Source: Prevotella sp. | Lineage (GTDB): Bacteria > Bacteroidota > Bacteroidia > Bacteroidales > Bacteroidaceae | NCBI GenBank assembly: GCA_017458125.1 | Contig: JAFTGB010000032.1 | Location: forward strand, 1 to 64,000 | Length of the DNA: 64,000 bases | Direction: 5' to 3' | Part shown: piece by piece, positions 1 through 64,000 of the stretch | How the letters are laid out: the number at the start of each line of letters is the position of its first letter | Position numbering within the stretch: the first letter of the stretch is position 1 | Notes under the pieces: model-generated | The model's input: the letters and a program-made list of their open reading frames with translations, nothing else | Told to the model about the DNA's origin: nothing | Database searches by the model: none | Made by a program: the position numbers and the translations under genes

Positions 1-2
1 AC

Positions 3-887
3 TATTTCCGCAACCACGACTACCTGCCCATACCCCTGCATGGCAACACAGGGCTGTTCAAGGAGGGTTACTACTACGGCAAATCGCCCGACCTGAAGAA
101 GTTCGTCAAGAATGAGTTGATGCCATACGTGAAGAAGAACTATCGCACGTCGGGACGCTCCCTCGGCATCGGCCATTCGCTGAGCGCGTCTTTCGTGCTC
201 GACGCAATGATTACCGACGACCTCTTCGACGACTACATCGCCATTTCGCCCAACTGTGCCTACGACGAGTACCGATTGGCCACGGACATTGAAAACCACC
301 AGTTCAAGAACCGCAAGGCACCCCGCTTCATCTACGCGTCGATGTCAGGCGAGATAGACGACGGGCCTGAGTACTGGGGCGATGAGTGGAAGACGGGCTG
401 GGAGCGTGTCAGCACGTTCTTAAAGGACAAGGCGCACTTCCCCGAGAACACCGTCACATCCGTACACGCCTTCCCCGGCTACGGCCATTACAACGGCTTC
501 ATGCCCAGCCTGACAGCAGCCCTGAACGACTACATCGTTTTCGGTGCCAAGAATCTGGTGAGCTATGTCGGCGAGGAGACCTATCCCGTCCACATTGAAC
601 TGCGCGGCAAGAACCTCACGGACACCATCTACATCACAGGCAACCAAGAGGCACTGGCCAATTGGGAGGCAAAAGGTGTCAGAATGCCTCTCGTCAATGA
701 CAGTATTGCTGCAATCGATCTCCGTCTGCACCTGCCTGCCCAATTCAAGTTCACCCGAGGCAGTTGGGAGCGCGAGGCCATTATTTCAAATGCCGACACG
801 GGCAACCTCATCATTCACGATGCAGAGCACACAACCCGCATATATCGCTTGTGGGAAAGAAATCCTTGGATGGGAGAGGAACAATAG
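3..887 (+). CDS. Secreted-type esterase (alpha/beta hydrolase), 5' end cut by window
   Basis: The frame is open from the first bases, so the gene begins outside the window. The visible protein reads ...YYYGKSPDLKKF... and has the nucleophile elbow GIGHSLSASF (Ser of GHSLS) and a later GYGHYN that is probably the catalytic His, as in the esterase D / Fes-IroE group (PF00756-like). The last 85 or so residues (ITGNQEALANWEAKG...FKFTRGSWEREA) look like a starch-binding/CBM20-like beta sandwich, which is common behind Bacteroidota esterases. Role inferred: hydrolysis of an ester on a carbohydrate or siderophore-like substrate outside the cytoplasm. The signal peptide cannot be checked because the N-terminus is missing. 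The family assignment is good; the substrate is unknown. Confidence 0.8.
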   Translation, partial: YFRNHDYLPIPLHGNTGLFKEGYYYGKSPDLKKFVKNELMPYVKKNYRTSGRSLGIGHSLSASFVLDAMITDDLFDDYIAISPNCAYDEYRLATDIENHQFKNRKAPRFIYASMSGEIDDGPEYWGDEWKTGWERVSTFLKDKAHFPENTVTSVHAFPGYGHYNGFMPSLTAALNDYIVFGAKNLVSYVGEETYPVHIELRGKNLTDTIYITGNQEALANWEAKGVRMPLVNDSIAAIDLRLHLPAQFKFTRGSWEREAIISNADTGNLIIHDAEHTTRIYRLWERNPWMGEEQ

Positions 888-1026
888 TAGCTTAAATAAC
901 GAAAATGACCAATAAGCCAAAGTTTATATTTCCATTGCCACTATCGTCACCCCTCAGCGAAACATATTGTTTCCTGGCTCAGTCGATATTGAAGTGTCGT
1001 ATCAATGCAAAGCAGTGGAAACTATA

Positions 1027-1065
1027 AAAGAAAAAGAGAACCCTTGGTGGATTCTCTTTTTCTTG
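1027..1065 (-). terminator. Terminator behind tRNA-Arg
   Basis: AAGAAAAAGAGAA and TTCTCTTTTTCTT form a perfect 13-bp stem just after the 3' end of the minus-strand tRNA. The arms are A/T-rich and supply the U-tract. It is the obvious end of the tRNA transcript. Confidence 0.75.
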
Positions 1066-1070
1066 CTTTG

Positions 1071-1144
1071 TGATTCCGGCGGGATTCAAACCCACAACCT
1101 TCTGATCCGTAGTCAGATGCTCTATTCAGTTGAGCTACGGAACC
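1071..1144 (-). tRNA. tRNA-Arg (anticodon ACG)
   Basis: Read on the minus strand the sequence folds as a full cloverleaf. The acceptor stem GGTTCCG pairs with CGGAATC (one G-U). The D stem is GCTC/GAGC, and the anticodon stem TCTGA/TCAGA holds loop CTACGGA with anticodon ACG. The T stem GTGGG/CCCGC holds loop TTTGAAT. The discriminator base is A and CCA is not encoded, so it must be added by the CCA-adding enzyme. ACG (read as ICG after A34 deamination) decodes CGU/CGC/CGA. Confidence 0.96.
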
Positions 1145-1175
1145 TCCTTGGCTCCTCATTTCTGATTTGCGGATG

Positions 1176-1207
1176 CAAAGGTACGTACTTTTTTTGAACC
1201 AACCAAA
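1176..1207 (-). promoter_or_regulatory. Promoter of tRNA-Arg
   Basis: On the minus strand TTTG (1207-1204), a 20-bp spacer, then TACCTTTG (1183-1176): the canonical Bacteroidota housekeeping promoter. The start point is expected about 25 nt ahead of the mature tRNA 5' end. Confidence 0.8.
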
Positions 1208-1262
1208 TATTTTTGGATTTTTTTTCAAAAAGATGGCAGAAAAGTGCGAAAAAGTGGGATTT

Positions 1263-2147
1263 TCATACCACAATACGGGTTTTGTGGTAGGTTTCGCGGA
1301 ACTCTGAGGGCGAACAGCCCTTCCTCTTTCGGAAGATGCGGTTGAAGTTGCTAAGGTTGTTGAAGCCGCTCTGGTAGCTGATTTCGGCAATACTCTTGGC
1401 CGTGTCGACCAGCATGCGGCTGGCATAGCCGAGGCGCATCTCAATGATATATTCGGAGAGGTTGCGGCCGGTATGCAGCTTGAAGAAGCGGCTGAAGGCC
1501 GACGGGCTCATGCCTGCTATCTCAGCCAGCGTGGTCAGCCGGATTTCGTCCATGTAGTTCTTGGCAATGTAGTTTTTCACCTTGAGCACACGCCGCGAGT
1601 CGCTCTCCACCTCGACCTTGGCAAAGCTGCTGGTGGCCAAAGTACGTGCCCCGGGACAACGGGAGAGTTCGTAGAGTACGGACATGAACTGCATGACAGC
1701 ATAGAAGCCGTCCTTGACGGAGCTGAGGGAGTCGATTTCGCGGTAGACGCGCATGATGGCACTGAGCGGGAAGGCCAGACCTTTGCGGGCTTCCAGCAGC
1801 ATTTTACGCAGCGAGATGAAGGGTGTGCGCGAGAGGAAGCCGTCGTCGCTCATGTCAAGGTAGAACTGGATGGTGACCTCGCGGATGTCGTCGCTGGTGC
1901 AGTTGTTCTGCTCCCAGACGTGTTCCAGGTCAGGACTGGTGATGAGCACGAGGTCATACTCGCCGATTATCTCGTTCGAGTCGCCCACGATGCGTCGCAC
2001 GCCTGGGGCATGTTCGACAAAGTTCAGCTCAAACACTTCGTGGTTGTGGATGGGATAGGTGAACTCCTTCTTGCGCCGGTCGGCAATGTATAGGGCATCC
2101 TTGCCCATCAGGGGTGTTATCTCGTGTATGACGCGCCGTTCCTCCAT
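1263..2147 (-). CDS. AraC-family transcriptional regulator
   Basis: The protein has an N-terminal cupin-like sensing half (IHNHEVFELNFVEHAPG, residues about 35-50) and two C-terminal helix-turn-helix motifs of the AraC/XylS type (LTTLAEIAGMSPSAFSRFFK and IAEISYQSGFNNLSNFNRIF). It lies directly downstream of dapA on the same strand and is probably cotranscribed. I start it at ATG 2147; an in-frame TTG at 2162 would add five residues. The N-terminal domain suggests it senses a small molecule such as a sugar. The ligand and targets cannot be read from the sequence, and a link with lysine synthesis is not implied by the family. Confidence 0.88.
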   Translation of the reverse strand: MEERRVIHEITPLMGKDALYIADRRKKEFTYPIHNHEVFELNFVEHAPGVRRIVGDSNEIIGEYDLVLITSPDLEHVWEQNNCTSDDIREVTIQFYLDMSDDGFLSRTPFISLRKMLLEARKGLAFPLSAIMRVYREIDSLSSVKDGFYAVMQFMSVLYELSRCPGARTLATSSFAKVEVESDSRRVLKVKNYIAKNYMDEIRLTTLAEIAGMSPSAFSRFFKLHTGRNLSEYIIEMRLGYASRMLVDTAKSIAEISYQSGFNNLSNFNRIFRKRKGCSPSEFRETYHKTRIVV

Positions 2148-2169
2148 TCGCCCTACTCTCAACTATGAA

Positions 2170-3057
2170 CTAAATCTTCAGTTCCTTGATAACCTCCGAC
2201 ATGCGCTGGAGCGTCGAGATGCGGGTGGGCACCAAAGGCAGACGAAGCACGTTGTCGATGTAGCCCATCTCGTGCAGCATGGCCTTCACGCCGGCAGGGT
2301 TGCCGTCGACGAAGAGCAGCGAGAAGAGGTCGATGAAGCGGTGGTGTATCTTGCGTGCCGGGTCATACTCGCCTTTCATCTGCAGGCGTATCATCTTCGA
2401 GAACTCCTTGGGCAGGGCATTGCCGATGACACTGATGACGCCGACAGCACCGCACGAAATCATAGGGAACGTCAGGGAGTCGTCGCCCGAGATGACATCA
2501 AACTTCTTGGGTTTGTTCTTGATGATTTCGTCCACCTGCTCCAGATTGCCCGAAGCCTCCTTGATGGCTACAATGTTCTCGCAGTCGTGAGCCAGGCGTA
2601 CCGTGGTGGCTGCCGTCATATTCACGCCCGTGCGCCCGGGTACATTATATAATACTACGGGCAGCTTGGTGGCGGCGGCAATGGCCTTGAAGTGCTGGTA
2701 GAGTCCTTCCTGTGAGGGTTTGTTGTAGTAGGGGCACACGCTGAGTATTCCGTCAATGCCGCGGAAGTCACCCGTGCGCAGTTCCTCAACGATGGCAGCG
2801 GTGTTGTTGCCGCCGCAACCCATCAGGATGGGAACCCGACCACCCACAAGGTCGACAACCAGGTCTTTGATTTTCTGCTTTTCGTCAGCCGTCAGTGTCG
2901 GTGTTTCGCCCGTTGTGGCCAGAATGCAGAAAAAGTCTGCTCCGTTACTCAGCTGGTATTCCACCAGTCGGACGAGCGACTTATAGTCTACAGAACCGTC
3001 CTCCTTGAAAGGCGTCACCAATGCTATGCCTAACCCTTTGAAGATATTACGTACCAT
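2170..3057 (-). CDS. dapA: 4-hydroxy-tetrahydrodipicolinate synthase
   Basis: DapA condenses pyruvate with aspartate semialdehyde, the first committed step to lysine and meso-diaminopimelate. The 295-residue length is standard. Visible signatures: GLGIALVTPFKEDGSVD at the N-terminus, the pyruvate-binding TTGETPTLT, the catalytic Tyr in YNVPGRTGVN, and the Schiff-base Lys in VAIKEASGN. The gene starts at ATG 3057 and is followed by the AraC regulator with a gap of a few bases. It is divergent from the histidine-kinase operon, with 136 bp between the starts. Confidence 0.96.
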   Translation of the reverse strand: MVRNIFKGLGIALVTPFKEDGSVDYKSLVRLVEYQLSNGADFFCILATTGETPTLTADEKQKIKDLVVDLVGGRVPILMGCGGNNTAAIVEELRTGDFRGIDGILSVCPYYNKPSQEGLYQHFKAIAAATKLPVVLYNVPGRTGVNMTAATTVRLAHDCENIVAIKEASGNLEQVDEIIKNKPKKFDVISGDDSLTFPMISCGAVGVISVIGNALPKEFSKMIRLQMKGEYDPARKIHHRFIDLFSLLFVDGNPAGVKAMLHEMGYIDNVLRLPLVPTRISTLQRMSEVIKELKI

Positions 3058-3090
3058 AAAAAATCACAAGAAAAACTTACTTTTGGCGTG

Positions 3091-3098
3091 CAAAATTA
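3091..3098 (-). promoter_or_regulatory. -7 element upstream of dapA
   Basis: TAATTTTG on the minus strand, matching TAnnTTTG, about 35 nt before the dapA ATG. I see no convincing TTTG at the ideal distance. Confidence 0.5.
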
Positions 3099-3141
3099 CT
3101 AAAATTAATTGTAAACAGGCAGCAAAATGAAAAAAAAATGC

Positions 3142-3149
3142 TATTTTTG
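3142..3149 (+). promoter_or_regulatory. -7 element of the sensor kinase operon
   Basis: TATTTTTG matches TAnnTTTG and lies 45 nt before ATG 3194. No good -33 element is seen. Confidence 0.5.
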
Positions 3150-3193
3150 CAGTCAAAATGCAAATATAGAAAGAAATTAGCACACATTACGGT

Positions 3194-5188
3194 ATGATAG
3201 TAAGACGCTGGCTCTGCGCCACCATGGCTGTCCTGTTTTGCCTGTCAGCATGCCGGCACTCTGCGCCCGAGCCTGACAGCCGGAGCAAGGAGCAGCTGGC
3301 CCTCTTCCGCGCCCTCAACGACTCGATGCAGCACCTGTCGCCTAACGCGCTGCCCCTCATCAGGGAACAGCTGCAGCAGGCCACCGACTCGCTGACGTGG
3401 TACGACTACTACCTGATGTACGGTCGCCACTACCTGCTGAGCGGCACCCCCGACTCCCTACCCCACTACACCAGCCGTGTGCTGCGGTTTGCCGGACGAC
3501 AACCCCAGACGCGCCGCGTGCGAGGCCTGGCAGCCACAGCCCTCAGTGCCGAGGGTGCCTACCACTACCTGCTGCGCCACGACGCCGACAGTGTCATCAG
3601 CCGCTATATGCAGGCCTACAGGCTGATGCTGCACAGCGACATGCAGGACGCCCTGCCCGACCTGAGCGCAAACATCGGCGACGCCTACGTGGCGAAGAAC
3701 GAGCTGCCCGAGGGTTCACGCTGGTACCGCAGGGCCCTCTTCCTCGTCGACTCATTAGGGCTGCCCACTAAGGACAACCAAACGCTATACTTAGGACTGG
3801 GACGCATATACACCACGGTGGGCGACTTCACGCAGGCTCGCGACTACTACGAGAAGACGGAGCAATACTTTGCCGACATGAAGCCCAACATGCAGTCGTA
3901 CTTCCTCAACAACTACGGCAACTACTTCTACTTCAGCCGCCAGTACCCGGAGGCGCTGGCCACGTTCCGCCGGCTGAAGGCTCACTTGGAGCACTACCGC
4001 GCCGAGGACAACTTCGACATGTACCTGTGCAAAGTCAACATGGCCGACGTATTCCTGAACTTAGGGCAGACGGACTCTGCCCGGCACTACGTCAGCGAGG
4101 CTGAGGACTATTTTACACGGCAGGGCGTCAGCGTCGGCGTCTACTACGCCCACACCATACGCATCGGCATAGCCCTGCGCCACGGCGACTACGCCGAGGT
4201 GGAACGGCTGCTGCAGGCCGACCGGGGCTTCGACGCCACCAAGGAGCACGACCTGCTGGCCATCAGACAGCAGTACCTGAACGACTACTATGCCAAGGTC
4301 GGCGACTATCGGCGGGCCTACCAGAACCTGAAGGAGAGCCAGCAGGACAAGGACTCCACAGAATACATGCGCAAGCAGATGCGCTCCAGCGACATCATGA
4401 TGCGGCTGACGGAGGACACCCTGCGCCTGAACCACCAAATCAGGATGAAGCAGCAGGAGGCCGCCTACGCCAAGGCACAGCTCAGGCTCTGGATTACCAC
4501 GGCATTGCTGGTGCTGCTGGCACTGGCCGTCGTACTGTGGTACAGCCTTGAGCGCAGGCGCAAGCTGCAAAACCACTTCGACATGCTGAACCTGCGCCTG
4601 CAGAATGCACGCCAGCGCATCTCGCCGCACTTCGTGTTCAACGTGCTCAACTCACGCATGAACAAGGGCGACCGTCAGGAGCGCGACCAGCTGCTGTCGC
4701 TGGCCAAGCTCATCCGCACCAACCTCGACATGACCAGCCACCCCACCGTGACGCTGGCCGAGGAGCTGGACTTCGTCGGCAAATACGTCGAAGTGGAACG
4801 CCAGCTGTTAGGCGAGGACTTCACGTTCACCATGGAAGCACCGCAGAAGGAGACGTTAGAGACGGTGCGCATACCCTCCATGCTGGTGCAGATACTGACA
4901 GAGAACGCCATCATCCACGGACTGAAGGGCAAGGAGGGCGGGAAGCGGCTCTGCATCCGCGTGGACACGGACGAAGCGGCGACGCGCATCACGGTGAGCG
5001 ACAACGGGCCCGGCTTCGACATCCGCCACTACAACAGCGAGCGGTCGCGCACGGGACTGAACATCATCCGCACCACCGTCTCGGCCATCAATCAGGAAAA
5101 CAAAAAGCACAAGATAAGCTTTGACATCAAGAACGACAACGGATGTCACTGTGTCCTGACCATACCCAAAAACATAAAACTGATATGA
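3194..5188 (+). CDS. LytS-type sensor histidine kinase with TPR sensor region, lipoprotein-like signal
   Basis: The 664-residue protein starts with a signal ending in LSAC (lipobox-like Cys20). A long periplasmic tetratricopeptide-like region (about 60-420) follows, then one membrane helix (about 431-453, WITTALLVLLALAVVLWYSL). The cytoplasmic kinase of the PF06580 class has the phosphoacceptor His479 in ISPHFVFN and a HATPase domain with N box ENAIIHG and G box DNGPGFD. Its stop overlaps the start of the next gene (ATGA), so the pair is translationally coupled. A kinase with both a lipobox and a membrane helix is odd: the Cys may simply lie in an ordinary signal peptide. Signal unknown; partner clear. 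Confidence 0.9.
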   Translation: MIVRRWLCATMAVLFCLSACRHSAPEPDSRSKEQLALFRALNDSMQHLSPNALPLIREQLQQATDSLTWYDYYLMYGRHYLLSGTPDSLPHYTSRVLRFAGRQPQTRRVRGLAATALSAEGAYHYLLRHDADSVISRYMQAYRLMLHSDMQDALPDLSANIGDAYVAKNELPEGSRWYRRALFLVDSLGLPTKDNQTLYLGLGRIYTTVGDFTQARDYYEKTEQYFADMKPNMQSYFLNNYGNYFYFSRQYPEALATFRRLKAHLEHYRAEDNFDMYLCKVNMADVFLNLGQTDSARHYVSEAEDYFTRQGVSVGVYYAHTIRIGIALRHGDYAEVERLLQADRGFDATKEHDLLAIRQQYLNDYYAKVGDYRRAYQNLKESQQDKDSTEYMRKQMRSSDIMMRLTEDTLRLNHQIRMKQQEAAYAKAQLRLWITTALLVLLALAVVLWYSLERRRKLQNHFDMLNLRLQNARQRISPHFVFNVLNSRMNKGDRQERDQLLSLAKLIRTNLDMTSHPTVTLAEELDFVGKYVEVERQLLGEDFTFTMEAPQKETLETVRIPSMLVQILTENAIIHGLKGKEGGKRLCIRVDTDEAATRITVSDNGPGFDIRHYNSERSRTGLNIIRTTVSAINQENKKHKISFDIKNDNGCHCVLTIPKNIKLI

Positions 5189-5910
5189 AAACCATTATCA
5201 TTGACGACGAACAAAGTGCCATTGACATACTGGCTGGCAAACTGGCCGACTATGAAGACATCACGGTGACCGGAACAGCCTGCACGGGCACCAAAGGCAT
5301 ACTGCTGGCCAAGCAGCAACAGCCAGAGCTGATGTTCCTTGACGTGGAGATGCCCGACATGACGGGGCTGGAGTTTCTCAACCAGATCAACACCATTCTG
5401 GACAGTCCCTGCAAGGTGGTCATCTACACCGCCCACAGCAACTACATGCTACCTGCCTTCAGAGGCAAAGCCTTCGACTTCCTGCTGAAACCCGTCGACG
5501 ATGCGGAGTTGCGGAAAATCGTACAGCGGGCCTTCGCCGAGAGCGCCCCTGTCACCAAGAAGCAGGAGCAGGAGAAGCTGCTGCTCTACATGAACAGCTC
5601 TGACTTCTGCTTGGTCAACAATCAGGACGTGGGAGTCTTCCAGTACAACTCCGCGCTGCGTGTCTGGGAGGTCATCATTGCGGGGCACAAGGAGCCGATG
5701 CGCCTGAAACGTACGGCCAACTACGAGACGCTGCTGGCGCTCAGTTCTGACTTCGTCCAGGTGAGCCAGCGCCACGTCATCAACATCAACTACCTGATGG
5801 AGGTCAGAGACAATGTGTGCCGTCTCTTCCCGCCCTTCGACGGCATCAGCGACATCAAGGTAGGACGCACCTTCCGCCGGCGCCTCACCGACTGTTTCAG
5901 CGCATTGTAA
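5185..5910 (+). CDS. LytTR response regulator
   Basis: The 241-residue protein has a receiver domain (IIIDDEQSA with acidic pocket; phosphoacceptor Asp in MFLDVEMPDMTG; conserved Lys in LLKPVDD) followed by a LytTR DNA-binding domain (VQVSQRHVININYL...KVGRTFRRRL). ATG 5185 overlaps the kinase stop by 4 bp, so I prefer it to the upstream ATG at 5143 inside the kinase gene. It is the cognate regulator of that kinase. Target genes are not evident from the sequence. Confidence 0.93.
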   Translation: MKTIIIDDEQSAIDILAGKLADYEDITVTGTACTGTKGILLAKQQQPELMFLDVEMPDMTGLEFLNQINTILDSPCKVVIYTAHSNYMLPAFRGKAFDFLLKPVDDAELRKIVQRAFAESAPVTKKQEQEKLLLYMNSSDFCLVNNQDVGVFQYNSALRVWEVIIAGHKEPMRLKRTANYETLLALSSDFVQVSQRHVININYLMEVRDNVCRLFPPFDGISDIKVGRTFRRRLTDCFSAL

Positions 5911-5913
5911 GCG

Positions 5914-5999
5914 AGAAGCAAGAAGCAAGAGGCAAGAAGCAAGAGAAATGTCTGACACTTGAGTATTCTCTTGCTTCTTGCCTCTTGCTTCTTGTTTCT
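5914..5999. terminator. Very long hairpin between convergent genes (bidirectional terminator)
   Basis: Two 34-bp arms (5914-5947 and 5966-5999) pair with a single mismatch around an 18-nt loop. Each arm is built from copies of the heptads AAGAAGC and AAGAGGC. It sits exactly between the response regulator (+) and glgB (-), so it can stop both transcripts. A further copy of the words follows to about 6018. The same heptads recur upstream of panC at 42373-42412. Confidence 0.7.
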
Positions 6000-6024
6000 T
6001 CTAAAACCTCTTGCTTCTATTATA

Positions 6025-8136
6025 CTACTGCTTCCTCAGCACCACAGCCGAACGGGCCGGCAGGTAAAGCTTCAGCCACTCCTTCTTGTCCTGCACGTAC
6101 AGCGGGTCGTAGTTGGTGTTGTGAACCATGCTGTCGTCGGCGAAGCCATTACCGCCGAAGTCCTTCGAGTCGGTGTTCAGCACCACCTCATAACTGCCCG
6201 TAGGCACCAGGAAACCGTAGTCGGTGTACGAGCGGTTGGGCGAGAAGTTGAAGACGAACACCAGGTCGCCACGCATGTAGCACAGCACCTTGTCGCCCTC
6301 GTCGTGCCAGATTTCGGTGACGGGAGTGTCCTGGAACTTCTTCTGCGACTTGATGACCTCCAGCATCTTCTGGTCGAAATCGCCTAACCAGTGGTAGCAC
6401 AGGTCCTTGTTGTCCACCAGGTTCCACTGGCGGCGTGCATACTTGTACGACCAGCCGTTGCCTTCGCGCGGGAAGTCAATCCACTCGGGATGTCCGAACT
6501 CGTTGCCCATAAAGTTCAGGTAGCCGCCATTGATGGCACCAGCCGTAACCAGACGTATCATCTTGTGCAGGGCAATGCCGCGCTGAGCCAGGTCGTTGAC
6601 GGCATTCTTGGCGAAATGCCAGTACATGTCGGCATCAATGAGGCGGAAGATGATGGTCTTGTCGCCCACCAGTGCCTGGTCGTGGCTCTCGCAGTAGCTG
6701 ATGGTCTTCTCGTCGGGACGGCGGTTGCGCACCTCCCAGAAGATGCTGGTGACGTTGATATCCTCGTCGCGCACCTCCTTGATGGTCTTAATCCAATAGT
6801 CGGGGATGTTCATGGCCATGCGGTAGTCGAAGCCGTAGCCGCCATCCTCGAACTTGGCAGCCAGTCCGGGCATGCCGCTGACCTCCTCGGCGATGGTGAT
6901 GGCCTTGGGGTTCACCTCGTGGATGAGGCAGTTGGCCAGCGTCAGGTAGCAGATGGCATTGTCGTCCTCGTGACCGTTGAAGTAGTCGCCGTAGCCGCCG
7001 AAGGCCTCGCCCAGTCCGTGGCTGTAGTAGAGCATGGAGGTGACGCCGTCGAAGCGGAAGCCGTCGAAACGGAACTCCTCTAACCAGTATTTGCAGTTCG
7101 AGAGCAGGAAGTGCAGCACGTCGTCCTTGCCGTAGTCGAAGCACAGCGAGTCCCATGCCGGGTGCTCGTGGCGGTCGCCGGGATAGAAGAACTGGTTGGG
7201 GTCGCCGCAGAGGTTGCCCAAGCCTTCCACCTCGTTCTTCACGGCATGGCTATGCACGATGTCCATGATGACGGCAATGCCCATCTTGTGGGCCGTGTCT
7301 ATCATCTCCTTCAGTTCCTCAGGGGTACCGAAACGGCTACTGGGAGCGAAGAAGCTGGAGACGTGGTAGCCGAACGAACCATAATAGGGATGCTCCTGGA
7401 TGGCCATGACCTGAATGGCGTTGTAGCCGTCCTTCTTCACACGGGGCAGCACGTTCTCGGTGAACTCCTTGTAGGTGCCCACCTTCTCGGCATCCTGACT
7501 CATACCCACATGGCACTCGTAGATGAGCAGCGGGTTGGTGTCGGGCTTGAACGTCTTTTTCTTCCACACGTAGGGCTTCTCGGGGTTCCACACCTGGGCG
7601 GAGAAAATCTTCGTCTGGTCATCCTGCACCACGCGGCGGCACCATGCGGGAATGCGCTCGCCCTCGCCGCCGTTCCACTTCACCTTCATCTTATAAAGGT
7701 CGCCGTGCTTCATGGCTTTCTCCGAGAGTTTCAGTTCCCAGTTGCCTGTGCCCTCGATGCGCTTGCAGCGGTATTTCTCGTTCTCCTGCCAGCCGTTGAA
7801 GTCACCGATGAGGTAGATGTCGGTGGCATTGGGGGCCCACTCGCGGAACACCCAGCCCCGCGTCAGCTTGTGCAGTCCGTAGTAGAGGTGGCCCGTGGCG
7901 AAGTCCGACAGCGTCTTCTTGCCGTTCTGTGTCAGCTGGCCAATCTTCCAGAGTGCGTGGTCATGGCGTCCGCGGATAGCGCCCTCGAAGGGTTCCAGCC
8001 ACGAGTCATGCTGCACTAATCCTATGTGTTGCGGCTGTTCTGCCACTTTCTTAGCAGGAGCTTTCTTGGCTGTTGCTTTCTTGGCAGCAGTAGCCTTCGT
8101 ATTCGTTTTCGTATTCGTTTTCTTTGTCGTTGCCAT
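6025..8136 (-). CDS. glgB: 1,4-alpha-glucan branching enzyme with Lys/Ala-rich N-terminal tail
   Basis: GlgB makes the alpha-1,6 branches of glycogen. The protein (703 aa) has an N-terminal CBM48, then the GH13 barrel with HSHAVKN, the nucleophile Asp in GFRFDGVTSM, the acid/base Glu in TIAEEVSGMPG and the third carboxylate in SHDQALVG. It ends in the usual C-terminal beta domain. The first 33 residues are an unusual run of Thr/Lys and Ala/Lys repeats (TKKTNTKTNTKATAAKK...), like a histone H1 tail and not part of the catalytic fold. YhcH and MORN genes lie upstream on the same strand. The glycogen synthase is at 42.7 kb, not here. Confidence 0.96.
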   Translation of the reverse strand: MATTKKTNTKTNTKATAAKKATAKKAPAKKVAEQPQHIGLVQHDSWLEPFEGAIRGRHDHALWKIGQLTQNGKKTLSDFATGHLYYGLHKLTRGWVFREWAPNATDIYLIGDFNGWQENEKYRCKRIEGTGNWELKLSEKAMKHGDLYKMKVKWNGGEGERIPAWCRRVVQDDQTKIFSAQVWNPEKPYVWKKKTFKPDTNPLLIYECHVGMSQDAEKVGTYKEFTENVLPRVKKDGYNAIQVMAIQEHPYYGSFGYHVSSFFAPSSRFGTPEELKEMIDTAHKMGIAVIMDIVHSHAVKNEVEGLGNLCGDPNQFFYPGDRHEHPAWDSLCFDYGKDDVLHFLLSNCKYWLEEFRFDGFRFDGVTSMLYYSHGLGEAFGGYGDYFNGHEDDNAICYLTLANCLIHEVNPKAITIAEEVSGMPGLAAKFEDGGYGFDYRMAMNIPDYWIKTIKEVRDEDINVTSIFWEVRNRRPDEKTISYCESHDQALVGDKTIIFRLIDADMYWHFAKNAVNDLAQRGIALHKMIRLVTAGAINGGYLNFMGNEFGHPEWIDFPREGNGWSYKYARRQWNLVDNKDLCYHWLGDFDQKMLEVIKSQKKFQDTPVTEIWHDEGDKVLCYMRGDLVFVFNFSPNRSYTDYGFLVPTGSYEVVLNTDSKDFGGNGFADDSMVHNTNYDPLYVQDKKEWLKLYLPARSAVVLRKQ

Positions 8137-8152
8137 AACTTTGAACTATGAA

Positions 8153-8599
8153 CTATGCTTTTACCTTAAAAATTGCCTTCTTGATTTCGGGAACACCGGC
8201 GATGCAGGGGGCGTGGCCGTCCTGGGGGAAGAAAATGGCCATCATGCCGGGCTGGCAGGTGATGTAGCTGTCGGCAGCCAAGTCAGGGATTTTGGTGATG
8301 TCCTTCTCGGCATTGTAGTCGGCGGCAGGCAGCTGGTCGCGCTGGGTGTAGCCGAAGGTCTCAGCGTCAGAGAGTGGAATCTGGATGTCAATCATGCGGT
8401 CGTGCGTCTCGATGACGGCTTCGGCCGGAGTACGTCCCTTGGCGGTGGTGATGTTGACGAAGAGGTCCTTGCCCACGATTTCGTGCTTGCCAGCCTCTAA
8501 GGCGTTGAGGTCGTTCTGCTGAATGAACTCCACTACCTTCGGGAACAGCGGGTTGACCGCTGCATAGTTTTTCAGGTTTTCAAGTTTGTCGATGATCAT
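8153..8599 (-). CDS. YhcH/YjgK/YiaL family protein (DUF386)
   Basis: A 148-residue single-domain cupin-like protein with the family signatures HDRMIDIQIPL, GYTQRDQL and GMMAIFFPQDGHAPC; the His and acidic residues form a metal site in the family. Relatives are linked with sialic acid and other sugar catabolism (anomerase-like roles have been proposed), but the reaction here is unknown. It lies 16 bp upstream of glgB and 48 bp downstream of the MORN gene, all on one strand. Confidence 0.88.
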   Translation of the reverse strand: MIIDKLENLKNYAAVNPLFPKVVEFIQQNDLNALEAGKHEIVGKDLFVNITTAKGRTPAEAVIETHDRMIDIQIPLSDAETFGYTQRDQLPAADYNAEKDITKIPDLAADSYITCQPGMMAIFFPQDGHAPCIAGVPEIKKAIFKVKA

Positions 8600-8647
8600 A
8601 ATACCATTTGTTTTAGAGAGTTTAACCTTTTAATATCTTCTTGTTTT

Positions 8648-9769
8648 TTAGTTCCTGTTCACGAGTCGGCGCCCTTGGTTGTAGTGCCCCGTGGCCGTCA
8701 CCTTGCCGTTGCGGTCTTTCTCCACGAAGTCGCCGTCGCGCTTGTCGTTGACATAGGTGCCCTCGAAACGCTTGCCTTCCTTGTCCTCCTCTATGGCGGG
8801 ACCGTTGCGCTTGCCTTGCTTGAAGTGCCCCTTGAACTTGGAGCCGTCGGCGAAGTGCATGATGCACTCCCCGTCGGGCTGGCCGTTGCGGAACGAGCCC
8901 TCAATGACATCACCGTTCTTGTATGTCACCTTGGCACGGCCGTTCAGGCGGTCCTTCTGCCACTGGCCGGTGTAGGTATCGCCGTTGGCCGTCGTCCATG
9001 TGCCTTGCCCGTGACGCTCACCGTTGAGGAACTGGCCCGTGTACTTGTCGCCGCTGGCACTGCGGAAGATGCCCGTACCCGTGCGGGCTCCCTTGGAGTA
9101 GTCGCCCTCGTAGGTGTCGCCGTTCTGGAAGCGGTAGATGCCCTTACCCTCCTGTACGTCGCCCGAGAACTGTCCCACGTAGACGTCGCCGTTGGCGTAG
9201 TAGAAGGTACCCTTGCCGTGCATCAGGTCGTTCAGCCACTGACCCTCGTACGACGAGCCGTCGTTCCAGTCGAAGTGGCCCTTGCCGTTCTTCTTGTCGT
9301 TCTGCCACTGGCCCTCGTACCAGGCACCGCCCTTATACTTGTAGAGTCCCTTGCCGTGACGCTTGTCCTGCTTCCAGTCGCCGTCGTAGATATCGCCGTT
9401 GAAGTAGTACATCACGCCGTGGCCCTCGCGGTCGTCGCGGTACCACAGACCCTCATAGCGGTTGTTGTTGGCATAATAGAAGGTGCCCTTGCCGTGCTGG
9501 TGGTCCTGCATCCACTCCCCCTCGTACTTCTCGCCGTCATAGAACGCGTAGACGCCATAGCCCTGACGCTTGCCTTTGACGTACTCGCCTTCAAAGCTGT
9601 CGCCGTCCTTCCACGACGTCCGGCCTTTGCCGTGAGGCTTACCTGCCTGCATCTCTCCCTGATACATGCCGCCATCCTTCATCACGCAAGAGCCGAGCGT
9701 GATTTTCTGTGCTGACGAATCCATCAGCATCATGGCAGCAAACATCACAAAAATATATCGTAGCTTCAT
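8648..9769 (-). CDS. Exported MORN-repeat protein
   Basis: The 373-residue protein starts with a signal peptide (MKLRYIFVMFAAMMLMDSSAQ). The rest is almost entirely MORN repeats of about 23 residues (pattern Y.G.W...HGKGTF.Y.NG). MORN repeats form beta-hairpin rods used as scaffolds. Together with the signal peptide this points to a periplasmic or surface structure, but no enzyme activity can be assigned. It heads the MORN-yhcH-glgB transcript and has a clear promoter. Confidence 0.88.
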   Translation of the reverse strand: MKLRYIFVMFAAMMLMDSSAQKITLGSCVMKDGGMYQGEMQAGKPHGKGRTSWKDGDSFEGEYVKGKRQGYGVYAFYDGEKYEGEWMQDHQHGKGTFYYANNNRYEGLWYRDDREGHGVMYYFNGDIYDGDWKQDKRHGKGLYKYKGGAWYEGQWQNDKKNGKGHFDWNDGSSYEGQWLNDLMHGKGTFYYANGDVYVGQFSGDVQEGKGIYRFQNGDTYEGDYSKGARTGTGIFRSASGDKYTGQFLNGERHGQGTWTTANGDTYTGQWQKDRLNGRAKVTYKNGDVIEGSFRNGQPDGECIMHFADGSKFKGHFKQGKRNGPAIEEDKEGKRFEGTYVNDKRDGDFVEKDRNGKVTATGHYNQGRRLVNRN

Positions 9770-9791
9770 GTAGTTTCTAATTTTAGATTGA

Positions 9792-9822
9792 CAAAAGTAG
9801 GAAAAAAAAACGAAACCGCAAA
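9792..9822 (-). promoter_or_regulatory. Promoter of the MORN-yhcH-glgB transcript
   Basis: On the minus strand TTTG (9822-9819), a 19-bp spacer and TACTTTTG (9799-9792), about 20 nt before ATG 9769. It fits the Bacteroidota consensus. Confidence 0.72.
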
Positions 9823-9881
9823 AGCATTTAATGTTATTTCACTAAGTTTGCTATAAAATTGCGAAATGACAGACTACAACT

Positions 9882-10010
9882 CGGAGCGGCTTCTTCCAAC
9901 AGACGGAGCGGCTTCTTCCAACGGACGGAGCGGCTTTCTCCAACAGACGGAGCGGCTTCCTCCAACAGACGGAGCGGCTCCTTCCAACGGTTGGTGACGC
10001 TCCGTCCCTT
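9882..10010. repeat. 22-bp tandem repeat array, five copies
   Basis: Copies start at 9882, 9904, 9926, 9948 and 9970, exactly 22 bp apart, with core CGGAGCGGCTTCTTCCAAC and small variations. The array ends in an inverted fragment (TTGGTGACGCTCCGT, about 9990-10005). A second array with the same period and words is at 40025-40105. It fills the 346-bp gap between the MORN gene and kdsB together with the two promoters. I see no gene in it. Confidence 0.85.
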
Positions 10011-10031
10011 AGCGAAAAAAAACATAGCGGA

Positions 10032-10063
10032 TTTGGAGGTTACAACGAAATGTGCTACCTTTG
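10032..10063 (+). promoter_or_regulatory. Promoter of kdsB
   Basis: TTTG (10032-10035), a 20-bp spacer, TACCTTTG (10056-10063): a perfect consensus, giving a leader of roughly 50 nt before ATG 10116. Confidence 0.82.
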
Positions 10064-10115
10064 CACCTCGAAGCTTTTGGCTGACACATGATAAAACCGA
10101 TATAAGACAAAGACA

Positions 10116-10859
10116 ATGAAGTTTGTTGCAATCATTCCCGCCCGCTACGCCTCGACGCGCTTTCCGGGCAAACCGTTAGCAGTGCTCGGCGGCAAGCCGG
10201 TCATCCAGCGCGTCTACGAACAGGTGAGCAGCGTGGTCAACGAGGTTCATGTGGCTACCGACGACGAGCGCATCCGCCAGTGCGTCGAACAGTTCGGAGG
10301 CCATGCCGTCATGACACGCAGCGACCACAAGAGCGGCACCGACCGCATAGAGGAGGCCGCCGAGAAAACAGGCACCACGGCCGATGTCATCATCAACGTG
10401 CAGGGTGACGAACCATTCATCCAGCCGTCACAAATAAAGACTCTAATGCAACTGTCTGACGACGCTGATACTCAGATAGGTACATTAGGGAAACCATTCG
10501 ACAGCATGGAGGCTGTACTCAACCCCAACTCACCAAAAATCGTCACCGACAGGCAGGGCTTTGCGCTCTACTTCTCGCGCAATGCCATCCCCTTCGTCCG
10601 AGGGGTGGAGCAGGCCGAATGGCTCACCCGTTTCCCCTACCTGAAGCACTTAGGCATCTATGCCTACCGCCGCGACGTGCTGCGCCAAGTGACACTGCTG
10701 CCCCAGTCGCCGTTAGAGCAGGCGGAGAGTCTGGAACAGCTGCGGTGGTTAGAGAACGGCTACCGCATCCGCGTGGGGCTGACCGACACGGAGACCGTAG
10801 GCATCGACACGCCCGAGGACCTTGAGCGCGCCGAAGCGTTCCTAAGCCAAAGGACTTGA
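10116..10859 (+). CDS. kdsB: 3-deoxy-manno-octulosonate cytidylyltransferase
   Basis: KdsB activates Kdo to CMP-Kdo for the inner core of lipopolysaccharide. The 247-residue length is normal. Signatures: IIPARYASTRFPGKPL (nucleotide-binding loop), VHVATDDERI, HKSGTDRIEEAA and IINVQGDEPFIQ. It has its own promoter and ends 11 bp from the convergent dnaJ-like gene. Confidence 0.96.
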   Translation: MKFVAIIPARYASTRFPGKPLAVLGGKPVIQRVYEQVSSVVNEVHVATDDERIRQCVEQFGGHAVMTRSDHKSGTDRIEEAAEKTGTTADVIINVQGDEPFIQPSQIKTLMQLSDDADTQIGTLGKPFDSMEAVLNPNSPKIVTDRQGFALYFSRNAIPFVRGVEQAEWLTRFPYLKHLGIYAYRRDVLRQVTLLPQSPLEQAESLEQLRWLENGYRIRVGLTDTETVGIDTPEDLERAEAFLSQRT

Positions 10860-10870
10860 TTTTGTGTTCA

Positions 10871-11515
10871 TCAACGGGCAAGCTGCACCTCGCGCAGCAG
10901 CTGACGCTGACGTTCTGTCAGCCCGGTGGGTAGCTTGACCTGATAGGTCAGGATGAGGTCGCGCCCTGCCCTGCCCTTTCCGCGCAGACGCACCTTGGTG
11001 CCGGGCTGCGTCTCGGGTTTCACCTTCAGCTTCAGCCGTTCGCCCGTCCCCGTGGTCACCATGATGTCGCCGCCCAGCAGGGCCGTGAACATGTCGATGG
11101 TGACCGTAGCCTCCGTGTTGGCCGGCTCGGCACGGCGTGCCTGACCGCCCATGCCGCCGAAGAGGTCCTGGAAGAACGACGAGAAACCGTCACCTCCCGT
11201 AAACTGCGAGAAGTCGAAGCCCTCGAAGCCACCGCCGCCTCGTCCGCCGCCAAAGCCGCCGAAGCCGCCGGCCTGCTCGAACTGCTCGGCCTGCTTCCAC
11301 TGTTCGCCATACTTGTCGTACTTGGCACGCTTCTCCGGGTCGCCTATCACGTCGTAGGCTTCCGTCAGTGCCTGAAACTTGGCTTTCGCCTTGGGGTCGT
11401 CAGGGTGCAAGTCGGGATGAAACTGCTTGGCTCGCTTCAGGTATGCCTTCTTCACATCCTTCTGCGCTATCGTCTTGTCGACGCCCAAAATCTTGTAATA
11501 GTCAATAAATGCCAT
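10871..11515 (-). CDS. Short DnaJ-family co-chaperone (CbpA-like)
   Basis: The J domain (residues 4-70) carries the HPD tripeptide (FHPDLHPDD) that stimulates the ATPase of DnaK. A Gly/Phe-rich linker (GGFGGFGGGRGGGGFEGFDF) follows, then only one substrate-binding beta domain (VTIDMFTALLGGDIMV...KVRLRGKGRAGRDLILTY). There is no Cys-rich zinc domain and no room for two C-terminal domains, so at 214 aa it is shorter than CbpA. An AGGAGG about 9 nt before the ATG is a strong Shine-Dalgarno, rare among its neighbours. Confidence 0.9.
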   Translation of the reverse strand: MAFIDYYKILGVDKTIAQKDVKKAYLKRAKQFHPDLHPDDPKAKAKFQALTEAYDVIGDPEKRAKYDKYGEQWKQAEQFEQAGGFGGFGGGRGGGGFEGFDFSQFTGGDGFSSFFQDLFGGMGGQARRAEPANTEATVTIDMFTALLGGDIMVTTGTGERLKLKVKPETQPGTKVRLRGKGRAGRDLILTYQVKLPTGLTERQRQLLREVQLAR

Positions 11516-11578
11516 ATCCTTAGTCCTCCTGTTTTGTTATACATCTACTGGACATACAGCAAAAAGCGTGCCTATTGA

Positions 11579-11610
11579 TTTGGCGGAACAAAAAATATTA
11601 CGTACCTTTG
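11579..11610 (+). promoter_or_regulatory. Promoter of the 5'-nucleotidase, only 5 nt from the ATG
   Basis: TTTG (11579-11582), a 20-bp spacer, TACCTTTG (11603-11610), then five bases and ATG 11616. The expected start point falls on or next to the A of the ATG, so the mRNA should be leaderless or nearly so. Confidence 0.78.
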
Positions 11611-11615
11611 CACGT

Positions 11616-13358
11616 ATGAAAAGAACTGCATTAACCATCGCAACACTCATGTGCCTGACTATGAGCACCCTGGCACAAAAAGCCAAGACCGTCACCCTGC
11701 GCCTCGTGGAAACCAGCGACGTGCACGGAGCCTTCTTCCCCTACAACTTCATCGAGCAGCGGCCCATGCGCGGCTCGCTGGCTCGCGTAAGCACCTACCT
11801 CAAGCAGCAGCGCCAGACCTATGGCGACCGGCTCATTCTGATGGACAACGGCGACATCCTGCAGGGACAGCCCACATGCTACTACACCAACTTCGTCAAG
11901 CCCACACTGAAGAACGTAGCAGCAGAAGTCATGAACTACTTGAAGTACGACGCTGAAGCCATTGGCAATCATGACGTTGAGACCGGACACAAAGTGTACG
12001 ACAAATGGATTAAAGAGCTGAACTGCCCCACCCTCGGCGCCAACATCATCGACACGAAGAGCGGCAAGCCCTACGTGGAACCATACCTCATGCTGGAGCG
12101 TGAGGGCGTGCGCATTGCCGTGCTGGGCATGCTGACGCCCGCCATCCCCAACTGGCTCCATGAGTCGCTGTGGTCGGGCATGCGTTTCGAGGAGATGGTA
12201 GGCTGCGCCCGTCAGTGGGTCAAGACGCTGCGCGAGAAAGAGCAAGCCGACGTCGTCGTGGGACTCTTCCACAGCGGATGGGAGGGCGGCATCTGTACCG
12301 AACAGTACGACGAGGATGCCGCCAAGAAGATAGCCGAGCAGGTGGAGGGCTTCGACGTCATCTTCTTCGGTCACGACCACACCGTACACCAGAGCACTAC
12401 GAATGGTGTGCTCTGTCTGAACCCCTCATGCAACGCCGTCAACGTGGCCGAAGCCACACTGAAGCTGCGCGTCAGCAACAACGGCAAGGGCAAAGGCCGC
12501 AGGAGCGTGAAAATCATAGAGAAGACGGGGCGCATTGTCGACATCAGCAACGAGGCCGTTGACGAGGACTTCGTCAAGCACTTCCAGCCGCAGATGGACA
12601 GTGTGCAGGCCTTCGTCAACCGTCAGATAGGCACCTTCGCCAAGACCATCCGTTCGCGCGACGCCTTCTTCGGGTCGGCACCATTCTGTGACTACATCCA
12701 CGAGCTGCAATTAGAGCACACGGGAGCCGACATCTCGTTCAACGCCCCGCTGCAGTTCAACACCGAAATCAAGGCCGGCCCCGTCACCGTCAGCGACATG
12801 TTCAAGCTCTACCGCTACGAGAACCAAATATACGTGCTGCGCATGACCGGACGGGAGGTGCGCCAGATGCTGGAGATGTCGTACGACCAATGGGTGAACA
12901 CCATGAAGTCGCCCGACGACCACATCATGCTGGTCTCTGAAAGCACCCTCGGCGACCAGCAGCGTCTGGGATTCAAGAACTTCTCGTTCAACTTCGACTC
13001 GGCAGCAGGCATCGACTATGAGGTGGACGTCACCAAGCCCAACGGGCAGAAGGTGCGCATCCTGCAGCTGTCGGACGGACGGCCCTTCGAGGAAGACCAG
13101 TGGTACCGCGTAGCCATGAACAGCTACCGGGGCAATGGCGGCGGCGAGCTGCTCACCCGCGGCGCCGGCATCGACAAGGACTCCATACCCGCCCGCATCG
13201 AATATATGAGCGAGCGCGACCAGCGCTACTACCTGACCCAAAAGATAGAACGCGAGGGCAACGTGGAGGCCCGCGCACTGCACAACTGGTGCTTCGTGCC
13301 CGAGGAGTGGGCAGCACCGGCCATAGAGCGCGACCGCAAAATCCTCTTTAAGGAATAA
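11616..13358 (+). CDS. Exported bifunctional metallophosphatase / 5'-nucleotidase
   Basis: The 580-residue protein starts with a signal peptide (MKRTALTIATLMCLTMSTLAQ). The metallophosphatase half has the two-metal motifs VETSDVHGAFF, MDNGDILQG, IGNHDVETG, LFHSGWEG and FFGHDHT. The C-terminal half is the 5'-nucleotidase specificity domain (FNAPLQFN...YRYENQIYVLRMTGREVRQMLE, MNSYRGNGGGELL). It probably hydrolyses nucleotides or 2',3'-cyclic nucleotides in the periplasm. I start it at ATG 11616 because the signal peptide begins there and the promoter lies immediately upstream. An in-frame codon at 11568 would be upstream of that promoter. Confidence 0.93.
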   Translation: MKRTALTIATLMCLTMSTLAQKAKTVTLRLVETSDVHGAFFPYNFIEQRPMRGSLARVSTYLKQQRQTYGDRLILMDNGDILQGQPTCYYTNFVKPTLKNVAAEVMNYLKYDAEAIGNHDVETGHKVYDKWIKELNCPTLGANIIDTKSGKPYVEPYLMLEREGVRIAVLGMLTPAIPNWLHESLWSGMRFEEMVGCARQWVKTLREKEQADVVVGLFHSGWEGGICTEQYDEDAAKKIAEQVEGFDVIFFGHDHTVHQSTTNGVLCLNPSCNAVNVAEATLKLRVSNNGKGKGRRSVKIIEKTGRIVDISNEAVDEDFVKHFQPQMDSVQAFVNRQIGTFAKTIRSRDAFFGSAPFCDYIHELQLEHTGADISFNAPLQFNTEIKAGPVTVSDMFKLYRYENQIYVLRMTGREVRQMLEMSYDQWVNTMKSPDDHIMLVSESTLGDQQRLGFKNFSFNFDSAAGIDYEVDVTKPNGQKVRILQLSDGRPFEEDQWYRVAMNSYRGNGGGELLTRGAGIDKDSIPARIEYMSERDQRYYLTQKIEREGNVEARALHNWCFVPEEWAAPAIERDRKILFKE

Positions 13359-13403
13359 CCCACCGTAACACCCACATCACCCACTCCCCCCACAACACCC
13401 ACC

Positions 13404-14150
13404 ATGCAATACTTCGTCTTCTGCCAATCGGACCTCGTCATAGAGCGTACCCCCGACGGCTACGCCATACCTACCGAGCCGCCCACCGAGCCCAAGCCCT
13501 GGACGACGGTGATGGACGTTGACGACGTCAAGGCCTACCGCATTGACGCGCCACTCACCGACACGACACGCTACGTGATGTGTCCCCTGCGCCAGTCGTA
13601 CTACAAACTCGCCGAGGCCGACTACCTGAAAGCCGGCAAATGCCACGAACTGCTCTACTGGGACCAGAACACCAAATACTGTGGCGTCTGCGGCGGAATG
13701 ATGCACTTCGACACGCCCATCTCGAAGAAATGCGAGCACTGCGGCAAGGAGATATGGCCTCAGCTGGCCACGGCCGTCATCGTGCTCATCCACAAAGACG
13801 ACGAGGTGCTGCTGGTGCGTGCCAACAACTTCCGCCACGACTTCTACGGTCTCGTGGCGGGTTTCGTCGAGACGGGCGAGACACTGGAGGAGGCCGTCTA
13901 CCGCGAAGTGCTGGAAGAGGTAGGGCTGCACATCACCAACCTGCGCTATTTCGGTTCCCAGCCATGGCCTTACCCATGCGGTCTGATGGTGGGCTTCACC
14001 GCCGACTACGACTACGGCAAGATACACCTGCAGCGCTCCGAGCTCAACAAAGGAGCCTGGTTCCGCCGCGACAACCTGCCGAACATCCCGGAAAAGCTCT
14101 CCATAGCGCGCCGCCTCATCGACGCATGGCTGGAAGGAGATGAGAAGTGA
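13404..14150 (+). CDS. nudC: NAD(+) diphosphatase (NudC-type Nudix hydrolase)
   Basis: The protein (248 aa) has a four-Cys zinc ribbon (CGVCGG...CEHCGKE), then a Nudix box GFVETGETLEEAVYREVLEE with the metal-binding REVLEE. It also has the NudC-specific SQPWPYPCGLM downstream. The family splits NAD(H) into NMN and AMP, and in bacteria also removes NAD caps from RNA 5' ends. The gene lies 45 bp after the nucleotidase, which could process the products further; that link is inference. Confidence 0.95.
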   Translation: MQYFVFCQSDLVIERTPDGYAIPTEPPTEPKPWTTVMDVDDVKAYRIDAPLTDTTRYVMCPLRQSYYKLAEADYLKAGKCHELLYWDQNTKYCGVCGGMMHFDTPISKKCEHCGKEIWPQLATAVIVLIHKDDEVLLVRANNFRHDFYGLVAGFVETGETLEEAVYREVLEEVGLHITNLRYFGSQPWPYPCGLMVGFTADYDYGKIHLQRSELNKGAWFRRDNLPNIPEKLSIARRLIDAWLEGDEK

Positions 14151-14160
14151 GAGGTGAGAG

Positions 14161-15531
14161 ATGAGAGGTGAGAGTACATCAAACATCGTACATCAAACAT
14201 GGATTGCCGACCTCTTGGTGCTGGCTGCCGTGGTGTTACTGAACCCCACCATCAACCAACGCCCTGCCCCGCCGCGCATTCCCGACAAAGTAGAGACCGT
14301 CGTGTATCAACGGCTGACTGCCGACTCCACACAACTCAAGGAGCTGCAATACTACATGCGCACGCACGACGTGACCGACGAGGGCTACAACCTCATTGCC
14401 CAATACCACACCCTGCTGCTCAACCAGGCAGGCAAGGAGGCCAAGGCACTCACCGTGCGGCACGTCAAGGCGAAAGACCGCCTGCTGCCTGCCGTCATGA
14501 CGGGTAACGGCTACTGGAAGTCAGGACACTACTGGCGAGGGAAAGTGAGCGGACGGGCCATCACCCGCGACTGGAAGGGGCGCGTCGTCTGCGGCGTGTT
14601 CGATGCCGACACCGTGGTCACGGCAGTCCGCACTGACTCCACCGGCATCTACCGCGGACAAATGGATGCCTCACTGCAAGCCTGCGGACAAGGCTCCTTC
14701 GACGCACCGGACGGCACTCACTACGAGGGGTTCTGGCGAGACGACCGCCGCCACGGCTTTGGCTTTGAGTCGTCGCCCCACCACCCTGTACGTGTAGGCC
14801 AGTGGAAGGAGGGGCGCTTCCTGGGCGAACGGCTGCGCTATACCGCCGAACGCATCTACGGCATCGACATCTCGCGCCACCAGCACGAAAAAGGGCGCAA
14901 ACGCTACCGCATCAACTGGCAGCAGCTGCGCATCACGTCGTTAGGCCACAAGCATCCCACTGGCGGGCAGACCTTCCCCGTGTCGTTCGTCTACATCAAG
15001 TCTACCGAGGGCACCAGCATCCGCAACCGCTACTTCGTGCAGGACTACCAGCAGGCCCGCAGGCAGGGCATCCGCGTAGGAGCCTACCACTTCTTCTCCA
15101 TCCGCACCTCGGCATCGGAGCAAGCCAAATATTTCGTTAACCACACCCTGTTCCGCCCCGGCGACTTCCCGCCCGTCCTCGACGTGGAGCCTACGCACGC
15201 CCAGGTGCAGCAGATAGGCGGAAAGGACGAACTGCTACGTCGCATCAGCGTATTCATGCAAATAGTAGAGCAGCGCACACACATGCGACCCATACTCTAC
15301 GTCAGCCAGTCGTTCGTCAACCGCTACCTGCACGACGCCACCGACATCAAGCAGAAATACAACGTATGGATAGCCCGCTACGGCGAATACAAGCCCGACG
15401 TCAAGCTGGTCTACTGGCAGCTGAGTGCCGACGGGCGCGTCAGGGGCATCACGGGTGATGTCGACATCAACGTCTTCAACGGCTATCAGGCCCAGTGGGC
15501 GGACTTTCTACGGACGGGAGTTCATAAGTGA
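14161..15531 (+). CDS. GH25 lysozyme-like protein with MORN hairpin and membrane anchor
   Basis: The 456-residue protein has an N-terminal hydrophobic segment (WIADLLVLAAVVLL, about 15-28) and a middle region with at least two MORN-like hairpins (YRGQMDASLQACGQGSF, YEGFWRDDRRHGFGF). The C-terminal GH25 domain (about 238-450) has YGIDISRHQHEKG, YIKSTEGTSI, GAYHFFS and the catalytic pair in VLDVEPTH. GH25 enzymes cleave the glycan of peptidoglycan. Start ATG 14161 is the only ATG that keeps the membrane segment in frame. It lies 11 bp behind nudC within a short GTGAGAG repeat. Confidence 0.9.
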   Translation: MRGESTSNIVHQTWIADLLVLAAVVLLNPTINQRPAPPRIPDKVETVVYQRLTADSTQLKELQYYMRTHDVTDEGYNLIAQYHTLLLNQAGKEAKALTVRHVKAKDRLLPAVMTGNGYWKSGHYWRGKVSGRAITRDWKGRVVCGVFDADTVVTAVRTDSTGIYRGQMDASLQACGQGSFDAPDGTHYEGFWRDDRRHGFGFESSPHHPVRVGQWKEGRFLGERLRYTAERIYGIDISRHQHEKGRKRYRINWQQLRITSLGHKHPTGGQTFPVSFVYIKSTEGTSIRNRYFVQDYQQARRQGIRVGAYHFFSIRTSASEQAKYFVNHTLFRPGDFPPVLDVEPTHAQVQQIGGKDELLRRISVFMQIVEQRTHMRPILYVSQSFVNRYLHDATDIKQKYNVWIARYGEYKPDVKLVYWQLSADGRVRGITGDVDINVFNGYQAQWADFLRTGVHK

Positions 15532-15561
15532 AGGTTGAGGGTTGAAGGTTGAGGGTTGAGG

Positions 15562-16227
15562 TCAGAGATAGAAATCGCAGGTGAGCGCCTGGTAGGCGGC
15601 GTCGCCTAAGGTCATAGCCGACCGCTCACACTGACACGGATGCTTGCGGAAAGCCAGCAGATAACGCCGGGCCGGTTTTCCGCTTTTCGTATGGAATGCA
15701 CATACACGACTGGGGAAGAAGCCCTGAAACGTGGCTTCATCCTCCATGCGCTGACGGTAGTCGAAGGGCACCACCACCGACAACTCCCCATCGTCGTCTA
15801 ACAGCCGCCACGCCGCCTGAATCAGTTCGGCATAGGTCAGCGTGTCGGCATGACGGGCCATACTCCGCTGACGGTCCGGGGCCGCCAAAGCATCAATAAA
15901 GAAGGGCGGATTGCTCACCACGGCATCATAACAGCCCACATGCTGCTGAACGCGTTCGCACCTCACACTGATGCGCGCTGCGAAGGGCGACGCCGTCACG
16001 TTCTGTCGCGCCTGCGCCACGGCATCAGCATCAATGTCTATGGCCGTCACCTGAGCTTCGGTATGACGCTGCGCCATCATCAGGGCTATCACCCCCGTCC
16101 CTGTGCCCACATCTAACACGCGCCGCCCGCCACGCGCCCATGCACCGAGAAGCACGGCGTCGGTACCCACCTTCATGGCACAGCGGTCCTGGCTGACGGA
16201 AAATTGCCTGAAACGAAAAACCTCCAT
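15562..16227 (-). CDS. trmN6: tRNA1(Val) A37 N6-methyltransferase
   Basis: A 221-residue class I SAM methyltransferase. Motif I is VLDVGTGTGVIALMMAQ and the catalytic NPPF is in VVSNPPFFIDAL. The N-terminus FRFRQFSVSQDRCAMKVGTDAVLLGAW is typical of the YfiC/TrmN6 group, which methylates A37 of tRNA1(Val). The frame is open far upstream, but ATG 16227 is fixed by the family start and by a promoter that ends 5 nt before it. It is convergent with the GH25 gene and divergent from the MATE gene. Confidence 0.93.
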   Translation of the reverse strand: MEVFRFRQFSVSQDRCAMKVGTDAVLLGAWARGGRRVLDVGTGTGVIALMMAQRHTEAQVTAIDIDADAVAQARQNVTASPFAARISVRCERVQQHVGCYDAVVSNPPFFIDALAAPDRQRSMARHADTLTYAELIQAAWRLLDDDGELSVVVPFDYRQRMEDEATFQGFFPSRVCAFHTKSGKPARRYLLAFRKHPCQCERSAMTLGDAAYQALTCDFYL

Positions 16228-16232
16228 GCCTG

Positions 16233-16263
16233 CAAAGGTACAAAATAAGCAAGACGCAGCAAA
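16233..16263 (-). promoter_or_regulatory. Promoter of trmN6, 5 nt from the ATG
   Basis: On the minus strand TTTG (16263-16260), a 19-bp spacer, TACCTTTG (16240-16233), then CAGGC and ATG. This is the same geometry as at 11579-11616 and suggests a leaderless mRNA. Confidence 0.75.
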
Positions 16264-16313
16264 GAAGATATTAAAATATCTTACGGAACGCACGATATTT
16301 CGCAAAAAAGTCG

Positions 16314-16321
16314 TACCTTTG
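16314..16321 (+). promoter_or_regulatory. -7 element of the MATE gene
   Basis: TACCTTTG, 36 nt before ATG 16358. A matching TTTG is not at the ideal distance. Confidence 0.6.
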
Positions 16322-16357
16322 CAACTCACTTTGTTAAAAAAGAATAGACGAACAGCC

Positions 16358-18130
16358 ATGATTGAACGTAAGAAGAATGCTTTTATCGTCTCTAAAGCTT
16401 TAGGTAACTTCGTATTCGCAGCGGTGCTGACAGCAGCTGCAACGCAACTGGCACACACCGGCGACTCCATGATTGTAGGCCACACCATAGGCCCTGACGC
16501 CGTGTCGGCCATCAACCTCGTGCTGCCCATGGTCGAGGTGCTGAACTGCATAGGGTTCCTCATTTGTTTCGGAGCCAATGCCATGTGCGCGCAAGCCATC
16601 GGCAGCGGCGACTTGGACAAGGTGGCCAGGACCTTCACTACCACCATCATAGCGGTAATGACGCTGGGACTGATGGTGTCGATAGGCATCTGGACGCTCA
16701 GCGACGAGATTGTCGACATACTGTCTGACGAGCCCAGGCTTGACCAGATGGCCTACGACTACCTGCGCACCTACTCTATTGGCGGCTGGCTACAGATGAT
16801 GTCCTACGGTCTGTGCCTCTTCGTAGCTACCGACGGACACCCCCGCATGGTGACTAAGGCCGTTGTGGGCGGAGCCGTGGCCAATATCGGCATCGACATC
16901 GTGTTCATCCTCATCTTAGGCATGGGTGTCGAGGGCGCTGCTTTGGGCTCACTGACCATGTTCTCCGTCAACATCCTCATACTGGCCTATTACCTCCGCA
17001 AGCCGGGCAGCTCTTATCGGCTGAAATGGCCGGGCAAGAGCGTCTTCAGCATCTTTGTCTCCAACATGAAGGAGGGGGCCCCCGTCACGCTGAGCAACTC
17101 GATGATGGCTGTCACCATCCTGCTGCTCAACCACATCGTGCTGAACTCCCTCGGGGCTGACGGACTGTTCCTGTGGTCGGTATGCCTGCAGATGCTGCTG
17201 CTCTCTTACGTCTTCGTCGACGGCGTCATCGAGTCGCTCTTTGCCGTGGGCGGCGTGATGGTGGGCGAACGCGACATGCGTGGCCTGCATTTGCTGGTGC
17301 ACCGCTCACTCATCATCATCGGAGCCGCTGTGGCGGTACTCATCGTCATCATGTATATTCCCGGACTCATAGCCCTGCTCTTTGGCGTCACTGACGCAGC
17401 CATGTCCATAGAGGTCGACCACGTACTGCGCATCTTCGCGCTGATGCTCATCCCATTTGCCACAACCCAGATACTGATGAACGCCTACCAACTGGTGGGC
17501 CACAACAAAATCAGCATCACCACAGCCACGGCACAGACCGTCCTCATGATTTTCATGGTATGGGCGTTTGCCGACATTGAGCACATCGAACTGTGGTGGG
17601 GCTTCGCCTGCGGCTGCTTCGCCGTGCTCATCATACAGCTGTTCTTCACCTATATTTTCAGCCGTCTCAACCATCAGGGTGTATCGTCGCTGACCATGAT
17701 ACCCCTGAAACTGAACAGCAGCACCTTCGACCACTCCGTCAGCTACAAGATGGAGGACGTCTACGAGGCGCTCCACGACATAGACCGCTTCCTCAAGTCC
17801 GTACCCGTCGACAGCGACACGCTGTTCCGCATCAACCTCTGCTGTGAGGAGCTGATGACCAACATCGCCGGATACTCCTCGGGCAAGGTCGTCCAACACT
17901 CCTTCGACGTGCACATCGACGTCAACCAAGACGAAGTGCTGGTCAGCCTGAAAGATGCCGGACGGCCTTTCGACCCCATTACGGCCGGCAAGATGAGCGA
18001 CAAGCACATTGGCGCCAAAGACTACGAACACCTGGGCCTGCGACTGGTGACGAACATTATACCCGACATCACCTACAAGTACATGTATGGTCAGAACACG
18101 GTATTCATTCACCTCAACAGAGCGAAATAA
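16358..18130 (+). CDS. MATE-family transporter fused to an RsbW-like ATPase domain
   Basis: Residues 1-450 or so are a 12-helix MATE/NorM-type exporter (two halves, each opening with a long amphipathic helix; GDSMIVGHTIGPDAVSAINLVLP). Residues about 457-590 are a GHKL ATPase domain of the anti-sigma-factor/serine kinase type. Its N box is CCEELMTNIAGYS, its G1 box DAGRPFDP and its G2 box HLGLRLVTNI. MATE proteins normally end near residue 450. The fused domain suggests either ATP-dependent gating or a membrane-tethered regulator; both are inference. I start at ATG 16358, the usual MATE N-terminus (MIERKKNAFI). Confidence 0.9.
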   Translation: MIERKKNAFIVSKALGNFVFAAVLTAAATQLAHTGDSMIVGHTIGPDAVSAINLVLPMVEVLNCIGFLICFGANAMCAQAIGSGDLDKVARTFTTTIIAVMTLGLMVSIGIWTLSDEIVDILSDEPRLDQMAYDYLRTYSIGGWLQMMSYGLCLFVATDGHPRMVTKAVVGGAVANIGIDIVFILILGMGVEGAALGSLTMFSVNILILAYYLRKPGSSYRLKWPGKSVFSIFVSNMKEGAPVTLSNSMMAVTILLLNHIVLNSLGADGLFLWSVCLQMLLLSYVFVDGVIESLFAVGGVMVGERDMRGLHLLVHRSLIIIGAAVAVLIVIMYIPGLIALLFGVTDAAMSIEVDHVLRIFALMLIPFATTQILMNAYQLVGHNKISITTATAQTVLMIFMVWAFADIEHIELWWGFACGCFAVLIIQLFFTYIFSRLNHQGVSSLTMIPLKLNSSTFDHSVSYKMEDVYEALHDIDRFLKSVPVDSDTLFRINLCCEELMTNIAGYSSGKVVQHSFDVHIDVNQDEVLVSLKDAGRPFDPITAGKMSDKHIGAKDYEHLGLRLVTNIIPDITYKYMYGQNTVFIHLNRAK

Positions 18131-18149
18131 GACACATTCAAACCGCAAT

Positions 18150-20642
<2,493 letters not shown>

Positions 20643-20659
20643 GAAATGAAAAATAAGAA

Positions 20660-21787
20660 ATGACTTTTGAACTGCAACATACCGACCCTTACAGCGACGC
20701 GCGAACAGGGCTGATAACCACCGACCACGGCCAGATCAGGACACCCATCTTCATGCCCGTGGGCACCTGCGGCACGGTGAAGGGCGTGCACTTCTCGGAA
20801 CTGCGCGAACAGGTAGGGGCACAGATTATCTTGGGCAACACCTACCACCTCTACCTGCGGCCGGGGCTCGACATCATGCGCAAGGCAGGAGGCTTGCACC
20901 GCTTTAACACATGGGACCGGCCCATACTGACCGACTCCGGCGGCTTTCAGGTATTCTCGCTGACGGGCATCCGCAAGCTGCGCGAGGAGGGCTGCGAGTT
21001 CCGCTCGCACATCGACGGCTCGAAACACATCTTCACACCAGAGAACGTCATGGACACCCAGCGTATCATCGGTGCCGACATCATGATGGCATTAGACGAG
21101 TGTCCGCCGGGCATTTCCGACTACCAGTATGCCAAGAAGTCGTTAGGACTGACACACCGCTGGCTCGACCGCTGCATCAGGCGATTTCAGGAGACGGAGC
21201 CGCTCTACGGCCACCGCCAGAGCCTCTTCCCTATTGTGCAAGGCTGCACCTACAAGGACCTGCGGCAGGAGTCAGCGAAGTACGTGGCCGACAAAGGTGC
21301 TGACGGCAACGCCATCGGCGGACTGGCCGTGGGCGAGCCTACCGAGGTGATGTACGACATGATAGAGGTGGTCAACGCCATCCTGCCCAAAGACCGTCCC
21401 CGCTATCTGATGGGTGTGGGCACGCCGCAGAACCTGTTAGAGGCCATCGAGCGCGGTGTCGACATGTTCGACTGTGTCATGCCCACGCGCAACGGACGCA
21501 ACGCCATGCTCTTCACCTACGAGGGCACCATGAACATGCGCAACCAGAAGTGGCAGGACGACTTCTCGCCCATCGACCCCGACGGCTGTGCCATCGACCG
21601 TCTGCACTCCAAGGCCTATCTGCACCACCTGTTCAAGGCGCAGGAGCTGCTGGCCATGCAGATAGCCTCCATCCACAACCTGGCTTTCTACCTGCGGTTA
21701 GTCACCGATGCCCGCCAGCACATCGAGCAAGGCGACTTCACGCAATGGAAGCGCACCGTTATTGACAACTTAGGACGCAGAAGATGA
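20660..21787 (+). CDS. tgt: tRNA-guanine transglycosylase (Zn ligands largely missing)
   Basis: TGT exchanges G34 of GUN-anticodon tRNAs for preQ1, on the way to queuosine. The protein (375 aa) has PILTDSGGFQVFSL with the general acid/base Asp, and MFDCVMPTRNGRNAM with the nucleophile Asp. The canonical zinc site CxCxxC...H is reduced here to DPDGCAIDRLHSKAYLHHLF, with a single Cys. I believe other Bacteroidota TGTs share this loss, but that is from memory. The stop overlaps the next ATG by 4 bp. Confidence 0.95.
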   Translation: MTFELQHTDPYSDARTGLITTDHGQIRTPIFMPVGTCGTVKGVHFSELREQVGAQIILGNTYHLYLRPGLDIMRKAGGLHRFNTWDRPILTDSGGFQVFSLTGIRKLREEGCEFRSHIDGSKHIFTPENVMDTQRIIGADIMMALDECPPGISDYQYAKKSLGLTHRWLDRCIRRFQETEPLYGHRQSLFPIVQGCTYKDLRQESAKYVADKGADGNAIGGLAVGEPTEVMYDMIEVVNAILPKDRPRYLMGVGTPQNLLEAIERGVDMFDCVMPTRNGRNAMLFTYEGTMNMRNQKWQDDFSPIDPDGCAIDRLHSKAYLHHLFKAQELLAMQIASIHNLAFYLRLVTDARQHIEQGDFTQWKRTVIDNLGRRR

Positions 21788-23001
21788 AGATGAAGCTCAA
21801 AAAGTTTAGGATGCCCAGAAGGGCCAGGCTGTTCGCGGGCAAGGTCAAGCGCCTGTGGAAGCGGCTGCCGTGGCATCGGCTGGCATGGATGAAGCGGCTG
21901 AACCCTTTCCGGCATGTCAAGCGCATGGACTGGTACATCATCAAGAAGTTCATCGGAACCTACATCTACTCCATACTCCTCATCATCAGCATCAGCATCG
22001 TCTTCGACGTCAACGAGAACCTGGCCAAGTTCACCAACTACCACGCACCGCTGCGCGCCATCGTCTTCGACTACTACGCCAACTTCGTGCCCTACTTTGC
22101 CAACCTGTTCTCGCCGCTGTTCGTCTTCATTGCCGTCATCTTCTTCACCTCCAAGCTGGCTGGCAACTCCGAAATCATCGCCATGCTGGCCTGCGGCATG
22201 TCGTTCAAGCGGCTGCTCAGGCCCTACCTCATCTCGGCAGCGCTCATCGCCACGCTCAACTTCTTCCTCGGAGCCTACATCATACCGCGAGGCACCGTGG
22301 TACGCCACGACTTTGAGTCGCTCTACAAGAACAACCAGAAGAACACGTCGGCGTCGAACATCCAGCTGATGGTCGACCGTGGTGTGGTGGCCTACATGTC
22401 GCAGTACGACGACATCCGCAAGACGGGCTACGGCTTCGCCCTCTACAAGTTTGAGAACAAGAAGATGGTGTCGCAGATGAACGCCTCGGTCATCCAGTAC
22501 GACACCATAGCCGAGGAGCGCTACCACTGGAAGGCCCGCAACTACAAAATACGCACGCTGAAGGGCATGCGCGAACAAATCGAGACGGGCAACGAGATAG
22601 ACACGCTCATACAGATGGAACCCATGGACCTGGTGTTCTCCAAGGGACAGCAGGAGACGTTCACCTCACCCGAACTGCTGCGCTACATCTCGAAACAGCA
22701 GGAGCGCGGCTCAAGCAATGTCGTGCAGTACGAGGTGGAGTACCACAAGCGCATAGCCTCCTCGTTTGCCTCCTTCATCCTTACCATCATCGGCGTCAGC
22801 CTCTCCTCGCGCAAGCGCAAGGGCGGCATGGGTCTCTATTTAGGCATCGGCCTGGGCCTGTCGTTTGCCTACATCCTGCTGCAGACCATCTCGGCCACCT
22901 TCGCCATCAATGCGGGCACGCCACCCATGCTGGCAGCCTGGATTCCCAATATTCTCTACGCCTTCATCGCCTACTTCTGCTACAAACAAGCACCGAACTG
23001 A
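21784..23001 (+). CDS. LptF/LptG-family permease of the LPS transporter
   Basis: A 405-residue YjgP/YjgQ-type membrane protein. It has three N-terminal helices (from WYIIKKFIGTYIYSILLIIS), a periplasmic beta-rich domain in the middle, and three C-terminal helices (SFASFILTIIGVSLSSRKRKGGMGLYLGIGLGL). Such permeases pair with the ATPase LptB to extract lipopolysaccharide from the inner membrane. The N-terminus carries a long Arg/Lys-rich stretch (about 1-40) before the first helix. It is translationally coupled to tgt. LptF and LptG cannot be told apart by eye. Confidence 0.92.
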   Translation: MKMKLKKFRMPRRARLFAGKVKRLWKRLPWHRLAWMKRLNPFRHVKRMDWYIIKKFIGTYIYSILLIISISIVFDVNENLAKFTNYHAPLRAIVFDYYANFVPYFANLFSPLFVFIAVIFFTSKLAGNSEIIAMLACGMSFKRLLRPYLISAALIATLNFFLGAYIIPRGTVVRHDFESLYKNNQKNTSASNIQLMVDRGVVAYMSQYDDIRKTGYGFALYKFENKKMVSQMNASVIQYDTIAEERYHWKARNYKIRTLKGMREQIETGNEIDTLIQMEPMDLVFSKGQQETFTSPELLRYISKQQERGSSNVVQYEVEYHKRIASSFASFILTIIGVSLSSRKRKGGMGLYLGIGLGLSFAYILLQTISATFAINAGTPPMLAAWIPNILYAFIAYFCYKQAPN

Positions 23002-23038
23002 TTTACTATTTGACGATTTACCATTTACGATTTAAAAG

Positions 23039-24343
<1,305 letters not shown>

Positions 24344-24372
24344 AACAGTGTAGTTGCGCGTTAATAGTTGTG

Positions 24373-26796
24373 ATGATAGTACGAAAAAGCATCCTGTCGC
24401 TCCTGCTGACGCTGGTGGCCGTGGCCGCTGGCGCGCAGTCGTTTACGCTGACGGGAAAGGTGAGCGACGAGGATGGCAACGCCATTGAACTGGCCACGGT
24501 GAGCTGTCTGGAACAGGGCGCGGTGACCATGGCCAACCTGAAAGGCGAGTTCTCGCTGAAGCTGCAGTCGCGCGACTCGGTGGTGGTGAAATTCTCGATG
24601 GTGGGCTACCAGACCCGTTCGCGCGTGCTACGCAAGCCGAAGGGCAACCAGCGGCTGCTCATCACGCTGCACCCCATGAAGGCCTTGGACGAGGTGGTGG
24701 TGACCGAGCGTCGCCGCCAGACCACGGGCACCGAGGAGCTGGACGTCAAGAACATCAGGCAGACACCGTCGACCACAGGCAATGCCGTCGAGGAGATGAT
24801 TCAGCAGCAGGCCGGTGTGTCGAGCCACAACGAGCTGTCGAGCCAGTACAACGTGCGTGGCGGTTCGTTTGACGAGAACTCCGTATATATAAATAATGTG
24901 GAGGTGTACCGTCCGCTGCTCATCCGTAGCGGACAGCAGGAGGGTCTGAGCGTCATCAACTCGGACATGGTGGAGCGCGTGGCTTTCTCCAGCGGCGGCT
25001 TCGAGGCCAAGTACGGCGACAAGATGTCCAGTGCCCTCGACATCCAGTACCGCAAGCCCACACGCTGGGAGGGTACGCTGCAAGCCTCGCTCTTAGGAGC
25101 CAGCGCCTTCCTGGGCTATGGCGACAAGAAGTTCACCATGAGCCACGGCCTGCGCTACAAGACCAACCGCTACCTCTTAGGGTCGTTAGAGACCAAAGGC
25201 GAGTACCGTCCGAACTTCCTGGACTACCAGACCTACATCACCTACCAGCCCAACGAGCGGTGGTCGCTGGATTTCATCGGCAACATCTCGGAGAACCACT
25301 ACAACTTCAAACCGTCGGACCGTGAGACGTCGTTCGGCACCATGCAGAACGTCAAGTCGTTCAAGGTCTACTTCGACGGTCAGGAGAAGGACATCTTCCG
25401 CACCTTCTTCGGCACCTTCAGGCTGAGCCGCATCTTCTCGCCCCGGACGCGTGTGACATTGTTAGGCTCGGCTTTCCATACCAAGGAACAGGAGACCTAC
25501 GACATTCAGGGACAGTACTGGCTCGACGACGCCAAGACACAGGAGCAGCTGGGTGTGGGCACCTACATGGAGCATGCCCGCAACTACCTGACGGCCGACG
25601 TGCAGAGCGTAAAGCTGATGCTGAACCACAAGAGCCGCAAGCACGACTGGGAGATGGGAGCCACCATGAAGTGGGAACGCATAGAGGAGAACGCCCGCGA
25701 GTACGAGATGCGCGACTCCTCAGGCTACAGCATACCCCATCAGGCCGACCGTCTGGACCTCATCTATTCGCTACGGTCGCAGAACCGCATCACGTCACGA
25801 CGCATCGAGGCCTACATTCAGGACACCTACCGCTTCCAGAGCGGCGGCGGTGCCGCCGGTGACGACGCTCCCGACGACGACGGAGGCGCTGCCGCCGAGC
25901 CTACGCTGTGGACGCTGAACTACGGCGTAAGACTGGCTAACTGGTCGTGGAACAAGGAGACCATCGTGTCGCCACGCGTGTCGTTAGCCATGATACCGGG
26001 GTGGAACCAGGACATGACGTTCCGCCTGTCGACGGGACTCTACTATCAGGCCCCATTCTACAAGGAGATGCGCGACACGTCGACCGTCAACGGACAGACC
26101 ATTGTGACGCTGAACCGCAAAATCAAGTCGCAGCGCAGCCTGCATGTCGTCGGTGCCTTCGACTACCGGTTCCGCCTGGCCAACCGTCCGTTCCGGTTCT
26201 CAGCCGAAGCGTACTTCAAACTCATGGGCAACCTCATCCCCTATAATGTGCAGAACATGAAGGTGGTGTACTACGGCGAGAACAAGGCCAAGGGCCACGC
26301 CTTCGGACTGGACCTGAAGCTGTTCGGCGAGTTCGTGCCCGGCACCGACTCGTGGCTCACGCTGTCTGTGATGTCGACACGCCAGACCATCAACGGCATC
26401 AGCGTGCCACTGCCCACCGACCAGCGATGGGGCGTCAACCTGCACTTCACCGACTACTTCCCTGGCACCGAGCGCTGGAAGATGACGCTGCGCTTAGCCT
26501 TTGCCGACGGACTGCCCTTCGGTGCACCCCACCGCGGACTGGAGTTCCAGCAGTTCCGCGCACCGGCCTACAAGCGTGCCGACATCGGACTGTCGTACCT
26601 GCTCGTGGGCAACCCCGCCGTCAAGTCGTCGTTCCGAAAGCCCCGCGTATGGCTCGGTGTCGACGGTCTGAACATCTTCGGCATCTCCAATGTCAACAGC
26701 TACTACTGGGTCACCGACGTCACCTCGCAGCAGTATGCCGTGCCCAACTACCTGACAGGACGGCAAATCAACGGCAAAGTCATCGTGGAGTTTTAA
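24373..26796 (+). CDS. TonB-dependent outer membrane receptor with carboxypeptidase-like N-terminal domain
   Basis: The protein (807 aa) has a signal peptide (MIVRKSILSLLLTLVAVAAGAQ), a CarboxypepD_reg-like beta domain (FTLTGKVSDEDGNAIELATV...), and a plug with the signature NVRGGSFDENSVYINNVEVYR. A 22-strand-type barrel ends in an aromatic-rich C-terminus (VIVEF). There is no SusD partner beside it, so it is not a classic polysaccharide-utilisation pair. Two acidic Gly/Ala stretches near residue 500 (GGGAAGDDAPDDDGGAA) look like an extended surface loop. The substrate is unknown. Confidence 0.93.
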   Translation: MIVRKSILSLLLTLVAVAAGAQSFTLTGKVSDEDGNAIELATVSCLEQGAVTMANLKGEFSLKLQSRDSVVVKFSMVGYQTRSRVLRKPKGNQRLLITLHPMKALDEVVVTERRRQTTGTEELDVKNIRQTPSTTGNAVEEMIQQQAGVSSHNELSSQYNVRGGSFDENSVYINNVEVYRPLLIRSGQQEGLSVINSDMVERVAFSSGGFEAKYGDKMSSALDIQYRKPTRWEGTLQASLLGASAFLGYGDKKFTMSHGLRYKTNRYLLGSLETKGEYRPNFLDYQTYITYQPNERWSLDFIGNISENHYNFKPSDRETSFGTMQNVKSFKVYFDGQEKDIFRTFFGTFRLSRIFSPRTRVTLLGSAFHTKEQETYDIQGQYWLDDAKTQEQLGVGTYMEHARNYLTADVQSVKLMLNHKSRKHDWEMGATMKWERIEENAREYEMRDSSGYSIPHQADRLDLIYSLRSQNRITSRRIEAYIQDTYRFQSGGGAAGDDAPDDDGGAAAEPTLWTLNYGVRLANWSWNKETIVSPRVSLAMIPGWNQDMTFRLSTGLYYQAPFYKEMRDTSTVNGQTIVTLNRKIKSQRSLHVVGAFDYRFRLANRPFRFSAEAYFKLMGNLIPYNVQNMKVVYYGENKAKGHAFGLDLKLFGEFVPGTDSWLTLSVMSTRQTINGISVPLPTDQRWGVNLHFTDYFPGTERWKMTLRLAFADGLPFGAPHRGLEFQQFRAPAYKRADIGLSYLLVGNPAVKSSFRKPRVWLGVDGLNIFGISNVNSYYWVTDVTSQQYAVPNYLTGRQINGKVIVEF

Positions 26797-26845
26797 TAAT
26801 GCTTAATTATTTAATCTTTAGTCCGTAATCTTTAATTTTTCTTCG

Positions 26846-26853
26846 TACCTTTG
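26846..26853 (+). promoter_or_regulatory. -7 element of the methylmalonyl-CoA operon
   Basis: TACCTTTG, 35 nt before ATG 26889; I see no clear -33 element. Confidence 0.6.
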
Positions 26854-26888
26854 CGCAATATTTATACAACTAATATTTGGCAAACATT

Positions 26889-27299
26889 ATGAAGATTTCT
26901 CACATTGAGCATCTGGGCATTGCCGTCCAGAGCATCGAAGAGAGCCTGCCGTTCTTCACGGACGTGCTGGGTTTGGAGTGCTATGCAACCGAGGTCGTCG
27001 AGGACCAGAAAGTAAAGACCGCCTTCCTGCGCTGCGGCGAAGTGAAGCTGGAGCTCTTAGAGCCGACAAGCCCCGAGAGCACCATCCAGAAGTGGATAGA
27101 CAAAGGCAACAAGGGCGTCCACCACGTAGCCTTCTGCATTGAGGACGGTGTGGCCAACGCACTGGCCGAAGTCAGCGACAAGGGCGTGCGCCTCATCGAC
27201 CAGCAGCCGCGCCGCGGTGCCGAGGGCCTCAACATCGCCTTCCTGCACCCCAAGTCCACCGCCGGCGTGCTGACCGAACTGTGCGAACACCCGGAGTAA
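26889..27299 (+). CDS. mce: Methylmalonyl-CoA epimerase
   Basis: A 136-residue protein of the vicinal oxygen chelate fold, beginning ISHIEHLGIAVQSIEESLPF, with metal ligands in IEHLGIAV, VKLELLEP, VHHVAFCIED and a C-terminal Glu in LTELCE. It interconverts (R)- and (S)-methylmalonyl-CoA in the succinate-propionate pathway. I start at ATG 26889 rather than the TTG four codons upstream. The carboxyltransferase, which normally follows directly in Bacteroidota, is separated by the inserted four-helix gene. Confidence 0.95.
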   Translation: MKISHIEHLGIAVQSIEESLPFFTDVLGLECYATEVVEDQKVKTAFLRCGEVKLELLEPTSPESTIQKWIDKGNKGVHHVAFCIEDGVANALAEVSDKGVRLIDQQPRRGAEGLNIAFLHPKSTAGVLTELCEHPE

Positions 27300-27329
27300 T
27301 TTACGATTTTACTATTGGACTATTTCACC

Positions 27330-27345
27330 ATTTCACTATTGCTGT
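27330..27345. repeat. Left 16-bp inverted repeat flanking the four-helix gene
   Basis: ATTTCACTATTGCTGT, the exact reverse complement of 27702-27717. The two copies enclose 356 bp that consist of almost nothing but the four-helix gene. Confidence 0.6.
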
Positions 27346-27349
27346 CCCC

Positions 27350-27727
27350 ATGACTGAGGAAGAATTAAAAGCACGATTCAAGCTGTTCTCCATACGAGTC
27401 ATCGCTTTAGTGGACAATATGCCCAACACCATATCAGGAAAGGCTATAGCAAACCAAATAGTGCGCTCAGGAACCTCACCAGCAGCAAACTATCGGGCAG
27501 CATGCATTGGAAAGTCTAACAAAGATTTTCTGAACAAGCTGAAGATGGTGGAAGAGGAATTAGATGAAACTTCACATTGGCTGGAAATCATCATGGAAAC
27601 GGAGATGCTGCCGGAGAATAGAGTAAAACCGCTATACTCTGAATGCATTGCCTTGCTGAAAATCATTATCAGTTCAATTGTTTCCACAAGAAAGTATATT
27701 AACAGCAATAGTGAAATAGTAAAATAG
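27350..27727 (+). CDS. Four-helix-bundle protein (23S rRNA intervening-sequence / S23-like)
   Basis: A 125-residue all-alpha protein with the family pattern FKLFSIRVIALVDNMPNT...IANQIVRSGTSPAANYRAACIGKSNKDFLNKLKMVEEELDETSHWLEII. Relatives are encoded in intervening sequences of 23S rRNA and elsewhere as lone genes; the molecular role is not established. The gene is AT-richer than its neighbours, lies inside the mce-mmdA operon and is enclosed by 16-bp inverted repeats, so it looks inserted. Its last codons lie in the right-hand repeat. Confidence 0.85.
   Translation: MTEEELKARFKLFSIRVIALVDNMPNTISGKAIANQIVRSGTSPAANYRAACIGKSNKDFLNKLKMVEEELDETSHWLEIIMETEMLPENRVKPLYSECIALLKIIISSIVSTRKYINSNSEIVK
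27702..27717. repeat. Right 16-bp inverted repeat flanking the four-helix gene
   Basis: ACAGCAATAGTGAAAT pairs perfectly with 27330-27345. It runs into the 24-bp tandem array, whose words also resemble the left flank in inverted orientation. Confidence 0.6.
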
Positions 27728-27734
27728 TAAAATC

Positions 27735-27918
27735 GTGAAATAGTAAAATCGTCAAATGGTGAAATAGTAAAATCGTCAAATGGTGAAATAGTAAAATCAT
27801 CAAATGGTGAAATAGTAAAATCGTCAAATGGTGAAATAGTAAAATCATCAAATGGTGAAATAGTAAAATCATCAAATGGTGAAATAGTAAAATCGTCAAA
27901 TGGTGAAATAGTAAAATA
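27735..27918. repeat. 24-bp tandem repeat array, seven full copies plus degenerate ends
   Basis: Units of 24 bp (GTGAAATAGTAAAATC, then G or A, then TCAAATG) start at 27735, 27759, 27783, 27807, 27831, 27855 and 27879, with a degenerate eighth. The only variable base among full copies is G/A at position 17 (G,G,A,G,A,A,G). No frame shows a plausible protein: the minus strand reads as an 8-residue repeat without gene character. The array ends about 20 bp before the mmdA ATG. Confidence 0.92.
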
Positions 27919-27939
27919 GTGAAATAGTGAAATAAAAAC

Positions 27940-29505
27940 ATGAGTAAGCAATTAGAAAAAATCAAACAGCTCATCGAGAAGCGCGAACAGGCCCGTCTCG
28001 GTGGCGGCGAGAAAGCCATTCAGAAACAGCACGACAAAGGAAAATATACCGCCCGCGAGCGCGTTGAGATGCTGCTCGACAAGGGCTCGTTCGAGGAGTA
28101 CGACATGTTCAAGGAGCACCGTTGCCACAACTTCGGCATGGAGAAGAAGCAGTTCCTGGGCGACGGCGTGGTAGCCGGTAGCGGTACCATCGACGGACGT
28201 CTGGTGTTCATCTTCGCACAGGACTTCACCGTACACGCAGGCTCGCTCAGCGAGACCATGTCGCAGAAGATATGCAAGGTCATGGACATGGCCATGAAGA
28301 TGGGTGCCCCCGTCATCGGCATCAACGACTCGGGTGGCGCACGCATCCAGGAAGGCATCAACGCACTGGCAGGCTACGCCGAAATCTTCGAGCGTAACAT
28401 CCTGGCCTCGGGTGTCATCCCCCAGATCAGCGGCATCTTCGGCCCCTGCGCCGGCGGCGCCGTGTATAGCCCCGCCCTCACCGACTTCACCCTGATGATG
28501 GAAGGCACCAGCTACATGTTCCTCACAGGCCCCAAGGTGGTGAAGACCGTCACTGGCGAGGACATCGACCAGGAGCACCTCGGCGGTGCCTCGGTACACG
28601 CCTCGAAGTCGGGTGTCACCCACTTCACCGCCAAGACCGAGGAGGAAGCCGTGGAGATGCTGAAGACCCTGCTCTCCTACATCCCCTCGAACAACATGGA
28701 ACTGGCTCCGCGCAAGAAGTGCGACGACCCCATCGACCGTCTGGAGGACTCGCTGAACGAGATTATCCCCGAGAACCCCAACGAGGCCTACGACATGTAT
28801 AAGGTCATCTCGGCCATCACCGACGACCACGAGTTCTTCGAGGTGCAGCCCAAGTTCGCCAAGAACATCATCGTGGGCTTCGCACGCTTCAACGGACAGT
28901 CGGTAGGCATCGTGGCCAACCAGCCTTCGTGCTACGCCGGTGTGCTCGACGTGAACGCAAGCCGTAAGGGTGCCCGCTTCGTACGCTTCTGCGACGCCTT
29001 CAATATTCCCATTGTATCGCTGGTCGACGTCCCCGGATTCCTGCCCGGCACGGGTCAGGAGTACAATGCCGTCATCCTGCACGGTGCACAGTTGCTCTAC
29101 GCCTACGGCGAGGCTACCGTGCCCAAGATTACGGTCACGCTGCGCAAGTCGTACGGTGGTTCTCACATCGTGATGGGCTCCAAGCAGCTGCACACCGACC
29201 TGAACTACGCATGGCCCTCAGCCGAGATTGCCGTCATGGGTGCCTCGGGTGCTGCCGCCGTGCTCTACGCCAAGGAGGCCAAGGCCAAGAAGGAAGCTGG
29301 CGAGGACGTCAAGGCCTTCATCGCCGAGAAGGAGGAGGAGTACAACGAGCTCTTCGCCAACCCCTACCAGGCAGCCAAGTACGGATACATCGACGATGTC
29401 ATCGAACCGCGCAACACGCGCTTCCGCATCTGCCGCGCCCTGGCTCAGCTGGCCACCAAGCGCGACGCACTGCCCGCCAAGAAGCACGGCAACATCCCGA
29501 TGTAA
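27940..29505 (+). CDS. mmdA: Acyl-CoA carboxyltransferase beta subunit (methylmalonyl-CoA decarboxylase / propionyl-CoA carboxylase type)
   Basis: The 521-residue carboxyltransferase moves CO2 between biotin and propionyl-CoA/methylmalonyl-CoA. Both crotonase-like halves are present: GSGTIDGRLVFIFAQDFTVHAGSLSE, the acyl-CoA oxyanion region GPCAGGAVYSPALTDF, and in the second half LVDVPGFLPGTGQEYN and YGGSHIVMGSK. A biotin carrier lies downstream. No sodium-pump beta subunit or biotin carboxylase is in the window, so decarboxylase versus carboxylase cannot be decided here. Confidence 0.95.
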   Translation: MSKQLEKIKQLIEKREQARLGGGEKAIQKQHDKGKYTARERVEMLLDKGSFEEYDMFKEHRCHNFGMEKKQFLGDGVVAGSGTIDGRLVFIFAQDFTVHAGSLSETMSQKICKVMDMAMKMGAPVIGINDSGGARIQEGINALAGYAEIFERNILASGVIPQISGIFGPCAGGAVYSPALTDFTLMMEGTSYMFLTGPKVVKTVTGEDIDQEHLGGASVHASKSGVTHFTAKTEEEAVEMLKTLLSYIPSNNMELAPRKKCDDPIDRLEDSLNEIIPENPNEAYDMYKVISAITDDHEFFEVQPKFAKNIIVGFARFNGQSVGIVANQPSCYAGVLDVNASRKGARFVRFCDAFNIPIVSLVDVPGFLPGTGQEYNAVILHGAQLLYAYGEATVPKITVTLRKSYGGSHIVMGSKQLHTDLNYAWPSAEIAVMGASGAAAVLYAKEAKAKKEAGEDVKAFIAEKEEEYNELFANPYQAAKYGYIDDVIEPRNTRFRICRALAQLATKRDALPAKKHGNIPM

Positions 29506-29514
29506 TTTTATTAG

Positions 29515-29610
29515 ACCATTGGACTATTTTACTATTGGACTATTGCAACATTGGACTATTGCAACACTGGACAATTGCAGCATCCCTACCAGCAATGGTC
29601 AAATAGTAAA
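29515..29610. repeat. Low-complexity repeated words before the OadG-like gene
   Basis: About 95 bp of repeats of the type GGACTATTTTACTATTGGACTATTGCAACA, ending in GTCAAATAGTAAA immediately before ATG 29611. The same vocabulary occurs at 23002-23038, 27301-27345, 27702-27935 and 41362-41474. Confidence 0.7.
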
Positions 29611-29763
29611 ATGGTAAATAACGAGATCGGTGCAGCCATAGCCATGGCACTCTACGAGTTCAAGGGCAACAACGTCCACGACAAGGAGCCAGGCATCATC
29701 ACCATCGTCGAGCACCCCACACAGTGGAACGGCTATGCCCAGACTATGACCGCACACCCTTAA
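29611..29763 (+). CDS. OadG-like small protein without membrane anchor
   Basis: A 50-residue protein, MVNNEIGAAIAMALYEF...NNVHDKEPGIITI...TQWNGY. It resembles the C-terminal segment of Bacteroidota OadG-family gamma subunits (ExxAAIAxAL, then H-D-x-E-x-x-xITI, then a Trp-containing end). The N-terminal membrane helix of OadG is absent. It lies between mmdA and the biotin carrier, where OadG is expected, 12 bp before the latter. It is either a shortened gamma subunit or a remnant that is still translated. I start at ATG 29611. Confidence 0.65.
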   Translation: MVNNEIGAAIAMALYEFKGNNVHDKEPGIITIVEHPTQWNGYAQTMTAHP

Positions 29764-29775
29764 AGAACAAACATC

Positions 29776-30207
29776 ATGAAAAAAGAATATAAGTACACCA
29801 TCAACGGCAACAAATACGAAGTGGCCATTGGTGAGATTGTAGAGAACGAGGTCGTCGTCACCGTCAACGGTGAGCAATACAAGGTTGAGATGGAGCCCGA
29901 ACCCGAACCTGAGAAGAAGGTGGTGGTGCGCAAGCCCGCAGCCCAGCCCGCCGAGAGCGCCGAACCCGCACACAGCGGCAGCAGCACCAACACAGCCAAC
30001 GCCGTCAAGGCTCCCCTGCCCGGTGTCATCACCAGCATCGAAGTCAGCGTAGGCGACGAGGTGAAGGCCGGCGACACGCTCCTGGTGCTCGAAGCCATGA
30101 AGATGGCCAACAACATCGAGGCCGAGAAGGACGGCAAAGTCACCGCCATCTGCGTCAACCCCGGCCAGAGCGTCATGGAGGACGACCCCCTGGTGGTCAT
30201 CGAGTAA
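29776..30207 (+). CDS. mmdC: Biotin carboxyl carrier protein
   Basis: A 143-residue biotinyl-domain protein. The attachment Lys is in VLEAMKMANNIEA and the domain starts at VKAPLPGVITSIEVSVGDEVKAGDTL. The N-terminal half (KEYKYTINGNKYEVAIG) is the small beta domain seen in methylmalonyl-CoA decarboxylase carriers, joined by an acidic, Pro/Ala-rich linker. It carries the CO2 for MmdA. A strong terminator follows directly, so the operon ends here without the OadB pump. Confidence 0.95.
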   Translation: MKKEYKYTINGNKYEVAIGEIVENEVVVTVNGEQYKVEMEPEPEPEKKVVVRKPAAQPAESAEPAHSGSSTNTANAVKAPLPGVITSIEVSVGDEVKAGDTLLVLEAMKMANNIEAEKDGKVTAICVNPGQSVMEDDPLVVIE

Positions 30208-30237
30208 GTTCACAAGACTTTTATTTGCACACTACCT

Positions 30238-30278
30238 AAGAGCACACGGGCAACAACGCCCCGTGTGCTCTTTCTTTT
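30238..30278 (+). terminator. Terminator of the methylmalonyl-CoA operon
   Basis: Stem AAGAGCACACGGG/CCCGTGTGCTCTT (13 bp) followed by TTTCTTTT. Confidence 0.9.
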
Positions 30279-30282
30279 AAAA

Positions 30283-30395
30283 ATGAGAAAACTACTATTA
30301 CTTTTTACTACTACCTCTGTTACCTATAATGGCTAATGCCGATAGAAGCATCAGGAACTCTGACTATCACAGGAGACGGCCCGTTGGTATCATAA
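30283..30395 (+). pseudogene. Possible relic of a BspA-like surface protein gene
   Basis: ATG 30283 starts a signal-peptide-like MRKLLLLF. The hydrophobic run continues in another frame as LPLLPIMANA (30311-30340), and a third frame then reads SGTLTITGDGPL before a stop at 30395. The order (signal peptide, then a GTLTI.G.G motif) is that of BspA-like leucine-rich proteins of Prevotella. Two frame changes within 60 bp suggest a decayed 5' fragment. This is a weak call that rests on short motifs. Confidence 0.35.
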
Positions 30396-30656
30396 TTTTA
30401 CTTTCATGAAATCGCTAAGAGGTCTGATTTTTGCTCTGAACGTATTTTTATCTTCTTTGAGGTTAGGATGCTTTTTCAACGCAATAGGTTTTGCAGGGTC
30501 AAAGTGAAGGACGACATAATAAGCTGCGCTTCGCGGTTCAAAGCCATATTGCTGAAGCGTTTCGCGTGTCCATATCTGAAAGTGTCCTTTTGTCTTCAAT
30601 TTGAAGAGTTGGGCATTCTCTCCGTCATCACTTTTCGAACTGCCTATACCAATCAT
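30390..30656 (-). CDS. Unrecognised 88-aa protein downstream of the methyltransferase
   Basis: I do not recognise the protein. It starts MIGIGSSKSDDGENAQLF and contains HFQIWTRETLQQYGFEPRSAAYYVVLHFD; the end is basic. An earlier ATG at 30707 would give 105 residues but overlap the 54-aa gene more. It overlaps the end of that gene by about 29 bp in another frame, so it could also be the second half of one frameshifted gene. It is the last gene of the restriction-modification transcript. Confidence 0.5.
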   Translation of the reverse strand: MIGIGSSKSDDGENAQLFKLKTKGHFQIWTRETLQQYGFEPRSAAYYVVLHFDPAKPIALKKHPNLKEDKNTFRAKIRPLSDFMKVKL

Positions 30657-30792
30657 ATTCAACGATGTAGGCACATGACCCGAAACGTCGCAACCCACTC
30701 TCGTCATTTATCAATGAGCAATGCTCCTGCCAGTCATCGCTATATTCCGACAACATCTGACTCTCTGGCCAGCAGATTACTACGTAGTTCAT
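30628..30792 (-). CDS. Conserved small protein (54 aa), coupled to the methyltransferase
   Basis: ATG 30792 overlaps the TGA of the methyltransferase (ATGA). The product starts MNYVVICWPESQMLSEYSDD and continues CSLINDESGLRRFGSCAYIV. I recall short Bacteroidota proteins with the same WPESQ...LINDE.G...FGS.AY pattern, of unknown function. Translational coupling places it in the restriction-modification operon. Confidence 0.65.
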   Translation of the reverse strand: MNYVVICWPESQMLSEYSDDWQEHCSLINDESGLRRFGSCAYIVEYDWYRQFEK

Positions 30793-32003
30793 ATCTCTTC
30801 AAACAAGTCATAAGTGATGTTACACATTGCTGTTTCGCATTTCTCAAGACTGTCTGAAAAACTATTATCATCAAACAGCGGCATAGTATCACTTTTTTTC
30901 TTTTTCTTCTTCACATAATCGCCCATCGGTCTGGAACCAAAACGCAGTCGGTTGACAATCGTTGTAATAGCCTCGTCGCCAATATCCACTCCAATCCAAT
31001 TACGTCCCAGTTCTTCTGCTGCCACAAGCGTAGTTCCCGAACCCGCAAAGCAGTCGAGCACCAAGTCGCCTGGCCGTGACGACGTTTCGATGATGCGTTT
31101 AAGCATATCAATGTTCTTCTCGGTAGGATAGCCTGTAACAAGAGTATTCTGATTGTTTACATCGAGATAGTCAAGCCAGATGTCCTGCACGGGGATTCCA
31201 CTGCTCCGCTCCAGATAGACCTTCCGGCGAGGATTCCCATTTGCCGACCAATAGATTTCGCCATTCCTGTCCATCTCTTCAAGCTTGTCGGGCGTGAATT
31301 GCCAATGTTTTCCTTCTGGCGGCATCATCCCCCGCCATTCTGAACCTGTAGCACCATTACGAGTACCAGGAGCATGGACGGGAACTTTCTTATAACGCCG
31401 CCCCGTTCCCTCTTCTATATAGGGGTATTCTTTCTGTATTTTCTCGTCGCTCCATTCCTCGTAAGGACGGTTCCAAACAGGATTTTCTGTTTTTGAGTAA
31501 AACAGGATGTAGTCGGAAATGTTGCCGTATGTCTTACGGGTGAAATTTTTCGACTTGCACTTTTTTCGGGTTATCATTCCCTTGAAATTCTGCATCCCGA
31601 AAATTTCATCCATCATCACCTTTACGTGGAACACCATGTTGCTATCGAGATGCACGTAAATAGATCCCTCATCTGAAAGCAACGTGTGCATTAGTTCCAA
31701 GCGTTTACGCATGAACGAAAGATATTCCTGAATACCGAAACGGTCATCATACGCCAGTTTGAAATCACGCGTTTCAAAAGCCCCTCCTGTATTATATGGT
31801 GGATCTATATAGATGAGCGTCACCTTGCCGCATATATTCTTATCGTTCACCAAAAGGTTAAGCACATCAAGATTGTCTGCATGATACAGTCGCTTGATGC
31901 CGTCTGTCTTGCCAGATGTCGTGTGCTTGAACTTGATATTCTGCTGAGGCAACACACTCTGTTGGAATACCTGCCTATTGCCTATTGTAACTCCTACTGC
32001 CAT
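30789..32003 (-). CDS. Adenine/cytosine-N DNA methyltransferase (class beta)
   Basis: The protein (404 aa) has the catalytic motif IYIDPPYNTG (DPPY at 67-70) ahead of the SAM-binding motif CFAGSGTTLVAAEELGRNWIGVDI (FAGSGTT at 319-325), with a central target-recognition region. This order defines class beta N6-adenine or N4-cytosine methyltransferases, including type III Mod-like and many type II enzymes. It follows the putative endonuclease gene by 9 bp. A run of six Lys (about residues 365-370) lies in the C-terminal tail. AT-rich and probably acquired. The target sequence is unknown. Confidence 0.92.
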   Translation of the reverse strand: MAVGVTIGNRQVFQQSVLPQQNIKFKHTTSGKTDGIKRLYHADNLDVLNLLVNDKNICGKVTLIYIDPPYNTGGAFETRDFKLAYDDRFGIQEYLSFMRKRLELMHTLLSDEGSIYVHLDSNMVFHVKVMMDEIFGMQNFKGMITRKKCKSKNFTRKTYGNISDYILFYSKTENPVWNRPYEEWSDEKIQKEYPYIEEGTGRRYKKVPVHAPGTRNGATGSEWRGMMPPEGKHWQFTPDKLEEMDRNGEIYWSANGNPRRKVYLERSSGIPVQDIWLDYLDVNNQNTLVTGYPTEKNIDMLKRIIETSSRPGDLVLDCFAGSGTTLVAAEELGRNWIGVDIGDEAITTIVNRLRFGSRPMGDYVKKKKKKSDTMPLFDDNSFSDSLEKCETAMCNITYDLFEEI

Positions 32004-32012
32004 AATCCTTCA

Positions 32013-32897
32013 TCATTTACTGTTCAACCACTCAGAGGTCAGTCTTTCTCTGAACATTCTCAGCGTCATGACCATTATATGTTCAGAGTCTATCTTCTCC
32101 AGCTTGGAATAGTCATCCCACATGGAACCAAGTAGAAGGCCAGGGCCATCGTTGACGAAGATAACCTTAGTAGAAAGATGATGTTTCTTCGTATATCCAA
32201 GAATTTCTTTTGCACAGTTGGAATAACCGCCTGTTCGGTCATCTTCTTGTGCTCCGCCTCTATCGCCATCATAGCGAGCAAGTCCAATAGCAAGGACATC
32301 GCCTGCATTATTCTTGATTACAAAATCTACCGGACGCGTAGGGTTGGGATAATCATCGAAAACTGATTGTAATTGAACATCAGAGCCGGCACGAATAGGC
32401 CCATCTATTTTCAAATGGGGGAAAGTATTCTCGAACATAGTGAAGAAGCGTTCTGTTAAGTCATAACCTTTCTTGCCTCTGTCCTTATACTCCCACAACA
32501 GGGCGCATAGCGCCTCGTCAGGGAGAGGACGGCTCTGAAATGCTGCCTGTACCCGGTCGATAGTCCTGAAATATTTGCCATACTCCTTGCACACCATAGG
32601 AATCATCGACTTTTTCTTCAACATCTCTACGGGTGTTTGGGGATAAACATACTTGCGAAACACTCGGCACAGTTGAACACGCATCCATGCTTGTTTCAGT
32701 TCCGTAATCTGTTCCAACAGCCTTTCCGAAGACTCCGAACTCTTCAGGAACTGGCCAAACATGACAAGTACAGGCTTATAGAGTTCACAGGCATCTGGCA
32801 AAATGTCTGGATAGAAATCTCCGTTAGCCATCGTAATCCAGTTTTGCGCATCTTGCTTGTAGTCAGCAAATGATTTGTTTCGTTTTGCTTGATTCAT
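32013..32897 (-). CDS. Putative type II restriction endonuclease
   Basis: A 294-residue protein ending 9 bp before the methyltransferase start. The C-terminal half has RPVDFVIKNNAGDVLAIGLA (188-207) followed by RYDGDRGGAQEDDR (208-221). This resembles a nuclease-type core (acidic residue on a strand, then a second strand and a charged turn) that I associate with restriction enzymes. A canonical ExK is not visible, so the nuclease class is uncertain. Position and coupling make it the likely cognate endonuclease. Confidence 0.65.
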   Translation of the reverse strand: MNQAKRNKSFADYKQDAQNWITMANGDFYPDILPDACELYKPVLVMFGQFLKSSESSERLLEQITELKQAWMRVQLCRVFRKYVYPQTPVEMLKKKSMIPMVCKEYGKYFRTIDRVQAAFQSRPLPDEALCALLWEYKDRGKKGYDLTERFFTMFENTFPHLKIDGPIRAGSDVQLQSVFDDYPNPTRPVDFVIKNNAGDVLAIGLARYDGDRGGAQEDDRTGGYSNCAKEILGYTKKHHLSTKVIFVNDGPGLLLGSMWDDYSKLEKIDSEHIMVMTLRMFRERLTSEWLNSK

Positions 32898-32906
32898 ATC
32901 TTACAG

Positions 32907-33245
32907 TTATATCTTATTAAACACATGCCGAAGCTCTCCAAGAAGGAAATCATCAGTATTCAACTCATACACATCACGAGTTTCCGGGTCTTCACAACTA
33001 AAGACTAAATCGTCCCTGAATCGTATCTCCTTGACATCCAATTCCTGGACTTGAGTAAAACAGCATGAAACCAAACGGGGACAATCTTCTGGAAATTGAA
33101 TATTGCCACCAGCCTTTTCAAGGGCGGTCTTGAGTTTTTCTACAAGGAGTTCGTTGACAAATACGAGCACATCTTCTATAGTAAGAGTATCATAAGATAC
33201 CCCTCTACGAATTGTGTCCTTTATTATGTCCTTTGTCATAAGCAT
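32907..33245 (-). CDS. Unrecognised 112-aa protein heading the restriction-modification operon
   Basis: I do not recognise it. It starts MLMTKDIIKDTIRRG (ATG 33239 is an alternative start). It is acidic and mostly helical at the N-terminus, with ELDVKEIRFRDDLVFSCEDPE in the middle. It is separated from the endonuclease gene by 9 bp and has the operon's promoter directly upstream. It could be a controller or an accessory subunit; no helix-turn-helix is obvious. Confidence 0.6.
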   Translation of the reverse strand: MLMTKDIIKDTIRRGVSYDTLTIEDVLVFVNELLVEKLKTALEKAGGNIQFPEDCPRLVSCCFTQVQELDVKEIRFRDDLVFSCEDPETRDVYELNTDDFLLGELRHVFNKI

Positions 33246-33261
33246 GTCCGTTTTCTAACTG

Positions 33262-33269
33262 CAAAATTA
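33262..33269 (-). promoter_or_regulatory. -7 element of the restriction-modification operon
   Basis: TAATTTTG on the minus strand, about 17 nt before the ATG at 33245. No clear TTTG at the ideal distance. Confidence 0.5.
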
Positions 33270-33333
33270 ATTCTTTTTTCTGAGATTATGCCAACACGCC
33301 CTTGAAAATACACATTAATTTAATAAAAGCGAG

Positions 33334-33412
33334 TGCCAAGAGTGGCATTTTGGCAGTATGGTTGTCTTTAAAGCCCAATTCTGCTGGCTTTGGCACATGA
33401 CTTGCATATAAT
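33334..33412. promoter_or_regulatory. Control region of the Argonaute operon with repeated TTGGCA half-sites
   Basis: TGCCAA at 33334-33339, TTGGCA at 33350-33355 and 33390-33395, plus TGGCA at 33343-33347, lie between the divergent operons. TATAAT (33407-33412), a sigma70-like -10 rather than TAnnTTTG, lies 27 nt before the Argonaute ATG. The half-sites could bind a repressor; that is inference. Confidence 0.35.
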
Positions 33413-33438
33413 ATAGAGAATTAATTCATTTTTCATGT

Positions 33439-35559
33439 ATGAATCAATTGGTATTTAACAGCCTCGCTATCGAAAGGCGTAATCCCGTTAAAGTAATTGA
33501 CCTCTTCGCAGGATGTGGAGGTCTGAATAAGGCATTGGAGAGCACATGGAAGCATGCTACTATCCGTGTCACGAAAGACTCATGCGAAAGCCTATGGGAA
33601 GACAATACTTGTTTAAGTCAGCTGTCAGAGGTTTTCTTTGCTTACTGGGAAGAGGAGCTTCACGATATTCCACGAGGTGAGCATTATTCAGTCAAGGCAG
33701 ACATGAACTTATTGTATCGTCTCGGAAGATTCGAGATGACGCAGAAAATTGTGCGTTACTTCAGAGGTTTGGGTTTTCCTGTGTGTCGGGATTTTATTGG
33801 GCGAATAGAGGTTTGGATTCCTAAGGATGAAGGTAATTCCATTCTTTATAACAGATACACACTAAGACCATACTATCAAGACATAACTGATGGTTGGCAA
33901 ATTGATGTCAGCCATAGCGGTGAGAGCCGATGTTCCAAGAAGACTTTATACGATGTTGACCTTGATGACCAAGGCTTCGATGTTGTTGCCGGAACAGAAG
34001 TGCTTCGCAGGACTCAAGTCAAGCAACATCACTTCCAGAGGTTTGGCGGCGGTTGTCCTATCGTAAACAGATATACGAAGAAGGTACTAAACTTGTCGGA
34101 GCCCCGCTCTCATGACAGGAACAAATATGCTACCAAGATGAAGAAGATAAAAGACTTCATCCATATATACCTTTTGACTCAGCAGTTTCAGGACGCTCTT
34201 GACATCAACATATTGAATAACGGTGAGTTGATACAGGTGAAACCTGACGACATACTCATAGTCAACGAGCAGGCAAGAAACCTTAAATACGGTGACGGTT
34301 TTGTTGGCGCCCTGCCTCGCAACGATTTCTCACAACACGGACCATATATACAACCACAGCCATTCAGATATTTTTTTGTCAGCCTAAATTCGCCAACGAG
34401 TAATGCTGCGAGAGCACGTCTTTACAACATTTTTCAGAATGGCCGAGACTCTTCTGTGCTACGGCAAGGCGATAAGGAGTACGGTTCCAACAAACAATTC
34501 AAACGATTAGGTGAATACCTTAATCAATCTTTGTTGTGGGTATCAAATCTCAGCCTTTCATACTCGTCGTACGATACTGCGCTTGAAGAGTTGAGAAAAC
34601 ATTTGATGGATGACAGCAGATTTATCCCCGGCTACAACTATATCGCCATTATCATCAGCGAGATACACAAGGACGCCCCCGAGCCACGTCTGCATGAATT
34701 GTATTACAGAATGAAGGAACTGTTGATGAAATCGAAAATTACATCACAGGTGATTTATGCCCCTAACATTAACAACTCTCATTTTGACTGGTTCCTCCCA
34801 AACATTGCTGCTGCCATCACGGGCAAACAAAACGGAATGGCTTGGGGACTGGAAAGCCTATCACAACGCAACGACATGATTGTCGGTATTGGAGCATCAA
34901 AGCAACATGGCCGTAAGCCCTATCTCGGAACTGCTTTCTGTTTCGACAAGGAAGGCCAGTTCCGTGAGTTTGATTGCTGTCAGGCTGAAGATACTGAGGC
35001 TTTGGGTACAAGTCTGAAGAAAGCATTGTGGCAATTCTGTAAGCAATATGGTAAGCCCGACAGACTTATCATCCACTACTACAAGAAACTGAGACGGGAA
35101 GAAGGCGAGCAGATAGAAATGATGCTCAAACAAAACGGAATTCAATGTCCTGTATTTGTGGTCAACATGGTTACGGCTGTAAATGACGATCTGATAGCCT
35201 TTGATACCACGAAGAATGACTTTATGCCTTTGAGTGGAACCTATGTCCATCTTAGGGACACCCAGTTTTTGCTCTACAACAACGAGAGATATACTGAGTT
35301 TGGAAAAGGCGATGTGCTGTTTCCCATCAAGATGACTATCACGAGTGCCAATACTAATACAGGCGGCATTTTGACAAAAGAAGACACCATCGACATCATT
35401 ACACAGGTGTATCAGTTCTGTCGTCTCTATTGGAAGTCGGTCAAGATGCAGAACGTACCTATAACTATTGCCTATCCAGAGTTGGTTGCTAAGTACGTTC
35501 CACACTTCAACGATGAAGATTTGCCTGAGTTCGGAAAACATAATCTGTGGATGCTCTAA
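33439..35559 (+). CDS. Long prokaryotic Argonaute, catalytically degenerate, with a methyltransferase-like N-terminus
   Basis: The 706-residue protein matches long pAgo layout. L1-like segment: FRGLGFPVCRDFIGRIEVWIP...DGWQIDVSHSGESRC. MID-PIWI transition: HFDWFLPNIAAAITGKQNG. PIWI strands: DMIVGIGASKQHG (479-491) and RLIIHYYKKLRREEGE. The C-terminus is hydrophobic (NLWML). Catalytic Asp are replaced: Gly485 where GIDVS has Asp, and Tyr548 in IHYYK where active forms have IHRD. It should therefore bind a guide and target without cutting. Residues 19-35 (VIDLFAGCGGL...ALES) match motif I of C5-cytosine methyltransferases, which is unexpected for an Argonaute. An in-frame stop at 33409 excludes a longer start. 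AT-rich; the partner gene follows after 12 bp. Confidence 0.85.
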   Translation: MNQLVFNSLAIERRNPVKVIDLFAGCGGLNKALESTWKHATIRVTKDSCESLWEDNTCLSQLSEVFFAYWEEELHDIPRGEHYSVKADMNLLYRLGRFEMTQKIVRYFRGLGFPVCRDFIGRIEVWIPKDEGNSILYNRYTLRPYYQDITDGWQIDVSHSGESRCSKKTLYDVDLDDQGFDVVAGTEVLRRTQVKQHHFQRFGGGCPIVNRYTKKVLNLSEPRSHDRNKYATKMKKIKDFIHIYLLTQQFQDALDINILNNGELIQVKPDDILIVNEQARNLKYGDGFVGALPRNDFSQHGPYIQPQPFRYFFVSLNSPTSNAARARLYNIFQNGRDSSVLRQGDKEYGSNKQFKRLGEYLNQSLLWVSNLSLSYSSYDTALEELRKHLMDDSRFIPGYNYIAIIISEIHKDAPEPRLHELYYRMKELLMKSKITSQVIYAPNINNSHFDWFLPNIAAAITGKQNGMAWGLESLSQRNDMIVGIGASKQHGRKPYLGTAFCFDKEGQFREFDCCQAEDTEALGTSLKKALWQFCKQYGKPDRLIIHYYKKLRREEGEQIEMMLKQNGIQCPVFVVNMVTAVNDDLIAFDTTKNDFMPLSGTYVHLRDTQFLLYNNERYTEFGKGDVLFPIKMTITSANTNTGGILTKEDTIDIITQVYQFCRLYWKSVKMQNVPITIAYPELVAKYVPHFNDEDLPEFGKHNLWML

Positions 35560-35571
35560 ATAGTTGCTGCG

Positions 35572-36747
35572 ATGGCATTACCTATTATTGACAGTATGCT
35601 GAGAGGTGATTTGCGTAGACAAATACTCTCAACGTTGAAAACAGAGAAAGAAATCTCTCTACTATGGCGTGACCTGATGAAAGCAACACAGGGCAAACAA
35701 AGTCTGATGGCAATTGAAAAGGCTCTTGTTGCGGCAGTCGAGACAAGTGGGTTAGTGCAGGTATCTGCAGACTATGGAAATGATAGAGAAGTACGACAAG
35801 GTGCAGAGGAAGCACGAAAGCAAGGTATAAGTAGTGGAGAATACAATTACACCAGAATCGATGAGGAGTTAAGCTTGGATGGAATTTTTAATTTTACTAC
35901 TGAAACTACGCCGACCGACAAGTTTCTGCATTTGTTGGTTAAGGTGGAATGCCGACGTACCATAGAATCCCTTCTGATGCTTGTCAAGTCAGTTCATGAC
36001 GATGCTGTGGTTCGTACTTATGTTCGCAAATTATTCTCCCGTATATCATCGTTCTGTAAGGACACTAACGACCTCTATATAAGAGAATCGCTCACGCAAC
36101 TCTATTTTGAGGTGTACCATACTTTCAAAAATGTTTTAGAAAAAGGTGACTTGCAATCGTATGAGACCGATTTTGAGAATTTCATCTTTGACTGGAAAGG
36201 GGAGTTCCCTGATGAAGGTGTTGTGGCAAAATACAGCGAAAAAGCACAAGCATTTAGTCCAAGAGTAAAGATTGACCATGGCTCAGATACCTTAAGTTCT
36301 CCACCTGCTGAGCAACCACACCAACTTGCTGCTAAGCCTAAAGACAAGTTCGATATTTTCTTGGAAGCGGCAAATGTATTCACCTTCTCTGAATTGCCAA
36401 AAATCAAGGAACTTGGCACTTCCCAGAAAATTCGTCAGTTTGTAGAATGTTTACTGCAAGAAAAAGAAACTGTTGCCGATACGTTTGGACATACAGCAGC
36501 GATGCTTGAGTTCTTAGGTTTTTTCACATGGATAGCAGACAACCATGTAAGCGGATACAGACTGAACCAATATGACACCTGGTGTTCCAAGAACATCATG
36601 GGGAAATCAAGCGGTACAGCTTTTAAGCATTACAGATTGTCCGTTGCCGTTTCTCCTACTGATACAAAAAATGAGTCATATAAGTATCTCGGGTGGAAAT
36701 ACAAAGAATCCGTAATAGAAGAATACCAAAGAATACTAAAAGGATAG
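35572..36747 (+). CDS. Unrecognised Argonaute-associated protein, 391 aa
   Basis: I do not recognise the family. No signal peptide or membrane helix is visible and no nuclease, TIR, Sir2 or ATPase motif stands out. The first 230 residues look helical (MALPIIDSMLRGDLRRQIL...). A polar linker (SSPPAEQPHQLAAKPKDK, about 243-260) separates a C-terminal domain (about 260-391) with AAMLEFLGFFTWIADNH and YKYLGWKYKESVIEEY. It starts 12 bp after the Argonaute stop and is followed by a terminator, so the two form a closed operon. It is a candidate effector or loading partner. Confidence 0.75.
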   Translation: MALPIIDSMLRGDLRRQILSTLKTEKEISLLWRDLMKATQGKQSLMAIEKALVAAVETSGLVQVSADYGNDREVRQGAEEARKQGISSGEYNYTRIDEELSLDGIFNFTTETTPTDKFLHLLVKVECRRTIESLLMLVKSVHDDAVVRTYVRKLFSRISSFCKDTNDLYIRESLTQLYFEVYHTFKNVLEKGDLQSYETDFENFIFDWKGEFPDEGVVAKYSEKAQAFSPRVKIDHGSDTLSSPPAEQPHQLAAKPKDKFDIFLEAANVFTFSELPKIKELGTSQKIRQFVECLLQEKETVADTFGHTAAMLEFLGFFTWIADNHVSGYRLNQYDTWCSKNIMGKSSGTAFKHYRLSVAVSPTDTKNESYKYLGWKYKESVIEEYQRILKG

Positions 36748-36770
36748 CGACAAGCTGAAAACTTTAGTGA

Positions 36771-36811
36771 GCCTTTGAATAGCAATTCTATACTATTCAA
36801 AGGCTTTTTTG
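36771..36811 (+). terminator. Terminator of the Argonaute operon
   Basis: GCCTTTGAATAG and CTATTCAAAGGC form a perfect 12-bp stem followed by TTTTTT. Confidence 0.88.
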
Positions 36812-36915
36812 TATCTCAAAATAAGCAAAGTCCGAAAAAGTCCGAATCACGGACCCTGGGTCTGGAAAGGTCTTTTCGTTGACTTTCTGGGTACTAAAAG
36901 GTCTTAAGTCCTTTG

Positions 36916-36949
36916 CAGCCGAGAACAGAAATAACTCCGTTCTTGGCTG
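36916..36949 (+). other. Hairpin in the leader of the 164-aa gene
   Basis: CAGCCGAGAAC pairs with GTTCTTGGCTG (11 bp, one G-U) across 12 nt, without a T-tract. It lies 51 bp before ATG 37000 in a 250-bp gap that otherwise holds the terminator and a short AGTCCGAA duplication (36829-36846). It may be an mRNA leader structure. Confidence 0.4.
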
Positions 36950-36999
36950 TCTGTGGTTGTGCCGAAGCAGATGGTCTAACCGGCTTAAATCCGAAAAAC

Positions 37000-37494
37000 A
37001 TGAAAAAGGATTTAAATTCAAAGAGAAGACCATCAGGTTCTACGAAGAAGAATGAGCCTAAGGTCATTGGCGAGGTGCTTAACGAGTACTTCGCAAGTAA
37101 CGAACCCCTTGCAGTTGCCTACCGCAACCGCCTCTTCAAGGACATACACCCACACACGGAGTTGGGTGTTGACTTGAAGTTGTTGAGACGTGAACCTGGG
37201 CGCATGCCTGTGGGGACAATGATTGACGGAGCTATCGTTCATGATGACGAGGTTCACTTCACCTTCATTCAGAATGACCCAAAAAAGAAGGTGGCGGCAA
37301 TGCAGCGTAATCCGCATGTTTACATGGGTAAGTGCATCAACGTGAACCGCAAGGATGACGGGACTCTTTATCCCACCTTCAACCGTCCTCAGTTCACGGA
37401 GGATTTCACCTTTCAAGACTTCTGCCGTGAGGCTGCCGAAGAACTGATTGTCGTGGCTGGCCTTGTAGAGAAGAAGCGGATTGTTGGGAAGTAA
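37000..37494 (+). CDS. Unrecognised basic 164-aa protein
   Basis: I do not recognise the family. From ATG 37000 the product begins MKKDLNSKRRPSGSTKKNEP, a basic tail. It continues with IGEVLNEYFASNEPLAVAYR, LFKDIHPHTELGVDLKLLRR and VHFTFIQNDPKKK. An in-frame ATG at 36913 exists but would read through the leader hairpin. The gene lies between the Argonaute operon and the DUF3987 gene. GC is intermediate, and it may belong to the element to its right. Confidence 0.55.
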   Translation: MKKDLNSKRRPSGSTKKNEPKVIGEVLNEYFASNEPLAVAYRNRLFKDIHPHTELGVDLKLLRREPGRMPVGTMIDGAIVHDDEVHFTFIQNDPKKKVAAMQRNPHVYMGKCINVNRKDDGTLYPTFNRPQFTEDFTFQDFCREAAEELIVVAGLVEKKRIVGK

Positions 37495-37506
37495 TTAACC
37501 AGATGT

Positions 37507-37659
37507 AGCGTTCCAGTTCCAGTTGTTCCAGTTTCTAAAAAAGGGACAATACATCCTTCTAAAGACTTCATAACTGATTGATATATAGTTAGTTATATAA
37601 CAAAAGAAGGGTAATGGAACCCTCGGAAAAGTAATTGGAACAATTGGAACTGTCACGCT
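37507..37659. repeat. 24-bp inverted repeat pair around about 105 bp
   Basis: 37507-37530 and 37636-37659 are reverse complements with three mismatches; the core CAGTTCCAGTTGTTCCA pairs with TGGAACAATTGGAACTG. The pair lies in the gap before the DUF3987 gene, with AT-rich sequence between the arms. It could be an operator pair, a replication or processing site, or the end of a small element. Confidence 0.6.
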
Positions 37660-37696
37660 CAGGTCATTAATGTTTCATCTAAAAAGCAGAAAATCA

Positions 37697-38998
37697 ATGA
37701 GATACGACATTTCAAAATCTACGGCCCCTAAGATGCCTAACCTCGGCAGGGGCACAGAATGTATCAAAATCCTGCTCTCGCAGGTATCTCGCGACATGCA
37801 CGAACCGCTGGTTCCGATGCTCTTCCCCATACTGGGCGCACACGTCAGCGGCGCGGAATTTCAATATCCCGACCTCTCGTGGAAGGAAACGTGCGGCATG
37901 ATGGCCAATCTCGTGGCCGATTCGGGCTGCAACAAGGGGCAACTGTCCAATCTTGTGGAGGCTATTTGCCGCGATTTCCGCCAGCACGACGAGGCTGAAC
38001 TGAAGAAGCTCGTGGAGTGGCAAAGGCAGTATAAGAGCAAGGCCAGTACCAAGGAGAAGCCTATGCGCCCCGAGGTGGCTTTCTGGTTTCCACCCTCGGA
38101 CGTGACGAATGCGGCCTTCATCCAGAACGCCATGGCACTCGAAGCTCTTGGCGGACGCACGCAATACCTGAACATGCCGGAGGTGGAGATGGCCGACAAG
38201 ATGTGCGGCGGCCACCGGCAGGTGACGCAGATGCTGCGCAACATCTACGACCGCCAGCGCGCCGGAGCCTTGCGTGCCACGGCCGACGGCATCACGGGCA
38301 ACCCTCTGCTGCGAACCAATCTGACGATTTCCAGCACACCCTTTGCCACGCGCAAGTTCTACAAGAACGACCTGTTCAACGGAACGTTCGGGCGCATGGT
38401 TTTCAGCTACAAGGCGCGCACCAGTCGCGACGGACGCATACCCCGACAGGGCAAGTATTCGGAAGAGTTCTACCAGCGGCTGGATGAATACCTGGTGCGC
38501 CTCGACATCTGCAAAGGCCGCTACATCATCCGTCCGCTCAACAAGCTCACGGACCGTCTGGCCGCAGATATGGCTTCGCTGGCCGACCTGGCCGACGACA
38601 ATGTGCTGTGGGATGTGTCGAAGCGTGCCTTGGTGTCGGCATGGAAAGCAGGCTGCGTGATGTGGGTGCTCAACAATCAGACGTGGACGCGCCCGATGGG
38701 CGACCTCGTGGAGTGGCTCGTTTATCATGACATCTGGAGCAAGATGCAAATCTTTGCCGACATGCTCAATATTGATGCCGACCAGACGAGCGAGGCTCAG
38801 CGCCGCGGCCCGAAGAACATGCTCGACTCATTGCCCAACACCTTCAGCAAGGCTCAGCTGGAAGCCCTGCGCACCACGCTCGGCAAGAGTCAAGAGGGAA
38901 CAGATGCCCAGCTGCGCAAATGGGTGTTCCGCAAGTTCATCAGCTACTCAGCCGAGACAGGACTCTACTGCAAGACCGAAGAGTATTTGAAACTTTAG
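37697..38998 (+). CDS. DUF3987-like protein of mobile-element replication modules
   Basis: The 433-residue protein resembles the DUF3987 (VirE-linked) proteins found beside CHC2 primases in Bacteroidota elements: FQYPDLSWKETCGMMANLVADSGCNKG, MRPEVAFWFPPSDVTNAAFIQNAMALE and MPEVEMADKMCGGHRQV. A classic Walker A is not visible. I use ATG 37697 (MRYDISKS); ATG 37670 would add nine residues. The primase follows after 56 bp. The assignment rests on general pattern and neighbourhood. Confidence 0.65.
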   Translation: MRYDISKSTAPKMPNLGRGTECIKILLSQVSRDMHEPLVPMLFPILGAHVSGAEFQYPDLSWKETCGMMANLVADSGCNKGQLSNLVEAICRDFRQHDEAELKKLVEWQRQYKSKASTKEKPMRPEVAFWFPPSDVTNAAFIQNAMALEALGGRTQYLNMPEVEMADKMCGGHRQVTQMLRNIYDRQRAGALRATADGITGNPLLRTNLTISSTPFATRKFYKNDLFNGTFGRMVFSYKARTSRDGRIPRQGKYSEEFYQRLDEYLVRLDICKGRYIIRPLNKLTDRLAADMASLADLADDNVLWDVSKRALVSAWKAGCVMWVLNNQTWTRPMGDLVEWLVYHDIWSKMQIFADMLNIDADQTSEAQRRGPKNMLDSLPNTFSKAQLEALRTTLGKSQEGTDAQLRKWVFRKFISYSAETGLYCKTEEYLKL

Positions 38999-39054
38999 GA
39001 CATCGAACATTGAAGATTGAACCATTGAACGTTGAACTTTGAAAATTGAACGTT

Positions 39055-40020
39055 ATGGACAAGCAAGAACTCGAAAAGCTCCGCGACCTGCCTATTGAGG
39101 GGGTCGCAGAGCGACTTGGACTCCAAGTACGCATGCACAAGGCACTATGCCCGTTTCACGACGACCACCACGCAAGCCTGTCGTTCTCGGTACGCAGGAA
39201 CACGTTCCGATGCTTCGTCTGCGGGGCCTCGGGCGGCACCATCGACCTCACCATGCGCTGCCTCGGCAAACCCTTCCGCGAATCCTGCCAATGGCTGGCC
39301 GACGAGCACAGCGTCATCATGACCGAGGCCGCTTCACGGGCATTGTCAGCCCCCTCGGCACCCGGCACTCGCCCCGCCTTCGACGCCTCGCGCTATGAGC
39401 GGTTCTTCGAGCACCCGTGGCTCTCCGACGAGGCACGGCGCTTCCTCTACGGCGAGCGCAGGCTGGACGAGCGCGTGGTGCGCTGGTGCCGACTGACATC
39501 GTGGCAGGACCGCCAGGGCGTCAGCTGGCTGCAGACACCCTACTACGACGTTGACGGACGGCTCGTCGGCATACAGAACCGCAACCTCGTGCGGGGAGCC
39601 CTACCCCGGTTCCGATTCCCCGCCGGGTCGGCGTGCAGCATCTACAACCTGCCCGTCATCAAGCTGCTGCAACCGGGCGAGCCGCTATGGATTACCGAGG
39701 GCTGCTCCGACTGCTGGGCCATGCTCTCGGCGGGCCACAAGGCGGTGGCCATCCCCTCGGCCACGCTGCTGAGGCAGAGGGACGCAGAGCTGCTCGCCGC
39801 ACTCAGCACCCGCCTCTCCACCGAGTTCCACATGTACCCCGACAGCGACGTCCCCGGCGAGCGACTCTTCATGCAGCTGCGCCAGCGGCTGCCCTCGCTG
39901 CACCACCACCAGCTGCCGCCCGGCTGCAAGGACTTCAGCGACTACTACCTGTCAGCGACAAGGCAGCCCGCCCACCAGAGCATCCACCGGCTGACGGACG
40001 AAGCGTCACGCCCGCCCTGA
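39055..40020 (+). CDS. CHC2 zinc-finger / Toprim DNA primase-like protein
   Basis: The protein (321 aa) has an N-terminal CHC2 finger (CPFHDDHHASLSFSV...FRCFVCGASGG, about 30-65) and a Toprim domain with the catalytic Glu in LWITEGCSDCWAM and the DxD-type acidic pair in MYPDSDVPGERL. It lacks the helicase-binding domain of DnaG, so it is of the short element-encoded type. The 50 bp before ATG 39055 consist of degenerate TTGAAC/TTGAAG words. Probably primes replication of an element together with the DUF3987 gene. Confidence 0.85.
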   Translation: MDKQELEKLRDLPIEGVAERLGLQVRMHKALCPFHDDHHASLSFSVRRNTFRCFVCGASGGTIDLTMRCLGKPFRESCQWLADEHSVIMTEAASRALSAPSAPGTRPAFDASRYERFFEHPWLSDEARRFLYGERRLDERVVRWCRLTSWQDRQGVSWLQTPYYDVDGRLVGIQNRNLVRGALPRFRFPAGSACSIYNLPVIKLLQPGEPLWITEGCSDCWAMLSAGHKAVAIPSATLLRQRDAELLAALSTRLSTEFHMYPDSDVPGERLFMQLRQRLPSLHHHQLPPGCKDFSDYYLSATRQPAHQSIHRLTDEASRPP

Positions 40021-40024
40021 CCGA

Positions 40025-40105
40025 GCGGCTCCAACCGCATGACCAAGCGGCTCCAACCATCGGACGGAGCGGCTCCAACCACCGGACGGAGCGTCACCAA
40101 ACGCT
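40025..40105. repeat. Second 22-bp periodic repeat array
   Basis: The core GCGGCTCCAACC recurs at 40025, 40047 and 40069, with GCGTCACCAAACG at 40091: exactly the 22-bp period and vocabulary of the array at 9882-10010, 30 kb away. Confidence 0.8.
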
Positions 40106-40109
40106 GGAA

Positions 40110-40270
40110 GAGGGTGTGTCAAAATGGGCTAACTAATTCCTCCCCTTGGAAAGGGGAGGTTAGGAGGGGTTGATTTCATCGACGAATATATTATATTTAC
40201 CTGCGAATTATCAACCACCCCCAACCCCTCCTTTCCAAGGAGGGGAGTTAGCCCATTTTGACACACCCTC
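40110..40270. mobile_element. 161-bp MITE-like palindromic element
   Basis: Perfect 25-bp terminal inverted repeats (40110-40134 and 40246-40270, GAGGGTGTGTCAAAATGGGC...). Each is followed inward by C/T-rich and G/A-rich blocks that also pair (CCTCCCCTTGGAAAGGGGAGG on the left). Only an AT-rich centre is unpaired and it encodes nothing. I see no clear target-site duplication. Similar CCTCC/GGAGG palindromes are common between genes in Bacteroidota. It separates the primase and HU genes. Confidence 0.75.
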
Positions 40271-40313
40271 CCGAATTTTTCCGAATAAAAACTTGAAAAA
40301 AAGCGTGGAAATA

Positions 40314-40345
40314 TTTGGTAGTTTGGAAATTATTTCGTATCTTTG
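40314..40345 (+). promoter_or_regulatory. Promoter of the HU-like gene
   Basis: TTTG (40314-40317), a 20-bp spacer, TATCTTTG (40338-40345); leader of about 65 nt to ATG 40416. Confidence 0.8.
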
Positions 40346-40415
40346 CAATGTAGTTCAGAGGAACTTTACATAAGACAACAATCCTTTAAATTAACCCTTT
40401 AAAACATTTACAATT

Positions 40416-40898
40416 ATGGCTAACAAGTATGCATTACAGAAGAACACGAACTCCAAGTCGCTGGCTTTCGGCAAGTATTACGCCCGCCCGCTGTACGACG
40501 ACAAGTTTGTTGAACTGGACGAGCTGGCTGAGTACATCCAGCAGCAGGCCACGGTGAAGCGTTCGGACTGCAAGGCCGTCATCGACGAGCTGGGCGGTGC
40601 CATCGAGCACTACCTTGGTCAGGGCCGCAAGGTGAAGGTGAACGGTCTGGGCATCTTCAAGCCCGGTTTCAGCTCCAACGGTGTCAACGACTATGCTGAC
40701 TGGAATCAGGAGCGCGACCTGAAGAAGACGCGCCTGCTGTTCACTCCCGAGACGGTGAAGCAGGACAAGAAGCGCGTGACGCAGGTGACGAAGAAGGTGC
40801 AGTGGGAGATGGCCGAGGTGGCCGTGGACAGCGAGGGCAACGAGCTCATCGGCCGCAAGAAAATCCGTGAGCGCAAGGGGGAGACGCCGGAGCCGTGA
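40416..40898 (+). CDS. HU-family DNA-binding protein (Bacteroidota histone-like type)
   Basis: A 160-residue protein of the HU/IHF fold: helices LDELAEYIQQQATVKRSDCKAVIDELGGAIEHYLGQGRKVKVNGLGIFKPGF, then the beta arm region. A C-terminal extension (about 120-160) replaces the short HU end. This longer group is abundant in Bacteroidota and is often found next to DUF3987/primase genes. It has its own consensus promoter and a bidirectional terminator. Confidence 0.92.
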   Translation: MANKYALQKNTNSKSLAFGKYYARPLYDDKFVELDELAEYIQQQATVKRSDCKAVIDELGGAIEHYLGQGRKVKVNGLGIFKPGFSSNGVNDYADWNQERDLKKTRLLFTPETVKQDKKRVTQVTKKVQWEMAEVAVDSEGNELIGRKKIRERKGETPEP

Positions 40899-40920
40899 TG
40901 AAAGATGAAAAATGAAAAAT

Positions 40921-40987
40921 GAAAGATTAAGATGGGAGGATGGGAGTCATTCTTCCCATCTTTTTCATTTACTCATCTTAATCTTTC
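40921..40987. terminator. Bidirectional terminator between the HU gene and panD
   Basis: Outer arms GAAAGATTAAGATG (40921-40934) and CATCTTAATCTTTC (40974-40987) pair perfectly. An inner stem GATGGGA/TCCCATC (40939-40960) is followed by TTTTT. Flanking ATGAAAAATGAAA-type words extend the pairing. Confidence 0.75.
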
Positions 40988-41014
40988 ATCTTTAATCTTT
41001 AATCTTTCATTTTC

Positions 41015-41359
41015 TCAGACTCTGTTTCCCTCTTTGGGGAAGACGACGGTGGGTCGGAAGGTCTTGGCTTCCTCGAAGTCCATCAGGGCGTAAGAGATGA
41101 TGATGACGACGTCGCCAATCTGCACGCGGCGTGCTGCGGCTCCGTTCAGGCAGATGCACCCTGTGCCGCGCTCACCCCGTATGACGTAGGTCTCGAAGCG
41201 TTCTCCGTTGTTGTTGTCGAGCACCTGCACCTTCTCGCCTGCTATGAGGTTGGCGGCGTCCATGAGGTCCTCGTCGATGGTTATGCTGCCCATGTAGTTC
41301 AGGTTGGCTTCGGTCACCGTGACGCAGTGCAGCTTTGACTTCATTACTTCTATCAACAC
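41015..41359 (-). CDS. panD: Aspartate 1-decarboxylase
   Basis: PanD makes beta-alanine for pantothenate. The proenzyme (114 aa) has the autocleavage site Gly-Ser in [16 protein letters not shown], where the Ser becomes the pyruvoyl group. The N-terminus [18 protein letters not shown] matches the family if translation starts at GTG 41359 rather than the internal ATG. It lies downstream of panC on the same strand. Confidence 0.96.
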
Positions 41360-41361
41360 GA

Positions 41362-41474
41362 CTGTTTTTATTTACGATTTACTAATTTTACTATTTCACT
41401 ATTTTACTATTTCACCATTTCACCATTGCAGGCAGCAATAGTCCAATTGTGCAATGGTCTAATGGTCAAATGGT
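41362..41474. repeat. Low-complexity repeated words between panC and panD
   Basis: About 110 bp of ACTATTTCACCATTT-type words, containing a hairpin ACCATTGCA/TGCAATGGT (41422-41458). They have the same vocabulary as the array and flanks at 27.3-27.9 kb and 29.5 kb. Confidence 0.65.
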
Positions 41475-42347
41475 CTAATATTTGATGTGGTCAATGAGTC
41501 GGATGGGCGTCTTGCCGCAGTAGACGGTGATGCAGCCTACGGGGTAGTCGGTGTCGTCCCACGACTGGATGTCCAGAAGGCTGTTGCCGTCGACGATGGA
41601 GAAATACTCGACGTCGAGGCCGTCCACGCTGTTGATGTCGCTGACCACGCGGTCGTGAGTCTCCTGCACGGTGTGCGTGCGGGCATAGTCGACACTGGCC
41701 TTCAGCACCTTGTAAATGGCGGGAGCTATGGCGCGCTCGTCGGGGCTCAGCAGGGTGTTACGCGAGCTCTTGGCCAGCCCGTCGTCCTCGCGCACGATGG
41801 GGCACTCCACTATCTGCACCTTGATGCCGAGGTGGCGCACCATGGCCTTGATGACGGCAATCTGCTGGAAGTCCTTCTCGCCGAAGTAGGAGCGGTGGGG
41901 CTTGACGATGTAGAACAGGCGGCTCACCACCTGGCAGACGCCGTTGAAGTGGCCGGGACGGTGGGCACCCTCCATGACGGTCGACACGGGGGGGTACTCG
42001 AAGTGGCGCTCGTCGGGCACGGGGTACATCTCCTGCACGCTGGGAGCCAGGACGTAGAGGGATTTGCCGCTTGACGACTTGCTATTGGCCATTTCAGCCT
42101 CCAGCAGCTTGCAGTCGGCGTCCAGCGTGCGCGGGTAGCGGTCCAGGTCGCCCTTGTCGTTGAACTGAGTGGGGTTGACGAATATGGAGACCACGGTGAC
42201 CTGGTTCTCCTTGATGCTGTTTCTCACCAGCGAGGCGTGTCCCTCGTGCAGCGCGCCCATAGTGGGGACGAGTCCGATTTCTTTTCCTTCCTTGCGGTCC
42301 TGGAACAGCTGGTTCTGCAGGTCCACGATTTTGTTGAATACCTTCAT
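41475..42347 (-). CDS. panC: Pantothenate synthetase
   Basis: PanC joins pantoate and beta-alanine using ATP. Signatures: [16 protein letters not shown] (HxGH motif), [40 protein letters not shown] and [12 protein letters not shown]. It is longer than the usual 280 aa by about ten residues, owing to an insert [11 protein letters not shown] near residue 90. Confidence 0.96.
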
Positions 42348-42372
42348 TATTTGACGATTTTACGATTTTAAT

Positions 42373-42412
42373 AGAAGCAAGAGGCAAGAGGCAAGAAGCA
42401 AGAGGCAAGAGA
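42373..42412. repeat. AAGAAGC/AAGAGGC heptad repeats
   Basis: Six heptads of the same words as the long hairpin at 5914-5999, but without the opposite arm. Confidence 0.7.
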
Positions 42413-42473
42413 ACACACGGGTGTGCCCCCCATTTCTTCATTTCTCATTTCCATTACTCATTTCTCACTACTC

Positions 42474-42532
42474 ATTACTCATTTGGAGCGTCAGCTCCGC
42501 ATTACTCATTACTCATTTGGAGCGTCAGCTCC
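42474..42532. repeat. Direct repeat of a 25-bp word with a small palindrome
   Basis: ATTACTCATTTGGAGCGTCAGCTCC at 42474-42498 and 42508-42532 (period 34). Each copy contains the palindrome GGAGCGTCAGCTCC and is set in further ATTACTCATTTCTC words from about 42430. Confidence 0.75.
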
Positions 42533-42659
42533 TCATTTCGGGCTGCAAAATAACAACATTTTTACCAAATAAGGAAAAAATATCGTGAAAATATGCCAAA
42601 AGACGGGCTAAAAATCCTTAAAACCACGTTCTGAATGCGGTCTTGTGAGTTTTTTTCCG

Positions 42660-42683
42660 TACCTTTGCGCCGTAAAATTACGG
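42660..42683 (+). promoter_or_regulatory. Promoter and palindrome of the glycogen synthase gene
   Basis: TACCTTTG (42660-42667) is followed at once by the palindrome CCGTAAAATTACGG (42670-42683) around the expected start point, 16 nt before ATG 42700. The palindrome could be an operator; that is inference. Confidence 0.5.
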
Positions 42684-42699
42684 AACCAAATCCCAGCTT

Positions 42700-43497
42700 A
42701 TGTCAAAGAAGATACTGTTTATCAACCAAGAGATAGTACCCTACGTGCCCGACAACGACCTCTCGCTGATGGGCAAGGCAGTGCCACAGGCCATTCAGGA
42801 GAACGGCCACGAGATACGTACGTTCATGCCCAAATGGGGCAACATCAACGAACGCCGCGGCCAGTTGCACGAAGTGATACGGCTCTCGGGAATGAACCTT
42901 ATCATCGACGACACCGACCACCCGCTCATCATCAAGGTGGCCACCATCGTACAGACACGCATACAGGTCTACTTCATCGACAACGAGGACTACTTCTCGA
43001 AGCGCCAGATGATACAGGACGAGAAAGGCGACGACTACCCCGACAACGGCGAGCGCGCCATCTTCTTCGCCCGCGGCGTCCTGGAGACGGTGAAGAAGCT
43101 GCGCTGGGTGCCCGACATCATCCACGTGCAGGGATGGATGGGAGCCGTGGTGCCGCTCTACGTCAAGACGGCCTACCGCGACGAGCCCTCGTTCAGCAGC
43201 ACCAAGGTGGTGACGTCGCTGTTCACCAACACCCTCAAGTCGGACCTGGGCAACAACTTCAAGCGCTGCGTGGCGTTCCGTGACGCCAAGGCCGACCTGC
43301 TGAAGAAGTACAACGACAACTTCGACTTCGAGGAGCTGGGCAAGCTGGCCATCGACTACAGCGACGGCGTCATCGCCGCCCACAAGGACGTTAACCCCGG
43401 GCTGCTGCAGTACGCCAAGGACGCCGGCATCGCCACCCTCGACTACCCCGGCGACGACTTCGGCGCCGCCTACGAGGCCTTCTACGAAAAGATTTAG
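42700..43497 (+). CDS. Glycogen/starch synthase, GT5 N-terminal domain only
   Basis: The 265-residue protein matches the N-terminal Rossmann domain of GT5 glycogen synthases (KKILFINQEIVPYVPDNDLSLMGKAVPQAIQENGHEIRTFMPKWG...). The expected HxxD/WxxxY region is present as DIIHVQGWMGAVVPLYVK. It ends at VNPGLLQYAKDAGIATLDYPG...EKI, before the C-terminal GT-B half. Short versions of this kind are common in Bacteroidota, so it is not necessarily broken, but it lacks the nucleotide-sugar domain. A partner or regulatory role is possible. The branching enzyme is at 6.0 kb. Confidence 0.85.
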   Translation: MSKKILFINQEIVPYVPDNDLSLMGKAVPQAIQENGHEIRTFMPKWGNINERRGQLHEVIRLSGMNLIIDDTDHPLIIKVATIVQTRIQVYFIDNEDYFSKRQMIQDEKGDDYPDNGERAIFFARGVLETVKKLRWVPDIIHVQGWMGAVVPLYVKTAYRDEPSFSSTKVVTSLFTNTLKSDLGNNFKRCVAFRDAKADLLKKYNDNFDFEELGKLAIDYSDGVIAAHKDVNPGLLQYAKDAGIATLDYPGDDFGAAYEAFYEKI

Positions 43498-43510
43498 CAA
43501 AACGCGAAAT

Positions 43511-44983
43511 ATGACAAAAAAAACTATACTGACAGGGATTGCAATGCTGACGCTTGCAATCTCTTCGTGTGATGAGACCACCACCACCATGGGCAACTCA
43601 CTCACCAGGAGCATCGACAAGTTCACCATCGTCTCCGACACCTTCGACGTCGAGACCCGCTCCATCATGGCCGACTCCATACTCTGCCGCAGCTCCTACT
43701 GCTACTTAGGCTGCATCAAAGACCCGGAGACCGGCTCCTACCTCACCAGCGACTACACCACCCAGTTTGTCATCCTCGAAGACGATGGCAACAACATGTT
43801 CGTCAAGAAGGAGCACATCATCAACCTCGACGACAACCAGCAGCCGCAGGCCGACTCGTGCATCATCAGCATCTTGCTGAACAGCTACATGGGCGACTCG
43901 CTTACCGCCATGAAGGTCAGCGTCAACGAGCTGGACAAACCCCTGGAGGAAAACAAGTTCTACTACACCAACTTCGACCCCGTGGCCGAGGGCTACCTGC
44001 GCCCCGACGGACTCAGGCAGCGCAAGATGTTCTCCATATCGGACCTCACGCTCAGCGACAGCATACGCAACCTGCGGCGCAAAGGCAGCTACTACGAAAC
44101 CATCAAAATACCCCTGAACCAGCCCTACACCGACAAGCAGGGCGTCACGTACAACAACTACGGCACCTACCTCATGCGCCAATACTTCGACAACCCCAAG
44201 TTCTACAAGAACTCGCAGACGTTCCGCGAGAAGGTGTGCCCCGGCTTCTACTTCGACATCACCGACGGCTCGGGCGTCATGACCGAGGTGTACCAGACGC
44301 AGATTACCATCTACTACCGCTCCCAGATTGACGACATCGTTTACAAGAACTCCGAAATCATCAGAGGCACCGAGGAAGTGCTGCAGACCAGCCACTTCGC
44401 CAACGACGAGGATAACCTGAAAGCCCTGCTGGCCGAAACCGACTGGACCTACCTGAAAGCCCCCGACGGCATCTTCACCGAGGTCACCCTGCCCGTAGAC
44501 AAAATCAAGGAGGGCCACGTCAACGACACCATCACGTCGGCACGCATCGTCTTCCGCAGCATGAACGAGGTCAGCGAACTCAGCGCCCAGATGCTGCAAG
44601 AGCCCCAGAACCTGCTCATGATACAGCGCGACAGCCTCTACTCCTTCTTCGAGGAGCGCAACCTGCCCAACAACATCACGTCCTACGTGGCAACGTACAA
44701 CAGCAGCAAGAACACCTACACGTTCAACAACATCTCGGGCATGATCAACAACATGTGGGCTAAGCGCGGACGCAACGAGAACTGGAACAAGGTGGTGCTC
44801 ATACCCGTACAGATTACCAGCACGGCAGCATCGGCATCGACGACATCGTCCTCGACGACCACCACCACCACGCTGGCCAGCGTGAGCAACGAGATGAGGG
44901 CTACCAGCGTCCGGCTCATAGGCGGCAGCACCAACCGGCACGACCCGGTACGCATCAGCGTCGTCTACAACCAGACCCAGTAG
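43511..44983 (+). CDS. DUF4270 lipoprotein
   Basis: The 490-residue protein has a lipoprotein signal (MTKKTILTGIAMLTLAISSC, lipid-modified Cys20), followed by the DUF4270 pattern (ETTTTMGNSLTRSIDKFTIVSDTFDVETRSI... and CYLGCIKDPETGSYLTSDYTTQF). Near the C-terminus is an Ala/Ser/Thr low-complexity stretch (TSTAASASTTSSSTTTTTT), probably a linker or surface loop. The function of the family is unknown. It lies 13 bp behind the glycogen synthase gene, a neighbourhood I recall as common in Bacteroidota. Confidence 0.9.
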   Translation: MTKKTILTGIAMLTLAISSCDETTTTMGNSLTRSIDKFTIVSDTFDVETRSIMADSILCRSSYCYLGCIKDPETGSYLTSDYTTQFVILEDDGNNMFVKKEHIINLDDNQQPQADSCIISILLNSYMGDSLTAMKVSVNELDKPLEENKFYYTNFDPVAEGYLRPDGLRQRKMFSISDLTLSDSIRNLRRKGSYYETIKIPLNQPYTDKQGVTYNNYGTYLMRQYFDNPKFYKNSQTFREKVCPGFYFDITDGSGVMTEVYQTQITIYYRSQIDDIVYKNSEIIRGTEEVLQTSHFANDEDNLKALLAETDWTYLKAPDGIFTEVTLPVDKIKEGHVNDTITSARIVFRSMNEVSELSAQMLQEPQNLLMIQRDSLYSFFEERNLPNNITSYVATYNSSKNTYTFNNISGMINNMWAKRGRNENWNKVVLIPVQITSTAASASTTSSSTTTTTTLASVSNEMRATSVRLIGGSTNRHDPVRISVVYNQTQ

Positions 44984-44988
44984 CCCCC

Positions 44989-45123
44989 ATGGCCGACAAC
45001 TTCCTGGAAAGACACTACGAGGAGTATGAGGCCCGCAAGGCCGCATACCTGCGCAAGAAGCGCCACCTGCCCAAACAGCGAGGGCACCAGCCGCCGGAAC
45101 GCCCGGAGGATGATGCCCTCTGA
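44989..45123 (+). CDS. Small charged protein, 44 aa
   Basis: ATG 44989, 5 bp after the DUF4270 stop; the product starts MADNFLERHYEEYEARKAAY and continues LRKKRHLPKQRGHQPPERPE. It is highly charged and helical. I recall short Bacteroidota proteins with the same start (MADN.LE..YEEYEARKAAW), sometimes misnamed dehydrogenase. Function unknown. Confidence 0.7.
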   Translation: MADNFLERHYEEYEARKAAYLRKKRHLPKQRGHQPPERPEDDAL

Positions 45124-45152
45124 CTCTCTGTGTGGCGGAAGCCTGCTTGCCC

Positions 45153-47498
45153 CTACCCCACTATAGTAAACTTGGCAAACTTCAGCAGCAGCTGCTTGGT
45201 GCCCGCATTGCGGAAGTCCACGGTGGCCTTGGTGTTCTCGCCCGTACCCTCCACTTTGACCACGGTGCCGATGCCAAAGCGCTGGTGCTCAATGACGCAA
45301 CCCTCACGGACACCCACGTCGCCGGCCGCCGACTGAGGCAGCGGAGCCTCCGTGCGCACAGGCACCATGCGGGGCTTCGCGTCAGCCACAAACTGCGTGG
45401 CCACAGGACGCGGGTTCTGCACCGCAGGACGCGGCTGGCCAAACGCCGGACGCTGCTGACCATAGGACGGACGCTGTTGCCCGTATGCCGGACGCTGCTG
45501 GCCTGCGGAGCGCGAGCCTAAGCCGCTGCCCCCCTCCACTCGCAGCAGCTTGGGGTCGAAGTCCCTGATGAAGCGCGACGGCGTGTCATACTCCATGCGC
45601 CCATAGCGGAAGCGGTTCTGCGCACAGGTCAGGATGCAATGCTTCTCGGCACGCGTGATGGCCACGTAGAGCAGGCGCCGCTCCTCCTCCAAGGCACGCA
45701 TGCTGTCGACCGACATGGGTGACGGGAAGATGTTCTCCTCCAAGCCCACCACGAAGACGGTGGGAAACTCCAGTCCCTTGGCCGAGTGGATGGTCATCAG
45801 CACCACCTTGGGCTGACTCGTGTCGTCGTCGCTGTCCAGGTCGGTCAGCAGCGCCACCTCCTGCAGGAAGTCGGACAGCGACGTCTCGTTTTCAAGTCCT
45901 TCCTCCTTGCGGCTCTCCACAAAGTCCTGCATGCCGCCTAAAAACTCCTCCAAGTTCTCCTGACGCGACAGGTCCTCGGGGTTGGTCGAGCTGTAGATGT
46001 CACGGCTGATGCCGCTCTCCATGATGATGCTGTGGCCCAGTTCGTAGGCATCCTCCGAGGCCAGCCGCTCATGCCAGCCCTCCACCAGCGCACGGAAAGC
46101 CTCCAGCTTGGTCAGCGTGCCCTTGGTCAGCTTCAGGTCGAAGACCTGGGGCTGCTGCAACACCTGCCACAGGCTGACGCCGTGCAGGGTGGCCGTCTGT
46201 GCTATCTTGCCCACCGTGGTGTCGCCGATGCCGCGAGCCGGATAGTTGATGATGCGGCGCAGCGCCTCCTCGTCGTCAGGGTTGGTCACCACGCGGAAGT
46301 AGGCTATCACGTCCTTGATTTCCTTGCGCTGGTAGAACGACAGCCCGCCGTAGATGCGGTAGGGTATCGAGTCCTTGCGCATCTGCTCCTCGAAGGAGCG
46401 ACTCTGGGCGTTGGTGCGGTAGAGGATGGCGAAGTCGGAGTATTCGCAGCCTTCCTGACGGCGGATGCGCTTGATGTCGTTGCACACGATGATGGCCTCC
46501 TCCTTGTCGCTGTAGGCAGGCTTCAGGGTGAGTCGCTCGCCCTGCTCGTTCTCGCTGAACACGTCCTTGTGTATCTGCCGCTCATTCTTGCGTATCAGGC
46601 TGTTGGCGGCCTGCACGATGAGCTGCGTGGAGCGGTAGTTCTGCTCCAGCTTAAACAACTGGGCACCGTCGTACATCTGCTGGAAATTCAGTATGTTGTC
46701 GATGTTAGCTCCACGGAAACTATAAATGCTCTGTGCATCGTCACCCACCACGCAGACACGACCGTGCTCACGCGTCAGCAGCAGCACTATCTCCTGCTGG
46801 GCGTAGTTGGTGTCCTGGTACTCGTCGACCAGCACATACTGGAAGCGCTCGACGTACTTCTGGCGGATGTCCTCGTGTTCGCTCAGCAGCCGGTAGGTCT
46901 GCACCAGCAGGTCGTCGAAGTCCATGGCATTAGCCTGACGGCAGCGCTCCACATACCTATTATATATCTGCGTCACCTGCGGCCGCTTGTGCTGCGCGTC
47001 GTCGCGCGCCCACGAGCTCACGGCATACTGCTGGGGCAGCAGCAGGTGGTTCTTGGCCATCGAGATGCGGTCGGCCACGCTGGCTGCCTTGTACGCCTTG
47101 TCGTCAAGCTGCATCTCCTTGATGATGTTCTTCACTAACGAGCGGGCATCCGTCTGGTCGTAGATGGTGAAGTTGGCGTTGAAGCCTATGTGCTGCGCCT
47201 CCATGCGCAACATGCGGGCGAAGACGGAGTGGAACGTGCCCATCTGCAGGCGCGAGGAACGCTCGTGACCCACTAAGCGCCCTATGCGCTCCTTCATCTC
47301 GCGCGCCGCCTTGTTGGTGAACGTCAGCGCCAGAATGTTCCATGGTGCCATGCCCTGCTCCAGCAGGTAGGCTATCTTGTATGTCAGCACGCGCGTCTTT
47401 CCCGACCCGGCACCGGCTATCACCAGCTGCGGCCCGTCACAGTATTCGACGGCACGCCGCTGACCATCGTTCAGTTCGTTGAGTATGTTTTTGTCCAT
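45153..47498 (-). CDS. UvrD/PcrA-type ATP-dependent DNA helicase
   Basis: The 781-residue SF1A helicase has Walker A VIAGAGSGKTRVLTYKIAYL, motif Ia ALTFTNKAAREMKER, Walker B VLVDEYQDTN, motif III VVGDDAQSIYSFRGA, motif IV QNYRST, motif V IHSAKGLEFPTVFVVG and motif VI LLYVAITRAE. A Gln/Arg/Pro/Tyr-rich linker (about 685-720, repeats of QQRPAYG) precedes the C-terminal Tudor-like RNA polymerase-binding domain (VREGCVIEHQRFGIGTVVKVEG). Acts in nucleotide-excision and mismatch repair and in removing stalled polymerase. Confidence 0.97.
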   Translation of the reverse strand: MDKNILNELNDGQRRAVEYCDGPQLVIAGAGSGKTRVLTYKIAYLLEQGMAPWNILALTFTNKAAREMKERIGRLVGHERSSRLQMGTFHSVFARMLRMEAQHIGFNANFTIYDQTDARSLVKNIIKEMQLDDKAYKAASVADRISMAKNHLLLPQQYAVSSWARDDAQHKRPQVTQIYNRYVERCRQANAMDFDDLLVQTYRLLSEHEDIRQKYVERFQYVLVDEYQDTNYAQQEIVLLLTREHGRVCVVGDDAQSIYSFRGANIDNILNFQQMYDGAQLFKLEQNYRSTQLIVQAANSLIRKNERQIHKDVFSENEQGERLTLKPAYSDKEEAIIVCNDIKRIRRQEGCEYSDFAILYRTNAQSRSFEEQMRKDSIPYRIYGGLSFYQRKEIKDVIAYFRVVTNPDDEEALRRIINYPARGIGDTTVGKIAQTATLHGVSLWQVLQQPQVFDLKLTKGTLTKLEAFRALVEGWHERLASEDAYELGHSIIMESGISRDIYSSTNPEDLSRQENLEEFLGGMQDFVESRKEEGLENETSLSDFLQEVALLTDLDSDDDTSQPKVVLMTIHSAKGLEFPTVFVVGLEENIFPSPMSVDSMRALEEERRLLYVAITRAEKHCILTCAQNRFRYGRMEYDTPSRFIRDFDPKLLRVEGGSGLGSRSAGQQRPAYGQQRPSYGQQRPAFGQPRPAVQNPRPVATQFVADAKPRMVPVRTEAPLPQSAAGDVGVREGCVIEHQRFGIGTVVKVEGTGENTKATVDFRNAGTKQLLLKFAKFTIVG

Positions 47499-47505
47499 TG
47501 CGGGA

Positions 47506-47659
47506 CAAAGATACGAATAAGCGAGTAAAAAGCCAAAAGAATTTTGAGCTTTTTCGAGCGGGAGTATTTTCGAGTGTCAGCTCAAAGATACGAATAAGCG
47601 AGTAAAAGGCCAAAAGAATTTTGAGCTTTTTCGAGCGGGAGTATTTTCGAGTGTCAGCT
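47506..47659. repeat. 77-bp tandem duplication upstream of the helicase
   Basis: 47506-47582 and 47583-47659 are nearly identical, and the first bases of a third copy follow (CTCAAAGGTAG). Each copy contains GAGCTTTTTCGAGC-type self-complementary words. It covers most of the 244-bp gap between the divergent helicase and thioredoxin genes, so it probably includes helicase promoter sequence in duplicate. Confidence 0.85.
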
Positions 47660-47711
47660 CAAAGGTAGTGTTTTTTTTCGGAAAAAGCATGGTTTTCTCA
47701 ACGAATATGTG

Positions 47712-47719
47712 TATCTTTG
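47712..47719 (+). promoter_or_regulatory. -7 element of the TlpA-like gene
   Basis: TATCTTTG, 23 nt before ATG 47743; the -33 element is unclear. Confidence 0.6.
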
Positions 47720-47742
47720 CATCCTAATTACATAAATAAAAC

Positions 47743-48252
47743 ATGACGATGAGACATTGCAACCGCTGGATGCTCGCAGCCATCCTTACTCTCTGCTGCG
47801 CTATCAACGTGTCGGCCCAACGCATGGACGACGCCACGCCGGCAGCCGGAAGCCACGCACCTAACTTCACCCTCACCGACCTGAACGGCCAGAAACTCTC
47901 GCTCACATCGCTGCGCGGCAAGTATGTCGTGCTCGACTTCTGGGCCACCTGGTGCGGATGGTGCATCAAGGGCTTCCCTAAGATGAAGAAATATTACGAG
48001 AAGCACCGCGACAAGCTGGAAATCGTAGGCATGAACTGCAGCGACCCCGTGGACGAGTGGAAGGAAGCTGTGGACGAGTACGACCTGCCCTGGCCGCAAG
48101 TCAACGTGCCCAAGGACTCGAAAGTCTACGACGACTACATCATCAGCGGACTGCCCACCAAGGTCATCATCAACCCCCAGGGCAAGGTCGTGACAACGTA
48201 TCTGGGCGAGGATAAGGAGTTCTACGACATTCTCGACAAAACACTGAAATAA
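47743..48252 (+). CDS. Exported TlpA-like thioredoxin-fold protein
   Basis: The 169-residue protein has a signal peptide (RWMLAAILTLCCAINVSAQ) and a redoxin domain with the active-site pair in LDFWATWCGWCIKGFPKM. The conserved cis-Pro is in SGLPTKVIINPQG. Such proteins reduce disulfides in the periplasm, for example in cytochrome maturation. It lies 33 bp before manC, on the same strand, but a shared role is not evident. Confidence 0.93.
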   Translation: MTMRHCNRWMLAAILTLCCAINVSAQRMDDATPAAGSHAPNFTLTDLNGQKLSLTSLRGKYVVLDFWATWCGWCIKGFPKMKKYYEKHRDKLEIVGMNCSDPVDEWKEAVDEYDLPWPQVNVPKDSKVYDDYIISGLPTKVIINPQGKVVTTYLGEDKEFYDILDKTLK

Positions 48253-48285
48253 GTCTGAACGCCAAGCAAAAGCAACAAAAACACT

Positions 48286-49353
48286 ATGGCAAGAAAGAAC
48301 AACCATCTGGTCATCATGGCCGGAGGCGTGGGAAGCCGTTTCTGGCCCATGAGCACCACCGACAAGCCCAAGCAGTTCATCGACGTGCTGGGCACTGGCA
48401 AGTCGCTGCTCCAGCTGACGGTAGAGCGTTTCCAAGGCATCGTGCCCGCCGACAACGTGTGGGTGGTCACCAATCAGAAGTATGCTGCCACGGTCATGGA
48501 ACAGTTGCCCGACATGCCGCGTGACCACGTACTCTGCGAACCCTGCCGCCGCAATACGGCACCGTGCATAGCCTACGTGTCGTGGCGCATCAAGTCGCGC
48601 GACGCCAAAGCCAACATCGTAGTGTCGCCCAGCGACCACGTCGTGCTCAACACGCCGGAGTTCCAGCGCGTCGTCAAGGAGTGCCTGGACTTCACCGCCG
48701 ACACCGACGCCATCATCACCTTAGGCATGAAGCCCACACGCCCCGAGACGGGATACGGATACATCAAGGCCGACCTGAGCAGCAACTCGCTGCGCAACAA
48801 GGAGATATTCCGCGTGGACTCCTTCCGCGAGAAACCCGACATAGAGACTGCCAAGCAGTACATCAGCCAGAAGAGCTACTACTGGAACGCAGGCATCTTC
48901 ATCTGGAACGTCTCCACCATCGTCAACGCCTTCCGCATCTACCAGCCCCAGATAGCCAAGACCTTCGAGTCGCTGAAGGACGTCTACGGCACCGAGCGCG
49001 AGCAGCAGGAGATAGACCGCGTGTTCCCTGAGTGCGAGAACATCAGCGTCGACTACGCCATCATGGAGAAGGCCGAGGAGATATTCGTATGCCCCGCCGA
49101 CTTCGGATGGAGCGACTTAGGCACATGGGGCTCACTGCAGCAGCAGTCGAAGCGCGACCTCTACGGCAATGCCGCCATCGGACCGGACATCACCCTGTAC
49201 GAGTCGCACAACTGCATCATCCACACCACACAGGAAAAGAAGGTCGTCGTACAGGGGCTGGACGGATACATCGTCGCCGAGAACGACGGCACACTACTGA
49301 TTTGTAAACTCTCCGAAGAGCAGCGCATCAAGCAGTTCTCCGGACAAAACTAA
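48286..49353 (+). CDS. manC: Mannose-1-phosphate guanylyltransferase
   Basis: The 355-residue nucleotidyltransferase has the signature GGVGSRFWPMSTTDKPKQF, then PCRRNTAPCIAY, YGYIKAD, EKPDIETAKQYI and FGWSDLGTWGSL. It makes GDP-mannose from mannose 1-phosphate and GTP, and is the single-domain form without the isomerase extension. gmd follows after 9 bp, so the three genes 48.3-51.6 kb form a GDP-fucose operon. Confidence 0.96.
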   Translation: MARKNNHLVIMAGGVGSRFWPMSTTDKPKQFIDVLGTGKSLLQLTVERFQGIVPADNVWVVTNQKYAATVMEQLPDMPRDHVLCEPCRRNTAPCIAYVSWRIKSRDAKANIVVSPSDHVVLNTPEFQRVVKECLDFTADTDAIITLGMKPTRPETGYGYIKADLSSNSLRNKEIFRVDSFREKPDIETAKQYISQKSYYWNAGIFIWNVSTIVNAFRIYQPQIAKTFESLKDVYGTEREQQEIDRVFPECENISVDYAIMEKAEEIFVCPADFGWSDLGTWGSLQQQSKRDLYGNAAIGPDITLYESHNCIIHTTQEKKVVVQGLDGYIVAENDGTLLICKLSEEQRIKQFSGQN

Positions 49354-49362
49354 AGATAAGAC

Positions 49363-50451
49363 ATGAAGAAAATTGCATTGATAACAGGCATCACGGGCCA
49401 GGACGGAAGCTACCTGGCCGAGTTTCTGATTGAAAAAGGCTACGAGGTGCACGGCCTGATGCGCCGCTCGTCGTCGTTCAACACCGCTCGCATCGAGCAC
49501 CTCTACTTAGACGAGTGGGTGCGCGACATGAAGAAAGCGCGACTGGTGAACCTGCACTGGGCCGACATGACCGACTCGTCGTCGCTGGTGCGCGTCATCT
49601 CGAAGGTGCGCCCCACGGAAATCTACAACCTGGCAGCACAGAGCCACGTCAAGGTGAGCTTCGACGTGCCGGAGTACACCGCCGACACCGATGCCAACGG
49701 CGTGCTGCGCCTCTTAGAGGCCGTACGCATCTGCGGACTGGCCGACACATGCCGCATCTACCAGGCTTCTACCTCCGAGCTCTACGGCAAGGTGCAGGAG
49801 GTGCCCCAGTCGGAGACGACACCCTTCTACCCCCGTTCGCCCTACGCCGTGGCCAAGCTCTACGGCTTCTGGATCATGAAGAACTACCGCGAGTCGTACG
49901 GCATGTACTGCTGCAACGGCATCCTGTTCAACCACGAGTCAGAACGGCGCGGCGAGACCTTCGTCACACGAAAAATCACACTGGCTGCCGCCCGCATCGC
50001 ACAGGGCTATCAGGACAAGCTCTACTTGGGCAACCTCAACTCGCTGCGCGACTGGGGCTACGCCAAAGACTACATCGAGTGCATGTGGCTCATCCTGCAG
50101 CAACCTGAACCCGACGACTTCGTCATAGCCACCGGTGAGTACCACACCGTGCGCGAGTTTGCCACACTGGCTTTCCACGAGGTGGGCATCGAACTGGAGT
50201 GGCGCGGCGACGGCGTGGACGAGAAAGGCTACGACAAAGCCACAGGCAAGTCCCTCGTCGAGGTAGACCCGAAGTATTTCCGTCCGGCCGAGGTGGACCA
50301 GCTGTTGGGCAACCCCGCCAAGGCAAAGGCCAAACTGGGGTGGAACCCGCAGAAGACCAGCTTCCCCGACCTGGTGAAAATCATGGTGCAGCACGACATG
50401 AAGTTCGTCAAGAAGTTGTTCATCAAAGCACACATGGACGATGCTCAATAA
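49363..50451 (+). CDS. gmd: GDP-mannose 4,6-dehydratase
   Basis: The protein (362 aa) of the SDR fold has [21 protein letters not shown] (NADP site), the active-site region [20 protein letters not shown], YxxxK in [13 protein letters not shown], and the GMD-specific [18 protein letters not shown]. It converts GDP-mannose to the 4-keto-6-deoxy sugar. It overlaps the next gene by 11 bp. Confidence 0.97.
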
Positions 50452-51610
50452 GGATAGCAAGATATACGTGGCGGGGCACCACGGACTGGTGGGCTCGGCC
50501 ATCTGGAACAACCTGAGACAGAGGGGGTACACCAACCTCGTAGGCAGGACACACAAGGAGCTGGACCTCACCGACCAGCTGGCCGTACGCCGGTTCTTCG
50601 ACGAGGAGCGCCCCGATGCCGTCGTACTGGCCGCAGCCTTCGTCGGCGGCATCATGGCCAACTCGCTCTACCGTGCCGACTTCATCATGCAGAACATGAA
50701 GATGCAGTGCAACGTCATCAGCGAGGCCTACGCCCACGGCGTGAAGAAGCTGCTCTTCCTCGGCTCTACGTGCATATACCCTAAGAACGCACCACAGCCC
50801 ATGAAGGAGGACGCCCTGCTTACCTCGCCCTTAGAATACACCAACGAGGAGTATGCCATTGCCAAGATTGCCGGACTGAAGATGTGCGAGTCGTACAACC
50901 TGCAATACGGTACGAACTACATCGCCGTCATGCCCACCAACCTCTACGGTCCTAACGACAACTTCCACTTGAAGAACTCGCACGTCATGCCCGCCATGAT
51001 GCGCAAGATATACTTAGCCAAACTCATCCACGACGGCAACTGGACAGCCATCAGCCGCGACCTGGATAGCCGTCCCGTGGAGGGTGTCGACGGAGGGGCT
51101 TCCACCGATGACATCCTGCGGGTGCTGGCCAAATACGGCATCTACGACAACCGCGTGGTGCTGTGGGGCACGGGCAAGCCGCTACGCGAATTTCTATGGA
51201 GCGAGGACATGGCCGACGCCTCCGTACACGTGCTGCTGAACGTCAACTTCAGCGACATCATCGGAATAGACAAATACTCCAGCGTACACTACGGCGCCAC
51301 CACCGACGGCACCGTAGACCGCAACCACTCGGCAGGACGCGGCGGTGCCATACCCAGCCTGGGCGAGATACGCAACTGCCACATCAACGTGGGTACAGGC
51401 AAGGAGCTGACCATCCGGGAGCTCTCGGAGCTCGCCGTCAAAGCCGTGGGCTTCAAGGGCACCGTGGAGTTCGACGACTCCAAACCTGACGGCACGATGC
51501 GCAAGCTCATTGACGTCACAAAGCTGCACAGCCTGGGCTGGACGCACAAGGTCGAGATAGAAGACGGCGTGCAGAAGCTCTTCGAGTGGTACCGGGAGTC
51601 GCTAAGATAA
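50441..51610 (+). CDS. fcl: GDP-L-fucose synthase
   Basis: The 389-residue epimerase/reductase has [44 protein letters not shown] and [12 protein letters not shown]. An extra segment of about 30 residues ([19 protein letters not shown]...) near residue 205 makes it longer than the Escherichia coli enzyme. It completes the GDP-L-fucose pathway for capsule or surface glycans, which the exopolysaccharide locus downstream could use. Confidence 0.96.
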
Positions 51611-51644
51611 CACACCCACCAAACCTGAAAAAGCCTAACTAACT

Positions 51645-52484
51645 ATGAAAACCATTCTAACATTCCATGAAATGCACCAGCGGGTAGCCGAGGGCAACCG
51701 GCAACTGCGTATTGTGGCCGTCAACCCGACTGACGAGGCTACCCGCGAGGCACTGAGACGAGTGGAAGAGGGGCGCATGGCCGAAGTGCTGCGCGTCACC
51801 GACAGTCTGCCTGAGCGTGCTGCCGAGAAGGCTGTAGCCTTGGTGCGCCGAGGCGATGCCAACGTGCTGATGAAAGGACTCATAGGCACCGACATCCTGT
51901 TACGCGCCCTGCTGAACAAGGTGTCGGGCCTGCTGCCCGAAGGTCGCGTACTGACCCATGTGTCGGTGGCCGAAATACCCAACTACCCCAGGCTGCTGTT
52001 CTTTACCGACGCGGCAGTCATCCCTTATCCCACCCAACGGCAGCGTGTGGAGCAGGTGCGATACACGACAGGAATATGCCACCGCATGGGCATCAGGGAA
52101 CCGCGCATCGCCCTCATACACTGTGCCGAGCATGGCGGACGCCAGTTTCCGTTCGTCGAGGGCTATGCCGACATCAAGGCGCAGGCAGCAAGGGGCGACT
52201 TCGGACGCTGCATCGTAGACGGCCCGTTAGACGTCAAGTCGGCCTGTTCGCTGCAGGCCCTGCAAGCCAAAGGCATCATTTCGCCACTTGAAGGCGAGTC
52301 TGACGTGCTCATCATGCCCGACATCGAGGCTGGCAACGCTTTCTACAAGTCGATGACGCTCTTTGCCAACGCCCGTACGGCAGGCATGTTGTGCGGCACC
52401 CTGTGCCCCGTCGTCGTTCCCTCACGCGGCGACTCTGCCGAAGCCAAGTTCAACAGCATCCTCTTCGCCCTTGCCTCACTCTGA
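51645..52484 (+). CDS. ptb: Phosphate acyl (butyryl-type) transferase
   Basis: The 279-residue protein of the phosphate acetyl/butyryltransferase fold has KGLIGTDILLRALLNKVSGLLP, VSVAEIPNYPRLLFFTDAAV, DGPLDVKSACSLQALQAKG and LIMPDIEAGNAFYKSM. It exchanges CoA of an acyl-CoA for phosphate. The kinase follows after 34 bp. Butyryl, isobutyryl or branched acyl substrates are all possible; the window contains no butyryl-CoA synthesis genes. Confidence 0.9.
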   Translation: MKTILTFHEMHQRVAEGNRQLRIVAVNPTDEATREALRRVEEGRMAEVLRVTDSLPERAAEKAVALVRRGDANVLMKGLIGTDILLRALLNKVSGLLPEGRVLTHVSVAEIPNYPRLLFFTDAAVIPYPTQRQRVEQVRYTTGICHRMGIREPRIALIHCAEHGGRQFPFVEGYADIKAQAARGDFGRCIVDGPLDVKSACSLQALQAKGIISPLEGESDVLIMPDIEAGNAFYKSMTLFANARTAGMLCGTLCPVVVPSRGDSAEAKFNSILFALASL

Positions 52485-52518
52485 ACCCTCATCTCTGAAC
52501 CCTCAACGCTAAACCAAA

Positions 52519-53586
52519 ATGAAAATCCTTGTCATCAATCCCGGGTCGACATCCACCAAGATGGCCGTCTTCCACGACGAAAAGCCTATACTGCTGCACA
52601 GCATCACCCACAAAGCCGAGGAGCTGGCACACTTCGACGCCATTACCGAACAGCAGGACTTCCGTCGACAGTTAGTGCTCGACGAACTCAGACGCTCCAA
52701 CATACCGCTGGACTTCGATGCCGTCATAGGGCGCGGAGGACTGGTGAAACCCATAGCCGGAGGGGTCTACGAAATCAACCAGCTGATGCTGGACGATACG
52801 CTGCATGGCAGCGTCATGCACAACCATGCCTGCAATCTGGGGTGCCTGATAGCGCACGAGATAGCACAGGAAATTCCCGGATGCCGAGCCTTCATTGCCG
52901 ACCCCGGCGTGGTGGACGAGCTGTCACCGCTGGCACGCATCAGCGGCAGCCCACTAATGCCGCGCATCTGCATTTGGCACGCCTTGAACCAGCGAGCCAT
53001 TGCCCGCCGTTTTGCCCGTGGCATCGGTAAGGAGTATGAAGACCTGAACCTCATCATCTGCCATCTGGGCGGCGGCATCTCGGTGGCTGCCCACGAACAC
53101 GGCAGGGCTGTCGATGCCAACAATGCGCTGGACGGCGAAGGACCTTTCTCGCCGGAACGTGCCGGTAGCCTGCCCGCTGCCGACCTTATCCGCCTGTGCT
53201 TCAGCGGCCGATACACGGAGAAGGAACTGTTGAAGCACATTGCCGGCAAGGCTGGACTGACCGCCCATCTCGGTACCAACGACATGCGCGAAATACTGGA
53301 ACGCATCAAGAAAGGCGACGACCACGCTGAACTGCTGGTCGATGCCATGATATACCATACGGCCAAACAAATAGCAGCGGAGGCCGCCGTGCTCTGCGGA
53401 CAGGTTGACGCCATCCTGCTCACTGGCGGCATGGCACACTCTGACTACATCGTGAGTGCCCTGCGCCGACACATTGCCTTCCTGGCTCCCGTCTACATCT
53501 TCCCCGGCGAAAACGAGATGGAGGCACTCGCCTTCAACGCCCTGGCCGTCCTGCAAGGCAAGCGCAAGGCCAAAGTATATGAATAA
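52519..53586 (+). CDS. buk: Butyrate kinase
   Basis: The 355-residue ASKHA-fold kinase begins ILVINPGSTSTKMAVFHDE and has VIGRGGLVKPI, FIADPGVVDELSPLARISG, NLIICHLGGGISVAAHEHG, DGEGPFSPERAGSLP and ILLTGGMAHSD. It makes ATP from an acyl phosphate, so ptb-buk forms a substrate-level phosphorylation module for butyrate or a branched-chain acid. Confidence 0.95.
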   Translation: MKILVINPGSTSTKMAVFHDEKPILLHSITHKAEELAHFDAITEQQDFRRQLVLDELRRSNIPLDFDAVIGRGGLVKPIAGGVYEINQLMLDDTLHGSVMHNHACNLGCLIAHEIAQEIPGCRAFIADPGVVDELSPLARISGSPLMPRICIWHALNQRAIARRFARGIGKEYEDLNLIICHLGGGISVAAHEHGRAVDANNALDGEGPFSPERAGSLPAADLIRLCFSGRYTEKELLKHIAGKAGLTAHLGTNDMREILERIKKGDDHAELLVDAMIYHTAKQIAAEAAVLCGQVDAILLTGGMAHSDYIVSALRRHIAFLAPVYIFPGENEMEALAFNALAVLQGKRKAKVYE

Positions 53587-53592
53587 AAAAAG

Positions 53593-53627
53593 ATTGGCAG
53601 CACCCGCGAAGGTACTGCCAATTTTTA
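53593..53627. terminator. Bidirectional terminator between buk and xylA
   Basis: ATTGGCAG...CTGCCAAT with inner ACC/GGT (53593-53622), followed by TTTTTAG and preceded by AAAAAAAG, so it works on both strands. Confidence 0.88.
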
Positions 53628-53646
53628 GTTATCAGGTTGCCGTTAC

Positions 53647-54966
53647 TTATTTAGCATACAGGGCAACGATAGTCTCGTACTTCTCCTGCTTGCCGGAAGT
53701 CTGCTTCGGCTCGTTCACCTTCTTACCATACTCGTAAGCCTGCTCAAGAGTCAGCTTGCCATCCTCGAAGTCCTTGCCGATACCGGCGTCGAACGAAGCG
53801 TAGCGCTCCTTCTTCATGGCGGGCAGCTCACTATTCTCCAGGATGTCGGCAGCGTTCAGCAGAGCGCGGGCCATAGCGTCCATACCGCTGATGTGAGCGA
53901 TGAAGAGGTCCTCAAGATCGGTAGAGTTACGACGAATCTTAGCGTCGAAGTTGGTACCGCCAAGACCCAGACCGCCACCACGGATAATCTCCAGCATGGC
54001 CTGTGTCAGCTCGTAGTTGTCAATGGGGAACTGGTCGGTGTCCCAGCCGTTCTGGGCGTCACCACGGTTGGCGTCGATGCTGCCCAGCATGCCAGCGTCA
54101 ACGGCACATGCCAGCTCGTGCTCGAAGGTGTGACCGGCCAGTGTGGCGTGGTTCACCTCGATGTTCACCTTGAAGTCCTTGTCCAGACCGTGAGCACGCA
54201 GGAAACCGATAACGGTCTCGGTGTCCACGTCGTACTGGTGCTTCGAGGGCTCCATGGGCTTCGGCTCAATGAGGAAGTTACCCTTGAATCCCTTGCTGCG
54301 GGCGTAGTCGCGAGCCATTGTCAGCATGGTAGCCATGTGTTCCTTCTCACGCTTCTGGTCGGTGTTGAGCAGGCTCATGTAGCCCTCACGACCGCCCCAG
54401 AACACGTAGTTCTGACCACCCAGCTTGATGGTGGCGTCAATAGCGTTCTTAATCTGGACGATGGCACGGGCCACAACGTCGAAGTCGGGGTTGGTGCTGG
54501 CACCGTTAGCGTAACGCTTGTTGCCGAAGACATTGGCGGTACCCCACAGGTTCTTGATGTTAGGATACTGCTTCATCTTCTCCAATGCGTAGTCGGTGAT
54601 GGCCGTCATGCGAGCCTCGTACTCCTCAACGGTTGCGCCCTCGTCAACGAGGTCGATGTCGTGGAAGCAGAAATACTCGATGCCCAGCTTGTCCATGATT
54701 TCAAAACCAGCGTCCATCTTGTCCTTGGCGCGCTGAACAGCATCCTCGGCCTTGTCCCACTCGTAGCTGCGGGTCTGACCGCCGAACTGGTCGGCACTGG
54801 CTCCACCCAGAGTGTGCCACCAAGCCATAGCGAACTTCAGCCAATCCTTCATCTTCTTTCCCATCACGACGCGCTCGGGCTCGTAGTAGTGGAAAGCCAT
54901 CACATTCTTACTGTCCTTTCCCTCGAAAGGAATCTTACCGGTAAACGGAAAATACTCTTTTGCCAT
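53647..54966 (-). CDS. xylA: Xylose isomerase
   Basis: XylA converts D-xylose to D-xylulose. The 439-residue group II enzyme has the catalytic His in YFCFHDIDLVDEGATVEEYE, WGGREGYMSLLNTD, the metal ligands in FLIEPKPMEPSKHQYD and NIEVNHATLAGHTFEHELA, and DANRGDAQNGWDTDQFP. It lies 40 bp downstream of xylB. Confidence 0.97.
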   Translation of the reverse strand: MAKEYFPFTGKIPFEGKDSKNVMAFHYYEPERVVMGKKMKDWLKFAMAWWHTLGGASADQFGGQTRSYEWDKAEDAVQRAKDKMDAGFEIMDKLGIEYFCFHDIDLVDEGATVEEYEARMTAITDYALEKMKQYPNIKNLWGTANVFGNKRYANGASTNPDFDVVARAIVQIKNAIDATIKLGGQNYVFWGGREGYMSLLNTDQKREKEHMATMLTMARDYARSKGFKGNFLIEPKPMEPSKHQYDVDTETVIGFLRAHGLDKDFKVNIEVNHATLAGHTFEHELACAVDAGMLGSIDANRGDAQNGWDTDQFPIDNYELTQAMLEIIRGGGLGLGGTNFDAKIRRNSTDLEDLFIAHISGMDAMARALLNAADILENSELPAMKKERYASFDAGIGKDFEDGKLTLEQAYEYGKKVNEPKQTSGKQEKYETIVALYAK

Positions 54967-55006
54967 AATTCTTTTTGATTTAATTAAATTATTATTAACC
55001 AGTTAT

Positions 55007-56497
55007 TTACATTTTCTTATTCAATACTTCCTTCCAAGCGGCATAAGCAGCCTGGTATTCGGCACGGCGCGACTCGTCTGGAGCAATCACCTGCAACTTG
55101 TCGAGCGTGGCGAAGGCCTCCTGGCTATCCTTGTAGATGCCAGCGCCAATGCCGGCACCCTTGGCAGCACCCACCGAGCCGTCAGTGTCGTAGAGTTCAA
55201 TTGTAGCACCGCTTACACCGGCCAGCGTGTCGCGGAACAGCGGCGACAGGAACATGTTGGCTTTGCCGGCATGGATGTTGCGGATGTCCATGCCCATCTG
55301 CTGCATAATCTCCATGCCATAGCAGAACGAGAAGACAATACCTTCCTGAGCAGCACGTACCAAATGGGCTTTATGATGCTTGTTGAAGTTCAGTCCATTG
55401 ACGGAGCAGCCTATCTCGCGGTTTTCCAGCACACGCTCTGCACCATTGCCAAAGGGCACAATGGTGACGCCCTCGCTACCGATGGGCACCGTAGCGGCCA
55501 GGTCGTTCATGTCGGCATAACTGACGTCCGGAGTGATATTGCGGTGCACCCATGCGTTCAGGATACCAGTACCATTGATACATAGGAGAACGCCCAGACG
55601 AGTCTGAGCTGCGCTGTGATTAACGTGGGCAAAGGTATTGACGCGACTCTGCTTGTCGTAGTTCACCTCACCCAGCACACCATACACCACACCGCTGGTT
55701 CCTGCCGTAGCAGCTATCTCGCCAGGGTTCAGCACATTGAGCGACAGGGCATTGTTAGGCTGGTCGCCACCGCGGTAAGTGATGGGTGTACCTGCCTTCA
55801 AACCCAACTCGGCAGCAGCCTCAGCACTCACCTCAGCCTGTACGCTGAAGGTAGGAACGATGTCGGCTATCAGCGAGTGGTCGAAACCGTAGTAATCCAT
55901 CAGGAAGTCGGCGACCTGATTTTGCTTGAAATCCCAGAACATCCCCTCCGAGAGTCCGCTCACCGTCGTGTTGGCGACCCCGGACAGGCGCATAGCAATA
56001 TAATCGCCAGGCAACATAATCTTATAAATCCTTGCATACGTCTCCGGCTCATTCTCTTTCACCCACGCCAGTTTGGCTGCCGTGAAGTTGCCCGGCGAGT
56101 TGAGCAGATGGCCTAAGCAGCGGTCTGCGCCTAAGTCGTTGAAAGCCTTCTCACCATAGGGAACAGCACGCGAGTCACACCAGATGATGGCAGGACGAAG
56201 AGCCTTCAAGTCCTTGTCCACACACACCAGACCGTGCATCTGGTAGGAGATGCCGATGGCCTTGACGTCATCTGCAGCAGCACCGGCATCGGCCAGAATC
56301 TTCTTCAGCGCCAGCTTGGCATTGTCCCACCACATCTGTGGGTCCTGCTCAGCCCAACCAGCCTTAACAGCCGTTATGGGAGCCTCTTTCTCAGGGAAAA
56401 AAGCCGTAGCCACACACTTACCACTATCTGCATTCACAAGCGATGCCTTGACAGAAGAACTGCCGACATCGAAGCCCAATAAATACCTGTTTGCCAT
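55007..56497 (-). CDS. xylB: Xylulokinase
   Basis: XylB phosphorylates D-xylulose to the pentose-phosphate intermediate. The FGGY-type kinase (496 aa from ATG 56497) starts RYLLGFDVGSSSVKASLV and has GISYQMHGLVCVD, the catalytic Asp region YRGGDQPNNALSLNV, ATAGTSGVVYG and GVSGATIELYDTDGSVGAAKGAGIGAG. In this genome the kinase gene precedes the isomerase gene. No xylose regulator or transporter is adjacent. Confidence 0.96.
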   Translation of the reverse strand: MANRYLLGFDVGSSSVKASLVNADSGKCVATAFFPEKEAPITAVKAGWAEQDPQMWWDNAKLALKKILADAGAAADDVKAIGISYQMHGLVCVDKDLKALRPAIIWCDSRAVPYGEKAFNDLGADRCLGHLLNSPGNFTAAKLAWVKENEPETYARIYKIMLPGDYIAMRLSGVANTTVSGLSEGMFWDFKQNQVADFLMDYYGFDHSLIADIVPTFSVQAEVSAEAAAELGLKAGTPITYRGGDQPNNALSLNVLNPGEIAATAGTSGVVYGVLGEVNYDKQSRVNTFAHVNHSAAQTRLGVLLCINGTGILNAWVHRNITPDVSYADMNDLAATVPIGSEGVTIVPFGNGAERVLENREIGCSVNGLNFNKHHKAHLVRAAQEGIVFSFCYGMEIMQQMGMDIRNIHAGKANMFLSPLFRDTLAGVSGATIELYDTDGSVGAAKGAGIGAGIYKDSQEAFATLDKLQVIAPDESRRAEYQAAYAAWKEVLNKKM

Positions 56498-56607
56498 ATT
56501 CAATTATTTAGCATTATCTGTTCATTAAACGTTTTACCCTACAAATTTCCCTAAATTATTTTTAAAAAACAACTTTTTTACCGCTTTTCCTTAATTTTTT
56601 ATCATTA

Positions 56608-56641
56608 TTTGACTACAATTAAAAATATTTTTTTACCTTTG
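56608..56641 (+). promoter_or_regulatory. Promoter of the exopolysaccharide locus
   Basis: TTTG (56608-56611), a 22-bp spacer, TACCTTTG (56634-56641), leader of about 40 nt to ATG 56686. The spacer is slightly long. The 188-bp gap to xylB is very AT-rich. Confidence 0.65.
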
Positions 56642-56685
56642 CACTTTAGATAGATATATTTTAGAGCTAAAAACTTATTTCATTT

Positions 56686-57054
56686 ATGAAGAAGAAGATA
56701 CTTATCCTTGACGACAAAGAGACCATTGCCAAAGTGCTCTCCATTTACCTGATGAGTGACTATGACGTACAATGGCTCCCCGACGGACTGCAGGGCGTTA
56801 AATGGCTGCAAGCCGGCAATACCCCTGACCTGATTATCTCGGACATCCGCATGCCGGGAATGCGCGGAGACGACTTTCTGGAGTGGATTAAGCAGAACGA
56901 ACTCTTCCGCCACATACCCGTCATCATGCTGTCCAGCGAAGACTCCACCAGCGAGCGCATCCGCCTGTTGGAGATTGGAGCCGTGGACTACATCGTAAAA
57001 CCCTTCAACCCCATGGAGTTGAAGATCCGCGTAAAGAAAATCCTTCCGAATTAG
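56686..57054 (+). CDS. Stand-alone response regulator receiver
   Basis: A 122-residue receiver domain and nothing else: KKILILDDKETIAKVL (acidic pocket), phosphoacceptor Asp in LIISDIRMPGMRGDDFL, Ser/Thr in VIMLSSEDS, Lys in YIVKPFNPMELKIR. There is no output domain. It starts the exopolysaccharide operon 27 bp before the sugar transferase, whose own N-terminus looks like a degenerate receiver, so it may act on that enzyme by protein contact. The kinase is not in the window. Confidence 0.93.
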   Translation: MKKKILILDDKETIAKVLSIYLMSDYDVQWLPDGLQGVKWLQAGNTPDLIISDIRMPGMRGDDFLEWIKQNELFRHIPVIMLSSEDSTSERIRLLEIGAVDYIVKPFNPMELKIRVKKILPN

Positions 57055-57081
57055 TATTATTACCGAGTTAATAATATCAGT

Positions 57082-58284
57082 ATGATTGGTGTCGTATATT
57101 TAGGCAACAACCCCAAGACCCAGGAGCGTCTGAAATACATCCCCGGGCAACTGGTACGCATGACCAATGCCTACAAGGATGCCGCTCAGATTTGCACGCC
57201 CCATGTAGCCAACGAGCACTTCATCGTATTCTTCGAGCGCAACGTACGGAGCGAAGACATCACGGCCATTACCTATTTGCGCAAGAAATGCCACAACGTC
57301 TACATCATCCTTATCACCGACAACATGTCGAATGAGGAACGGGACATTTACATGAAGTGCGGCATCAACGACACCATCCTGGCCGAGGCATCAGTCACGG
57401 AACTCAACAAGAAGATACAGTTCATCTCCGACCGCGAGAACGTACTCTTTGACAGCGAGAGACCCAAATACAGGATACTGAAGTTCAAGATACCCTTGTG
57501 GAAACGGGCTTTCGACATCATCTTCTCCACACTTGCCATCATCGTCCTTTCTCCCATCTTCATCCTGACAGCCATTGCCATCAAACTGGAAAGCAAGGGA
57601 CCGGTACTGTTTAAGTCGAAACGTGTGGGCACTAACTACACCATCTTTGATTTCCTCAAGTTCCGCAGCATGTATATGGATGCCGAGGAGCGCCTCAAGG
57701 AACTGAGCAAAGACCACAACCAATACACAGAAAACCATGAGGATGAAGAACTTAAGACCATTACAGCACCGCTTGGAGAACAGGCAGAGCAAGACATGAT
57801 TGACATGGGAATGGAGTCGATGATGATGATTGGCGACGAGGAAATCATGCTGGTCGGCGATGACTTTGTTATGGCCGAAAGCGACTTCAGCAGACAAAAG
57901 GAGGAACAAAACAACAACGCGTTTGTGAAGATAGAGAACGACCCGCGCGTCACTAAGGTGGGCCGCTTCATTCGCAAGTACAGCATCGACGAGCTGCCCC
58001 AGCTCTTCAACATCCTCAAAGGCGACATGTCTGTCGTCGGCAACCGCCCCCTCCCACTCTATGAGGCTGAAAAACTGACCGCTGACAGCAGCATTGACCG
58101 CTTCATGGCCCCCGCCGGCCTGACCGGCCTTTGGCAGGTAGAGGAGCGCGGCAAGGGAGGCAACATGTCAGCAGAAGAGCGCAAGCAGTTAGACATCACC
58201 TACGGGCAGACCTATAACTTCCTGCTCGACATGAAGATTATCCTGCGCACGCTCACTGCCTTCGTGCAAAAGGAAAACGTATAA
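57082..58284 (+). CDS. Polyprenyl-phosphate sugar-1-phosphate transferase with receiver-like N-terminus
   Basis: The 400-residue protein belongs to the WcaJ/WbaP class that starts exopolysaccharide repeat synthesis on undecaprenyl phosphate. The C-terminal domain has WKRAFDIIFSTLAIIVLSPIFILTAIAIKL (re-entrant helix), KSKRVGTNYTIFDFLKFRSM, YSIDELPQLFNILKGDMSVVGNRP and LTGLWQVEERG. The N-terminal 125 residues have a receiver-like alpha/beta pattern without the phosphoacceptor Asp and replace the usual membrane helices. A Met-rich acidic insert of about 60 residues (MIDMGMESMMMIGDEEIMLVG) splits the catalytic domain after FRSM. Confidence 0.9.
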   Translation: MIGVVYLGNNPKTQERLKYIPGQLVRMTNAYKDAAQICTPHVANEHFIVFFERNVRSEDITAITYLRKKCHNVYIILITDNMSNEERDIYMKCGINDTILAEASVTELNKKIQFISDRENVLFDSERPKYRILKFKIPLWKRAFDIIFSTLAIIVLSPIFILTAIAIKLESKGPVLFKSKRVGTNYTIFDFLKFRSMYMDAEERLKELSKDHNQYTENHEDEELKTITAPLGEQAEQDMIDMGMESMMMIGDEEIMLVGDDFVMAESDFSRQKEEQNNNAFVKIENDPRVTKVGRFIRKYSIDELPQLFNILKGDMSVVGNRPLPLYEAEKLTADSSIDRFMAPAGLTGLWQVEERGKGGNMSAEERKQLDITYGQTYNFLLDMKIILRTLTAFVQKENV

Positions 58285-58302
58285 CCAAAACCTGAACAAA
58301 CT

Positions 58303-59259
58303 ATGAACACCATCAGACGTAGTATAATCATTCTCACTATATTCGTCGCCACTGTTACCGCCTCGGCACAATACAACAAGAGCGGCATCAGTGCAGGTTT
58401 CTTTGACTCCAGCGGACAAAGTGAAATCAACTTCGCTGACTTCCACCTGCCACCGCTGGCCGTGCTCTACGAGAACGCCAAGCAAAGTCCGAGAATTCTC
58501 ACGTTAGAGAAAGCACAGGAGCTGGCAAAGGCTGAGGTGGCCAAGCAGAAGAGACACATTTTCTCATACGTCACCGGACATGCCAGCTACAGCTACGGAA
58601 AGACCGACATGTGGGGACAGGGCACGTCGGCCTACACCACCATTCTGCAGCAGTACCAGGGCAGCGAACAGAGCTATTGGAACGTCGGTGTCAACGTCGC
58701 CGTACCTTTAGAGGATATCCTGGACTTGGCTGGCTCCGTCAAACGCAAGCGACTGGAGGTGGCCAGAGCCGCCTACGACAAAGACATGGAATTTGAGGCT
58801 CTGAAGAAGGAAATTGGCACGCTGTATGTCAAGATTACCAATTCGTTAGTGACACTGAAGACGGCAGGCGAAGGTGCTGCCATCTATCAGGGTGCCGGTG
58901 CCCTGAACCTGGAAGACTTCCACCAGGGTAACATGAGCATTGAGAACTTCGCCTATACGAAACTGCATGAGTTGAGTGTAGTGAAGCAGTACCAGGAGCT
59001 TCAGACCCAGATTACATCCGACATCATCACCTTGGAGATTCTGTCGCACACTCCCATCCTGACTAACACCACAACGGAAATTACCTTGGATGACAAGGAG
59101 AAAAAGTCCGAAAAGGAGATTAGAAAGGAAAACAAGGCTATAGAGAAGAAGATTCGCAAGGTGGCTGCTGCCGAAGAAAAGAAATACCAGAAGATGGAAG
59201 CCGCAGAGAAGAAAGCTCAGGAAAAGGCTGCCAAAGCTGCTCAAAAGAACAAGAAATAA
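58303..59259 (+). CDS. TolC-like outer membrane protein, half length, with Lys-rich tail
   Basis: The protein (318 aa) has a signal peptide (IIILTIFVATVTASAQ), then one repeat of the TolC fold (LEKAQELAKAEVAKQKRHIFSYVTGHASYSYG..., YWNVGVNVAVPLEDILDLAG, coiled-coil helices to about 245). It ends in a very charged Lys/Glu/Ala tail (about 262-318) in place of the second repeat. Normal TolC family members are about 450 aa with two repeats. In this locus it may form the export conduit with the chain-length protein that follows, but an oligomer of half-length subunits would be unusual. Confidence 0.75.
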   Translation: MNTIRRSIIILTIFVATVTASAQYNKSGISAGFFDSSGQSEINFADFHLPPLAVLYENAKQSPRILTLEKAQELAKAEVAKQKRHIFSYVTGHASYSYGKTDMWGQGTSAYTTILQQYQGSEQSYWNVGVNVAVPLEDILDLAGSVKRKRLEVARAAYDKDMEFEALKKEIGTLYVKITNSLVTLKTAGEGAAIYQGAGALNLEDFHQGNMSIENFAYTKLHELSVVKQYQELQTQITSDIITLEILSHTPILTNTTTEITLDDKEKKSEKEIRKENKAIEKKIRKVAAAEEKKYQKMEAAEKKAQEKAAKAAQKNKK

Positions 59260-59277
59260 CCTTAACAGATTTCAACT

Positions 59278-61461
59278 ATGGATCTATTCAGATATCTCGT
59301 CCGCTTTCTGTATAAGATACGCTGGTATCTCATTGTACTGCCCATGATAGCACTGGTCGTGGCTTGGTTCACCACCCGGGACATGGAACGAGTCTTTGAC
59401 ACCAACACCACCATCTATACCGGTATGATTACCGGCTACAACATAGAAGGAGGAGTCGGCTCTGCCGGAGGTAACGCTCAAACCAACATCACCAACCTAA
59501 TGCTCATCATCACTACGGACAACACCATCCACGAGGTGTCGCTGCGCCTCTTTGCCCGCTGTATGATGTATGGAAACAGCAACAAGGACAACAACTACAT
59601 CTCAGCCGAGCACTTCCGCCAGCTGAACGCCACAGTGCCCGCCGACGTCAAGGCACTCATCAACCACAACAACGAGGCACAGACCTACGCCAACCTGAAA
59701 GCCTATGAGAAGCCGTCGCAAGACAACTTCCTCTTCGGTCTGCTGAACTTCCACCCCTACTTCGGTGTCAACAACATCACCTCACGTCTGAAGGTGCTCC
59801 AGTTAGAGCACTCGGACATCATCGACATAGCCTACTCTGCCAACGATGCCGGTATAGCCTACAATACGCTGGACATCCTTAACGAAGTGTTTGCCCGCCA
59901 GTATCAGCAGATCCGTTTCGGCGAGACCAGCAACGTCATCAAGTTCTTTGAGAAAGAGGTGGCACACCTGTACCGCAGCCTGTCGAACGCCGAAGACGAC
60001 CTGATACGCTACAACATCTCAAAGAAAATCATCAACTACGACGAGCAGACCAAGCAGTTGACCGTTCTGGAGTCGCAGCAGCAGAACTTCCGCAACGACC
60101 AGCTGATGAACTACACCACGGCCAAGGCCCTGCTGGACTATCTGGAGCGTCAGTTAGGCAACCGCACGCAGGTCATCCGCTCCAACCAGGAGTTCACTAA
60201 TCAGGTGCGCGACATCTCCCGCCTCCAGTCACGCATCTCTAACCTCAAGCTGATGAGCAGCGAGGGCGGCGGCAACAGTGCCGAGTCGCAGGAAGAACTG
60301 GCCAAGGCCCAGCGCGAGCTGCAGGCAGCCACAGGACGTGTGACGGAGCTGACCAAGGACATCGAGGCCGCCACCTACAGCACCGAGACAGGTGTCAAGG
60401 CTACCGACATGCTCAACCGCTGGCTTGAGCAGCTGCTGCTTCTTGAGAAGACCAAGGCCGAGATGACCGCCACAGACATCATGAAGAACAATCTGGACCA
60501 GCAGTACCTGTACTATGCCCCCATTGGTGCCACCCTGGACCGCAAGGACCGCCACATCGGATTCATCGAAGGCAACTACATGGAAATGCTCAGAGCCCTG
60601 AATGCCGCCCGTATGCGCCAGCGTAACCTGCAGATGTCGACAGCCACGCTTCGCGTGCTCAATCCGCCCATGTTCCCACTGAACGCCCAGCCCACCAACC
60701 GCCTGATGATACTCTTAGGAGCCTTCATGCTGACGTTCCTGCTGACAGCTGTGTGGTTTCTCGTCATCGAAATGCTCGACCGTACGCTGCGCGACCGCAT
60801 GCGGTCGGAGCGTATCACCAAGGTTCCCGTCATCGGCTGTTTCCCCAAGGAGAGCAACCTGCGCTACCGCCGCTTCAACAAGACTATTGCCGACATGGCC
60901 CTGAAGCAACTGAGCAAGGCTTTGCTGCCCCACTTCAAGGAAGGCCAGCAGAACGTGCTGAACCTGATATCCACCGACTCCGGCAACGGCAAGAGCTATC
61001 TGGCACAGGAGTTGGAGAACTATTGGATTTCCATCGGCTTGCAGGTACGCCGTCTCACCTACGACGAGGACTTCCTTGCTGAGGACAGCCGTTTCATCAT
61101 GGCCAGCGACATCAAGGACCTCTGCCCCGACATCCTGCCTGACGAGATAGCCATCATAGAGTATCCTAACCTGGACGAGAACTCCATATCGCCAGCCCTG
61201 CTGAACATGGGCACGGTAAACCTGATGGTGACCCGCGCCAACAGGACATGGAAAGACATAGACCAGAAGGCGCTCAAGGAAGTACAGGCCATGCTGGACG
61301 ACGACCACAAGAGTTCGCTCTATATGTACCTGACCGAAGCCGGCCGCTACGCCGTAGAGGAGTTTGTAGGCCAGTTGCCACCCTACACGAAGTTCAACAA
61401 CTTTGTCTATCGCATATCACAGTTAGGCCTGACCGCCACAGAGAACGAACACGCGAAGTAA
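59278..61461 (+). CDS. Wzz/GumC-like chain-length protein with degenerate tyrosine-kinase-like domain
   Basis: The 727-residue protein has two membrane helices (about 15-40 and 478-500, LMILLGAFMLTFLLTAVWFLV) around a large periplasmic coiled-coil region. The C-terminal cytoplasmic domain (about 530-727) has the shape of a BY-kinase ATPase, but the Walker A is weak (ISTDSGNGKS, about 564-573) and there is no C-terminal Tyr cluster. It probably sets polysaccharide length and couples synthesis to export. Its neighbours (transferase, polymerase, glycosyltransferases) support this. Confidence 0.85.
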   Translation: MDLFRYLVRFLYKIRWYLIVLPMIALVVAWFTTRDMERVFDTNTTIYTGMITGYNIEGGVGSAGGNAQTNITNLMLIITTDNTIHEVSLRLFARCMMYGNSNKDNNYISAEHFRQLNATVPADVKALINHNNEAQTYANLKAYEKPSQDNFLFGLLNFHPYFGVNNITSRLKVLQLEHSDIIDIAYSANDAGIAYNTLDILNEVFARQYQQIRFGETSNVIKFFEKEVAHLYRSLSNAEDDLIRYNISKKIINYDEQTKQLTVLESQQQNFRNDQLMNYTTAKALLDYLERQLGNRTQVIRSNQEFTNQVRDISRLQSRISNLKLMSSEGGGNSAESQEELAKAQRELQAATGRVTELTKDIEAATYSTETGVKATDMLNRWLEQLLLLEKTKAEMTATDIMKNNLDQQYLYYAPIGATLDRKDRHIGFIEGNYMEMLRALNAARMRQRNLQMSTATLRVLNPPMFPLNAQPTNRLMILLGAFMLTFLLTAVWFLVIEMLDRTLRDRMRSERITKVPVIGCFPKESNLRYRRFNKTIADMALKQLSKALLPHFKEGQQNVLNLISTDSGNGKSYLAQELENYWISIGLQVRRLTYDEDFLAEDSRFIMASDIKDLCPDILPDEIAIIEYPNLDENSISPALLNMGTVNLMVTRANRTWKDIDQKALKEVQAMLDDDHKSSLYMYLTEAGRYAVEEFVGQLPPYTKFNNFVYRISQLGLTATENEHAK

Positions 61462-61464
61462 AGA

Positions 61465-62967
61465 ATGGCCAGCACAGCGTTCAGAACATACGCTCACGAA
61501 AACGGAGGAAGAGTGTCACTGCTCTTTCTCCTGTTTTTGCTTGCCCTCTACCAGCTCGTCACGGCCGGTCTGCCGGCTTTTGCCATTGTCTGCCTCACGC
61601 CCGCCTTGGCTCTCATCGTTCTGTCGTCGTTCCGCTACAGGATGTTGGTGTTCTGGGTCTTGATGGGCATTAACTTCCTCGTACAATGGAAGGACTTCCC
61701 AATAACAGGACTTCCTACCTCGCTGTATAACGAGGTGCTGGAGATAGTGCTTTTAGCCATGGCCATCATTGATGTCAAGGAGTCGCACTTTGAGCGGTTG
61801 GCAAACGTCATGCTACTGGCCTTGGTGTGCTGGTGCCTCTTCTGTACTTTGGAAGTGCTCAACGACACCTGCGACTTGGGACTACAGGTTGCAGCCTGGT
61901 ACGCGGGAGCACGCATGATGGCTTTCCAGCTGCTCTATGCCTTTCTGGTCTATACGCTATACATCACCAACCCCAAACTGCTGACGCGCTACCTTTTCGT
62001 GTGGGGAGCCCTGTCGCTGTTCGCCGTATTCTGGGTGTGGAAGCAGAAGTACATCGGACTCTCCTCATTAGATAGTTCCTTTCTGCAGGGTCGTGGCCGC
62101 ACCACTCACCTCTTGCAGGGTGGCTCACTCATCCGCTACTGGTCTACCTATAGCGATGCTGCCAACTTCGGCATCGGCATAGCCTCGACAGCCGTGGCTT
62201 TCCTTATCTTCGGCATCACGGCCCGCGTCAAGACCCACAAATATTTCTTCCTGTTCACCGGCTTAGCCTGTTTGTGGGCCATGTTCCCGTCGGGCACGCG
62301 TACCGCCACCGTCTGCTTCTTTGCCGGCATTGCCTTCTACATCTTCCTGTCCAAGTCGTTCAAGATAGCCATTCCCGTCACCATCCTCTTCAGTGCAGCC
62401 ATCTTCCTTCTGGCGTTTACCAACATAGGCAACAGCAACCAGCAAATACGCCGTATGCGCTCAGCCTTTGACAAGAGCGACGCCTCGGTCAACACGCGCA
62501 GCATCAATCAGGCCGTGATGAAGAAGTATCTGGCCGACGCACCCTTCGGCTTAGGCATCGGTCTGAACTACGAAAACGTACCTGCCAACAACAAGTTCCG
62601 CAAGCTGGCTACCATTCCGCCCGACTCCGAGTACATTTTCATCTGGATTCACACGGGGCGCGTGGGCATCACCCTGTTTCTCATCACCACGTTCATCATG
62701 CTTTTCGGAGCGTGCTGGATAGTCTTTTTCAAAATCAAGAGTCCCTCGCTGCGGGGCATTGGGGCTGGTCTGTGCTGTGCCTTCGTGGCCATCCAACTTG
62801 GCGGCTACGGCAACCAGGTACTGATGCAGTTTCCCAACTGCCTGCTGTTCTACGGCGGCCTGACACTGGTCTACATCTTGCCACGTATAGAAAACGAGTG
62901 GAACGAGTATGAGAGTGGGCTGCTGGCCAAGGAAGCAGAGAAGAAGAAATTGAAGAATAAAAAATAA
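61465..62967 (+). CDS. O-antigen ligase / polysaccharide polymerase family membrane protein
   Basis: The 500-residue protein has about a dozen membrane helices and the large periplasmic loop typical of Wzy/WaaL proteins (NTRSINQAVMKKYLADAPFGLGIGLNYENV...IPPDSEYIFIWIHTGRVG). It presumably polymerises or transfers the repeat unit made in this operon. Start ATG 61465 is 3 bp after the previous stop. Wzy and WaaL cannot be told apart here; the context favours Wzy. The C-terminus is a Lys/Glu-rich tail. Confidence 0.82.
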   Translation: MASTAFRTYAHENGGRVSLLFLLFLLALYQLVTAGLPAFAIVCLTPALALIVLSSFRYRMLVFWVLMGINFLVQWKDFPITGLPTSLYNEVLEIVLLAMAIIDVKESHFERLANVMLLALVCWCLFCTLEVLNDTCDLGLQVAAWYAGARMMAFQLLYAFLVYTLYITNPKLLTRYLFVWGALSLFAVFWVWKQKYIGLSSLDSSFLQGRGRTTHLLQGGSLIRYWSTYSDAANFGIGIASTAVAFLIFGITARVKTHKYFFLFTGLACLWAMFPSGTRTATVCFFAGIAFYIFLSKSFKIAIPVTILFSAAIFLLAFTNIGNSNQQIRRMRSAFDKSDASVNTRSINQAVMKKYLADAPFGLGIGLNYENVPANNKFRKLATIPPDSEYIFIWIHTGRVGITLFLITTFIMLFGACWIVFFKIKSPSLRGIGAGLCCAFVAIQLGGYGNQVLMQFPNCLLFYGGLTLVYILPRIENEWNEYESGLLAKEAEKKKLKNKK

Positions 62968-62978
62968 AAGTAACAACA

Positions 62979-63893
62979 TTGAACGTCGAGGTTTCTCTGA
63001 TTACCGTCAATTACAATGGACTTGCCGACACGTGCGCATTGCTTGACACCATTCCCCTCCATGAACCGTCATTGGAGGTCATAGTGGTTGACAATGCCTC
63101 GCGCCACGACGAGGCTACGGTCATCAGCCAACGTTACCCTCAGGTCACCGTCATACGCAGCAGTCGCAACCTCGGCTTTGCCGGTGGCAACAATCTCGGC
63201 ATCAGGGAGGCCAAGGGCAAGTACCTCTTCTTCATCAACAACGACACCTTATTATATTATAAGGACATCGCCGTAAAAGGAAGTGTTCTGCTACAGCCGC
63301 TCATTGACCGGCTGGAATCTTCGCCGACCATCGGCATGGTATGTCCCAAGATACGTTTCGCCTGGGGCAACCTGCCCATCCAGTTTGCAGGCTACACTCC
63401 CCTGACGTCCATCACCCTGCGCAACCGCGCCATCGGCTTCGGTGAGGACGACCACGGGCAGTACGACAGTCCCCACCCCACTCCATACGCCCATGGCGCA
63501 GCCATGATGGTCAAGCGCGAGGTAGTCGGCAAGGCTGGTCTTATGCCCGAATGCTACTTCCTCTACTACGAGGAGCTTGACTGGTCCATGTCCATCCGCC
63601 GGGCGGGCTATGACATCTGGTATGAGCCGTCGGTCACCGTTTTTCACAAGGAAAGCCAGACCACCGGTCAGGACAGTCCGCTCCGCTGCTACTACATCAC
63701 CCGCAACCGCCTGCTGTTCGTACAACGTAACAGCAGCCCTGCCCCCCGACCGCTGTCCTACGCCTACCTGATGGGCATCGTTGCCGTCAAGGACATCTTG
63801 AGACATTGCATCCATTGCCGCCCCGACCTGGCCAAGGCCACGCTCAGAGGCATCCTCCACTTCATAAAACCCCAACACCATGACACTGTATAA
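62979..63893 (+). CDS. GT2-family glycosyltransferase (rhamnosyltransferase-like)
   Basis: The 304-residue protein has a GT-A fold: VSLITVNYNGLADTCALLDTI, VVDNASRHDE, RNLGFAGGNNLGIREAKGKYLFFINNDTL (DxD-like ND) and YYEELDWSMSIRRAGYDIWYEP. No ATG fits the family N-terminus, so the start is TTG 62979 (MNVEVSLIT...), 11 bp after the polymerase stop. It adds a sugar to the lipid-linked repeat in the cytoplasm. Donor and acceptor are unknown. Confidence 0.9.
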   Translation: MNVEVSLITVNYNGLADTCALLDTIPLHEPSLEVIVVDNASRHDEATVISQRYPQVTVIRSSRNLGFAGGNNLGIREAKGKYLFFINNDTLLYYKDIAVKGSVLLQPLIDRLESSPTIGMVCPKIRFAWGNLPIQFAGYTPLTSITLRNRAIGFGEDDHGQYDSPHPTPYAHGAAMMVKREVVGKAGLMPECYFLYYEELDWSMSIRRAGYDIWYEPSVTVFHKESQTTGQDSPLRCYYITRNRLLFVQRNSSPAPRPLSYAYLMGIVAVKDILRHCIHCRPDLAKATLRGILHFIKPQHHDTV

Positions 63894-64000
63894 TATCCTC
63901 TCCTATATCGACTGGACCTTGTTTGTCTTCGTCGCCATGACAGTATTCTACTTAGGCTTCTATGCTGTCACCTCACTGTTTGCCCGAAACAGCGAGACAC
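63880..64000 (+). CDS. Start of a membrane-anchored glycosyltransferase (3' end outside window)
   Basis: ATG 63880 overlaps the end of the previous gene by 14 bp. The 40 visible residues (MTLYNILSYIDWTLFVFVAMTVFYLGFYAV...) contain one membrane helix and resemble the N-terminus of Bacteroidota GT2 enzymes of the cellulose-synthase-like type. No catalytic motif is inside the window, so the call rests on the start and the context. Confidence 0.6.
   Translation, partial: MTLYNILSYIDWTLFVFVAMTVFYLGFYAVTSLFARNSET

Follow-up and report, generated by a model that had tools for sequence, protein, structure and literature searches.

The gene at positions 33439..35559 of the stretch of Prevotella DNA analysed here (64,000 nucleotides, below referred to as the window) raises the question of how an Argonaute (pAgo) came to carry, near its N-terminus, a segment that reads as motif I of a C5-cytosine DNA methyltransferase, and whether the segment works as one. 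The original prediction offered two alternatives: an adjacent dcm-type gene could have recombined into the 5' end of the Argonaute gene, or this branch of pAgos could have a SAM-loop-like N-terminus of its own.

The segment in the window pAgo and its relatives

The open reading frame on the forward strand (33439..35559; the translation begins MNQLVFNSLAIERRNPVKVIDLFAGCGGLNKALESTWK) encodes a protein of 706 amino acids, which is a pAgo and not a methyltransferase. Outside the segment it has the predicted long-pAgo layout, with a PIWI domain (Pfam Piwi, E=9.8e-13) and a PADLOC pAgo match over residues 45-706 (E=2.6e-155). Inspection by eye finds IVGIGAS where active pAgos carry Asp, and the HYYKK stretch is also devoid of Asp; judging by these residues, the protein has probably lost the DEDX tetrad and would be catalytically inactive. 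The first strand of the N domain, LVFNSLAIERR (33448..33480), is common to other pAgos in MAFFT alignments and corresponds to a strand at residues 4-13 in a low-confidence model. The motif-like segment VIDLFAGCGGL follows at residues 19-29 (33493..33525) and ALES at residues 32-35 (33532-33543), both exactly as originally described; the C5-like similarity continues over NKALEST (33526..33546), the counterpart of the helix after motif I, modelled with low confidence as a helix at residues 31-37.

A scan of genome contigs yielded seven relatives, four of them 78-84% identical to the window protein (L012, L013, L014, L018), two 48-49% identical (L016, L017), and L015, whose contig starts inside the gene and which was therefore excluded from the N-terminus count. 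The segment is found at the same place in all six relatives with a full N-terminus (48-84% identical, from separate metagenome assemblies), although partly degenerate: L012, KVIDLFAGCGSL; L013, KVIDLFAGCGGL; L014, KAFELFAGCDSL; L018, KVIDLFSGCREL; L016, RVIDIFAGIGGL; L017, KVIDLFAGIGGF. These assemblies come from horse faeces, goat abomasum and RUG isolates, the latter presumably from the rumen. Across the lineage, F23 and G25 are the only motif residues that never vary; in three of the six relatives, L012, L014 and L018, GS, DS or RE stands in place of Gly-Gly.

The segment is hence an inherited part of the N domain in this lineage. A chimeric assembly is excluded for practical purposes, as six relatives from separate assemblies, two of them at only 48-49% identity, have the segment in common. 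Recent fusion with an adjacent dcm gene was rejected, since the segment is conserved in the relatives and no C5 gene was found in the examined flanks of any of them; the proposed recombination thus finds no support as a recent event. Nor was the native 5' end replaced, as the first strand ahead of the motif aligns with other pAgos (the N-S/T-L/I pattern). We found nothing in favour of a chimera or a recent fusion, and consider both as having next to no probability.

Likeness to C5 methyltransferases and place in the N domain

The Pfam model of C5 methyltransferases (DNA_methylase, PF00145) matches only residues 18-37 of the window pAgo, that is, 20 of its 324 positions, with 14.9 bits (E=0.018), below the cut-off of 22 bits. 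The same model yields E=0.0044 in L017 and E=0.11 in L013, and no match at E<=1 in the other four of the six relatives. PADLOC models of type II methyltransferases match some 20-30 residues of the window pAgo (best E=0.0011). In a comparison of profiles, the N domains of seven window-lineage sequences aligned by hhalign with a home-made C5 profile (14 sequences from related genomes) score 63.4 (P 5e-9) over 23 columns, residues 14-36. In 150 column shuffles of this comparison the mean score was 14.1 and the maximum 24.2, none being near the observed value; other stretches of the pAgo score at most 16.2, and 13 other pAgos, represented by their N domains, score 11.4. The likeness to motif I thus exceeds chance, in agreement with the earlier judgement that a chance match is very unlikely, in a test that was selected after the motif had already been noticed.

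The 23-column similarity extends beyond the loop into the helix and is strongest in L017 (KVIDLFAGIGGFNVGLQRA; 26.4 bits against the C5 profile for the whole protein, 24.8 bits for the motif stretch). The motif-I sequence of M.HhaI served for comparison, and a C5 methyltransferase from our set, L082, reads FIDLFAGLGGFHIALES, with the same spacing. The likeness ends there. Compared with the C5 methyltransferases (PF00145, M.HhaI type), the window pAgo has motif I and the start of the next helix, 20-23 residues in total, whereas every other motif and the remainder of the domain are absent: the rest of the protein scores no higher than 16.2, and further pieces of the profile score below zero bits. 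A search of all six-frame stretches of at least 30 amino acids from the window and 16 other loci with the C5 profile (E<=0.01) retrieved only seven pAgo motif stretches and one ORF in L100, all additional pieces in these proteins being below zero bits. No C5 gene was found by this search in the 17 loci, and in the window it matched the motif stretch alone, which confirms that the window contains no complete C5 methyltransferase; the same genome encodes four such enzymes, all on other contigs.

The place of the segment in the N domain was assessed by alignment with further pAgos, retrieved from genomes of near relatives (7 of 199), the genus (9 of 398), the family (7 of 399) and the order (28 of 393), repeats and fragments included. 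Of five MAFFT runs, one comprised 35 rows; each of the remaining four comprised 29, of which 19 were inspected. All five pair LVFNSLAIER with the first strand of the other pAgos and KVIDLFAG with the second; a six-column gap directly follows KVIDLFAG in four runs, and in the fifth, with a higher gap penalty, it is placed a few columns later. At the motif position L027, the nearest outgroup in the tree, reads SLVMELDLCVEKSDE / SLVMELDLCVEKSDEYRQ. The N-terminal 129 residues align with the profile of 13 other pAgos over 113 columns (hhalign, P 5e-9), the match being driven mainly by their second half. As far as the sequences allow to judge, the segment would be the second strand and the following loop of an ordinary N domain, lengthened by about six residues, with the first 60 residues aligning weakly. 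The AlphaFold2 model (seven sequences) has a mean pLDDT of 49.5, and about 30 at residues 21-40; in this low-confidence model the motif is mostly coil, followed by a helix at residues 31-37 and a strand at 41-45.

In the window lineage the motif is under no special selection: for five genes, pN/pS is 0.31 at residues 18-29, compared with 0.30 at residues 2-17, 0.41 at 30-40 and 0.23 at 41-125. With Gly-Gly gone from three of the six relatives and no unusual selection on the motif, SAM binding in this lineage is unlikely. Of the predicted SAM-loop-like N-terminus the sequence-level part stands, the segment being inherited and its profile score being 63.4. A working SAM loop or a Rossmann half is not supported, given the loss of Gly-Gly, the lack of special conservation of the motif and a model too uncertain at this place (pLDDT about 30).

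A second pAgo lineage and the island type

How specific the motif is was estimated by scanning genomes for the coding pattern and classifying the hits with a home-made C5 profile. Nine genomes selected because they encode pAgos gave 11 places: five C5 methyltransferases, five pAgos and one with an internal stop codon. In sixty genomes of the genus the pattern DLFAGxGG occurred at 34 places, 30 of which were classified, using a profile built from four frames, three of them C5 and the fourth (L004) not. Among these 30 were 27 C5 enzymes or fragments (including L086 and L096, both short, at 18-19 bits), the window pAgo, L084 (DFFAG, without C5 features) and L093. In 399 genomes of the family, classified with the C5 profile of 14 sequences without the L004 frame, all 55 places with [DN]LFAGCGG were assigned: 50 to C5 enzymes (at least 130 bits) and five to pAgos (at most 24 bits), with no place outside these two families. 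The profile was built from similar genomes, which eases the recognition of C5 enzymes and leaves the pAgo count unaffected. The genomes of these five pAgos are five of the seven in the 399-genome set that match the window-lineage pAgo profile. Searches among phages, plasmids and IMG/VR yielded nothing or only distant plasmid pAgos (four records for the window protein, eight for L028), and in the text collection searched no paper joined Argonaute with IDLFAG. Outside the C5 enzymes the motif stretch occurs almost only in pAgos, in two lineages.

L093 (genome G015) is an ORF of 475 amino acids at 5319-6746 of L100 (reverse strand), starting with MEGITKNVERVMKVMDLFAGCGGLNINALSS and matching no family above the cut-off. 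It adjoins apparent type I restriction-modification genes with homologues in L018 and lies near a CHC2 primase-like gene (about 40% to that in L018); searches of 118 other genomes and of IMG/VR yielded no relative. This ORF may be what is left of a C5 gene, joined to a different frame, or it may be a third protein carrying the motif.

The presence of the same stretch in a second, distant pAgo lineage was unexpected, and it was not visible to the original prediction. This lineage (L025, L028-L031), from genomes of the genus or family to which the window genome belongs, is about 30% identical to the window protein. Its N domain contains exact or near YIDLFAGCGGL, apparently at another position: YIDLFAGCGGL in L025 and L028, YIDLFAGCGGV in L029, YSNLFAGCGGM in L030 and YTDLFAGCGGI in L031. 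Here the motif comes after PKEV[KR]Q[TA]QK, where other pAgos have P.EI..LFPGI..NG..IYTTF or similar; in L028 it occupies residues 53-63, by alignment between the first helix and the third strand. The codons of the motif differ between the two lineages when the DNA is compared by eye.

Among the kin of the second lineage, motif-like variants are seen at the same spot in L008 (L106, 7914-10220), which has VIDIFGQQGGF (VIDIFGQQGGFNLG), and in L022 (L107, 7723-9987), which has SLFVGIGGEL; L009 reads ADLCTNSGDF, and L026 has no motif. The variants in L008 and L022 suggest that in this lineage the motif predates the exact DLFAGCGG form. Against the C5 profile, the carriers L025, L028, L030 and L031 score 55.7, eight sequences including kin 50.0, and the kin L008, L022 and L026 alone 33.6 (P 2.5e-4); the Pfam C5 model was not found in any of the eight pAgos of the second lineage and kin tested. 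Among four second-lineage genes, LFAGCGG has no amino-acid change at a pS of 0.50, the pN/pS of the whole motif being 0.18 versus 0.15 and 0.17 in the flanks. This invariance suggests a constraint on the exact letters; when L009 is added, pN/pS becomes 0.25 and the special conservation disappears.

A tree of 34 pAgos, built on their last 340 residues (the PIWI part) and weak at some of its deeper forks, groups the window lineage (100/100) with L027 (96/92) and the second lineage, kin included, with L048 (97/99). Thus L027 and L048, both without the motif, separate the two lineages. When the N domains of the lineages are aligned by hhalign, the two motifs fall opposite each other both locally, over 14 columns (P 5.5e-6), and globally, though weakly (probability 6%); the whole-protein alignment covers residues 188-706 only. 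It is possible that both motifs are one rearranged common element, although pAgos without the motif lie between them in the PIWI tree.

Where the loci allow comparison, the two lineages also share an island type. In the window, the pAgo gene is directly followed by a partner gene of 391 amino acids (35572..36747, forward strand), present in eight loci (the window and L012-L018) with a size of about 385-398 amino acids and 34-70% identity. The 391-residue protein has no Pfam domain above the cut-off and no NCBIfam or PADLOC match at E<=0.1; it is a probable effector. Behind the pair, on the same strand, are a gene of about 164 amino acids, conserved there by locus comparison (37000..37494), a gene of 442 amino acids (37670..38998), whose homologue in L101 weakly matches DUF3987 (E=0.014, below the cut-off), and a CHC2 zinc-finger primase-like gene of 321 amino acids (39055..40020; Pfam Zn_ribbon_DnaG, E=1.8e-13). 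Upstream, on the reverse strand, Pfam, PADLOC and NCBIfam searches identified a divergent N6/N4 DNA methyltransferase, not of the C5 type (30789..32003), accompanied by two genes of no known family, 294 (32013-32897) and 112 amino acids (32907-33245) long; the region 30789-33245 is possibly a separate restriction-modification-like cargo, an uncharacterised restriction system.

The order of genes in the window lineage is pAgo, partner, a gene of 120-200 amino acids, a gene of about 440 amino acids and the CHC2 primase-like gene. The module (37000-40020 in the window) was also found in L012, L013, L014, L016 and L018, with the 440-residue gene split into two ORFs in L013 and the small gene missed by the ORF filter in L018; L017 was followed to the contig end. 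Behind the second-lineage pAgos of L101, L102 and L104 stands the same module; these three are the motif carriers suitable for this comparison, since the L103 contig stops short of the region and the L029 locus was left out. In L105, where the motif is degenerate, the module is inverted on the other side, and at L106-L109, pAgos without the exact motif, it was not found within the 15-17 kb examined. Two neighbouring upstream genes are 93-94% identical between L016 (7875-9992) and L101 (3196-5322), yet the pAgos of these loci belong to different lineages, which indicates exchange of pAgo cargo within one island type. The defence island itself is likely integrated and mobile.

A shared partner as the cause of the motif was considered and set aside, as any relationship between the partners of one lineage and those of the other is distant at best, and L106, L107 and L109, without the exact motif, have the partner family of the second lineage. 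The hhalign probability for the two partner families is 9%; the L105 partner resembles that of L018 (blastp, 31%, E=3e-10) and gives E=0.14 with the window partner, and the window-lineage partner is related to a 507-residue ORF in L108 (hhalign probability 90%).

Possible explanations and known systems

In our opinion, the segment is probably native to the N domain, transmitted vertically within one Bacteroidales pAgo lineage that resides in integrated defence islands, and has a structural strand-loop-helix role, taking no part in SAM binding or DNA methylation. It would occupy the second strand and the following loop; by analogy with long-B pAgo systems, the apparently inactive pAgo would recognise invader nucleic acid by a guide and signal to the 391-residue partner, and the likeness to motif I could be either convergent or the trace of some 20 codons acquired long ago. 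This structural reading is consistent with the common place of the segment in all six full-length relatives, three of which have altered Gly-Gly, with the pairing of KVIDLFAG in all MAFFT runs and the 113-column N-domain match, with the restriction of C5 similarity to motif I and no C5 gene being found in the 17 loci, and with a pN/pS on the motif close to that of residues 2-17 (0.31 vs 0.30; 0.23 at 41-125). On the other hand, the first 60 residues align weakly, and the second strand is a result of alignment, modelled with a pLDDT of about 30. A structural role also leaves unexplained both the second lineage and the restriction of [DN]LFAGCGG to C5 methyltransferases and pAgos in 399 genomes, and the unchanged LFAGCGG in four second-lineage sequences fits it poorly until L009 is added.

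The origin of the segment is a separate matter, and here a small old acquisition, compatible with a structural role at present, is a possibility that we hold only tentatively: about 20 codons of a C5 gene (the strand, the SAM loop and the start of helix A) would have been inserted into pAgo genes at least twice and then kept, in defence islands carrying restriction-modification genes. The extension of the similarity through the loop into the helix, best in L017, the separation of the two lineages by pAgos without the motif, the absence of [DN]LFAGCGG from other proteins of the 399 genomes and the visible exchange of cargo between L016 and L101 all point this way, but no donor gene or identity at the DNA level has emerged, codons differ between the lineages by eye, the net insertion is only about six residues, and at the second-lineage site P.EI..LFPGI..NG could reach DLFAGCGG in a few steps. 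That ready precursor also suits coincidence or loose structural convergence, in which a strand-turn-helix with small residues came to resemble motif I twice. With genomes scanned on such a scale, isolated Pfam look-alikes with an E-value of 0.018 are to be expected, the Pfam C5 model fails in four of the six window relatives and in all eight pAgos of the second lineage and kin, and both lineages contain members that depart from the motif (L014, L018; L009, L026). Coincidence is nonetheless rather unlikely, with none of 150 shuffles near the observed score and none of 55 places outside the two families. If, finally, the segment were a functional SAM- or nucleotide-binding loop, or a C5 mimic allowing the pAgo to sense or resist something aimed at methyltransferases, its recurrence in two lineages sharing the island type, where testable, and the constancy of LFAGCGG in four second-lineage members would be accounted for; the loss of Gly-Gly in half of the window relatives, the lack of any other element of a SAM pocket, the ordinary selection in the window lineage and the loss of the motif in L009 make this improbable. 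Also improbable is that two unrelated pAgo lineages in the same island slot independently acquired, or were selected for, a C5 SAM-loop segment at two N-domain places because it is functional, be it in binding a SAM or nucleotide signal or in posing as a methyltransferase to a shared regulator or some factor of a phage.

If functional, the motif would link Argonaute defence and DNA methylation through a shared protein segment; otherwise the case is still unusual, a highly specific family signature being found outside its own family, in two lineages of one other family. The case warns against methyltransferase calls resting on motif I alone, and the reuse of the same eight-letter stretch within one family makes the question of the pAgo N domain testable by mutation.

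The proposed defence role follows published accounts of long-B pAgo systems (PMC10620215, PMC6299218). The part of PMC10620215 on which we rely does not mention a motif-I-like segment in the N domain. There, one long-B subclade is associated with VirE-N-domain proteins; compared with the systems described in that part (BPAN, BPAS, BPAM), the 391-residue partner in the window differs, having no recognised nuclease, Sir2 or other domain above the cut-off. Otherwise, as in these long-B systems, the window pAgo is full-length, appears from its sequence to lack the catalytic Asp, and is encoded directly upstream of its partner gene.
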